From NCBI GenBank assembly GCA_002840355.1, contig PHAL01000019.1:1-40481 (forward strand): a DNA stretch of 40,481 nt. Direction: 5' to 3'. The notes below the pieces were generated by a model that was not told where the DNA came from, made no database searches, and saw nothing but the letters and a program-made list of their open reading frames with translations. The stretch is from Elusimicrobia bacterium HGW-Elusimicrobia-3. Its GTDB lineage: Bacteria; Elusimicrobiota; Elusimicrobia; Elusimicrobiales; UBA9959. Made by a program: the position numbers and the translations under genes. Every line of letters starts with the position of its first letter. Positions within the stretch are counted from its first letter, which is position 1. This document shows positions 1-40,481 of the stretch, one piece after another.

Positions 1-1939
1 CGGCGGGAGGCCGCGCACCGCCCTGCAGGAACTGCTTGTAATTCCCCTCGTAGACGAACATGTCGAACCAGAGCAGGAAACTCAGCACGCACCACAGGGT
101 GCGGCCGTTGTCGCGGCGGCCGGAGAGGTGCTCGCGCCAGAGGGCGTCCACGGCCTCGTAGCGCAGCAGGCCGGACCGCTCCACCCGCTCCCGCGAGAAA
201 TATTTTTCAGCCAGGCCGCGGAAGTCGCCGAAGAACCACAGCGAGTGGGGCATCTCCAGGCCCATGTTGGAGCGGCGCAGGATGGCCGGCGGCAGCAGGC
301 CTCGCATGGCCAGTTTCTGCACGCAGCGGCCCTTGAGACCTTTTATCTTGAACTTGTTGGGGATGGCGGAGGCGAAGCCAGCCACGTCGCGCTCCATGTA
401 GGGAAAGCGGGTCTCCACCGAATGCGCCATGGCGCAGCGGTCGTTCTTGACCATGAGGTCGTCCACGAAATAATACCAGAGGTCCAGGTGCGAGACGCGG
501 TCCAGCTCGTCGGCGTAAGGCAGCGCGTCGAAAAATTCCCGGAAGAGTGCCCCCGTCCCCTTTTCGGGCGGCGCGAAGGTCATCAGTCCGCGCTTTTCCT
601 CTTCGCCCAGCACGTGCCGCCAGTAGAGATGCGCCTCTGCCGCGCCCAGCTCCGCCCCCGTGGTGAACCGCTTGGCCAGGAAATCGAAACTCAGCTTCTT
701 GCGCGAAACCGGCAGCCCCGCCGCCAGCGCGCGCAGGGCGCCCCGCACCGGCCCCGGCACGGCCCGCCGGTAGAACTGGCGCGCCCGGCAGGCCCGGTGC
801 GTCTCGTAAGCGTTAAAGATCTCGTCCCCGCCCTCGCCGGACAGCAGCACCGAGACATGCTTGCGGGCCTCCCGGGCCAGCAGGAAGAACGGCGCCGCGG
901 CCCCGTCCCCGCTCGGTTCGTCTAGATGCGCGGTGGCGGAATGGAGGCACTCGAGCACGTCGCGCGGTCCCACCGGGATCTCGTGGTGGATGGAGCCGGA
1001 GAACTCGGCCATCAGCCGCTGGTAGGGGGTCTCGTCGAAGCTCGGCTCCCGCATCGCGATGGAGAAAGTATGCAGCTTGCGGCTCAGGCCCAGTTCCTTG
1101 GCCACGCCCAGCAGCGAGCTGGTGTCCATCCCGCCCGACAGCGTCAGGCCGCAGGGCGCGTCCGTGGCGAGGCTGCGCTCCACCGCCCCGAACAGCCGCC
1201 GGCGCAGCCCCGCGGCCGCGGCCGCTTCGGAGAGGCCCTTGTCGGGTTCGTAGCTGGCGGAAAAATAAGTTTTCTCCTCTACGGCTCCGGACCGCAGGTC
1301 AATTTCCAGCAGGCGGCCGGCGGGCAGTTCCTTTATCTCGGCGAACGGCGTGGAGGAGCCGGGCAGGTAGGCCAGGGAGAAGAAATGCCAGAGGGCCGCG
1401 CGGTCCAGGCGCCTGTCCCAGCCGCTCACTTCGAGCAGCGCTTTTATCTCCGAGGCGAAATACAGCCGGCCCGCGTGCCGCAGGTAAAAGACCGGCCGCA
1501 GCCCGTAGAAATCCCGGACGAGCAGGGCTTTCTCCCGGGCGCGGTCGTACAGGCAGAAGGCGAACTGGCCGGAGAGGGCGGAAAGGAAACCGGGGCCGAG
1601 CTTTTCGTAGAGGCGCAGCACCACTTCGGCGTCGGAGCGGGTGCGCAGCGGGCGGTCCTGCCCAAGGGCGAGCTCGCGGCTCAGCGCGGAAAAATTAGTG
1701 ACGGCGCCGTTGTAGGTCAGCCACAGGTTCCCGCTGTCGGAAGCCATCGGCAGGTCGGCGGCGGCGGAGAGGTCGGTAACGCGCAGCCGGGCGGAGCCCA
1801 GCGCGGCCCGGCCGCTGAACAGTTCCCCCCGGCTGTCGGGCCCGCGGTGGCGCAGCGCCCCGGTCATGGAGCGCAATAGAATTTTATCCGGCTCTTCGAG
1901 CCGTCCGCCCAGCGAAAGGATACCGGCTATGCCGCACAT
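1..1939 (-). CDS. asnB: Asparagine synthase (glutamine-hydrolysing), C-terminus cut by window edge
   Basis: Makes asparagine from aspartate, ATP and glutamine in the cytoplasm. The start at 1939 gives MCGIAGI, so Cys2 is the N-terminal nucleophile of a class II glutamine amidotransferase domain (about residues 2-210, with RHRGPDS near residue 33). The synthetase domain follows, with the pyrophosphate-binding loop SGGMDTSS near residue 270 and SGEGGDE further on. A GGGAG ribosome site lies 9 bases upstream of the ATG. 646 codons are visible without a stop, about the usual full length, so only a short tail is missing. The family also includes AsnB-like amidotransferases used in surface polysaccharide or antibiotic synthesis; its lone position does not decide between these roles. 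Confidence 0.92.
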   Translation of the reverse strand, partial: MCGIAGILSLGGRLEEPDKILLRSMTGALRHRGPDSRGELFSGRAALGSARLRVTDLSAAADLPMASDSGNLWLTYNGAVTNFSALSRELALGQDRPLRTRSDAEVVLRLYEKLGPGFLSALSGQFAFCLYDRAREKALLVRDFYGLRPVFYLRHAGRLYFASEIKALLEVSGWDRRLDRAALWHFFSLAYLPGSSTPFAEIKELPAGRLLEIDLRSGAVEEKTYFSASYEPDKGLSEAAAAAGLRRRLFGAVERSLATDAPCGLTLSGGMDTSSLLGVAKELGLSRKLHTFSIAMREPSFDETPYQRLMAEFSGSIHHEIPVGPRDVLECLHSATAHLDEPSGDGAAAPFFLLAREARKHVSVLLSGEGGDEIFNAYETHRACRARQFYRRAVPGPVRGALRALAAGLPVSRKKLSFDFLAKRFTTGAELGAAEAHLYWRHVLGEEEKRGLMTFAPPEKGTGALFREFFDALPYADELDRVSHLDLWYYFVDDLMVKNDRCAMAHSVETRFPYMERDVAGFASAIPNKFKIKGLKGRCVQKLAMRGLLPPAILRRSNMGLEMPHSLWFFGDFRGLAEKYFSRERVERSGLLRYEAVDALWREHLSGRRDNGRTLWCVLSFLLWFDMFVYEGNYKQFLQGGARPPA

Positions 1940-2158
1940 CAGCGGTCTCCCGCCCGCCGTCCCGCGGCGGCCGGTGACAGCGGGCCTAAACCCGCGCCGC
2001 CGATATCAAGAAGGTAGGATGTCTCCAAAACCTGTTCCTTTCCGCTGTTGGATTTAACCCGGGATACCGGGTTTAAAGACCGCAACCGCCCCATTACGGC
2101 AAGGACATTATATAAAATTGCGGTTTCCGGCCCGGCGGGGCGCGACTGCCGGCCAGAT
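1940..2158 (-). promoter_or_regulatory. asnB upstream region with possible -10 box and small hairpins
   Basis: This 219-base gap holds no gene. Reading leftward, a TATAAT hexamer lies at 2107-2112, about 165 bases before the asnB start, but I see no convincing -35 box. The presumptive leader has two short hairpins: AACCCGG/CCGGGTT around a GATA loop (2056-2073) and GCGGG/CCCGC near 1980-1995. Neither is followed by a T tract, so they are leader structure rather than terminators. A promoter here is an inference from one hexamer. Confidence 0.25.
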
Positions 2159-2190
2159 AAAAAAGGCCGCTTCCCAGCGGCCTCTTTCAG
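2157..2190 (-). terminator. Intrinsic terminator of the PAP2 phosphatase gene
   Basis: Perfect 7-bp stem AGGCCGC/GCGGCCT (2164-2170 and 2177-2183), 6-base loop, followed on the minus strand by six T (complement of 2159-2164). It lies just after the phosphatase stop codon. Confidence 0.85.
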
Positions 2191-2201
2191 CGCCCCCGGG
2201 A

Positions 2202-2966
2202 TCAGCGCAGCAGCGGTTCGAGGGCCCGCAGGTCGGAGACGAAGGCGGGCTCTTGCTTCAACTCTTTGTACAGCGCGTCGGCCAGCGCCTTGCCGGCGGC
2301 GGTGTCGGACGGATGGTGCACGCCGCCCAGAACGCGAAGGAGAGCGCTTTCGTCGGCTTTAGCCAGGAACTCGGCGCGCCTGGCCGGGACCAGGTCGGCG
2401 AGGATCAGCGCGAAGAGCCGGGACATCGTCGCGTGGCCGCTGGGGTAGGCGTAGCCCTTTACCGGCGGCAGGCAGGGCTTTACGCGGGCGTCGCGCAAGA
2501 AAGGCCGGTCGCGCTTGTAAACGTCCTTGAGGTATTTGTGGGCCGCCACCGAATCCTCGCCGACGTTCTTGAAAAATTCTTTCACCGCCGCGGGCGTCGG
2601 GCCGCCGAACGGGCTGAGCCGGCCGAAGAATACCTCGTAGTTGTGGCTCATCTCGGCCCTGGCGGCGGCGCATTGGGCCGCGTTGCGGCGGGCCTGCCAG
2701 CCGAGTATCTCCCTGAAGTCTTCCCTGTCCTCGTAGGAGCCGTCCGCGGGCGCGGCCTGCACGGCGCGCAAGTCCAGGCCGTCCAGAGATAAATAATGAC
2801 CCGCCGAAGCGGCGCGCAGGTCCGAGGCCTGCGGGGCGCCCGGGAGAGGCGGCAGCGCGGCCGGAGCGCCTGTGTAAAGTTCGGTTAAAGCGCCGGCCTG
2901 CCCGGAGAGGGGCAGCAGCGCGGCCAGGGAAATGGAAAGCAGGAGACGGCGGAAGAGATTCGGCAT
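2202..2966 (-). CDS. Secreted PAP2-family acid phosphatase (class A NSAP-like)
   Basis: 254 residues, starting with an export signal (charged MPNLFRRLL, then a hydrophobic stretch to about residue 22 ending SGQAGA), so it probably works in the periplasm. The three PAP2 signatures are intact: K-x6-R-P ending in KRDRPF (about residue 150), PSGHAT (about 172) and R-x5-H-x3-D in VLGGVHHPSD (about 215). The two signature histidines are the family's catalytic pair: one becomes phosphorylated, the other is the acid/base. The length and the layout with KRDRP before PSGH resemble PhoN-type non-specific acid phosphatases, which release phosphate from small organic phosphoesters. Substrate cannot be read from sequence. 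It is a single gene with its own terminator. Confidence 0.88.
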   Translation of the reverse strand: MPNLFRRLLLSISLAALLPLSGQAGALTELYTGAPAALPPLPGAPQASDLRAASAGHYLSLDGLDLRAVQAAPADGSYEDREDFREILGWQARRNAAQCAAARAEMSHNYEVFFGRLSPFGGPTPAAVKEFFKNVGEDSVAAHKYLKDVYKRDRPFLRDARVKPCLPPVKGYAYPSGHATMSRLFALILADLVPARRAEFLAKADESALLRVLGGVHHPSDTAAGKALADALYKELKQEPAFVSDLRALEPLLR

Positions 2967-2981
2967 TACCAGATTTTACAA

Positions 2982-3028
2982 GTAAAACCGCCGCCGCAAA
3001 AGGGCCTCTGGGCCTATGCGGGCGGCGG
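2982..3028 (-). terminator. Probable terminator after the P-loop protein gene
   Basis: GC-rich stem CCGCCGCCGC (2988-2997) with GCGGGCGGCGG (3018-3028), containing one bulge and a 20-base loop, followed on the minus strand by TTTTACTT. It lies about 25 bases after the upstream gene's stop codon at 3052. Confidence 0.5.
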
Positions 3029-3051
3029 CAAAAGGACCGCGGCGGCGGGCT

Positions 3052-3675
3052 TTAGACGGCGGCCTTCTCTTTCTGCTGTACCGGGACGGGGTAGCCGAGG
3101 GCTTCCAGCGTCTCGTTGACTATCAGGTCGGCCCATTCCTTGCGCAGTTCGGTGGTGGGCGGCGGCAGCGTGCGGTGGTCGATGTTGAATTCGCCCAACA
3201 GCGCGTTGAGGCGGTCGAAGATATCCTGCTGGAACTCGTGGCTCTTGGCGTCCCGGATGCCGTCTTCCATCAGCTCGCCGACCATCGGCAGCTTGTAGAT
3301 GACGTCGTAGGGGAAGGTCTCGGCGTAGGCCTTCAGGAATTCGCGCAGCATCTTGTTCTCGCCGCAGCGGCGCTCGAGGTAGACCAGGTTGTCGAACACG
3401 CTGCGGTCGCAGACCACCACCTGGTAGTTGCGCAGCGTGCCGCGCAGCTCCTCTGTGATATGCTGCATCATGATGTACATCTGGGCCGGCAGCGTGGTGC
3501 TTTCGTTTATCGGTATGCCCTGCTCGAAGGCGCTTGCGGCGATCTCGGAGAAAACCTTCACCTTCAGGCCGCGCTTCTTGAGCTCGGCGGCCACCTCGTA
3601 GCACAGCGTGGTCTTGCCGGTGCCGTGCGTGGAAATGAGCGAGATCTTATAGGGCCGCTTTTTGTTGTGGGGCAT
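3052..3675 (-). CDS. P-loop ATPase/kinase-like protein (AAA_28-type fold)
   Basis: 207 residues. The Walker A loop is STHGTGKTTL near the N-terminus, after a beta-strand KISLI. A Walker-B-like strand VVVCDRSVFDNLVY has the DRS arrangement seen in deoxynucleoside/thymidylate-kinase relatives and in the NadR kinase-like AAA_28 family. I infer phosphoryl transfer to a small molecule, but no substrate is recognisable. The frame stays open upstream to 3747, but I chose the ATG at 3675 because GGAG lies 6 bases before it (3682-3685) and the protein then starts MPHNKKRPYKISLI, right before the first strand. The gene stands alone, with a terminator downstream. Confidence 0.7.
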   Translation of the reverse strand: MPHNKKRPYKISLISTHGTGKTTLCYEVAAELKKRGLKVKVFSEIAASAFEQGIPINESTTLPAQMYIMMQHITEELRGTLRNYQVVVCDRSVFDNLVYLERRCGENKMLREFLKAYAETFPYDVIYKLPMVGELMEDGIRDAKSHEFQQDIFDRLNALLGEFNIDHRTLPPPTTELRKEWADLIVNETLEALGYPVPVQQKEKAAV

Positions 3676-3803
3676 ATCAGACTCCGTGAAAATCAAATTT
3701 GAAAAATCGGGATAGACAGATACTACACTTTTTCGCGCCGCGCTCAAAATTTCCCGCCGTTAACGCCGCTTGCGTCCCGGGCAGGCGCCCGGAGGCCCTT
3801 TTT

Positions 3804-4388
3804 TCAGCCGGGGCGGGAAAATCCCGGCCGGGGGTCGGGGCTCTCATCGTATTTCTTTTTGGCCGCGCAGCGCTCCCGGCAGTATTCCCGCTCCTGCTTG
3901 CCGGAGATCTTCAGACAGAACCGGGGGTCGTTGTTTTCCAGGGCCAGCGCTTCGTAGCAATCTCCCCGTATCGAGTCGGGGTCACCGTCGATGCGCTCGC
4001 AAAGGGACTCGTCCCCAGTGGCGACGGCGAGGATGGCGTAGCAGTGCTCTTCGCCTATATATTCCAATATCTCTCCGTTCGTGCAAATTCCCGGGTCGCC
4101 GACAGCTTTCACGACCTCCCTGTAACAGGTCTGCCTGGGCATCACCGAATGGACGTAGCGGTCGGAGACTTTGCGGCAGAGGCCCGCGTCTTTTTGGGCT
4201 ACGGCCCGGGCGATATGCCGGGCATCCTCCTCCGGACTATTGACGAAGACCCGCGCATAGACGGCGTCCGCGGCCAGGGCCGACGCCAGCAGCACGGCGT
4301 CCGGCGAGAATTTCAGGCTCAAGCCAATGACAACCGCGCCCAACAGGGCCGCCAGCGCCATAGCCGCGTAAATGATCTTTTTTTTCAT
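3804..4388 (-). CDS. Single-span membrane protein with repeated Cys motif, function unknown
   Basis: 194 residues from ATG 4388: MKKK, then one hydrophobic helix (about residues 5-25), then a soluble region with regularly spaced cysteines. Pairs of the form xxLCxxI followed 10-20 residues later by a CY/CYE pair recur (RQTCYREV, EEHCYAIL, RGDCYEAL, REYCRERC), giving at least nine Cys. Such spacing suggests an oxidised, disulphide-stabilised extracytoplasmic repeat domain. I do not recognise a named family. The frame is open further upstream to 4724, but that part overlaps the upstream membrane gene, so it was not used. The upstream gene ends at 4409, so this is probably the third gene of a leftward operon with the two membrane proteins. 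Confidence 0.6.
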   Translation of the reverse strand: MKKKIIYAAMALAALLGAVVIGLSLKFSPDAVLLASALAADAVYARVFVNSPEEDARHIARAVAQKDAGLCRKVSDRYVHSVMPRQTCYREVVKAVGDPGICTNGEILEYIGEEHCYAILAVATGDESLCERIDGDPDSIRGDCYEALALENNDPRFCLKISGKQEREYCRERCAAKKKYDESPDPRPGFSRPG

Positions 4389-4408
4389 TACCTTCAGCCT
4401 CACCCGGC

Positions 4409-4933
4409 TCAGACTTTTCCAGCGGGCCGCCGCGCCTGCCTCAGCAGTTCTCTGGCCAGCGCGGGCAACGCCGCGCGCCAGACCTGCGTCAGCATGACGC
4501 TCAGCGCCGCCCCCAGCGCGAAAGTATCGTCCACGAAGCCGGGGATGTTCACCGGCAGCATTTCGTAAAGGAATACCGCGGCGGGCAGCAGCAGCCAGCG
4601 CCAGCCGGTGGCGTAACGCTTGGTTATGACCAGGCAGGCGCCCAGCAGCAGCCCGGCGCCTATAAAAGCCGGCGCGGAGAAGACGCTCAGCCCCAGGCTG
4701 AAAGGCGCGAGCGCCAGCGACCACAGGGCGGCGAACACCGCGGGCAGCGCCGCGTCCAGGTACGAGTAGCTTTTAACGAAGAACAGGTTCACCACGGCGG
4801 CGGTGAAGAACAGCGTGAAGACCGCGGCCCCGGCCAGCAGCCCGGCACGCAGGTCCGCGGCCACCCAGCCGATGACAAGGCCCAGCCCCGTGAACGGGAA
4901 GGACAGGAAGGCGATGGCGAAACTGCGCCACAT
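4409..4933 (-). CDS. Multi-pass membrane protein with DUF1232-like C-terminal motif
   Basis: 174 residues, strongly hydrophobic, with about five predicted spans. Near the C-terminus, YEMLPVNIPGFVDDTF resembles the DUF1232 (YkvA-like) signature, in which a hydrophobic helix is followed by P-[VI]-D-x-[IP]-P-x-[FV]-x-D-D. Here the usual Asp after P-V is Asn. This resemblance is by eye only. The ATG at 4933 lies one base after the upstream gene's stop (TAGTATG), so the two are translationally coupled. Function unknown. Confidence 0.6.
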   Translation of the reverse strand: MWRSFAIAFLSFPFTGLGLVIGWVAADLRAGLLAGAAVFTLFFTAAVVNLFFVKSYSYLDAALPAVFAALWSLALAPFSLGLSVFSAPAFIGAGLLLGACLVITKRYATGWRWLLLPAAVFLYEMLPVNIPGFVDDTFALGAALSVMLTQVWRAALPALARELLRQARRPAGKV

Positions 4934-4934
4934 A

Positions 4935-6005
4935 CTAGCGCGCCAGCAGGGCGGTGATGCCCAGCTGGTCCCGGAAGATCATCGCGGCAAGAATAAGCAG
5001 GGCGAAGATTACGGCGGCCGTGACGGCGCCGTGGCTGCTGCTCCCGCCGGGGGGCGGCGGCAGCATCAGGTTCTCCTCCCGCCCGGCCACGTAGTCGGCG
5101 TAAATATCGCAGGCCGAGATCAGGTAGACCGGCCGCAGGAAGAGCAGCACCAGGCCCACCGACACCATCAGCGGCACGCCCGCCCAGACGTAGAATTTAT
5201 AGATATTGCTCTCCACCGGCGCGGAGAAGTCCACCAGATCGGGGAACATGACGAAGAAAAAGATGGTCCCGGCGTAGCCGCCCACGCCCACTATCCAGCA
5301 CAGGAGCGAGTAGCCGCCGCGCAGCAGCAGCACGTCCTTTAGCTTCACGCGCACCAGGTCCACCGAGCGCTTGCCAGCGTCTAGCAGGCCGCGCCCGGTC
5401 ACCAGCGCCGGCACGATGCCGATGGTCGCCACCTTCCAGGCGTAGTACAGCGCCTCGCTCAGGGCCTTTTGCGCGGCCGTGCGGCGGTCGTTCTTCTTGG
5501 GCAGGCGGTCGAGGATGCGCATCACCGTCCACCAGCCGTCTATCCAGTGGAACACCCACAGCTGCCAGGCCTTGGGCAGCACGATGTTCAGGCATTCGTC
5601 TATGGTGGATTCTTTGCCCTGCCGGTTGAGGAAATGCGCCGCGCCCATGCAGCCGCTGAGCACGCCCAGCGGAAAGGCGGTGAGGCCGACGCAGACGAAA
5701 GACCAGGCCAGCAGGATGTAGTCCCCCGGCGAGCCGCCCTTCGAATCGGAGGCGCGCTGCCAGGCCTCTTCCGGGATCCAGCCCAGCATCTGCACCCAGA
5801 GGTAGTAGCCCAGGCCGATGCAGGCCCACTGCAGCAGCGCGAAAGTTATGATTTCCTTCTCGAGGAACATCAGCCTGACGCTGAACTTGGTGCGGCGCCA
5901 GAAGTCGGCCAGCGCGTCGCCGCCGGCGGGGTGCGGCGCGGCGTTGGTGATCGCGTAGACCTCGTTCTTCACCGCGTCCATCTCGCCCAGGTAGGTCATT
6001 GGCAT
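4935..6005 (-). CDS. Polytopic membrane protein, function unknown
   Basis: 356 residues. A soluble, amphipathic N-terminus (about 45 residues, with FWRRTKFSVRLMFLEKE) precedes roughly six hydrophobic segments (about 49-72, 94-118, 190-207, 230-258, 275-300 and 325-345). A proline run PPPPGG near residue 318 precedes the last span. I do not recognise the family; the arrangement resembles uncharacterised integral membrane proteins rather than transporters with known motifs. The start at 6005 is backed by GGAGG six bases upstream (GGAGGATAACGATG); a second ATG two codons later is less well placed. It is the first gene of a three-gene leftward cluster. Confidence 0.62.
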   Translation of the reverse strand: MPMTYLGEMDAVKNEVYAITNAAPHPAGGDALADFWRRTKFSVRLMFLEKEIITFALLQWACIGLGYYLWVQMLGWIPEEAWQRASDSKGGSPGDYILLAWSFVCVGLTAFPLGVLSGCMGAAHFLNRQGKESTIDECLNIVLPKAWQLWVFHWIDGWWTVMRILDRLPKKNDRRTAAQKALSEALYYAWKVATIGIVPALVTGRGLLDAGKRSVDLVRVKLKDVLLLRGGYSLLCWIVGVGGYAGTIFFFVMFPDLVDFSAPVESNIYKFYVWAGVPLMVSVGLVLLFLRPVYLISACDIYADYVAGREENLMLPPPPGGSSSHGAVTAAVIFALLILAAMIFRDQLGITALLAR

Positions 6006-6048
6006 CGTTATCCTCCGCGTTCAATAATGCGAACCCCCGCCGCCCCGG

Positions 6049-7338
6049 CTAGAAACCGGTACGGCTGACGAAGTTGAAATCCTTTACCGTGATATGCGGC
6101 ATGGAGGTGTAGACCATCCCCTTCTCGCGCCCGATATCGACGGTGTTTTCCAGCAGGGCGAACACGCTCTGGTTGAACCTGAAGTTGTTGGCGCTGCCCG
6201 CCAAGCGTCCGTCTTTTATCTTAAACAGGCCGTCGCGCGTCATGCCCGTGAACACCGCGTCCATCTGGTCCACCTGGCGTATATACCAGAAACTGTTCAC
6301 GTACAGGCCGTTCTCGACCGACTTCACCAAGTCCTCCGCCGCGCGGTCCGTGCCGGCCAGGATCACGCTGCCCGGCGAGCCGCGGCCGGTGGCCAGGGCG
6401 CCCTTTTGGGCGGCATAGTAGCGCGAGTACCAGGGCTGAACGAGCTTGCCGCCGGCTATCATGTCGAACTCCGGGTACGGGGCGCCGTCGGCCGGCGAGA
6501 ACGGGCAGGGCGCCACCGGGTGGTCCGGGCGCGAATAGACGCGGATGCCGGGCGCGGCTATGACCCTGTCGCGCCGCGTCGACAGGGCGGTGCGCCCCTC
6601 GTCCATGGCCTTGGCGTCCATGTTGTAGCGCAGGAACATCAGCAGCAGCTCCTCCACCGCCGCCGGCGCCAGCACCACGGTATACCTGCCAGGCTCCAGC
6701 GGCGAGGGGTTGGCCGACAAGCGGGCTTTTTCCGACAGGCCGGCGATGAAGGTTTCCGGGGCGTAGTCGGCCAGGTCCCGCGAGTGAAAGGTGTCCTTGA
6801 ACGAGGAGTCGCCGGTCATGGCCGTGACGGCCAGCGCTGAGAAGCAGCCGGCGTTCGCCAGGCGCAGCCCGGCGCTGTTGTAAACCTCGTTATAATGCGG
6901 GTTCACCGACAGGCTGCCCGCCGCTTTCAGCCCGGCCGCCCGCAGCTCGCCGAAGAGCCGCTCCAGCATGCCGTATTTGACCTCGTCGGAGGGAAGGGAG
7001 AAAGGCTGATCGAGCTGTTTGATCCCGGCGGCCTCGGCCGGAGTGACCGGGGGCATGTACTCCGGGTCCCTGGGCAGCAGGCGCGCGGCCTCGTGCGCGC
7101 GGGCCACCGCCCGCCGCAGGCCCTCCTCGGAGGTATCGTTGGTCTTGCAGACGCCGGTGCGGCCGTCGCAGCCCACCTCCACCCGCGCCTCGCGCAGCGG
7201 GGCCTGCAGGTTCTCCCTGTTGACCGAGCTGTCGGAGAAGCGGATGAAATGCGTATCCCCTCCGGTGACGGCGATCACCACGTGGTCGGTCACGGGCCTG
7301 GCGAGGATCTTTTCTATCGCGGCGCGGGTGGCTTCCAT
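6049..7338 (-). CDS. tldE: TldE/PmbA-type subunit of the TldD-TldE metalloprotease
   Basis: 429 residues. TldE pairs with TldD to form a heterodimeric protease that degrades unfolded or modified peptides threaded into its cavity (known for microcin B17 leader removal and CcdA breakdown in E. coli). This protein has the family's overall organisation, including the C-terminal NNFRFNQSVF region and GAS/GSP loops, but no HExxxH motif, as expected for the non-catalytic partner. The ATG at 7338 has GGAGG close upstream and overlaps the tldD stop by one base (TAATG), so the two subunits are translationally coupled. The same frame is open to 7851, but that part lies inside tldD in another frame and was rejected. 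Confidence 0.88.
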   Translation of the reverse strand: MEATRAAIEKILARPVTDHVVIAVTGGDTHFIRFSDSSVNRENLQAPLREARVEVGCDGRTGVCKTNDTSEEGLRRAVARAHEAARLLPRDPEYMPPVTPAEAAGIKQLDQPFSLPSDEVKYGMLERLFGELRAAGLKAAGSLSVNPHYNEVYNSAGLRLANAGCFSALAVTAMTGDSSFKDTFHSRDLADYAPETFIAGLSEKARLSANPSPLEPGRYTVVLAPAAVEELLLMFLRYNMDAKAMDEGRTALSTRRDRVIAAPGIRVYSRPDHPVAPCPFSPADGAPYPEFDMIAGGKLVQPWYSRYYAAQKGALATGRGSPGSVILAGTDRAAEDLVKSVENGLYVNSFWYIRQVDQMDAVFTGMTRDGLFKIKDGRLAGSANNFRFNQSVFALLENTVDIGREKGMVYTSMPHITVKDFNFVSRTGF

Positions 7339-8774
7339 TATTTCGCCCTCCTTACCGTGACGCCGCGAAAGCGCGCCGGGCTGGCGCCGTGCGTCATCTG
7401 CGCCGACTGCATGGGGTCGCCCTTGCCGCAGGTTATGAACCCGGCCCGCCGGAAATAGCGCTCGTCGGCGATGGCGTCGCAGCTGCGCCAGAATTCGTAG
7501 GAGACGGCGTTGTAGACCACGTCCTTGAGCATGCCGGCCAGCTTCCCGTTCTTTATCTCCCAGAAAGCGTCCCCGCCGAACTGCATGTTCAGGCGCATCT
7601 GGTCTATGCTGAACGAGCCGCGGCCCTCGATGTAAATGCCGCTTTCGGTGCCGGCGATGAGCTCCTCGGTGGACAGCGGCTTGACGCCGGGGGCCAGGTA
7701 GAGGTTGGGGATGCGGGTGATTGGCGCGTCGAAATAGTTGGCCGCCCGCGTGGTGCCGTTGGCGCGGTCCCGCCCTATCTTGTGGGCCAGGTCCCGGCTG
7801 ACGCCGTAGCCGGAAAGGATACCGTCCTTGACCATGTGCCATTTCTGGCATTCCACGCCCTCGTCGTCGTAGCCCCAGCTGGCCAGCCCGCCCTCCAGCG
7901 TATTATCGGCGATAAAATTGACGATCTCCGAGCCGTAGCGGAAGCTGCCCAGTTTCTCGGTGGTGGCGAAACTGCGGCCGGCGCAGGACTCCTCGTAGCC
8001 CAGCACGCGGTCCAGCTCGGTAGGATGGCCGACCGACTCGTGCATGGTCAGCGCGAGGTGCTCCGGGTCCAGCACCAGCGTGGTCGGGCCCTCGGCGCAG
8101 GGCCTGGCGTAGCAGTGCTCCCGCGCCTGCTCGGCTATGCGCGCGGCGTTGCCTTCGAAATCGATGCCCCGGAAATATTCATAGCCGGCGTTCCTCGGGT
8201 CGGGCATGTAATGCCGGCCCTTTACCTCGCCGTTGGCCCTGGCGATGGCGTCGATCCTGGGCACCACGGTATAGATATCCGTCTCTATCAGCGAACCGTC
8301 GGTATTGGCGTAGCGGCGGCGCATGTTGCGCAGCACCGTCATGGTGCCGGCCTTTATGATATCCCGGCCCTTGAGTATTTTTTCGGAGACGGCCAGCATG
8401 GCGGCCACCGTCTCGGCGGGGCTCACCCCGAAAGGATCTTCCTTTATGCTGGTGGAGAACTTGTCTATGTGCCTGGGCTCGGGTGCGAGTTGCACGGCCT
8501 CCGCGGCGCTCCGGTCGGCGAGCCTGGCCAGCTCGAGGGCCCTGTCGGCGGCTTTCCTCAGCGCCCCGGGCGCCTTGTCGCGGGTGGAAGCGTAACCCCA
8601 GCCGTTGCCGCACAGCGCCCTGACGCCGGTGCCGGCCACCTCCTCCTCGGAGATATGCCGCACGCGCAGGTCCTCGGTGTGTATCTCGCGCTCGCGCACG
8701 GCCTGCTCGCGCACGTCCGCAAAACGCGCCCCTCCGCGCCTGAGATGGTCGATGATGTCGCTTAGGTGGTCCAT
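7338..8774 (-). CDS. tldD: TldD metalloprotease subunit
   Basis: 478 residues, the usual TldD length. The zinc motif HExxxH is present as HESVGH (His245, Glu246, His250), and a third likely ligand, Cys449, lies in GFITCGKG near the C-terminus, matching the His/His/Cys site known for TldD. The conserved EGRGSFSIDQMRL stretch precedes it. It is the catalytic partner of the downstream tldE. The ATG at 8774 has GGAG 9 bases upstream. The gene follows an intrinsic terminator hairpin at 8828-8858 and a strong promoter at 9189-9217, so its expression may depend on read-through of that terminator. A TATCAT -10-like box at 8799-8804 without a clear -35 could be a separate start. Confidence 0.92.
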   Translation of the reverse strand: MDHLSDIIDHLRRGGARFADVREQAVREREIHTEDLRVRHISEEEVAGTGVRALCGNGWGYASTRDKAPGALRKAADRALELARLADRSAAEAVQLAPEPRHIDKFSTSIKEDPFGVSPAETVAAMLAVSEKILKGRDIIKAGTMTVLRNMRRRYANTDGSLIETDIYTVVPRIDAIARANGEVKGRHYMPDPRNAGYEYFRGIDFEGNAARIAEQAREHCYARPCAEGPTTLVLDPEHLALTMHESVGHPTELDRVLGYEESCAGRSFATTEKLGSFRYGSEIVNFIADNTLEGGLASWGYDDEGVECQKWHMVKDGILSGYGVSRDLAHKIGRDRANGTTRAANYFDAPITRIPNLYLAPGVKPLSTEELIAGTESGIYIEGRGSFSIDQMRLNMQFGGDAFWEIKNGKLAGMLKDVVYNAVSYEFWRSCDAIADERYFRRAGFITCGKGDPMQSAQMTHGASPARFRGVTVRRAK

Positions 8775-8827
8775 GGGTTTTCGCTCCGTACTTTACAAAT
8801 GATAGCAAAGAGCGGCGCGCGCGGTAT

Positions 8828-8858
8828 AAAAGCGAGAGCCCCCGTAAGCGGGGGCTCT
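8828..8858 (-). terminator. Intrinsic terminator between the A-depleted RNA and tldD
   Basis: Perfect 10-bp stem AGAGCCCCCG/CGGGGGCTCT (8835-8844 and 8849-8858) with a 4-base loop. On the minus strand it is followed by CGCTTTTATA, a slightly displaced U tract. It would end leftward transcripts started at the promoter near 9189-9217, or act as an attenuator for tldD 54 bases further on. Confidence 0.7.
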
Positions 8859-9182
8859 TCACTCTGGCACCGGCCAGACACTGCACACTGCGCTGGGGGA
8901 GGGCCGGGGGACCGACGGGGCACGAAACGCCGCCGAAGGGCCGGGACTCCCGCCCGGGAGCCGGGCGCCGAACGCGCCGCTGAGAACCGGGCACCCCGGG
9001 GGACCGCCCTGCCAGAAGCAGACCAGCGGACCGGGGAAGAAACGCGCCAGGGCCGGGGCAACCCCGAACCGACCAAGAACCGGGCCCGACCGCACCGCAA
9101 CCGAACCAGACCGCACCAGACCAGACCGCAACCGCGGGGCCCGAACCGAAACCGGCGCAACCGATATAGAGAGCTGAACTAC
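8828..9182 (-). ncRNA. Putative A-depleted structured RNA or tldD leader (undescribed)
   Basis: A 355-base unit delimited by a near-consensus promoter (9189-9217) and an intrinsic terminator (8828-8858). In transcript sense, A is almost absent from about 9160 to 8890, while G, C and U are abundant. The body is rich in GGTTGCGG, GGTCTGG and TTCGG words, including two copies of GCGGTCTGGT (plus-strand 9105-9114 and 9120-9129), and holds short hairpins such as GGCGC/GCGCC with a UUCG-like loop and CTCCC/GGGAG. It does not look like SRP RNA, RNase P RNA, tmRNA or 6S RNA: the A-containing signature words of the first three are missing. Reading frames through it are open only because stop codons need A. 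The cis-leader and free-RNA readings are both possible. Confidence 0.5.
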
Positions 9183-9188
9183 ATATCG

Positions 9189-9217
9189 AGTATAGCAGGC
9201 GCTCCTTGACTTGTCAA
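9189..9217 (-). promoter_or_regulatory. Near-consensus sigma-70 promoter of the A-depleted RNA
   Basis: On the minus strand, TTGACA (complement of 9212-9217), a 17-base spacer, then TATACT (9189-9194); predicted start near 9182. This is the best housekeeping promoter seen in the window. The -35 lies in a palindrome, CCTTGAC-TT-GTCAAGG (9204-9219), so a second -35 (TTGACT, 9206-9211) faces right, with TATATT at 9231-9236. The palindrome could be an operator, or simply two promoters back to back. Confidence 0.7.
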
Positions 9218-9285
9218 GGGGTGGCTTAAATATATTTTTTCACGTCGGAGAAATAGTTTTTTCAGCCTCCGCTTGCGCTTAAGAA

Positions 9286-9317
9286 TAAAGAGACCCGCTT
9301 TTCGCGGGCCTCTTTTT
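9286..9317. terminator. Bidirectional intrinsic terminator after the GH104-like gene
   Basis: Stem AGAGACCCGC (9289-9298) with GCGGGCCTCT (9304-9313), one mismatch, loop TTTTC. On the plus strand it is followed by five T; on the minus strand by TTATTCTT. It serves the leftward gene ending at 9335, and could also end any rightward transcript started at the opposing promoter near 9206-9236. Confidence 0.75.
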
Positions 9318-9334
9318 CCGGTTGACGGCTGGCC

Positions 9335-10273
9335 TTAGTACTTGGCCAGGGCGGCGCGGTAGACGCGCCACAGCTGGGCGGTGGAGTGGGTGGGCTGGCC
9401 GTAGGGGCTGCCCGGCAGCGAGGCCCAGGTGCGGTTCAGTTTGCTCAGCGCTGAGGTAAAATTTTCGTAGACGCTGGAGCGCAGCACCCGGTTATAGGCG
9501 CCGGCGCGGCGTATGATCTCCAGCGTGGCCTTCTCCTGGTTGGGAGGGGTGAAGTCGCGCAGGCCCAGCGCGGAGGCGAGCGGGTCCCAGGTCTTGGCGA
9601 GGAACTGGTACCGGCCGGCGGCTGTGGAGCAGAGCCTGCCCGCGCATTTCTTTACGCGGGGGTGGTCCCCGTAATTATCGAAAGGGACGAAGGTGAAGAT
9701 ATAATTATAATTGGCTTTAGTTCCCTCGGCGTAGGCCAGCGTGTCGAGGAAAGCGTGCACGGTGCGGGGCAGCTCCCACGCGCCGCCGGCGGAGCTGGAA
9801 GAGACGTGGGGCATATACACATAGCCGGCGGCCAGTGAGCAGCCGGGCAGCGGCGCGGCCAGCTGCACCGTCATATGTTCGCCCTCGAAACCGGGCACCG
9901 AGGCAGCGGCGTAGCGGGTATGAGGGGTCAGGCCGCACTTGCCGGTGCCGGGCGCCAGGTCTTCGGCCTGGCCGGGGAAGGCCTTAAGGAAAGAGGCTTC
10001 CGCGCCGATATAGATGAACTGTTCCGCGGTGCCGTCGTCGCTCTTGCTGAAGCTTTCCCACTCGAAGCCGGGCTCGTCGTTATCCGGGGGCAGGTACTGC
10101 TCGGGCTCGGCCTCTGTCCCGTCCGCGGCCGGCAAGGGCAGGGACAGTTCGGGCAGCGCGGCCGCTTCGGTCCCGCCGTAGCGCAGCAGCTCGTCGAGCG
10201 CCTGGGCGGAAACGCGCAGCGGCAGCAGGGCCGACGCGAGCAGGATCAGGGGGAAAAGGTTTATCCTCGCCAT
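9335..10273 (-). CDS. Secreted protein with lambda-R-like (GH104) lytic domain
   Basis: 312 residues. A signal peptide (about residues 1-23, ending RVSAQA) precedes a poorly conserved acidic region and a compact domain with two Cys. The C-terminal half (about residues 165-300) closely recalls phage lambda endolysin R: AFLDTLAYAEGT with the catalytic-type Glu, then DHPR, STAAGRYQFLAKTWD, LGLRDFTPPNQ and WASLPGSPYGQ. Lambda R is a lytic transglycosylase that cuts the MurNAc-GlcNAc bond of peptidoglycan and forms 1,6-anhydro ends; I infer the same chemistry in the periplasm here. No holin, spanin or other phage gene is nearby, so a host role in wall turnover, or an exported antibacterial role, is more likely than lysis. 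Ribosome site weak (AGGTATG). Confidence 0.8.
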   Translation of the reverse strand: MARINLFPLILLASALLPLRVSAQALDELLRYGGTEAAALPELSLPLPAADGTEAEPEQYLPPDNDEPGFEWESFSKSDDGTAEQFIYIGAEASFLKAFPGQAEDLAPGTGKCGLTPHTRYAAASVPGFEGEHMTVQLAAPLPGCSLAAGYVYMPHVSSSSAGGAWELPRTVHAFLDTLAYAEGTKANYNYIFTFVPFDNYGDHPRVKKCAGRLCSTAAGRYQFLAKTWDPLASALGLRDFTPPNQEKATLEIIRRAGAYNRVLRSSVYENFTSALSKLNRTWASLPGSPYGQPTHSTAQLWRVYRAALAKY

Positions 10274-10287
10274 ACCTATAGTATGGC
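10269..10287. repeat. Inverted repeat over the GH104-like start codon
   Basis: Perfect 7-bp arms GCCATAC and GTATGGC separated by 5 bases. The left arm includes the start codon of the leftward GH104-like gene. It could be an operator, or fold in the mRNA to mask the start. A short palindrome like this can arise by chance. Confidence 0.35.
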
Positions 10288-10363
10288 AGGCGGGGGCCGC
10301 GGGATTAAGGGCAGTTGGACCCGGCCGGCAATAGGCCTTTGGACCCAGAGGCCCGAGGGCGGA

Positions 10364-10963
10364 TCAGGCGGCGAGGAATTTTTTAATGCCGGTCATGATC
10401 ATCTGTACGGAGATAGTGACGAGTATCATGCCCATCAGCTTTTCCATGGCCAGCAGGCCGCGGGCGCCCAGCAGGCGCGACAGCCAGCCGGACAGGCCGG
10501 CCAGGATGACGGCGTTTATCAGCCAGGCCACGCCCACCACTCCGGACCACATGCCTATGCGGCCAGGGTCCTGGAGCGAGAACAGCAGCACCGTGGTAAG
10601 CGTGGACGGGCCAGCTATCAGGGGTATGGCAAGCGGCACGATGAAGGGTTCCCCCTCCGGCCCCTCCGCGAAGGTGGAATGGTTAGAGGGGAAGATCATC
10701 TGCATGGCTATCAGGAACAGCACTATGCCGCCGGCCACCGACATCGCGGTCAGGTCCAGCGACAGCGCCGAGACGAAATATTTGCCGAACAGCAGGAAGA
10801 AGACCATGATGCCCAGCGCTATGAACAGCTCCCGGGCTATCACCCTGCGGCGGCGCTCCTCGCTGACGTTCTTGAGCGCGCTCATGAACAGCGGGATGTT
10901 GCCCAGCGGGTCCATGACCAGCGTCAGCGTAAAGACGGTGGAAATAAAAAGCGTGAGGTCCAT
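10364..10963 (-). CDS. MarC-family integral membrane protein
   Basis: 199 residues with about six membrane spans. The N-terminal VMDPLGNIPLFM and the mid-protein IPLIAGPSTLTTVL loop are the MarC (UPF0056) hallmarks. Family members are inner-membrane proteins of unsettled function; an early link to multiple antibiotic resistance was not upheld. The start at 10963 gives the family's usual N-terminus. There is no Shine-Dalgarno sequence; instead TATTAT/TATAAT boxes lie directly before the ATG (10965-10975), so the mRNA may be leaderless. The frame extends further upstream into gyrA, but that part is a shadow of gyrA. It lies after the gyrA terminator. Confidence 0.88.
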   Translation of the reverse strand: MDLTLFISTVFTLTLVMDPLGNIPLFMSALKNVSEERRRRVIARELFIALGIMVFFLLFGKYFVSALSLDLTAMSVAGGIVLFLIAMQMIFPSNHSTFAEGPEGEPFIVPLAIPLIAGPSTLTTVLLFSLQDPGRIGMWSGVVGVAWLINAVILAGLSGWLSRLLGARGLLAMEKLMGMILVTISVQMIMTGIKKFLAA

Positions 10964-10980
10964 GATTATATAATAGCAAA

Positions 10981-11017
10981 CCGGCCGGGAGGGTCTCCCT
11001 CTCCCGGCCGGTTTTTT
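10981..11017. terminator. Terminator downstream of gyrA
   Basis: Perfect 11-bp stem CCGGCCGGGAG (10981-10991) with CTCCCGGCCGG (11001-11011), 9-base loop. Six T follow on the plus strand (11012-11017), matching six A before the stem on the minus strand; the minus strand ends in TTTGCTATT. It lies 20-50 bases after the gyrA stop. Confidence 0.75.
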
Positions 11018-11037
11018 GACCGCTGTCGGCCGCGCCC

Positions 11038-13536
<2,499 letters not shown>

Positions 13537-13551
13537 TTGTCGCTCCGTTAA

Positions 13552-16085
<2,534 letters not shown>

Positions 16086-16089
16086 GGGT

Positions 16090-16395
16090 TTAAAGCTTCG
16101 TGGCCGGCTTTATGGCCCGTATCCACGGCCGTTTAAAATATTTGTTCAAGCCCTTCACCAGCACCGAACTGCGCAGCGCCAGCTCGCTGGCCGCCGCCGC
16201 GGAGGACGGCTTCACCACCAGCACGCCCCGGTCCACGCCGAGCAGCACGCAGTGGTCGCCCAGGCGGCCCATCTCCTTCTTCCACACCGCGTCCAGCACG
16301 GCCAGCCTGTCCAGCCCGCCCATGCCGAGCATCTTCCAGGAACTGCAGATGTCCCCGGCGGCGGTCCAGTTTGAACTCTTGCGCTTGAGGAACAT
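16090..16395 (-). CDS. DUF721 / DciA-like protein
   Basis: 101 residues. The order LDRLAVLDAVWKKEMGRLGDHC, then a hydrophobic strand GVLVV, then a helix ELALRSSVLVKGLNKYF and a final strand IRAIK matches DUF721 proteins, whose best-studied member DciA loads the replicative helicase DnaB in bacteria lacking DnaC. DUF721 genes often sit between dnaN/recF and gyrB, which supports the call. Its ATG overlaps the dnaN stop by one base (TAATG), so it is coupled to dnaN. It is short for the family, and similarity is weak beyond the core. Not named dciA because the fold match is by eye. Confidence 0.68.
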   Translation of the reverse strand: MFLKRKSSNWTAAGDICSSWKMLGMGGLDRLAVLDAVWKKEMGRLGDHCVLLGVDRGVLVVKPSSAAAASELALRSSVLVKGLNKYFKRPWIRAIKPATKL

Positions 16396-17513
16396 TACTG
16401 GGTGCGCAGCGGCATCACTATATAAAGCAGGTCCTCGCGGCCCTTGAGGCGCAGCAGCGCGGGGGTGGCCGGGGTGGTGAACTCGGCGGTCACGTCCCCC
16501 TCGCCGGCGGACTTCAGGATATCCATCACGAACTTCGGGTTGAAGCTGATCTGGAATTCCTTGCCCGTGTAATCGGTCTCTATCTCGTCCTCGAAATCCA
16601 TGCTCTGCGAGGCGGAGTTCACCACCAGCGCGCCCGGCTTGAAGGCGTACTTCACGGCGCCGGAGCGCTCGTTGGAGCAGATGGCGGCGCGCTTGGTGAC
16701 GGCCATCAGTTTCTCCGCGTTGATGTTGATCTCTATCTCGTGGCTCTTGGGGATGATCTGCTCGTAGGCGGGGAAGTTGCCCTCCACCAGGCGGGAGATG
16801 AAGACGGTTTTGCCGATGCGGAAGCCGATCTGGTTGGAGGAGAGGCCCACCGTCACCTCGTCCGCGTCCTTGATGGCCGCGCCCTTGATGTAGCGGGCCA
16901 GCTCGCCCAGGATCTTGGAGGGCACGATCACCTTGAAATCCTTCTTGGCCTTCACCTTTTTGCTGGAGGCGATGGCCAGGCGGCGGCCGTCCGTGGCCAC
17001 CAGGGAGAACAGTTCCTTCTCGTACTTCCAGAGCAGGCCGTTGAGGAAATGCCTGTCGTCCTCGGTGGAGGCGGAGAAGATGGTGCTGGTGATCATCTCG
17101 GCCAGCAGCTTGGCCGGCATCTTGAAGGAGTTGCTCTCGTCCAGGTCCGGGATGACAGGGTAGTCGTTCTTGGGGGCGCCGCCCAGTTTGAAGCGGGACT
17201 TGCCGCTGAGGATGGATATCCTGTTGCTCTCGTCCACGGCTATGTTCACCGCGGAGTCCTCTCCCAGGTTCTGCACTATCTCCATGAATTTCTTTATGGG
17301 CACGGTGATGCTGCCCTCGCCCTTTATCTCGACCGGGATATGGTGCTTTATGGCCATCTCCAGGTCCGTGAACACCACCTTTATTCCCTTGTCCTCCGTT
17401 TCCATCAGGAAGTTCTGGAGTATCGGTATCGTGCCGGTCTTTGAGGAGACGCCGGCCTGGATGGTCTGTATGCCTTTGATCAGCGTTTCACGGTTACTGT
17501 TTATTTTCATCAT
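16395..17513 (-). CDS. dnaN: DNA polymerase III sliding clamp (beta subunit)
   Basis: 372 residues, the usual clamp length. It encircles DNA and tethers polymerase III and repair enzymes. Typical features are the MKINSNRETLIKGIQTIQ N-terminus, VATDGRRLAIA (about residue 172), the third-domain start VEGNFPAYEQIIPK and the C-terminal LLYIVMPLRTQ, close to the family's YVIMPMR[LV] end. GAGG lies 6 bases before the ATG at 17513; a second ATG directly follows. It is followed without a gap by the DUF721 gene, so the recF gene found here in many bacteria is missing. A likely promoter lies at 17561-17588. Confidence 0.97.
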   Translation of the reverse strand: MMKINSNRETLIKGIQTIQAGVSSKTGTIPILQNFLMETEDKGIKVVFTDLEMAIKHHIPVEIKGEGSITVPIKKFMEIVQNLGEDSAVNIAVDESNRISILSGKSRFKLGGAPKNDYPVIPDLDESNSFKMPAKLLAEMITSTIFSASTEDDRHFLNGLLWKYEKELFSLVATDGRRLAIASSKKVKAKKDFKVIVPSKILGELARYIKGAAIKDADEVTVGLSSNQIGFRIGKTVFISRLVEGNFPAYEQIIPKSHEIEININAEKLMAVTKRAAICSNERSGAVKYAFKPGALVVNSASQSMDFEDEIETDYTGKEFQISFNPKFVMDILKSAGEGDVTAEFTTPATPALLRLKGREDLLYIVMPLRTQ

Positions 17514-17560
17514 CCTAGTCCTCTCTTAAGATAGCTGTTTATAGTGTCGGCGCTGTTGAA

Positions 17561-17607
17561 ATCATAGGGGAAAGTTATTGACAGTCTATCTGATTTTACT
17601 GACAGTC
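17561..17607 (-). promoter_or_regulatory. dnaN promoter with TGACAGTC direct repeat
   Basis: On the minus strand, TAGACT (17583-17588), a 16-base spacer and TATGAT (17561-17566) form a plausible promoter, with the start near 17554. The 8-mer TGACAGTC occurs twice on the plus strand, at 17579-17586 and 17600-17607, a spacing of 21 bases (two helical turns). The first copy overlaps the -35, as a repressor or DnaA-independent regulator site would. Confidence 0.45.
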
Positions 17608-17645
17608 CCTACAAAAATTCCGGTTATGTACACCTGCCGGCCCTT

Positions 17646-18998
17646 TTAGCCCTGGTTATTAACAGCCTTAATCTTTGTGATTATCTGATTAAGGGTCTCG
17701 TTGAAATAGGGGTCGGTCTGCACCATATGGCCGATCTTGCCCTTGGCGTGCAGCACGGTGGCGTGCTCGCGGCCGAAAGCGTCCCCGATCTCCTTGAGCA
17801 CCATGTCCGTCATCTCGCAGGCCAGGTACATGGCCACCTGGCGGGGGAAGGCCACGGCCTCGTTGCGCTTCTTGGAATTGAAGTCCCGCATCTCCACGCT
17901 GTATTTCTCGGCCACCACCCGCTTTATGGTCTCGACCGGGATTTTCTTCTCTTCCAGGTCGTGGTCGCTGATGTGGTCCTTGATGATCTCGCGGACGGCG
18001 TCGATGGAGGGCTGTATGCGCATGTTGGAGCAGAAATTGCCCACCGTGATCAGGCAGCCTTCCAGCTCGCGGATGTTCTTCTTGACGTTCTCGGCGATGA
18101 AGGTGATGATGTCGTCGGGTATGTCGTAGGTGTGCTGGTCGCGCTTCTGGCGCAGGATGGCCACGCGCGTTTCGAAATCGGGGATCTTGATGTCGGCCAC
18201 CACGCCGGACAGGAAGCGGGAGATCAGGCGCTGCCCCAGCGCGAGTTCGCGGGGCGGCCGGTCGGAGGTGACCACCACCTGCTTCTTGGACTCGAACAGC
18301 GAGTTGAAGGTGTAGAAGAATTCCTCTTCGCTGCGTTCCTTGTCGACGAGGAACTGGATGTCGTCGAGCAGCAGGCAGTCGAGCTTGCGGTACTTGCTGC
18401 GGAACTGCTCGGTCACGCCGCCGCGCACCGCGTCGATGTACTCGTTGACGAAGTTCTCGCTGGCGGTATAGAGGATGCGGGCGGCCGAGTTCTTCTTCAT
18501 GATGCCGTGCGCGATGGCGTGCAGCAGGTGGGTCTTGCCCAGGCCCGGCGGGCTGTAGATGAAGAAAGGGTTGGTCTGGCCCGGGTTGTTGGAGACGCCC
18601 TCCGCCGAGGCGAAGGCGAAGCGGTTGGACGTGCCCATGATGAAGGACTCGAAAGTGTAGTGCGGATTGAAAGAATAATAGTTGGCCGGCAGCGCTATCG
18701 CCGCGGGCGCGGCCTTGGACTGAGGCGGCGGCTCCGACGGGGCCAGCGACATGGAATAATTGATCTTCAGCGCGCGGCCGGTGAGCTCGGCCAGCAGCGC
18801 CGTGATCTTCTCCTCGTAGCGCTGCTTGACCGTATTGTAAATTATAGAGTCGGGAACTTCCAGTTTGAGGGTATCGCCCTCTATGAAAATAGGCTTAATC
18901 GGGCGTATCCAAAGGTCGACCGTCTGAGAACCTATGTCCTCATTGAGTTTCTTTATTACTTCCGGCCAGATTTCTTTGATATCGGTTAAGTTATCCAC
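17646..18998 (-). CDS. dnaA: Chromosomal replication initiator DnaA
   Basis: 450 residues. DnaA binds 9-bp boxes at oriC and opens the duplex. Domain I is at the N-terminus (IWPEVIKKLNEDIG), then a Pro/Ala linker, then the AAA+ domain with Walker A PPGLGKTH (Lys155) and Walker B LLLDDIQFL, and the C-terminal box-binding domain with EIGDAFGREHATVLHA. The start is GTG at 18998: an in-frame TAA lies two codons upstream and no ATG fits the family N-terminus. This GTG is inside a perfect DnaA box, and no Shine-Dalgarno sequence is visible, so DnaA bound there would cover its own start region. Confidence 0.96.
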   Translation of the reverse strand: MDNLTDIKEIWPEVIKKLNEDIGSQTVDLWIRPIKPIFIEGDTLKLEVPDSIIYNTVKQRYEEKITALLAELTGRALKINYSMSLAPSEPPPQSKAAPAAIALPANYYSFNPHYTFESFIMGTSNRFAFASAEGVSNNPGQTNPFFIYSPPGLGKTHLLHAIAHGIMKKNSAARILYTASENFVNEYIDAVRGGVTEQFRSKYRKLDCLLLDDIQFLVDKERSEEEFFYTFNSLFESKKQVVVTSDRPPRELALGQRLISRFLSGVVADIKIPDFETRVAILRQKRDQHTYDIPDDIITFIAENVKKNIRELEGCLITVGNFCSNMRIQPSIDAVREIIKDHISDHDLEEKKIPVETIKRVVAEKYSVEMRDFNSKKRNEAVAFPRQVAMYLACEMTDMVLKEIGDAFGREHATVLHAKGKIGHMVQTDPYFNETLNQIITKIKAVNNQG

Positions 18999-19010
18999 AA
19001 GTTATCCACA
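18991..19010 (+). promoter_or_regulatory. Two tandem consensus DnaA boxes over the dnaA start
   Basis: TTATCCACA occurs at 18991-18999 and again at 19002-19010, in the same orientation with an 11-bp period. Both match the E. coli consensus exactly. The first spans the dnaA GTG codon. Weaker TTATTAACA sites lie on the minus strand near 19012-19021 and 19067-19076. Confidence 0.9.
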
Positions 19011-19240
19011 ACTGTTAATAAGGTTTTCTGGGGTATATAAAGTGCTTGTATTATATGACTTTATTGTGTTAATAACTTCTTTTGCCAGCTGCTGTACTAT
19101 CAATTTAAGGCGTAAAAAGTTCGCAAAAAGGTGAAAGAAAACAGCTATAAAGGGGCTCAAAAAGGGCCTTTTTTATAGGATATCTATAATATTATATATT
19201 TTATAAGGCGTAGTCAATATTAAAGGGCTGCTCCTTGTAT
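19011..19240. other. AT-rich putative oriC / unwinding region
   Basis: No gene lies between dnaA and the radical SAM gene. This stretch is far more AT-rich than its surroundings, ending in a run of A/T at about 19177-19208 (ATATCTATAATATTATATATT). A GGCTC/GGGCC hairpin with six T on the plus strand lies at about 19154-19176. AT-richness next to tandem DnaA boxes, plus the strand switch of genes nearby, makes it the best oriC candidate here. A GGGGGGC/GCCCCCC hairpin (19241-19257) follows at the radical SAM gene end. Confidence 0.6.
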
Positions 19241-19265
19241 GGGGGGCAAAGCCCCCCGGAGAGGC

Positions 19266-20717
19266 CTACAGGTGGCGTAGGAACCGCTTCCTGGCCTCCG
19301 CCATGCCGGTGGCGCTGCCGGCCCGTCTGGCCGCGTGCCAGGAGCGCAGCGCCCCGTGAAAATCCATCACGCTCTCCCTATAGTCTCCCGCCCCGGTGCC
19401 GCTGAAAAGTGAAAAGAGCGCCTCGCTGGCTATCAGCGGCGCGCTGCCGTCGGCGGAGATATCCTCTATCATATCCTCGGCGCAGGCCAGGGCCGCCGCG
19501 GAGGACATGGTGGAGTGTTCCCAGGCGCCCTCGCCGCCGCACAGCCCGCCCTGCGCTCCCGCCAGGGCCGGTATGCCGGGGCTCCGTATCTGGAACGGTG
19601 AAAAATAGACGGTGTCCAGTCCTGAAACCCGAGCGAAGGCCAGCGTTTCCGCCGCGGTGCTTTTGGTTTCACCGGGGTAGCCTACCACAAAATTCCCATG
19701 GAGGCCCAGGCCGGCCCCTTTTGCCGCCGCTATGCCGGCCAGCATCTCGCCCCGTCCGCAGCCCTTGTCCATGGCCGCGAGCAGGGCATCCGAACCAGAC
19801 TCCACCCCGATAAACACCCACTGGCAGCCGGCGCGGCGCAGGGCCTCCGGCAGGCCCGGCCGCAGCAGGCTGTCGGCCCTGGCGAAACAGGTCCAGGCGA
19901 AGCCGCCGTCCGCCTCCAGGCCGCGGCAGATCTCCAGCGCCCTGGCGGGATCACCGGCAAAATCGGAATCTGTAAAGCGGAAGCGCCGTATTCCCCAGCG
20001 GTCGCGGTTGTGGCGGAGCTCGGCCAGCACCGCTCCGGCGCTCCTGGCCGCGTAGGGCGCGCTGTAGGAGCAGAAGCCGCAGGAGCGGGGACAGCCGCGC
20101 GAGCCCTGCACCGCCACCCCGGACGGCGCGGCGGGATAGAGGCCCCAGTCCGGAAAAGGCAGCGAATCCATGGCGGCTGAGGGAGCGGGCGGGGCGGCGG
20201 GCGCGGTTGCTCCCGGCGGTATTATTCCGGGGACGGCGGCGGGATCTCGGCCCTCTTCAAGCGCGGCTATCAGGGCGGGCAGAGTTTCCTCACCGGGCCC
20301 CAACACCGTGTACGCGCCCGCGGGCCGCAGCGCGGGGTTCCACTCGGCGCCCGGGCCGCCGACTATCAGCGCTGTATCCGGAGAGAGGCGCCGGACCAGG
20401 TCGGCTATGGCCGCCGTGGTCTCCGGGCGGAAGGTGTGCGTGGTGGAAATGCACGCGGCGAAAGGCCGCCGCTCCAGCGCTGCCGCCAGGCGCCGGACCT
20501 CTTTTTCCCTGGAAAAAAAGTTATACAGCGGTAAAGCTGCCAAGCCCCGGCGGTTAAGTTCCGTGGCGAGCAGCGTCAGGCCGAGCGGGGGCGCGGCGGA
20601 GAATTTTTCCAGGGGCAGGGGGTCGCCCTCTAACAGCGGGGCGGTGAAATAGGCGTTCACGCCGGCGTAAAAGGGATGGGTCTCTTCCTGCGAGAGCAGG
20701 AGGATGTCCAGGGACAT
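19266..20717 (-). CDS. B12-binding-domain radical SAM protein
   Basis: 483 residues. The N-terminal half (about 1-170) has a cobalamin-binding-type Rossmann fold with IVGGPGAEWNP and LGPGEETLP, typical of B12-dependent radical SAM proteins (no DxHxxG is evident). The radical SAM core follows, with the iron-sulphur triad CPRSCGFC (about residue 212) and later GNFVVGYPGET. Such enzymes use a 4Fe-4S cluster and S-adenosylmethionine, often to methylate unreactive carbons or build cofactors and lipids; the substrate is not readable. It follows the DUF2064-like gene by 15 bases, in the same direction. GGAG lies 10 bases before the ATG. The GC- and Ala-rich C-terminus has no recognised domain. Confidence 0.85.
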   Translation of the reverse strand: MSLDILLLSQEETHPFYAGVNAYFTAPLLEGDPLPLEKFSAAPPLGLTLLATELNRRGLAALPLYNFFSREKEVRRLAAALERRPFAACISTTHTFRPETTAAIADLVRRLSPDTALIVGGPGAEWNPALRPAGAYTVLGPGEETLPALIAALEEGRDPAAVPGIIPPGATAPAAPPAPSAAMDSLPFPDWGLYPAAPSGVAVQGSRGCPRSCGFCSYSAPYAARSAGAVLAELRHNRDRWGIRRFRFTDSDFAGDPARALEICRGLEADGGFAWTCFARADSLLRPGLPEALRRAGCQWVFIGVESGSDALLAAMDKGCGRGEMLAGIAAAKGAGLGLHGNFVVGYPGETKSTAAETLAFARVSGLDTVYFSPFQIRSPGIPALAGAQGGLCGGEGAWEHSTMSSAAALACAEDMIEDISADGSAPLIASEALFSLFSGTGAGDYRESVMDFHGALRSWHAARRAGSATGMAEARKRFLRHL

Positions 20718-20732
20718 GGGGAACGGCTCCGT

Positions 20733-21473
20733 TTAAAGGGTGCTGTCTCCGGCGGACGGGGCCGGGTTCTCGTGGTTCTTGGCGTGGCGCCGGTGCGGCT
20801 TCTTGGTTTCCTGGCGCTGCGCCTCCGTCTGCGGCGGCTGGAAAAGCGGGGAAGCGGACTCCCTGTTCTCCATCCACTTCAGCAGCGTGTCCTCGCCGGT
20901 TATGGCGTAGGTCTCGGGGGTGTTCACCACGGAGAGCTTGTTCTTCTTCGCCCTTTCAGACAGCGTCTCCGCGCTCTTGCCGTGGGAGAAGCCCGGGACT
21001 TCGAAGATCTTGAGGTTCTGCTGGGTGAGGCCCACCAGGTAATAGGAACCGTCCTGGTTGGCGCCGATCGCCACGGTCTTGTCGTTGACGGAATCGAAGG
21101 CCTGGTAGAGCCACTCGCTCCGGAGCTCGGGCGAAAGGTGGCTGATGAGCACGGCTTTCTTCGCGCCGGTGAAGAACGCCAGCTGCAGCGCGTCCTGCAG
21201 GCGTCCCTCGTGGTTGTGGCTCTTCACTTCCAGGAAGCCCGGGTCCTCGGGGTCCAGCCAGGTCAGGTCGGGGTGCCGGGAGGTCTTGGCGTAGGAAAGG
21301 ATCAGTATGGCGTCGCGGAAATCCTTGGCGAGCTTGTAGGCTGCGGAGATCAGGTCGCTGTTGACGTGGGCCGCCCTCTCGGGGCCGAAGGCCGTCCTCA
21401 GCTCGGGGCTGATCTTGTCCGCCTCGGGCGGATCTACCAGGAGGATAATGCAGTTCTCTCTATTTTTCGCCAT
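20733..21473 (-). CDS. DUF2064-like (glycosyltransferase-A-fold) protein, divergent
   Basis: 246 residues. The core resembles DUF2064/TIGR04282, the nucleotidyl/glycosyltransferase-like family often found next to radical SAM genes: VLISHLSPELRSEWLYQAF corresponds to the GSDSPDLP helix, and VAIGANQDGSYYLVGLTQQN to the GPAEDGGYYLLGL signature. The aspartates usual in GSDSPDLP and DTPEDL are replaced (SHLSPEL, NTPETY), so catalytic ability is doubtful. The C-terminal 35 residues are a hydrophilic Gln/His/Pro-rich tail. It is the first gene of a two-gene operon with the B12 radical SAM protein. Start ATG at 21473; family match is by eye. Confidence 0.6.
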   Translation of the reverse strand: MAKNRENCIILLVDPPEADKISPELRTAFGPERAAHVNSDLISAAYKLAKDFRDAILILSYAKTSRHPDLTWLDPEDPGFLEVKSHNHEGRLQDALQLAFFTGAKKAVLISHLSPELRSEWLYQAFDSVNDKTVAIGANQDGSYYLVGLTQQNLKIFEVPGFSHGKSAETLSERAKKNKLSVVNTPETYAITGEDTLLKWMENRESASPLFQPPQTEAQRQETKKPHRRHAKNHENPAPSAGDSTL

Positions 21474-21484
21474 AGTTGCAAGCT

Positions 21485-21514
21485 TTGTCTTAAGTATAGG
21501 AAGTATATTATACT
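21485..21514 (+). promoter_or_regulatory. Promoter of the nadD-yqeK operon, facing a minus-strand -10
   Basis: Rightward: TTGTCT (21485-21490), 18 bases, TATACT (21509-21514), start near 21521, leaving a leader of only about 10 bases before the ATG at 21531. Leftward: TATAAT is read on the minus strand at 21507-21512. The shared AGTATATTATACT palindrome makes this a compact divergent region. Confidence 0.5.
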
Positions 21515-21530
21515 AAATGTAAATTCCCCT

Positions 21531-22688
21531 ATGGCGGAACATAAAAAACCGGTGATAATTTACGGGGGCAGTTTCGACCCGCCCCACCGCGGCCACCTCG
21601 AGCTCGCCGCCGCCGCGCTGCGCCAGCTCCGGCCGGCGGCGCTTTATTTCGTGCCGGGCTTCCTGACGCCTTTCAAGGATTTCGCCCCCGCGCCCTACGC
21701 CGGGCGAAGGGCGATGCTGCGCGCGGCGCTGGCCGCCGCGGGTCTCGGCGGCAGGGCGGAGGTGAAGATAAGCCCGTTCGAGGCCGCCAGGCGCCGCGTG
21801 GTCTATACCTGGGAGACCGTGGCGCACTTCCGCCGCCGCCACCCCGGCGCGCCGCTCTATTTCCTGATGGGCTCCGACTGCCTGGCCGGCTTCGGGCGCT
21901 GGCGCCGGCCGGACTTCATCCTCGCTCACGCCCGGCTGCTGGTGGGGCTGCGGCCCGGGCACGCGCTGGGCCGCGGGGAGTACCCGTTCACTCCGCTGGC
22001 GGGCCGCTTTCCCGAGGCCGATTCTACCGCCATCCGCGAACAGCTTTTCCTCGGGCGCAGGCCGGCCCGCCTGTACCCCGTTGTGAACGACCTGATAGGA
22101 AAAAAAGGATTTTACCTCGGGCGTGAGCGCGCGCTGCTGAAAAAAACGCTGACGCCGGCGCGCTACGCGCACTCGCTGCACACGGCCGCGCTGGCGGCGG
22201 CCCTGGCGCCGGCCGCCGGCGCGCAGCGGCAGAAAGCGGCCCTCGCGGCCCTGCTGCACGACTGTGCCCGCGACCTCGCCCCCGCGGCGCTGCGCCGTCT
22301 CTGCCTGCCCCTGGCCAGGCGCGACGCCGCGCTGCGCGAGACGCTGAAGGAGGCCCCGGTGCTGGCCCACGCCTGGGCCGGAGCGCTGCGGGCCCGGACG
22401 CTGTTCGGCGTGACCGATCCGGAGGTCCTGGAGGCCATAAAATTACACGCCACCGGCGCGCCCGGCATGGGGCCGCTCGCCCGCCTGGTCTACCTGTGCG
22501 ACCTCGCCAACCAGGGGCGCGCCTTTGGCGAGGCCGGCCTGGTGCGCCGCCTGGCTTTCATCGATTTCGAGGCGGCTTTCAGGGCGGCCAATTATGTTAA
22601 ACTTGTCTATGCTTTCGCGGGCGGCGGCTGGGTGCACCCGCTGAGCGTGCAGCTATGGAACAGCCTTCAGGAAAAAAAGAGCGGTTGA
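21531..22688 (+). CDS. nadD: NadD-YqeK fusion: nicotinate-nucleotide adenylyltransferase plus HD hydrolase
   Basis: 385 residues. Residues 1-190 are NadD, which joins nicotinate mononucleotide and ATP to deamido-NAD: nucleotide-binding GGSFDPPHRGHL with the catalytic HxGH pair, GSDCLAGFGRW, and DSTAIRE in place of the usual ISSTxIR. Residues about 200-385 form a YqeK-type HD domain (YAHSLHTAAL, LLHDCARDL, KLHATGAPGM, VYLCDLANQGR), a family that hydrolyses diadenosine tetraphosphate symmetrically. In most bacteria these are two neighbouring genes; here one frame continues without a stop. The start at 21531 puts MAEHKK before the first strand; the frame is open further left but overlaps the divergent gene. 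First gene of a rightward operon; no good Shine-Dalgarno sequence. Confidence 0.88.
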   Translation: MAEHKKPVIIYGGSFDPPHRGHLELAAAALRQLRPAALYFVPGFLTPFKDFAPAPYAGRRAMLRAALAAAGLGGRAEVKISPFEAARRRVVYTWETVAHFRRRHPGAPLYFLMGSDCLAGFGRWRRPDFILAHARLLVGLRPGHALGRGEYPFTPLAGRFPEADSTAIREQLFLGRRPARLYPVVNDLIGKKGFYLGRERALLKKTLTPARYAHSLHTAALAAALAPAAGAQRQKAALAALLHDCARDLAPAALRRLCLPLARRDAALRETLKEAPVLAHAWAGALRARTLFGVTDPEVLEAIKLHATGAPGMGPLARLVYLCDLANQGRAFGEAGLVRRLAFIDFEAAFRAANYVKLVYAFAGGGWVHPLSVQLWNSLQEKKSG

Positions 22689-23506
22689 TGATGGCGGCCG
22701 GGGTAACCCTGGCGCTGGCGCTGGCGGCGTGGCAGTTCTTCTCCCCGGTTTCCCGGGAGCTGATAGCCGGCCGCGACGTAGGCATAGCTTTGCTCGGCGA
22801 GCGCTCCTCCGTCTTCCTGATCTACCACCCTTTCTCCGACACCGTCGGGGCTTTCACCGCCTCTCACTCAAAACCCCGCCGCGGCGTTGCCGCCGAGCGG
22901 CGGGCCGGCGAACTGGCCCTCGCGGCCGCCGGGCCGGCCGCCGCGGAGCGGGTCTTTTACGTAGAGCTTTCCTCCGCGCCGGAGATGGCCGCGCTGTGGA
23001 CCGTGCTGAACGGTTGGCGCGCCGAACCCAGGCTGTTCTGGCGGGCCGCCTCCTGGACCTGGTCCCTGAAATCCGCCGGCGCCACCAATCTCTCCGGCTT
23101 CGACCTGTTCTCGCTTTTCTCCGAGTTCGTGCGTCTGGGGTCCTCCAACTTCATACTTACCGAGGTGCCGCGCCGCGGCCTGGGAGCGGAGACGGCGGGC
23201 GTTGCCGCCACCGGCGCCGTGCTGGTGGAAGTTTTCAACGCCTCCGGCCGCACCGGCCTGGCGGCGCGGACGGCCAAGCGCCTGCGCGCGGCGGGCTTCG
23301 ACGTGATAACCGAGGGCAACTACGCCACCGCGGAAAAGCACACCAGGATACTCGGCTTCTCGCGCGACACCTCCGCGGCGCTCGCGCTGCGGGGCGCGCT
23401 GGGGCTAGAGGAACTGGAGATCCGCGTGAAGCCCGGCCACAGGAGCGTGGCCGCGGCCGCGGTGATACTCGGCGAAGATTTTAATTCGGGGACACAAAAC
23501 AAATAA
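22655..23506 (+). CDS. Membrane-anchored LytR_C-domain protein
   Basis: 283 residues: a basic N-terminus, one membrane span (about residues 12-30), a soluble middle region, and a C-terminal LytR_C-like domain (about residues 188-275) recognised by VLVEVFNASGRTGLAARTAKRL and GFDVITEGNY. LytR_C domains are found alone or at the end of LytR-CpsA-Psr envelope proteins, and their own role is unsettled; the catalytic LCP domain is absent here. It overlaps the nadD-yqeK end by 34 bases if started at 22655; an ATG at 22688 would give a TGATG junction and a protein starting right at the membrane span. The gene sits between yqeK and pilT, with rsfS further on, recalling the nadD-yqeK-lytR-rsfS order seen elsewhere. 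Confidence 0.7.
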   Translation: MEQPSGKKERLMMAAGVTLALALAAWQFFSPVSRELIAGRDVGIALLGERSSVFLIYHPFSDTVGAFTASHSKPRRGVAAERRAGELALAAAGPAAAERVFYVELSSAPEMAALWTVLNGWRAEPRLFWRAASWTWSLKSAGATNLSGFDLFSLFSEFVRLGSSNFILTEVPRRGLGAETAGVAATGAVLVEVFNASGRTGLAARTAKRLRAAGFDVITEGNYATAEKHTRILGFSRDTSAALALRGALGLEELEIRVKPGHRSVAAAAVILGEDFNSGTQNK

Positions 23507-23519
23507 GGGGAGATTCATT

Positions 23520-24590
23520 ATGGACATGGTGACCATTCTTAAAACGGCCGTGCAGCAGGGGGCCAGCGACATCCACATCAGCGTCGGCAAGCCGCCGCTG
23601 ATGCGCAAGAGCGGCGAGGTGCTGCCGGTAGCCGAGGGCCTGGCGCCGCTGACGGCCGACCAGACCAAGACGCTGATCTATTCCGCCCTCTACGACGAGC
23701 AGCGCGCCAAGTTCGAGAAGGACTGGGAGCTGGACTGTTCGTTCGCCGTCACCGGCGTCTCCCGCTTCCGCCTCAACGTGCTGGCGGCCCGCAACGGCGT
23801 CGAGGCCGTCATGCGCGTCATCCCGTCGATCATTCCCACGCCGGAGCAGCTCGGCCTGCAGCCGACCATCGTGCAGTTCGCCGAACTGCCCAAGGGCCTG
23901 GTGCTGGTCACCGGCCCCACCGGCTCGGGCAAGTCCACCACGCTCGCCGCGCTGATCAACAAGATCAACACGGGCAAGAAGAAGCATATCCTCACCGTAG
24001 AGGACCCGATCGAATTCACCTATGAGGCCTCGGCCTGCGTGGTGCGCCAGCGCGAGATAGGCCAGCACACGCGCAGCTTCAACAACGCGCTGCGCGGCGC
24101 GCTGCGGCAGGACCCCAACGTGATCCTGGTCGGCGAGATGCGCGACCTGGAGACCATCCAGCTGACCATCACCGCCGCCGAAACAGGCCACCTCACCTTC
24201 GCCACGCTGCACACGCAGGACGCGCCGTCCACCGTGGACCGCATCATCGACGTGTTCCCCCCGCACCAGCAGACGCAGGTGCGCGTGCAGCTGGCCGCCT
24301 CGCTGCAGGGCGTCGTGTCGCAGATCCTGCTGCCCCGCAAGGACGGCAAGGGCCGCGTGGCCGCCCGCGAGATCATGGTGATGACCCCGGCCATCTCCAA
24401 CTTGATCCGCGAGGGCAAGACGCACATGATCTACAGCGCCATCGAGACCGGGGCCAAGTACGGCATGATGCCGATGGACCGCGCGATGTCCCTGCTCGTA
24501 AAGCAGAACCTGGTGGATTTCAACGTCGCGGTGGCCAAGGCACACGACCAGGAAGGGTTCAAGAAGCTCTGCAGCGCCGGCGGGATTTAA
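23520..24590 (+). CDS. pilT: Twitching motility retraction ATPase PilT
   Basis: 356 residues, standard PilT length. It is a hexameric AAA-type ATPase that depolymerises type IV pili at the inner membrane. Visible motifs: N-terminal ASDIHISVGKPP, Walker A GPTGSGKSTT (about residue 132), Asp-box VEDPIEF, Walker B LVGEMRDLETI, His-box ATLHTQDAPSTVDR, and the PilT-specific C-terminal region with AAREIMVMTPAISNLIREGK (AIRNLIRE in most). GGAG lies 8 bases before the ATG. No pilB, pilC, pilM or pilin gene occurs in the window. The next gene, 9 bases on, binds cyclic nucleotides and may tie retraction to a second messenger. Confidence 0.95.
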   Translation: MDMVTILKTAVQQGASDIHISVGKPPLMRKSGEVLPVAEGLAPLTADQTKTLIYSALYDEQRAKFEKDWELDCSFAVTGVSRFRLNVLAARNGVEAVMRVIPSIIPTPEQLGLQPTIVQFAELPKGLVLVTGPTGSGKSTTLAALINKINTGKKKHILTVEDPIEFTYEASACVVRQREIGQHTRSFNNALRGALRQDPNVILVGEMRDLETIQLTITAAETGHLTFATLHTQDAPSTVDRIIDVFPPHQQTQVRVQLAASLQGVVSQILLPRKDGKGRVAAREIMVMTPAISNLIREGKTHMIYSAIETGAKYGMMPMDRAMSLLVKQNLVDFNVAVAKAHDQEGFKKLCSAGGI

Positions 24591-24599
24591 GGGGGACAT

Positions 24600-25484
24600 A
24601 TGTCTGATATAGAGAAGCTCAAGCAGATAGCCCTGTTCAGGGGCCTGTCGGACGCCATGCTGGAGGAGTTCTCCGGCTATTTCAAGCAGACCGCCTACGC
24701 GGCCGGCGACGTGATCTTCCGGGAGAAGACCACCGGCGACTCGCTCTTCATCGTCGTCTCGGGAGAGGTGGTGATCGAGAAGGCGATGGACGAGGAGGGC
24801 AGGGAGTTCAAGACCCTGGCCATCCTGGCCGGCGGCGAGTTCTTCGGCGAGATGGCCGTGATAGAGGGCCTGCCCCGCTTCGCGCAGGCCAGGGCCGGCG
24901 CCGACAGCGCGCTCTTCGAGGTGGCCCGGGATAAATTCTTCTCCTTCATCAAGGAGCACCCCGAGACGGGCATCAGCATCTTCAGCCAGATCATGCGCGT
25001 GACGATGCGCCGCCTGCAGCATACCTCCAGCGAGCTGACCATGCTCTACGACCTCAGCCGCATGCTGACCCAGCAGCACAAGTCCCCCGCCGAATTCTTC
25101 GCCGCCGTCATGGACGAGGCCCGAGTCTACCTGGAAGGCTCCTGGAACGTGACCGGCTACGTCTACAATGTCTTCAACGAGGAATACGAGCAGGTTTATT
25201 CCCGGGCCGCTTTCCGCTCGGGCGAACCGGTGGCCTTGCCGGCCAGGCCCGAGGCCGGCTGGCTGGGCGACCACGCCTACCTGATGCCGTGCTCCGCCGA
25301 GGGGCGCCGCCTGGCCTGCGCGGTGTTCGAGCGCTCCGAGCCGCTGTCGGCGGTGGAAAAAAACAGCCTCGCCACCATATTTAATACAATATCCTCTATA
25401 GCGGGTTCCGCGATGGTGAACATAGAGCACCAGGCGGAGGCCGCAATGCTGGAAAAACTGAGGAATAGCAAGAATATAATATGA
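24600..25484 (+). CDS. Cyclic-nucleotide-binding protein with GAF-like C-terminal domain
   Basis: 294 residues. The N-terminal 130 residues form a CRP/FNR-type cNMP-binding beta-roll: FRGLSDAMLEEFSGYF, AAGDVIFREKTTGDSLFIVVSGEV, GGEFFGEMAVIEGLPRFAQARA. The phosphate-binding cassette is FFGEMAVIEGLPR, where the Arg usual before the A is present. A helix-rich linker (MRVTMRRLQHTSSELTMLYDLSRML) leads into a 150-residue region resembling a GAF sensor. There is no helix-turn-helix, so it is not a standard transcription factor. It starts 9 bases after pilT and overlaps rsfS by 4 bases (ATGA). I infer a signalling protein acting on PilT or another partner; the ligand is unknown. Confidence 0.75.
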   Translation: MSDIEKLKQIALFRGLSDAMLEEFSGYFKQTAYAAGDVIFREKTTGDSLFIVVSGEVVIEKAMDEEGREFKTLAILAGGEFFGEMAVIEGLPRFAQARAGADSALFEVARDKFFSFIKEHPETGISIFSQIMRVTMRRLQHTSSELTMLYDLSRMLTQQHKSPAEFFAAVMDEARVYLEGSWNVTGYVYNVFNEEYEQVYSRAAFRSGEPVALPARPEAGWLGDHAYLMPCSAEGRRLACAVFERSEPLSAVEKNSLATIFNTISSIAGSAMVNIEHQAEAAMLEKLRNSKNII

Positions 25485-26197
25485 CGAATCCCAAGAGCAG
25501 CTTCAAAGACATAGCCATCCTGGCGGCCCGCGCCGGCGACAGCAAGAAAGCGAGCCCGGTCACGGTCTTCGACCTGGCCAACACTTCGCCGCTGGCCGAC
25601 TACGCCGTTCTGATAGTGGTGGAATCCGCCCCGCAGCTCGACGCCGTGGAGGAGGAAGTCTCGGTGAAGCTCAAGCACGAGGGCTACTACTGCCTGCACA
25701 AGGACGGCACGCGCTCCAAGAACTGGAAAGTGCTCGACTACGGCGGCACTCTGGTGCACGTGTACGACGGCAAGGCCGCCGAGTTCTACGCGCTGGAGAA
25801 ACTTTACGAGAAGTGCAGCCAGGTGGAGTGGCAGGAGAAGCCCGCCGCCGCCCCTGCGAAAGCCCCGGAGAAAAAGGCCGAGGCCCCCGCCGTTAAACAG
25901 GCGCCGGCCAGGAAAGCCGCCCCCGCCGCTAAACCCGCGGTCAAGACCGCTAAAAAAGCGGCGCCCAAAAAGACCGTTAAGAAGGCCGCTCCCAAGAAAG
26001 CCGCGAAGAAAGCCGCCCCCAAGAAAGCCGCGAAGAAAAGCGTGAAAGCGGCCGTGAAAAAGACCGCTCCGGCCGCGAAGAAAGCCGCCGTTAAAAAGCC
26101 GGCGGTCCGGAAAGCCCCGGCCAAGAAGACCGCGATCAAGAAGCCGGCAAAGAAAGCCGTAAAGAAGACCGCGAAAAAAACCGCTAAAAAGAAATAA
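25481..26197 (+). CDS. rsfS: Ribosome silencing factor RsfS with long histone-H1-like Lys/Ala tail
   Basis: 238 residues. Residues 1-120 are RsfS (Iojap family), which binds ribosomal protein uL14 and blocks subunit joining: KKASPVTVFDLANTSPLADYAVLIVVES, then NWKVLDYGGTLVHVYDGKAAEFYALEKLYEKC, matching the family's W-x-LDYGDVVVHxF and YNLExLW. Residues about 122-238 are almost only Lys, Ala, Pro, Val and Thr in AAPKKAAKK-type repeats, like eukaryotic H1 or bacterial H1-like tails. Plain RsfS is about 105-130 residues, so the tail doubles it. The tail would bind RNA or DNA electrostatically. It starts inside the previous stop (ATGA) and ends the operon at a strong terminator. The repeats are coded with varied AAG/AAA and GCC/GCG/GCT codons. 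Confidence 0.88.
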   Translation: MTNPKSSFKDIAILAARAGDSKKASPVTVFDLANTSPLADYAVLIVVESAPQLDAVEEEVSVKLKHEGYYCLHKDGTRSKNWKVLDYGGTLVHVYDGKAAEFYALEKLYEKCSQVEWQEKPAAAPAKAPEKKAEAPAVKQAPARKAAPAAKPAVKTAKKAAPKKTVKKAAPKKAAKKAAPKKAAKKSVKAAVKKTAPAAKKAAVKKPAVRKAPAKKTAIKKPAKKAVKKTAKKTAKKK

Positions 26198-26207
26198 GAC
26201 CGCCCGG

Positions 26208-26245
26208 CGCCGGCCCCGTCTTCGGGCGGGCCGGCGTTTTATTTT
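26208..26245 (+). terminator. Terminator of the nadD-rsfS operon
   Basis: 9-bp stem CGCCGGCCC (26208-26216) with GGGCCGGCG (26228-26236), followed by TTTTATTTT. It starts 10 bases after the rsfS stop and ends 17 bases before argS, so argS probably has its own promoter or relies on read-through. Confidence 0.8.
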
Positions 26246-26262
26246 CCCTCAAAGGCATACCG

Positions 26263-27864
26263 ATGAAGATCTCCGTGCTGGAAGCAGACCTCAAAAGCCG
26301 CGCCAAGGTGGCCTTCGCGCTGGACGACGCGGCCGTAGCGTCTTTCGCGCTGGCCGCGCCCCCGCCCCACATCAAGGCCGACGCCTCCATAGCCTGGCCC
26401 ATAGCCGGCTCGAAGCTGCTCAAGAAGCCGCCGCTCAAGATAGCCGAGGAGCTCAAGACCGCTCTCGGCGGCGCGGTGGAGGCCGAGGTGGTGCCGCCCG
26501 GTTTCGTCAACGTTAAATTCACGCCGGCCTTCCTGTTCGGCGCGCTCAAGGACCTGGAGAAGCCCGGCAGCCTGCGCCGCCCCGAGTACGCCGGAGAAAA
26601 GATCAACCTGGAGTTCGTCTCCGCCAACCCCACCGGCCCCATGCACCTGGCCAGCGGCCGCGGCGCCACGCTGGGCGACAGCCTGGCCCGCATCTGGAAG
26701 GAGCTGGGCGCCGAAGTGGCCACCGAGTTCTATGTCAATAATGTCGGCCGCCAGGTGGAGAAGCTCGGGCTTTCGCTGAAGGCCCGTTTCGAGGGCAAGG
26801 AGCCCCCGGAAGACGGCTACCAGGGCGACTACCTGAAGGGGCTCGCCGCGGCGCTGCCGCCGGAAGCGGAAGAGTGGACCGACACGCAATTCTCCGCGCA
26901 CGCGGTGACCGAGATGCTGCAGCTGCACCGGGCCGATATGCTGGCTTTCGGCGTGGAGTTCGACCGCTGGTTCCTGGAGAGCGAACTGCACCAGGCCGGC
27001 GGCCCCGCCAGTGCCCTGGCCACGCTCAAAGAGAAAGGCATGGTCTACGAGAAAGAGGGCGCGGTATGGTTCGGCGCGGCCAGCGAGCTGGAGTCGGACG
27101 ACAAGGACCGCGTGCTCGTGAAGGCCGACGGCCGCAACACTTATTTTCTCAACGACATCGCCTACCACCTTAACAAGTTCTCCCGCGGCTTCAACCGCCT
27201 GATAGACATCTGGGGCGCCGACCACCATGGCTACGTGCCGCGCATGGAGGCCGCCGTCAAGGCGCTGGGCTCCGGCGCCTTCAAGGTGATCATCCACCAG
27301 CAGGTCTCGCTGCTGCGCGGCAAGGAAGTGGTGAAGATGTCCAAGCGGGCGGGCGATTTCATCTCGCTCAAGGAGCTGGTGGACGACGTCGGCGCCGACG
27401 CGTGCCGCTTCTTCTTCGCCTCGCGCGGCCCCAACACCCACCTGAACTTCGACGTAGAGCTCGCGAAGAAAAAGAGCAACGAGAACCCCGTGTACTACGT
27501 GCAGTACGTGCACGCCCGCATCTGCTCCATCTTCGACAACGCCGCCGCCAAGGGCGTTGACCCGGCCGCCGGGTTCGACGAGGCGAAGGCCGCTATCAAC
27601 CCCGAGGAGCGGGCGCTGATGCTCAAGCTGCTGTGGCTGGAGAAGACCCTCTCCGACTGCGCGAGGGACAACTCCCCCCACCACCTGACCACCTACCTGA
27701 CGGAGCTGGCGGCCAGTTTCCATTCGTTCTACGACCAGCATAAGGTGCTCGACCCCGAGAACAAGGAAGTTACCGCCTTCCGCCTGTTCCTGCTGCGGTC
27801 CGTAAAGGGCGTTATCGCCAAGGGGCTCGGCCTGCTGGGCGTCTCCGCCCCGGAGCGCATGTAG
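26263..27864 (+). CDS. argS: Arginyl-tRNA synthetase
   Basis: 533 residues. It charges tRNA-Arg. The class I signature HIGH appears as HLAS (residues 128-131) in SANPTGPMHLASGRGATLGD, the form ANPTGxxHxGHxR typical of ArgRS; the second signature is KMSKRAGD (about 358-365), where many ArgRS have the GKMSTR-type variant. The N-terminal Add-1 domain (about residues 1-110) and the DALR-type anticodon-binding helix domain at the end (about 420-533, with ENPVYYVQYVHARICSI) complete it. It is somewhat shorter than E. coli ArgRS (577). AAGG lies 8 bases before the ATG. A strong terminator follows. Confidence 0.96.
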   Translation: MKISVLEADLKSRAKVAFALDDAAVASFALAAPPPHIKADASIAWPIAGSKLLKKPPLKIAEELKTALGGAVEAEVVPPGFVNVKFTPAFLFGALKDLEKPGSLRRPEYAGEKINLEFVSANPTGPMHLASGRGATLGDSLARIWKELGAEVATEFYVNNVGRQVEKLGLSLKARFEGKEPPEDGYQGDYLKGLAAALPPEAEEWTDTQFSAHAVTEMLQLHRADMLAFGVEFDRWFLESELHQAGGPASALATLKEKGMVYEKEGAVWFGAASELESDDKDRVLVKADGRNTYFLNDIAYHLNKFSRGFNRLIDIWGADHHGYVPRMEAAVKALGSGAFKVIIHQQVSLLRGKEVVKMSKRAGDFISLKELVDDVGADACRFFFASRGPNTHLNFDVELAKKKSNENPVYYVQYVHARICSIFDNAAAKGVDPAAGFDEAKAAINPEERALMLKLLWLEKTLSDCARDNSPHHLTTYLTELAASFHSFYDQHKVLDPENKEVTAFRLFLLRSVKGVIAKGLGLLGVSAPERM

Positions 27865-27881
27865 CCCCCGGCCTGCGCCGG

Positions 27882-27916
27882 AGAAGAACCGCCCTCCGTG
27901 GGCGGTTCTTCTTTTT
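27882..27916 (+). terminator. argS terminator
   Basis: Perfect 13-bp stem AGAAGAACCGCCC/GGGCGGTTCTTCT (27882-27894 and 27900-27912), 5-base loop, five T ending at 27916. It ends four bases before the ECF-type promoter of the next gene. Confidence 0.9.
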
Positions 27917-27947
27917 AGTGAAACATTCCGGCGCGGCCGGTGTCATA
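27917..27947 (+). promoter_or_regulatory. ECF-type promoter of the sigma factor gene (copy 1)
   Basis: AGTGAAACATT (27917-27927), 13 bases, TGTCATA (27941-27947), 33 bases before the sigma ATG. The same two boxes with the same 13-base gap recur after the sigma gene (28519-28549). The GAAAC-type -35 fits ECF promoters. Its presence before the sigma gene implies autoregulation. Confidence 0.75.
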
Positions 27948-27980
27948 CTCGTTGAGGAACCAAAGAAGTAAAATACAAGT

Positions 27981-28523
27981 ATGGAGAATGAAGAGGGCCT
28001 CCTGAGAAGGATAGCCGCCGGGGAAACGGAAGTCTTCGGCGAGCTGGTGCTGCGCCACCAGGACTTCATTTTTAACGTGGTCTCCAAATACGTGCGCTTC
28101 GAGGAGGAGGCCCGGGACCTCACCCAGGAGGTCTTCCTGAAGGCCTACGAGAACATAGAGAAGTTCCGGGGCGAGGCCAAGGTGTCCTCCTGGCTGTACC
28201 GCATCGCCTATAACCTCAGCATGAACTGGTCCGAGCGCCGCGCCGGCCGCGAGACGCAGCTCGACGACGAACTGGCAGACGCCCTGCCGGCCCCGGCCGA
28301 CCCGTCCGAAGAGATCCTCGAACAGGAGCGGCAGCTGGCCCTGGTGAAGGAAGCCCTGGCCGGTATGCCGGAAAAATACCGGGCCGTGATAGATCTGTAC
28401 TATTTCAAGGAGCAGTCCTACCAGCAGATAGCGGACTCCCTGTCCCTGCCCATCAATACGGTGAAGATCAGGCTGCTGCGGGCCAAAGAGCGCCTGCGCG
28501 AGAGGGCGGGCAGGGCGGAGTGA
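27981..28523 (+). CDS. ECF-type RNA polymerase sigma factor
   Basis: 180 residues with only sigma regions 2 and 4. Region 2 shows ARDLTQEVFLKAYENIEKFRGEAKVSSWLYRIAYNL (core binding and -10 recognition); region 4 shows MPEKYRAVIDLYYFKEQSYQQIADSLSLPINTVKIRLLRAKERLRE, the helix-turn-helix for the -35. About 30 variable residues separate them. It belongs to the broad RpoE-like group, which responds to envelope or other stress. No recognisable anti-sigma gene follows; the next gene is a DUF4097 membrane protein. Matching promoter boxes stand before both. The second promoter's -35 overlaps this gene's TGA stop. Ribosome site is weak. Confidence 0.93.
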   Translation: MENEEGLLRRIAAGETEVFGELVLRHQDFIFNVVSKYVRFEEEARDLTQEVFLKAYENIEKFRGEAKVSSWLYRIAYNLSMNWSERRAGRETQLDDELADALPAPADPSEEILEQERQLALVKEALAGMPEKYRAVIDLYYFKEQSYQQIADSLSLPINTVKIRLLRAKERLRERAGRAE

Positions 28524-28549
28524 AACATTTCCCGGCCCCGAGTGTCATA
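28519..28549 (+). promoter_or_regulatory. ECF-type promoter of the DUF4097 gene (copy 2)
   Basis: AGTGAAACATT (28519-28529), 13 bases, TGTCATA (28543-28549), 53 bases before the DUF4097 ATG. It is identical to copy 1 in both boxes and in spacing, while the sequence between differs. Its -35 overlaps the sigma factor stop codon. Confidence 0.75.
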
Positions 28550-28602
28550 TAGGGTGACGGGCGCGAGAACCGCCCCGCGAAAGAGAGACTAGGAGAAACA
28601 AT

Positions 28603-29514
28603 ATGCTCAAGTTCCTGCTGAAAATATCCATCCTGACGGCCCTCGTGGTCGGCGTCATCCTGCTGATGCAGCATGTAGGCCCGCTCAATCCCGACACCCG
28701 GGTCATGCTCAAATATCTGGGCCTCGGCGCACTGGGCCTCGCGGCCCTGAGCGTGGTGGCCATTACCGTGCTCGGCCTGGCCGGCATAGCGCTGGCGGTC
28801 TTCGCCATCAAGCGCGGTTCGGCCGCCGCGGACGGCGTGGCCGGCGGTTTGCGCGGCCTCAGCGGTCTCAAGGGCCTCAGCGCCCTGAGCGCGCTGGGCG
28901 GGCTCTGCGGCCTGGGCAGCCTGGCCAAGATGAATTCCCGCACCGTGGAAGTTTCCGTGCCTAAATTTGAGGGCGGCGCCTTTCGCATCAAGACCATGAC
29001 CGGCGACCTGACGCTGACCGGCCGGGAGGGCGAGGGCGCCAGCGCCACGGTGGAAGTGCTGGAGCGCTCCGACGGCGACGCGGAGGTGAGCTTCGAGGGC
29101 GGGGAGCTGCGGGTCAGGACCAGGAGCGGCGCCAAGGCCGCCATCGGCGACGCCACCGTGTTCCTGCCGGCCCGGCTGGCCTCGCTGAACGCGGAGAGCG
29201 TCAACGGCGACATCGTTATCGGCGGCTTCGTGACCGACGGCGCGGCCTCCTTTAAGGGCGTCAACGGCGACATCTCCGTCTCCGGCCTGAAGAATTCCGG
29301 CGAGGCGCTGGTCAAGAGCGTCAGCGGCGACGTGGAGATCAGGGAGTCGCAGTTCAACTCGCTCAGCGCCCAGAGCATCAGCGGCGACGTGGAGGTGCGC
29401 GATTCTTCGGCCGAGAGCGCCGTGCTCAAGACCGTCAGCGGCGACATCGATTATTCCGGCAGCGATATCAGGAATCCCAGCGTGAAGACGGTCAGCGGCA
29501 CCGTGACCCGGTAA
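28603..29514 (+). CDS. Membrane-anchored DUF4097-type beta-helix protein
   Basis: 303 residues. Two N-terminal hydrophobic segments (about 5-23 and 38-70) are followed by a Gly/Leu/Ser-rich stretch and then a repetitive beta domain of DUF4097 type (about 112-303). Six repeats of about 20 residues end in SVNGDIVIGG, GVNGDISVSG, SVSGDVEIRE, SISGDVEVRD, TVSGDIDYSG and TVSGTVTR, the usual mark of a right-handed beta-helix like bactofilin-related or adhesin-like proteins. Because it shares the sigma factor's promoter, it is very likely a target of that sigma, and could be a stress-induced envelope scaffold or a negative feedback partner; neither is shown. AGGAG precedes the ATG by 8 bases. Confidence 0.78.
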   Translation: MLKFLLKISILTALVVGVILLMQHVGPLNPDTRVMLKYLGLGALGLAALSVVAITVLGLAGIALAVFAIKRGSAAADGVAGGLRGLSGLKGLSALSALGGLCGLGSLAKMNSRTVEVSVPKFEGGAFRIKTMTGDLTLTGREGEGASATVEVLERSDGDAEVSFEGGELRVRTRSGAKAAIGDATVFLPARLASLNAESVNGDIVIGGFVTDGAASFKGVNGDISVSGLKNSGEALVKSVSGDVEIRESQFNSLSAQSISGDVEVRDSSAESAVLKTVSGDIDYSGSDIRNPSVKTVSGTVTR

Positions 29515-29532
29515 AGCGCCGCGGATAAAATA

Positions 29533-29562
29533 AAAAGCCCCGGTCCCGGCCGGGGCTTTTTT
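29533..29562. terminator. Bidirectional terminator between DUF4097 and PduO-like genes
   Basis: 11-bp stem AAAAGCCCCGG with CCGGGGCTTTT around a 6-base loop, T tract on the plus strand (29557-29562) and A tract before it serving the minus strand. It ends both converging genes. Confidence 0.9.
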
Positions 29563-29575
29563 GTTACGGGGCCGG

Positions 29576-30058
29576 CTATTTAGCGAGGGAAACCGCCAGC
29601 AGGAAGAGGTAGTCTGAGAGGCGGTTGAGGTAGACGGCCGGCTGCCTGGCTTTAAGCTCCCAGGCCAGGATCTCGCAGACCCGCGCTTTGGTCCTGGCCA
29701 GGTGCGCCAGGGCCTCGGTCTCGTTCTGTCCCGGCAGGACGAACTTTTTCAGGGGCCGCACGGCGGCGGCGCGGCTTTCTATCAGAGCCGCGAGGGCGTC
29801 CGTCTCGGGCCCGAGGCCCGCTTTCATGCCCGCCACGATCCCGGAGGCTCTTATCAGGGCCGCCTGGACGGCGCCGAGCTCCCGCCGCAGGGCCGGCTTT
29901 TTAAGGGCGGTCTTGAGCAGGCCCAGCAGGGCGGAAAGTTCGTCGAGCAGGGCGTTGAGCTTTACGCGGGGGTGAGTCTTGGGCACCCGGCGGCCATCGA
30001 ACAGGTCGGTGCGGCCGAGGTCCCCGGAGCCCAGTTTCGGTTTAAAGGTCTGTGGCAT
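29576..30058 (-). CDS. PduO-like cobalamin adenosyltransferase homologue with eroded motif
   Basis: 160 residues in the PduO-type ATP:cob(I)alamin adenosyltransferase fold: GDLGRTDLFDGRRVPKTHPRV, LNALLDELSALLGLL, FVLPGQNETEALAHLARTKARV and YLNRLSDYLFLLAVSL. Active PduO enzymes have TKTGDxGxT in the ATP loop and the RRAER helix; here these read LGSGDLGRT and RVCEI, so ATP-contacting residues are missing. It may be a divergent adenosyltransferase, a cobalamin chaperone or an inactive relative. It overlaps the upstream hypothetical gene by one base (TGATG). A B12 radical SAM protein elsewhere in the window shows that the cell uses cobalamin. Confidence 0.7.
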   Translation of the reverse strand: MPQTFKPKLGSGDLGRTDLFDGRRVPKTHPRVKLNALLDELSALLGLLKTALKKPALRRELGAVQAALIRASGIVAGMKAGLGPETDALAALIESRAAAVRPLKKFVLPGQNETEALAHLARTKARVCEILAWELKARQPAVYLNRLSDYLFLLAVSLAK

Positions 30059-30423
30059 CAGAGTTTGTGCGCCTTAAGCTTTTCCATCACGAAGGCCAGG
30101 ATGGCCGGCGGCAGTTCTCCGGCGGCCGCCTCGAACCTGGCCGAGACGGTCGGGGCGTCGAACGCGCCGTCCGTCACCAGCACCGGGGCCGCCTTGGAGG
30201 CGCCCGCCGCGTGCTCGCCGTCGTCTATGCCGGTATGCTTGTAGCCGTACTGCCGTGTCCAGGTCAGGGCCCGGGGTTTCCTTTCGCGGTCATAGCAGAG
30301 CTGGAAGCCCCAGATCTCCTCTCCCGGCTCGAACCAGACTATCAGGTCGAAATACTCGTCGTCGAACCAGCGCCGGCGCGGCTCGCCCTTTACCTGCATC
30401 ACGTGCATGGCTTCTTTGAGCAT
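30058..30423 (-). CDS. Conserved hypothetical protein
   Basis: 121 residues, soluble, no signal or membrane segment. It shows RRRWFDDEYFDLIVWFEPGEEIWGFQLCYDRERKPRALTW, a pattern I recall from small uncharacterised proteins annotated only as hypothetical; no function is assigned. The start at 30423 has no Shine-Dalgarno sequence; TATAAT on the minus strand at 30430-30435 would place the RNA start near the ATG, so the mRNA may be leaderless. The stop overlaps the PduO-like start, so the two form an operon. Confidence 0.65.
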   Translation of the reverse strand: MLKEAMHVMQVKGEPRRRWFDDEYFDLIVWFEPGEEIWGFQLCYDRERKPRALTWTRQYGYKHTGIDDGEHAAGASKAAPVLVTDGAFDAPTVSARFEAAAGELPPAILAFVMEKLKAHKL

Positions 30424-30429
30424 GAAAAG

Positions 30430-30495
30430 ATTATATCAAAGGCGGCCGCCCCCGGTTCCGGCCCGCCCTCCCCCTCCTTTCCGGAATGGTATAAT
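30430..30495. promoter_or_regulatory. Divergent promoters for the hypothetical gene (leftward) and nfu (rightward)
   Basis: Leftward -10 TATAAT at 30430-30435. Rightward extended -10 TGGTATAAT at 30487-30495 (TGnTATAAT), with the start near 30502 and GAGG six bases before the nfu ATG at 30515. No clear -35 boxes on either side. Confidence 0.45.
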
Positions 30496-30514
30496 TTAAT
30501 AGAGAGGTATACCA

Positions 30515-30739
30515 ATGAAAGACAAAGTCGCCAAAGTTATAGAAAAAATAAAGCCCATGCTGGCCGCCGACGGCGGTTCGGTGGAACTCGTCGGCGTGGA
30601 CGAGAAGACGGGCATAGTGACCGTGCGCCTGACCGGCGCCTGCGGCTGCTGCCCGCACTCAACGATGACCCTCAAGCACGTAGTGGAGCGCATGATACGG
30701 GAAGAGGTTCCCGAGGTCAAAGAAGTCACGGTAGGCTGA
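30515..30739 (+). CDS. NifU-like C-terminal-domain (Nfu) iron-sulphur scaffold protein
   Basis: 74 residues: a stand-alone NifU C-terminal domain. VIEKIKPMLAADGGSVELVGVD starts the fold and LTGACGCCPHSTMTLKHVVERMI carries the CxxC pair (Cys43 and Cys46, with an extra Cys45 between). Dimers of such proteins hold a 4Fe-4S cluster and pass it to clients, such as the aconitase, radical SAM enzyme, NadA and NifH-like proteins encoded in this same window. Single gene with its own extended -10 promoter; a 13-bp inverted repeat follows the stop. Confidence 0.92.
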   Translation: MKDKVAKVIEKIKPMLAADGGSVELVGVDEKTGIVTVRLTGACGCCPHSTMTLKHVVERMIREEVPEVKEVTVG

Positions 30740-30752
30740 CGCTGTCCGGAAC

Positions 30753-30807
30753 CGCGCAGGCCGGGAACGGGGTCCAACCGGGACAAGTCCATGCCCCGGC
30801 CTGCGCG
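30753..30807. repeat. 13-bp inverted repeat between nfu and PHP gene
   Basis: Perfect arms CGCGCAGGCCGGG (30753-30765) and CCCGGCCTGCGCG (30795-30807) with a 29-base loop, then TTAGTTTT running into the PHP ATG at 30816. It can act as a terminator for nfu (T-rich tail) or as a leader structure blocking the PHP gene start nine bases on. Confidence 0.6.
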
Positions 30808-30815
30808 TTAGTTTT

Positions 30816-31625
30816 ATGGCGCTGATCAATCTCCACAACCATTCCACCTTCTCCGACGGCACGCTGGAGCCCGCGGCGCTGGCCCGCGAGGCCGCCCGCG
30901 CCGGCATCAAGTATTTCTCCCTGACCGACCACGACGTGACCGGCGGCTGGGAGGAGATGGAGCCGGCCCTGAAGCAGGCCGGCCTGGCCTACTGCTACGG
31001 CGTGGAGATCAGCACCGGCCTGCACGAGAACCTGCATATCCTGGGCTACGGCATAAACCTGGCCGACCCGGACCTGGCGGCCAGCCTGGTTGAATTCCGG
31101 GGCCGCCGCGTGGCCAGGATAAAGAAAATACTGGAACTGCTGGGCGGCCTGGGCATAACCATCGCTTTCGAGGACCTGCCGGTGCCTGCCAACCGCACGG
31201 TGGGCCGGCCGCAGGTGGCCGACGTGATGCGCGCCCGCAAGATCGTGTCCACCCGCAGCCAGGCCTTCAAGCGCTACCTGGCGCCCGGCGCGCCCGCCTA
31301 TGTCGGCCCCAACGGCCCCACGGTAGAGGAAGCCATAAAGACTATCAAGCGGGCCGGCGGCAAGGCCGTGCTGGCCCATCCCGGCGCGGTGGCCAAGGTG
31401 CTGGACCTGGCCGCCTGGAAGGATTTCGGCCTCGACGGCATAGAGGCCTATTACCCCGCCCATACCGGGGCCGCCACCCGGGAGTTCGTCTCGCTGGCCG
31501 CCCGCCACGGCCTGTTCGTTACCGCCGGCACCGATTTTCACGGCCCCGGCACCGAGCGCGGCAATATGGGCGGCTTCGAGTTCGACGAAGCGCAGTTCTC
31601 CGAAATAAAGAAAGCATTCATATGA
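30816..31625 (+). CDS. PHP-domain phosphoesterase (RnaAM/YciV-like)
   Basis: 269 residues. The metal ligands of the PHP superfamily are in order: NLHNHSTFSDG (His7, His9 region), SLTDHDVTGG, YGVEISTGL, AHPGAV and GTDFHGPG. Length and layout fit the YciV/TrpH group, including RNase AM, which releases nucleotides from 5'-phosphorylated short RNAs, and nucleoside 3',5'-bisphosphatases; sequence cannot choose among them. Cytoplasmic. No clear Shine-Dalgarno sequence. It overlaps the GDPD gene by four bases (ATGA), so they are co-translated. Confidence 0.88.
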   Translation: MALINLHNHSTFSDGTLEPAALAREAARAGIKYFSLTDHDVTGGWEEMEPALKQAGLAYCYGVEISTGLHENLHILGYGINLADPDLAASLVEFRGRRVARIKKILELLGGLGITIAFEDLPVPANRTVGRPQVADVMRARKIVSTRSQAFKRYLAPGAPAYVGPNGPTVEEAIKTIKRAGGKAVLAHPGAVAKVLDLAAWKDFGLDGIEAYYPAHTGAATREFVSLAARHGLFVTAGTDFHGPGTERGNMGGFEFDEAQFSEIKKAFI

Positions 31626-32359
31626 AAATAATATCGCACCGCGGCGCCTCGGCCTACGCGCCGGAAAACACGCTCAAGGCTTTCAGGCTGGCCGTGGAAA
31701 TGGGCTCCAGGGATTTCGAGTTCGACGTGCACCAGACCAAGGACGGCTACCTGGTGGTGCACCACGACTACTCGCTGCTCGGCACCGCCGGCCGCGACGT
31801 GAAGATCGCCGACCTGAGCTGGGCCGAGCTCAAGAAGATAAACGTGGCGCAGCATTACCGGGCGGACAAGGCCTTTCAGCATGTGCCGCGCCTGGAAGAG
31901 GTCATGGACATCATCGGCCCCGCCGCCGACTGGCTTAACTTCGAGGTGAAGAACGACGGCAACGTCTACCCCGGCATCGAGGAGAAGCTGCTGGCCTTCA
32001 TCAACAGCAAGCCCGGCATGTTCGCTAAAAGCCTGGTATCGAGTTTCGACCACGGCACGCTCAAGCGCTGCCGCGAGCTGTCCCACGACCTCAAGCTGGC
32101 CTACCTGGGCCACGGCCTGAGCACGGTGCTGCTGCTGCCCGCCATAAAGAAGGCCCGCGCCGTGCGGGCGGTCAATTTTCACCTGGCGCTGCGCATCGCT
32201 TTCAAGATCAACGTTTCCCGCATCAAGAAGGCCGGCTTCAATGTCTGCGTTTATACCGTCAACACCAAGAAAGACGCGCGGCGCATGCAGGAGATCGGCG
32301 TGGACGGCATATTCACCAACCACCCCGACCTGCTGGGCAAGTGGACGCTGAAGGGATAA
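31622..32359 (+). CDS. Glycerophosphodiester phosphodiesterase (GDPD/UgpQ family)
   Basis: 245 residues. It hydrolyses glycerophosphodiesters to glycerol-3-phosphate and an alcohol. Signatures: ISHRGASAYAPENTLKAF (catalytic His), FEFDVHQTKDGYLVVHHDYSL (metal Glu/Asp and second His), NFEVKND and the C-terminal GVDGIFTNHPDLL. No signal peptide, so it is the cytoplasmic type that recycles deacylated phospholipid head groups. Central gene of PHP-GDPD-nadA; the gap to nadA is 3 bases. Confidence 0.92.
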   Translation: MKIISHRGASAYAPENTLKAFRLAVEMGSRDFEFDVHQTKDGYLVVHHDYSLLGTAGRDVKIADLSWAELKKINVAQHYRADKAFQHVPRLEEVMDIIGPAADWLNFEVKNDGNVYPGIEEKLLAFINSKPGMFAKSLVSSFDHGTLKRCRELSHDLKLAYLGHGLSTVLLLPAIKKARAVRAVNFHLALRIAFKINVSRIKKAGFNVCVYTVNTKKDARRMQEIGVDGIFTNHPDLLGKWTLKG

Positions 32360-32362
32360 GCC

Positions 32363-33370
32363 ATGGACCAGTCGCTGACCGAAGAGATCAAGAGGCTGAC
32401 CTCGCTGGGGCTGCACCGGCGCTGCGTGGAAGGCGCGCTGGAAGGCGTCGCCGCCAAGACGCTGGAGATCAACCGGCTGAAGCGCGAGAAGAACGCCGTA
32501 GTCTGCGCCCATGTCTACCAGACGCCGGACATTATCCTGGGCATAGGCGACCTGGTGGGCGACTCTTATAAATTGGCGGACGACTGCCGCAAGACGGCTG
32601 CCGACAGCATCATTTTCTGCGGCGTGCATTTCATGGCCGAGACGGCCAAGATCCTGAACCCCTCCAAGAAAGTCTATGTGCCGTCGAAGAACGCCGGCTG
32701 CTCGCTCGCCGAGGCCATCACCGGGGAAGACGTGCGCAAATTGAAGGCCGAGCACCCCGGCCTGCCCGTGGTTGCCTACATAAACACCTCCGCCGAGGTG
32801 AAGGCTGAGAGCGACTGCATCGTCACCAGCGCCAACGCCGAGAAGATACTGCGGAAAATGTACGAGCGGCATGAGCGGCTCATTTTCGTGCCGGACCGGT
32901 TCATGGGGGCCAACCTGGCCAAGGCCCTCGGCAAGACGCCGGGCAAGGACATCATCCTCTGGAAGGGCACCTGCGTGGTGCACGAGCATTTCAACCCGGA
33001 GCTGATAAAGGTGTACCGCAAGAATTATCCCGGCCTGGTGGCGCTGGCGCACGCCGAGTGCCCGTCCGAGCTGATAGACGCCGTGGATTTCATGGGCGGC
33101 ACCGGCGACATGATGCGCTATGTCGAAAGCACCGACGCGTCGGCTTACCTGCTGGTGACCGAATGCGGCTTCGGCGAGCTGGCCAAGCTGCGCTTCCCCC
33201 AAAAGAATTTCATAGCGATGTGCCGGCTCTGCCCGTACATGAAGAGCATCACGCTCGACAGCGTGCTGGCCCTGCTGCGGAATCCCGCCCCGGAAGAAGT
33301 GACCGTGCCCGCAGACATAGCGGCCCGGGCCAAAAGATCCATAGACAAAATGTTCGAGCTCGCCGCCTAG
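32363..33370 (+). CDS. nadA: Quinolinate synthase
   Basis: 335 residues. NadA condenses iminoaspartate with dihydroxyacetone phosphate to quinolinate for NAD synthesis and needs a 4Fe-4S cluster. The three ligand positions are clear: Cys113 in NAGCSLAE, Cys204 in KGTCVVHEHF and Cys290 in AMCRLCPYMK. Other family marks are AHVYQTPDI, FCGVHFMAETAKILNPSKKVYVPS and FVPDRFMGANLA. No nadB or nadC gene lies beside it. NadD, acting later in the pathway, is at 21531. The nadA start is 3 bases after the GDPD stop. Confidence 0.96.
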   Translation: MDQSLTEEIKRLTSLGLHRRCVEGALEGVAAKTLEINRLKREKNAVVCAHVYQTPDIILGIGDLVGDSYKLADDCRKTAADSIIFCGVHFMAETAKILNPSKKVYVPSKNAGCSLAEAITGEDVRKLKAEHPGLPVVAYINTSAEVKAESDCIVTSANAEKILRKMYERHERLIFVPDRFMGANLAKALGKTPGKDIILWKGTCVVHEHFNPELIKVYRKNYPGLVALAHAECPSELIDAVDFMGGTGDMMRYVESTDASAYLLVTECGFGELAKLRFPQKNFIAMCRLCPYMKSITLDSVLALLRNPAPEEVTVPADIAARAKRSIDKMFELAA

Positions 33371-33379
33371 CTCCGCATA

Positions 33380-33573
33380 GCGGAAGGAAGGCTGCCCGCT
33401 CGCTCATAGAGCGGGCGCGGCGGAAGAGGGCCTGCGGTCCTCCGCCGGCGAAGAACTCGTCGCGCACACAGTGCGCTCCTCAGACATTCTTCGCCGCGGC
33501 CTTAATGATAGGCCGTCCGCTGCGGCCCTTGGCCCTGCGCCCTAAAATCGCTCGCGGGCAGCCTTCCTTCCGC
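33380..33573. repeat. 194-bp multi-hairpin element bounded by 20-bp perfect inverted repeats
   Basis: The outer arms (33380-33399 and 33554-33573) are perfectly complementary over 20 bp, starting GCGGAAGGAAGG. Inside are four more hairpins: GCCCGCTC/GAGCGGGC (33394-33416, overlapping and so competing with the outer arm), CGGCGGA/TCCGCCG extended by GGGCC/GGTCC (33418-33447), GGCGAAGAA/TTCTTCGCC (33447-33495) enclosing GCGCAC/GTGCGC (33462-33476), and CGGCCT/AGGCCG (33497-33515). No coding potential. It fills the convergent gap between nadA and aclA. I see no target-site duplication. It could be a MITE-like mobile element or a structured RNA. Confidence 0.75.
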
Positions 33574-33581
33574 AGTGCAAA

Positions 33582-33609
33582 TAAAAACCCCCGGGACGGC
33601 CCGGGGGTC
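33582..33609 (-). terminator. Terminator of the acn-aclB-aclA operon
   Basis: Perfect 9-bp stem ACCCCCGGG/CCCGGGGGT (33587-33595 and 33600-33608), 4-base loop; on the minus strand it is followed by a T-rich tail, TTTTTATTT. It lies 20 bases after the aclA stop. Confidence 0.9.
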
Positions 33610-33628
33610 TTTATATCGCTCTGTGGGC

Positions 33629-35458
33629 TTACAGGTCCGTCATGTAGGCTATCTCGTCGTACGGGGTGCGGTACAACGGCTGCTTCAGGCGCTTCTGGTC
33701 GAAGATATGGCCGAAGATGCCGATGGAGCGCGCCACCACGAACAGGGCGTTGAGGCAGCCCATCTTCACGATGTTCTCTATCTCGTCCTTGCTGAACGAG
33801 CCGGTGCTGTGCAGCATGTCCACGAACGCGATGCCGATGCAGCCGTCGACGTTCAGGATCAGGTTGCCCTTCTTGGCGGTGGTCAGTTTCTCCACTTCCA
33901 GCGCGTAGTCGAGCAGCGGCGTGCTCTTGAAGTTCTTCCGGCAGAAGGCCTTCATGGCCGTCACGCGCATGTCCGGGTTGGTCACGCTTTTTACCTTGTG
34001 GCCGATGCCGGGGATGGGCGTGCCCTTCTTCTTCATCTCCGTGATGAACTGCTCGGGGGTGAGCCGCGCGTCGTAGGCGCGCTTGAACTCCTGCGCCGCT
34101 CCGTCTATGGCGCCGCCGAACCTCGGGCCGATCGTCAGCAGGCCCGAGACCAGGCTGGAGATGATGTCCTTGCCGGCGCGGGCCGCCACGATGGCGTTAT
34201 GCGCGCCGCTCACGGCGGGGCCGTGGTCCGCGGTCAGGATCAGCGCGGTCTCGAGGAACTTCCTGCCGTAATCCGGCAGCTCGCGCTTGAACCAGAGCAG
34301 GCCGATCACGCCGCCGATGCCCAGCTCTTTCTCGAGCACCTTGGAGATCGGGATGTTCAGGTATTCCAGCTCCTCCTTCTTCTCGTTGGAGATCGTGTTG
34401 ATGAAGGTGGTGGCCTTGCGTATCCTGCCTTCCTTCATCGCCTGCGCGAAGTCCATCGGCAGGGCGGGGGCCGCGATGTCCTCGGCCGGCTTTATGGCGC
34501 CTTTCTTTACCAGCTTCAGGTAGGTCTCGTTCACCTTCACGCCGTAGTCGTCGAAGGAAGCCGGCACTATGGCGCCGGCGGCCTTGAGGGCCGCGTTCTT
34601 GGCGTCGGCGGTCTCCAGGTCGGAGCCGGCCTTGGCGCCCGCGTGGCCGAACTGCACGCCAGCGGGGAACATCTTGGAGCAGGTGCCGGTCACCCAGATG
34701 ACCAGCGGCTTAGTGATCTTTTTGGCCTTGAGGGCTTCCACTATGCGCAGCTCCTCGGTGCCGCCGATCTCGCCCAGCGCCACTATCATCTTCACGGCCG
34801 GTATGGCCTCGTAGCGCAGGATGTGCTCCAGCAGCGTAGAGCCGGGGTAGGCGTCGCCGCCGATGGCTATGCCCTCGTACAGGCCGTCCGTGTTGCGGGC
34901 GATGATGTTATAGCACTCGTTCGACAGGCCGCCCGACTTGGACACGAACCCGACGGAGCCGGGCCGGTGCAGCTTGGACTCCACGATATTCTCGTAGGTG
35001 CCGGCGGTGTTGGCGATCTTGAAGCAGCCGGCCTTGATGCCGCCCACGGTGGCCGGCCCTATGACCATCTTGTCGAGCTTCTTGGCGGTGGCGGCGAGTA
35101 TCCTCGCGCGGCGCTCCGGCACGCCCTCGGCGATCACGCACACGGTGCGGATGTTCGGGTGGTTCAGCGCTTCCATGCTGCTCTCGAAAGCGGAGCGGTA
35201 AGAGGCGAAGTTCACCACGACATCGGCCTTAGGATGACGCGCGGCGGCGGCTTCGAAGTCCTTGTACATCGGCAGCAGCACTTCGCCCTTGCCGAAGAAG
35301 ACCTTGTGCACGCCTTCGCTGCCGGGGTTGACGATGGCCGCCACCGACGGCACTTTGCGGCCGCAGGCGTAGTCGAAGTCCAGCATGCGCTGGATGGCGT
35401 TGACGTGGTAGCCGTAAACGATGGCGGTGGTATCCTTGGTGAAAAGCTCGGGTTTCAT
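33629..35458 (-). CDS. aclA: ATP-citrate lyase alpha (large) subunit
   Basis: 609 residues, the size of the Chlorobium AclA. With AclB it splits citrate, using ATP and CoA, into acetyl-CoA and oxaloacetate. The N-terminal half is succinyl-CoA-synthetase-like, with the phospho-histidine loop FGHAGAKAGSDLETADAKN (His272), corresponding to human ACLY His760. The C-terminal 250 residues resemble citrate synthase (LTADHGPAVSGAHNAIVAARAGKD, then PIPGIGHKVKS and LILNVDGCIGIAF). It overlaps aclB by one base (TAATG). Two-subunit enzymes of this type mark the reductive TCA cycle. Confidence 0.96.
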   Translation of the reverse strand: MKPELFTKDTTAIVYGYHVNAIQRMLDFDYACGRKVPSVAAIVNPGSEGVHKVFFGKGEVLLPMYKDFEAAAARHPKADVVVNFASYRSAFESSMEALNHPNIRTVCVIAEGVPERRARILAATAKKLDKMVIGPATVGGIKAGCFKIANTAGTYENIVESKLHRPGSVGFVSKSGGLSNECYNIIARNTDGLYEGIAIGGDAYPGSTLLEHILRYEAIPAVKMIVALGEIGGTEELRIVEALKAKKITKPLVIWVTGTCSKMFPAGVQFGHAGAKAGSDLETADAKNAALKAAGAIVPASFDDYGVKVNETYLKLVKKGAIKPAEDIAAPALPMDFAQAMKEGRIRKATTFINTISNEKKEELEYLNIPISKVLEKELGIGGVIGLLWFKRELPDYGRKFLETALILTADHGPAVSGAHNAIVAARAGKDIISSLVSGLLTIGPRFGGAIDGAAQEFKRAYDARLTPEQFITEMKKKGTPIPGIGHKVKSVTNPDMRVTAMKAFCRKNFKSTPLLDYALEVEKLTTAKKGNLILNVDGCIGIAFVDMLHSTGSFSKDEIENIVKMGCLNALFVVARSIGIFGHIFDQKRLKQPLYRTPYDEIAYMTDL

Positions 35459-36771
35459 TATCTCTTACCTCCGGTCTTGGCGGGCTTGCAGGCCGGGGCG
35501 GCCGCTGCCGCCGGCTTAAGCGCCATCGAAACGACGGCGGTCATGTGCGTTTCGGGGCCGTACACTTCTATCGGCACGCCCAGGGTTTCGCCCAACTTGC
35601 GCATGTTGGCGAGGCCTTCTTTGTAGTTGGGGCCGCCGCGGCGCACGTAGATCTTCACCTTGCCGTCCACCAGTTTCTGCTTGTACTCGGTCAGGGCCTT
35701 GATGATGCCCTTGAAGGTCTTGGCCACGTCGGTGAAGTTGGCGATGCCGCCGCCGATGATGAGCACCTTGCCGCGCGGGTCCCGCTTGCGCGTCATCAGG
35801 TCCAGGATGGTCCTGGCGTACTGGTAGGTGTCCTCGGCCGAAGGGTCGCCGGAGTACTCGCCGTAGTTGGCGAGGTCCTTGGAGAAGCCCAGGTCGCAGA
35901 CGGTGTCGGCGTAGATCACCGACGCGCCGCCGCCGGCCACCATGTTCCAGACGCGGCCGTCCGGGTTGAGCATCGTGAGCTTCAGGCTGGCGCCGGTGCC
36001 CTCGTCTATCTTGCGGATGAATTCCTCTTCCTTGGTATGCTTCTGCCCGAAGGAGGACGGGAACTGCAGGTCGCCCCAGACTTTGGTGCACTCGAAGGCC
36101 GCGGTGTCGTCCACGCGGGCCACCAGGTCCAGCGGCACTATCTCGTCGCCGTGGAAGGTGAAGGGATTGATCTCGAGGTAGGTGAAGTGGCCCTCGGCGT
36201 AAACCTTGTACAGCGCGCGCACGAATTCCTCTATCTGGGCTTTGCGCTTGCCGAACTCCGGCATATTGAGTTTTATGTCCTCTATGCGTGAGAGTACCGG
36301 CACCTGGGTCTCTTTCACTTTCTCCCAGTTCTCCTCTACGTAAATTCCGCCTTTGTTCGAGAGGTAGATCGTGTCGAATTTGCGGGTGGCCTTGATGGCC
36401 ACGTAGCACTCCTCGCTATCCTCGGCGTGAGGCGTGAACGGCTCTATCATGAAGACGTTCAGCTCGCCGGTGGTCTTGCCCACCGTGACCGTCTTGTTCA
36501 TGCGCTCGGCTATCCAGGCCCAGGTGGCCTTGAAGTCCTTGTTGAGGCACAGCAGGCCGTGCTTGCCGCGCTTGCCGAACAGCTGGTCGGGCTTGGCCAC
36601 CAGTTTTTCTTTGAGGAGCCAGGGGTGGTCCTTAACGAGCTTCTTCGGGTCGGTGTCAGGCCTGACCAGGGCGAGTTTTTCGGACTTGCCCTTGAAGGAC
36701 GGGATGGTCCGCGCCAGTCCGTCGAAAAGTATCTTCTTGCCTTCGTATTCCCTTATGCCGCGTTGTGCCAT
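35458..36771 (-). CDS. aclB: ATP-citrate lyase beta (small) subunit
   Basis: 437 residues from ATG 36771, with AAGGA 7 bases upstream. It corresponds to the N-terminal ATP-grasp region of eukaryotic ACLY: MAQRGIREYEGKKIL, LVAKPDQLFGKRGKHGLL, FMIEPFTPH, FTYLEINPF and the citrate-binding region MVAGGGASVIYADTV with GEYSGDPSAEDTYQYARTILDLM. It phosphorylates citrate together with AclA. The frame is open further upstream to 37086, but that stretch lies inside aconitase in another frame. The C-terminus is an Ala/Pro/Lys-rich tail. It starts 12 bases after the aconitase stop. Confidence 0.96.
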   Translation of the reverse strand: MAQRGIREYEGKKILFDGLARTIPSFKGKSEKLALVRPDTDPKKLVKDHPWLLKEKLVAKPDQLFGKRGKHGLLCLNKDFKATWAWIAERMNKTVTVGKTTGELNVFMIEPFTPHAEDSEECYVAIKATRKFDTIYLSNKGGIYVEENWEKVKETQVPVLSRIEDIKLNMPEFGKRKAQIEEFVRALYKVYAEGHFTYLEINPFTFHGDEIVPLDLVARVDDTAAFECTKVWGDLQFPSSFGQKHTKEEEFIRKIDEGTGASLKLTMLNPDGRVWNMVAGGGASVIYADTVCDLGFSKDLANYGEYSGDPSAEDTYQYARTILDLMTRKRDPRGKVLIIGGGIANFTDVAKTFKGIIKALTEYKQKLVDGKVKIYVRRGGPNYKEGLANMRKLGETLGVPIEVYGPETHMTAVVSMALKPAAAAAPACKPAKTGGKR

Positions 36772-36782
36772 GGTGTTGTCCT

Positions 36783-38717
36783 TTATTTGCCGGTAGTCTG
36801 GTTCAGGAGGCCGCCAGCCGTGAGGATGGCCCTCTGGCGCCCGGAGAGGGCGCAGACGCATTCTATGGAGGCGCCGGTGCGCTTGTTCTTGAGCAGTATC
36901 GGCCGGTCCTCGGCGAAAGCGGCGCGCCAGTCGCCGCAGGTCAGCTTGTCCCCGGCCTGTATGGTCTCGTAGTCCGCCTGGTTCTTGAAGGTCAGCGGGG
37001 CGATGCCGAAGTTGATCAGGTTGGCCGCGTGGATGCGCTCGAAAGACTTGGCCGCCACGGCTTTCACGCCGAGGTACATCGGGCACATGGCCGCGTGTTC
37101 GCGGCTCGAGCCCTGGCCGTACGACTCGCCGGCCACTATGATGTTGTGGAAGCCGGCGGCCTGGCTCTCCTGGCAGCGCTTGTGGAAGTCGGGGTCCACG
37201 TTCTCGAACACGTACCTGGCGTAGGCCGGCACGTTGGAGCGGTACTTCAGCCGCGCGCCGGCGGGCATGATGTGGTCGGTGGTGATCTTGTCTCCCACGT
37301 GTATCATCACGGCGCCGTTCAGCTGCTCGGGCATTTTATCGTTCTTCGGGGGCTCGCCGATATTGGGGCCGCGGAATACCTCGGTGCTCTTCAGCTCCGG
37401 GGAGGGCTTGATGAACATGCTGTCGTCCACCAGGAAAGCGGCGGGCTCTTTCACGGCGGGGTATTCCACTCCGGCCTGGCGCGGGTCGGTGAACTTGCCG
37501 GTGAAGGCGGCCACGGCGGCCACCTCGGGGCTCACCAGGTACACCTGCGCGTCCTTGGTGCCGCTGCGGGCCTCGAAGTTGCGGTTGGAGGTGCGCAGGC
37601 TGACGCCGCCGCTCTTGGGCGAGAAGTGGTTGCCTATGCAGAATCCGCAGGCGCTCTCGAGGATGCGCGCGCCGGAGTCCAGCAGGTTCGTCAGCGCGCC
37701 TTTGCGGGCCATCATCTGCAGCACCTGGCGGGAGCCGGGCGCTATGCCCAGGCTGACCGTCGGGGCCACGCGGCGGCCTTTCAGGATCTCGGCCACCGTG
37801 ATCATGTCGCGGTAGGAGGAATTGGTGCAGGAGCCGATGCAGACCTGGTCAACGGGCAAGCCGGCCAGCTCGGAGACTTTCTTCACTATGCCGGGGCTGT
37901 GGGGGCAGGCGGCCATCGGCTCTACCGCCGAGAGGTCCAGGTCTATCACCCGGTCGTACTTGGCGCCGCGGTCGGCCTTCAGCTCGGTCCAGTCCGCCTC
38001 GCGGCCCTGGGCCTTCATGAATTTCTTCGTGACGTTGTCCGACGGGAACACCGAGCAGGTCACGCCCATCTCGGCGCCCATGTTGGCTATGGTCGCGCGC
38101 TGCGGCACGGAGAGGCTCTTCACGCCTTTGCCGCCGTACTCCAGCATCACGCCCACGTTGCCCTTGGTGGACAGGATCTCCAGCATCTTCAGCACTACGT
38201 CCTTGGCGGTGGCCCAGGGCTGCAGTTCGCCGGTGAGGTTGACCAGGTAGACCTTGGGGCAGGTGGTGTAGAAATTGCCGCCGCCCATCGCCACGGCCAC
38301 GTCGAGGCCGCCGGCGCCTATGGCCACCTGGCCTATGCCGCCGCCGGTGGGAGTGTGGGAATCGGAGCCGAGCAGCGTGGTGCCGGGCTTGCCGAAGCGC
38401 TCGAGGTGCACCTGGTGGCAGATGCCGTTGCCCGGGCGGGAGTAGACCACGCCGTAGCGGGCGGCCACGGTCTGCAGGTACTTGTGGTCGTCGGAGTTCT
38501 CGAAGCCGACCTGCACGGTGTTGTGGTCGACGTAGGAGACGGACAGGTCCGTCTTTATCTCTTTCAGGCCCATCGCCTCGAACTGCAGGTAGGCCATTGT
38601 GCCGGTGGCGTCCTGCGTGAGGGTCTGGTCTATGCGGATGCCGATCTCGCTGCCTTTTATGAATTCGCCTTCTTTGAGGTGGGAGGTAAGGATCTTTTCA
38701 ACGATGTTCTGTTTCAT
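36783..38717 (-). CDS. Aconitate hydratase, Aquifex-type
   Basis: 644 residues. It interconverts citrate and isocitrate through a 4Fe-4S cluster held by three cysteines, seen as GSCTNSS (one Cys) and SACGFCIGN (two Cys). LLGSDSHTPTGGGIGQVAIGAGGLDVA and the swivel-domain GESYGQGSSREHAAM are standard aconitase/LeuC-superfamily marks. At 644 residues in one chain it is shorter than AcnA/AcnB (about 890) and fits the Aquifex-type single-chain aconitase found in reductive-TCA organisms. GGAG lies 7 bases before the ATG. It is the first gene of acn-aclB-aclA, so citrate is made from isocitrate and cleaved by products of one transcript. Confidence 0.94.
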   Translation of the reverse strand: MKQNIVEKILTSHLKEGEFIKGSEIGIRIDQTLTQDATGTMAYLQFEAMGLKEIKTDLSVSYVDHNTVQVGFENSDDHKYLQTVAARYGVVYSRPGNGICHQVHLERFGKPGTTLLGSDSHTPTGGGIGQVAIGAGGLDVAVAMGGGNFYTTCPKVYLVNLTGELQPWATAKDVVLKMLEILSTKGNVGVMLEYGGKGVKSLSVPQRATIANMGAEMGVTCSVFPSDNVTKKFMKAQGREADWTELKADRGAKYDRVIDLDLSAVEPMAACPHSPGIVKKVSELAGLPVDQVCIGSCTNSSYRDMITVAEILKGRRVAPTVSLGIAPGSRQVLQMMARKGALTNLLDSGARILESACGFCIGNHFSPKSGGVSLRTSNRNFEARSGTKDAQVYLVSPEVAAVAAFTGKFTDPRQAGVEYPAVKEPAAFLVDDSMFIKPSPELKSTEVFRGPNIGEPPKNDKMPEQLNGAVMIHVGDKITTDHIMPAGARLKYRSNVPAYARYVFENVDPDFHKRCQESQAAGFHNIIVAGESYGQGSSREHAAMCPMYLGVKAVAAKSFERIHAANLINFGIAPLTFKNQADYETIQAGDKLTCGDWRAAFAEDRPILLKNKRTGASIECVCALSGRQRAILTAGGLLNQTTGK

Positions 38718-38898
38718 GGAGCGCTCCTTAAAACTCTTGTACCCGCGCGCGTGATCTTCGCGGTATATTTATATTCTCTCAAAAAACGAGGGGGTTTGCC
38801 AATTTGACGAAAGGCAAGCCGCCCTTCAAACGCGCCCGCCTCGATTTTTAAAGGGGCGGCAGCCGGCTAATTTAATAGAATAGTCCCTTGGCGCGCCT
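38718..38898. promoter_or_regulatory. Divergent control region between acn and the nitrogenase-like genes
   Basis: No gene. Leftward, an AT-rich stretch at about 38764-38780 (TATAAATATA on the minus strand) could hold the acn operon -10; the -35 is unclear. Rightward, TAGAAT at 38876-38881 is a -10 candidate, giving a leader of about 11 bases for the gene at 38899. A GCCGCCC/GGGCGGC inverted repeat with a 23-base loop (about 38819-38860) lies between. These are weak signals; the region is mostly defined by what flanks it. Confidence 0.35.
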
Positions 38899-40188
38899 AT
38901 GAAAGAGATACGTGAAGCCTTTCCTAAAACCTATACCCTGCCCTACCACCTGGGCGCTTACCTGGCCGTGAACGCGGTCGCGGACGCCTGCCTGGTGGTG
39001 GACGGCCTCAGCTGCGCGCTGCCCAAGGCCGACCTGGTGGCGGGCAACCACGACCTGAACTCCACCCTCTTCTCCGCGCTGGGGCGCGACCGGGTGCTGG
39101 CCACCGGGACCGGGCCGCTGCCGCAGGCCGCTAACCCGGAAAAAAATCTCACGGAGCTGTTGCGTACCGCCGCGAATTCCGGTTCTTACGGGACCGTGCT
39201 GGTGACGGGCCTGCCGTACATGGCTTTGGCCGGGCTGGATTATGACGGCGTGGCCGCCGCCGTGCGCGGCCGGGCGCCGGTGGGGGCCGTACCCGCCCTC
39301 TCGATGGACGAGGACTGGCTGGACGGCTATGACAGGTCCCTGGAGGCGCTGGTCTCGCTGCTGCCGCCGCGGCGGCGCGCCCTGAAGAAGAACACGGTGG
39401 CCCTGGCCGGCTATCTCTATGACCGCGGCGAGGGCGACCACCGCGCCAACCTCGCCGAACTGCGGCGCCTGCTGGGCCTGGCCGGCCTGGAACTGGCCTG
39501 CGTGCTCCCCGGCGGCACTGATTTTAAGTCCTGGGAGGCCGCGCTGGGCGCCTCGGTGGTAGTCTCGCTGCCGTATGGCCGCCGCGCCGCCGCCCGCCTG
39601 GCCGCCCACACCGGCGCCCGGCTGGTGGAGACCGGCCTGCCGCTGGGCCTGGCCGGCACTTCGGACTGGCTGCTGGCCGCGCGCAAGGCCGCCGGCCTGA
39701 AGGGGCCGCTGCCGCCCGCGCTGGCCGCGGAGGAGCGCGCCGCCGCCGCGGCCATGGCCCGCGCCCTCGGAGCCCTGCCCCCCGGCGGCCTGGTCTTCGC
39801 CGGGGACCCGCACCTTTTCGCGGCCGTAGCCGGTTTCGCGCGCGAGATCGGCCTGCGCGTCGCCGCCGCTTTCCTCAACTGCCGCAGCCGCGCGCTGCCC
39901 CCGGGCTGCCGGGCGCCGCTGCTGATGTTCTCCCCGCCGGTGGAGGCCGCGCGGCGCGCCCTCGCGGGCCTGGGCGAGTACGACAGGCCGGGCCTCGCCG
40001 TCTGCGATTATTTCGCCAGGGCCGAAGGCCTGGCCGGCGGCGCGGCCTGCGCCGAGCTGGGCTTCCCTTCTTATACCCGCCACTGCCTGCACGACGAGCC
40101 TTTCCTGTGCTATTCCGGGGCGGCCGCGCTGGCCGGCCGACTGCTCAACGCCTCCCTCGAGTCCCTGGCGCGCGGGGGCGCGCGATGA
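38899..40188 (+). CDS. Nitrogenase component-1-like protein (NifD/NifK superfamily)
   Basis: 429 residues. The layout is that of the nitrogenase component 1 / oxidoreductase family (NifDK, NifEN, BchNB, CfbD): an N-terminal GAYLAVNAVADACLVVDGLSCALPKADL with two Cys (31 and 39) where NifD-type proteins have HGPxGC, a middle Rossmann segment with VLVTGLPYMALAGLDYDGV, and a C-terminal CAELGFPSYTRHCLHDEPFLCYSGAAALAGRL, the family's ELGFPS...PFLxYxG ending. It is about 70-100 residues shorter than NifD. The nitrogenase HGPxGC motif is changed to DGLSC. Cofactor and substrate are unknown. It overlaps a NifH-like gene by four bases (ATGA), so the two are co-produced. No Shine-Dalgarno sequence is clear. 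Confidence 0.75.
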   Translation: MKEIREAFPKTYTLPYHLGAYLAVNAVADACLVVDGLSCALPKADLVAGNHDLNSTLFSALGRDRVLATGTGPLPQAANPEKNLTELLRTAANSGSYGTVLVTGLPYMALAGLDYDGVAAAVRGRAPVGAVPALSMDEDWLDGYDRSLEALVSLLPPRRRALKKNTVALAGYLYDRGEGDHRANLAELRRLLGLAGLELACVLPGGTDFKSWEAALGASVVVSLPYGRRAAARLAAHTGARLVETGLPLGLAGTSDWLLAARKAAGLKGPLPPALAAEERAAAAAMARALGALPPGGLVFAGDPHLFAAVAGFAREIGLRVAAAFLNCRSRALPPGCRAPLLMFSPPVEAARRALAGLGEYDRPGLAVCDYFARAEGLAGGAACAELGFPSYTRHCLHDEPFLCYSGAAALAGRLLNASLESLARGGAR

Positions 40189-40481
40189 AAAATTTCGAGA
40201 GCGCGGTCTTCTTCGGCAAGGGAGGCATCGGCAAAAGCACCATCGCCTCCAATTTCTCCGCCCTGCTCGGCGCCGCGGGCCGCAAGGTACTGCACGTGGG
40301 CTGCGACCCCAAGCTGGATTCCACGCTGTCGCTGGCCGGGCGGCACATAGGTCCGTTCGGCGATTCCGGCGGCCCCGAGGCGGGGGCGCGCCTGCGCGAG
40401 TTCATACAGCCGGCGGCCGTGCCCGGCGTGCATTGCGTGGAAGCGGGCGGCCCGCGGGCCGGCCTGGGCTGCGCCGGGGCC
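40185..40481 (+). CDS. NifH-like ATPase (nitrogenase reductase family), cut by window edge
   Basis: 99 residues visible, no stop. The family marks are in place: FFGKGGIGKSTIASNFSALL (P-loop with the switch Lys), VGCDPKLDSTL, and EAGGPRAGLGCAGA, whose Cys aligns with NifH Cys97, one of the two that bridge the dimer's 4Fe-4S cluster. NifH/BchL/CfbC-type proteins hydrolyse ATP to pass low-potential electrons to a component-1 partner. The gene starts within the stop of the component-1-like gene (ATGA). The Switch II and second cluster Cys lie beyond the window. The GCAG and EAGGP motifs distinguish it from MinD/ParA relatives. Confidence 0.88.
   Translation, partial: MKNFESAVFFGKGGIGKSTIASNFSALLGAAGRKVLHVGCDPKLDSTLSLAGRHIGPFGDSGGPEAGARLREFIQPAAVPGVHCVEAGGPRAGLGCAGA

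Follow-up and report, generated by a model that had tools for sequence, protein, structure and literature searches.

The window, by which we mean the whole stretch of 40,481 nucleotides of Elusimicrobia DNA that was analyzed, carries on its minus strand a transcription unit that almost lacks adenine and lies upstream of tldD. This locus raises the question of whether the unit encodes a free structured small RNA, made from an abundantly used and regulated promoter, or a long 5' leader (attenuator) controlling the TldD-TldE protease; the original prediction had proposed both. In our main reading, to which we assign a probability of about 60%, the unit would give rise to a structured non-coding RNA of ~350 nt that is transcribed on its own and ends in a terminator, a paralogue within a multi-copy trans-acting family, which would serve as a palindrome-regulated protein hub. 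The locus is organized as follows, mostly in the order of transcription.

9335-10273, minus strand: upstream gene, secreted homologue of the phage-lambda-R-type lysozyme (phmmer to 3d3d/1am7, E 2e-20)
9285-9315, minus strand: terminator of the lysozyme gene, between that gene and the RNA (fold -21.6 kcal/mol, z -6.9)
9219-8828, minus strand: complete transcription unit, with extended -10 promoter, palindrome on the -35, A-poor body and perfect terminator
9226-9240, minus strand: A/T-rich, UP-element-like tract 5' of the -35 (sequence, family base composition)
9204-9219, minus strand: palindrome CCTTGACAAGTCAAGG spanning the -35, a putative operator (perfect 7-bp palindrome)
9189-9217, minus strand: extended -10 promoter TTGACA-17-TATACT (sequence; TG precedes the -10)
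9163-9183, minus strand: conserved A-containing 5' end, family consensus UGUAGUCYUGAUCUYUU (alignment of 20 copies; common to all types)
9152-9159, minus strand: 5' arm UGCGCCGG of a long-range stem (RNAalifold, columns 63-70 with 301-308)
9051-9151, minus strand: repeat domain of variable length with GGUNNGG and UGCGGU words and zero A (base counts, alignment, word counts)
9043-9050, minus strand: 3' arm CUGGCGCG of the long-range stem (RNAalifold)
8994-9036, minus strand: conserved hairpin C (model R1, covariation)
8953-8991, minus strand: conserved hairpin D (structure-model alignment, covariation)
8895-8952, minus strand: conserved hairpin E (structure-model alignment, covariation)
8864-8877, minus strand: small 3' hairpin CUGGCCGGUGCCAG (sequence, typed alignment)
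8828-8862, minus strand: intrinsic terminator GUGAAGAGCCCCCG-loop-CGGGGGCUCUCGCUUUU (fold, conservation, stem-base covariation)
7338-8774, minus strand: tldD, a PmbA/TldD protease (Pfam PF19289 and PF01523)

The elements that had been predicted from the letters of this region were borne out. The near-consensus promoter (9217-9189) matches the consensus at 11 of 12 positions, with ~0.6 chance sites expected in the 5.5 kb scanned, and the palindrome over its -35 is a perfect 7-bp one (9219-9204). The transcript would start near 9182. At the other end, the perfect 10-bp terminator predicted at 8828-8858 has its stem at 8858-8835, followed by a T-run, and a folding energy of -24.8 kcal/mol (z -6.6). 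Between them, the stretch of about 300 nearly A-free bases proved to be an RNA body (9182-8859) with 13 A in 324 nt (4.0%), including 154 nt without any A (9164-9011). Counted over 300 nt, the minimum of A on the minus strand of the window, 7, falls in this body; the mean is 56, and the next-lowest non-overlapping stretch has 15. Elsewhere in the window, positions 18906-19210 between predicted ORFs form an AT-rich stretch that is the lowest in both G and C. Since the upstream lysozyme gene ends in its own terminator (9315-9285), the RNA unit stands alone on that side.

The tldD gene does follow the unit, as originally described, but its ATG (8774) lies ~54 bases beyond the RNA terminator, where a ribosome site had been placed at 50 bases, and by eye the gene seems to have an extended -10 of its own, TGCTATCAT, past that terminator. 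The same spacing in a second genome (G014) is what the leader reading has in its favor. However, the N-terminus of tldD lies 3' of the RNA in only two of 20 loci (the window and its nearest relative), the same syntenic group elsewhere precedes different genes, and family copies occur at many loci, where they precede unrelated or convergent genes. A leader or attenuator of tldD is therefore not supported, as placement of the RNA upstream of tldD is not conserved among the 20 loci; as a general function it is refuted by synteny, and overall we regard it as highly improbable.

The distribution of related sequences points to a family of free RNAs. When 61 whole genomes were searched by blastn, nearly every genome of the genus proved to carry relatives, in many cases more than one; the 13-base sequence CTTGACAAGTCAA and most terminator bases do not vary among the 20 best-matching loci. 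The palindromic promoter pattern was found in 32 of 32 genus genomes, with 0-1 in controls, and its transcripts fall into two clean classes, 71 that are A-poor (1.7-12% A) and 47 others (18% A or more). By our tally, the 71 A-poor copies come from 31 of the 32 genomes, in a census that is partly circular as its copies were collected by the promoter; the blastn and structure-model sets are independent of it. The number of divergent paralogues in a genome ranges from 1 to 6 or more. These counts may be too low, as several copies are located at contig ends or very close to them (L007, L012, L054, L120, and L057 at the end of contig C13 of the own genome); GC-rich hairpins or paralogues of this RNA may break assemblies. 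In G013, two A-poor RNAs stand in tandem 0.8 kb apart (L081:1301-2600), which suggests a recent duplication. The paralogue groups occupy fixed gene neighborhoods, namely after the lysozyme gene (17 loci, the arrangement in most of the genus), after polysaccharide deacetylase (18) and RecQ (8), and near a cyclase, these neighbors being identified by Pfam for the deacetylase and RecQ and by eye for the cyclase. The hosts are groundwater and lake bacteria from one Elusimicrobia family.

With a structure model trained on this genus alone, two sister genera yielded five RNAs scoring 82-110 bits. All five have the terminator on their 3' side and the palindromic promoter on their 5' side, the promoter carrying a single mismatch in one RNA and a variant -10 in another. 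Matches to the model in 295 genomes of the phylum were confined to three genera of the one family. Two further genera have A-poor, UGCGGU-rich transcripts from the palindromic promoter that this model missed (L182-L184, and L166, whose palindrome has one mismatch). No Rfam 15 family reached the gathering threshold for the A-poor RNA, none of the searched databases describes it, and in the open-access literature we found no paper on an A-poor or Elusimicrobia-specific structured RNA.

In the alignments, the 5' segment is conserved and a long-range stem encloses the repeat domain of variable length; hairpins C, D and E, the 3' hairpin and the terminator follow. A covariance model was built on C-D-E, against which positions 8887-9036 score 94.6 bits (model R1), and 61 matches were aligned. 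On this alignment, which leans somewhat to its own model, the structure of 46 pairs has 89.6% standard pairs. Two-sided changes affect 21 pairs, where shuffles give 11.6, and 82 cells, where shuffles give 34; none of 500 shuffles was as high in either measure. Structures slid by 1-3 columns pair at ~50%, with at most 17 pairs and 36 cells changed on both sides. Independently of the alignment, covariation between types is seen at the foot of the terminator stem (GUGA/UCGC, AUGA/UCAU, AUUGA/UCAAU), and the sister-genus matches are likewise independent. Thermodynamic stability is no better than that of dinucleotide shuffles (z -0.55), which is uninformative because it is expected for such GC-rich sequence. 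Formation of G-quadruplexes by the GGUNN repeats was rejected, as in the folding model a quadruplex was gained in only 3 of 68 RNAs. From these patterns of sequence change, the A-poor RNA is almost certainly a structured RNA family.

The same comparisons bear on what kind of RNA this could be. That it is a coding gene, a mobile repeat or a phage element is the least probable of all readings: all reading frames are open because stop codons contain A, and some copies lie at contig ends, but most indels in the compared close pairs are not multiples of three, the loci are syntenic, no phage record matches, and the terminator motif occurs in no viral contig. The coding reading and a phage or viral origin were rejected on these grounds. 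A structural role, as the scaffold of a ribonucleoprotein or as an RNA-only assembly like OLE, ROOL and GOLLD, would suit a long, strongly structured RNA with long-range closing stems and a strong promoter. Ornate large RNAs are able to form RNA-only complexes (PMC12286853), and the A-poor RNA shares with OLE, ROOL and GOLLD its independence, its many helices and its lack of an assigned role. We nevertheless consider a structural role unlikely, since length and repeat domain vary widely among orthologues, genomes contain several divergent paralogues, and the A-poor RNA is shorter, multi-copy, poor in A and without any sequence or structure relation in Rfam.

We also considered a disguised housekeeping RNA, in the first place the missing 6S RNA, given that RF00013 was not recognized in any of 41 Elusimicrobia genomes and that the A-poor RNA has a strong promoter and, like 6S, looks constitutive. 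Against this stand the absence of an RF00013 match, an architecture without the single long bubble hairpin, the multiple copies, and the restriction to some genera of one family, so that this identity is very doubtful. RNase P, unlike 6S, was found as usual, in nearly all Elusimicrobia genomes checked.

The missing adenine itself calls for an explanation. Functional RNAs normally have A in loops and junctions, and A rather than U usually dominates the unpaired positions of structured RNA. In the A-poor RNAs this pattern is reversed, with 43% U and 11% A at unpaired positions. Averaged over copies, the A content falls from ~20% upstream to 4-5% from ~25 nt past the start and returns to ~20% directly after the terminator. 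For comparison, A makes up 21-23% of RNase P RNA in two genus genomes and ~24% of the 47 other transcripts of the palindromic promoter; GC content and transcription from this promoter therefore do not explain the loss. One could suppose a mutational footprint: R-loops formed by the G-rich transcript would leave the non-template strand exposed, and this strand would lose A in favor of T and G, the RNA itself being perhaps ordinary. The sharp end of the depletion at the transcript boundaries and the G/T-rich repeat domain would fit, but C is not depleted (30-36%), A is retained in the 5' end and the terminator, no such depletion is seen in the 47 other transcripts that share the promoter, and A stays rare in four other genera, all of which makes this account rather improbable.

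The simplest reading of the depletion is selection against A in loops. If selection excludes A from the RNA body, the loops would consequently be U-rich, the body would hold hardly any Shine-Dalgarno site or ATG, and few sites would be left for nucleases that recognize A. A more speculative extension, which we hold to be possible rather than likely, is that the near-absence of one base is the functional property itself: structured, U-looped, A-free RNAs under one palindromic promoter keep their low A content in at least five genera even as the remaining sequence is rewritten, and they may thereby escape A-dependent recognition by ribosomes, nucleases or RNA-binding proteins, or allow synthesis and upkeep when A or ATP is limiting. 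An RNA that is conserved, covarying and present in several copies, yet avoids A for hundreds of bases, departs from the usual make-up of loops and junctions and provides a natural case in which to test the reasons for the use of A.

As read from the sequences, each RNA has its own strong promoter and terminator and a conserved secondary structure, and several paralogues per genome sit at fixed loci under the shared palindromic promoter. As the RNA occurs at several loci, with its own terminator and no fixed downstream gene, it very probably acts in trans, and in the best reading of its sequence it would be abundant. Its most persistent sequence feature, besides the RNA ends, is the word UGCGGU. 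The repeated GGTTGCGG and GGTCTGG words noticed at the outset are present, and family-wide UGCGGU is enriched about ten-fold under a first-order model, with 208 occurrences in the genus (21 expected) and 38 in other genera (3 expected), 31 of the latter in four RNAs that the structure model did not recognize. Repeated words on a structured frame form the pattern that a protein-binding hub would show. In the proposed mechanism, many UGCGGU/CGGU words would be displayed on a rigid G-C/G-U scaffold for protein binding.

Which protein might bind is suggested by the gene content of the hosts. Hfq was not found in 11 genomes, nor was CsrA in the own genome, where positive controls were detected; RRM-RGG proteins are therefore candidate partners. 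The own genome encodes two RRM proteins with glycine/arginine-rich (RGG) tails (G000:C34:1768-1977 and G000:C5:27251-27460; L198 and L199), and RRM proteins are near-universal in the family. Their presence, however, is not tied to that of the RNA, as they also occur in genera in which no A-poor RNA was found. Moreover, in the folding predictions the CGGU words are no more unpaired than the sequence around them (0.32 and 0.31, respectively), and slippage in the repeats could lead to word enrichment in the absence of any function. The status of a structured RNA family is well supported, and the function is what we infer from these patterns; taken by itself, the assignment as a protein-binding hub or sponge is tentative. 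The short repeated word on stem-loops and the variable number of its copies recall the protein-sequestering CsrB/RsmZ RNAs, whose word is GGA rather than UGCGGU. A sponge of that type is not supported, with GGA occurring 85 times against 171 expected over 68 RNAs and CsrA not found in the own genome.

The strongest rival to the protein hub is an antisense model, in which the conserved 5' segment would act as a seed for base pairing to mRNAs, with the A-poor body as a stable scaffold. In Bacteroides, the RRM protein RbpB binds the FopS family of 14 paralogous sRNAs (PMC11697453). The A-poor RNA appears similar to that system in its many paralogues per genome, each with its own promoter, in a host with an RRM-1 protein, and in the failure to find Hfq. 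It differs in its length of ~350 nt, its high degree of structure, its near lack of A, the palindrome over the -35 and the phylum of its hosts, the two having been compared by description. The 5' segment is kept in all types and the repeat domain is not, which favors a seed, as do the FopS-like paralogues and RRM protein. On the other hand, the predicted structure pairs UGUAG of this segment with the 3' end of the RNA, and seed sRNAs are as a rule shorter than 350 nt. We consider the antisense model possible but less likely than the protein hub.

The protein hub, as we propose it, would be under common control with other products. Within the family, 53 of 59 genomes and 11 of 13 genera have the palindromic promoter (TTGACAAGTCAA-N8-TGYTATA). 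Its further products are an RNA of ~90 nt with its own terminator, which in most cases precedes a formiminotransferase-like gene, and an mRNA for a membrane-anchored protein. The two reference loci are the following.

L059:1528-1630: second small RNA family, GGACGCC..GGCCUCCAACUGUGAACUCCCCGAA..GGGGAAGCGAAAACCCGCC terminator (also L050, L083, L103, L113, L116, L129, L134, L137, L145, L147 and L154)
L076:1535-1640 (own genome, C22): conserved 5' UTR CUUUGACCUGAACGCCC..GGGCUGUGUCAGGAAAGUU behind the same palindromic promoter (also L058, L065, L067, L068, L070 and others)

The ~90-nt family has no Rfam match above threshold and the membrane-anchored protein no Pfam match; the conserved 5' UTR of its mRNA may act in cis as a regulatory element. 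The promoters of the A-poor copies have an A/T-rich tract that those of the others lack: over the 40 nt 5' of the -35, A+T is ~55% in the 71 A-poor copies and ~39% in the 47 other transcripts. The bare palindrome 12-mer occurs 4 to 11 times per genome in the nine genus genomes searched, and therefore not every palindrome is such a promoter. The second half of the palindrome is kept though an ordinary promoter does not need it, which argues for a DNA-binding regulator, and from this conservation the A-poor set is probably regulated through the palindrome. A putative regulator binding CTTGACAAGTCAAG would turn the A-poor RNA, the ~90-nt RNA and the membrane-protein mRNA on or off.

Together with the conservation, the covariation and the copies at many loci, this regulon supports the earlier suggestion of a free structured RNA with an abundantly used, regulated promoter. 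Across a family of Elusimicrobia MAGs, in which neither Hfq, CsrA nor a recognizable 6S RNA was found in the genomes checked, the palindromic promoter joins a membrane protein with two RNA families in one regulon. A third RNA type stands behind this promoter in other genera (GAGGGAGGC ... GGGAGCGCGAAA/TTTCGCGCTCCC terminator; L167, L169, L170, L174 and L195).
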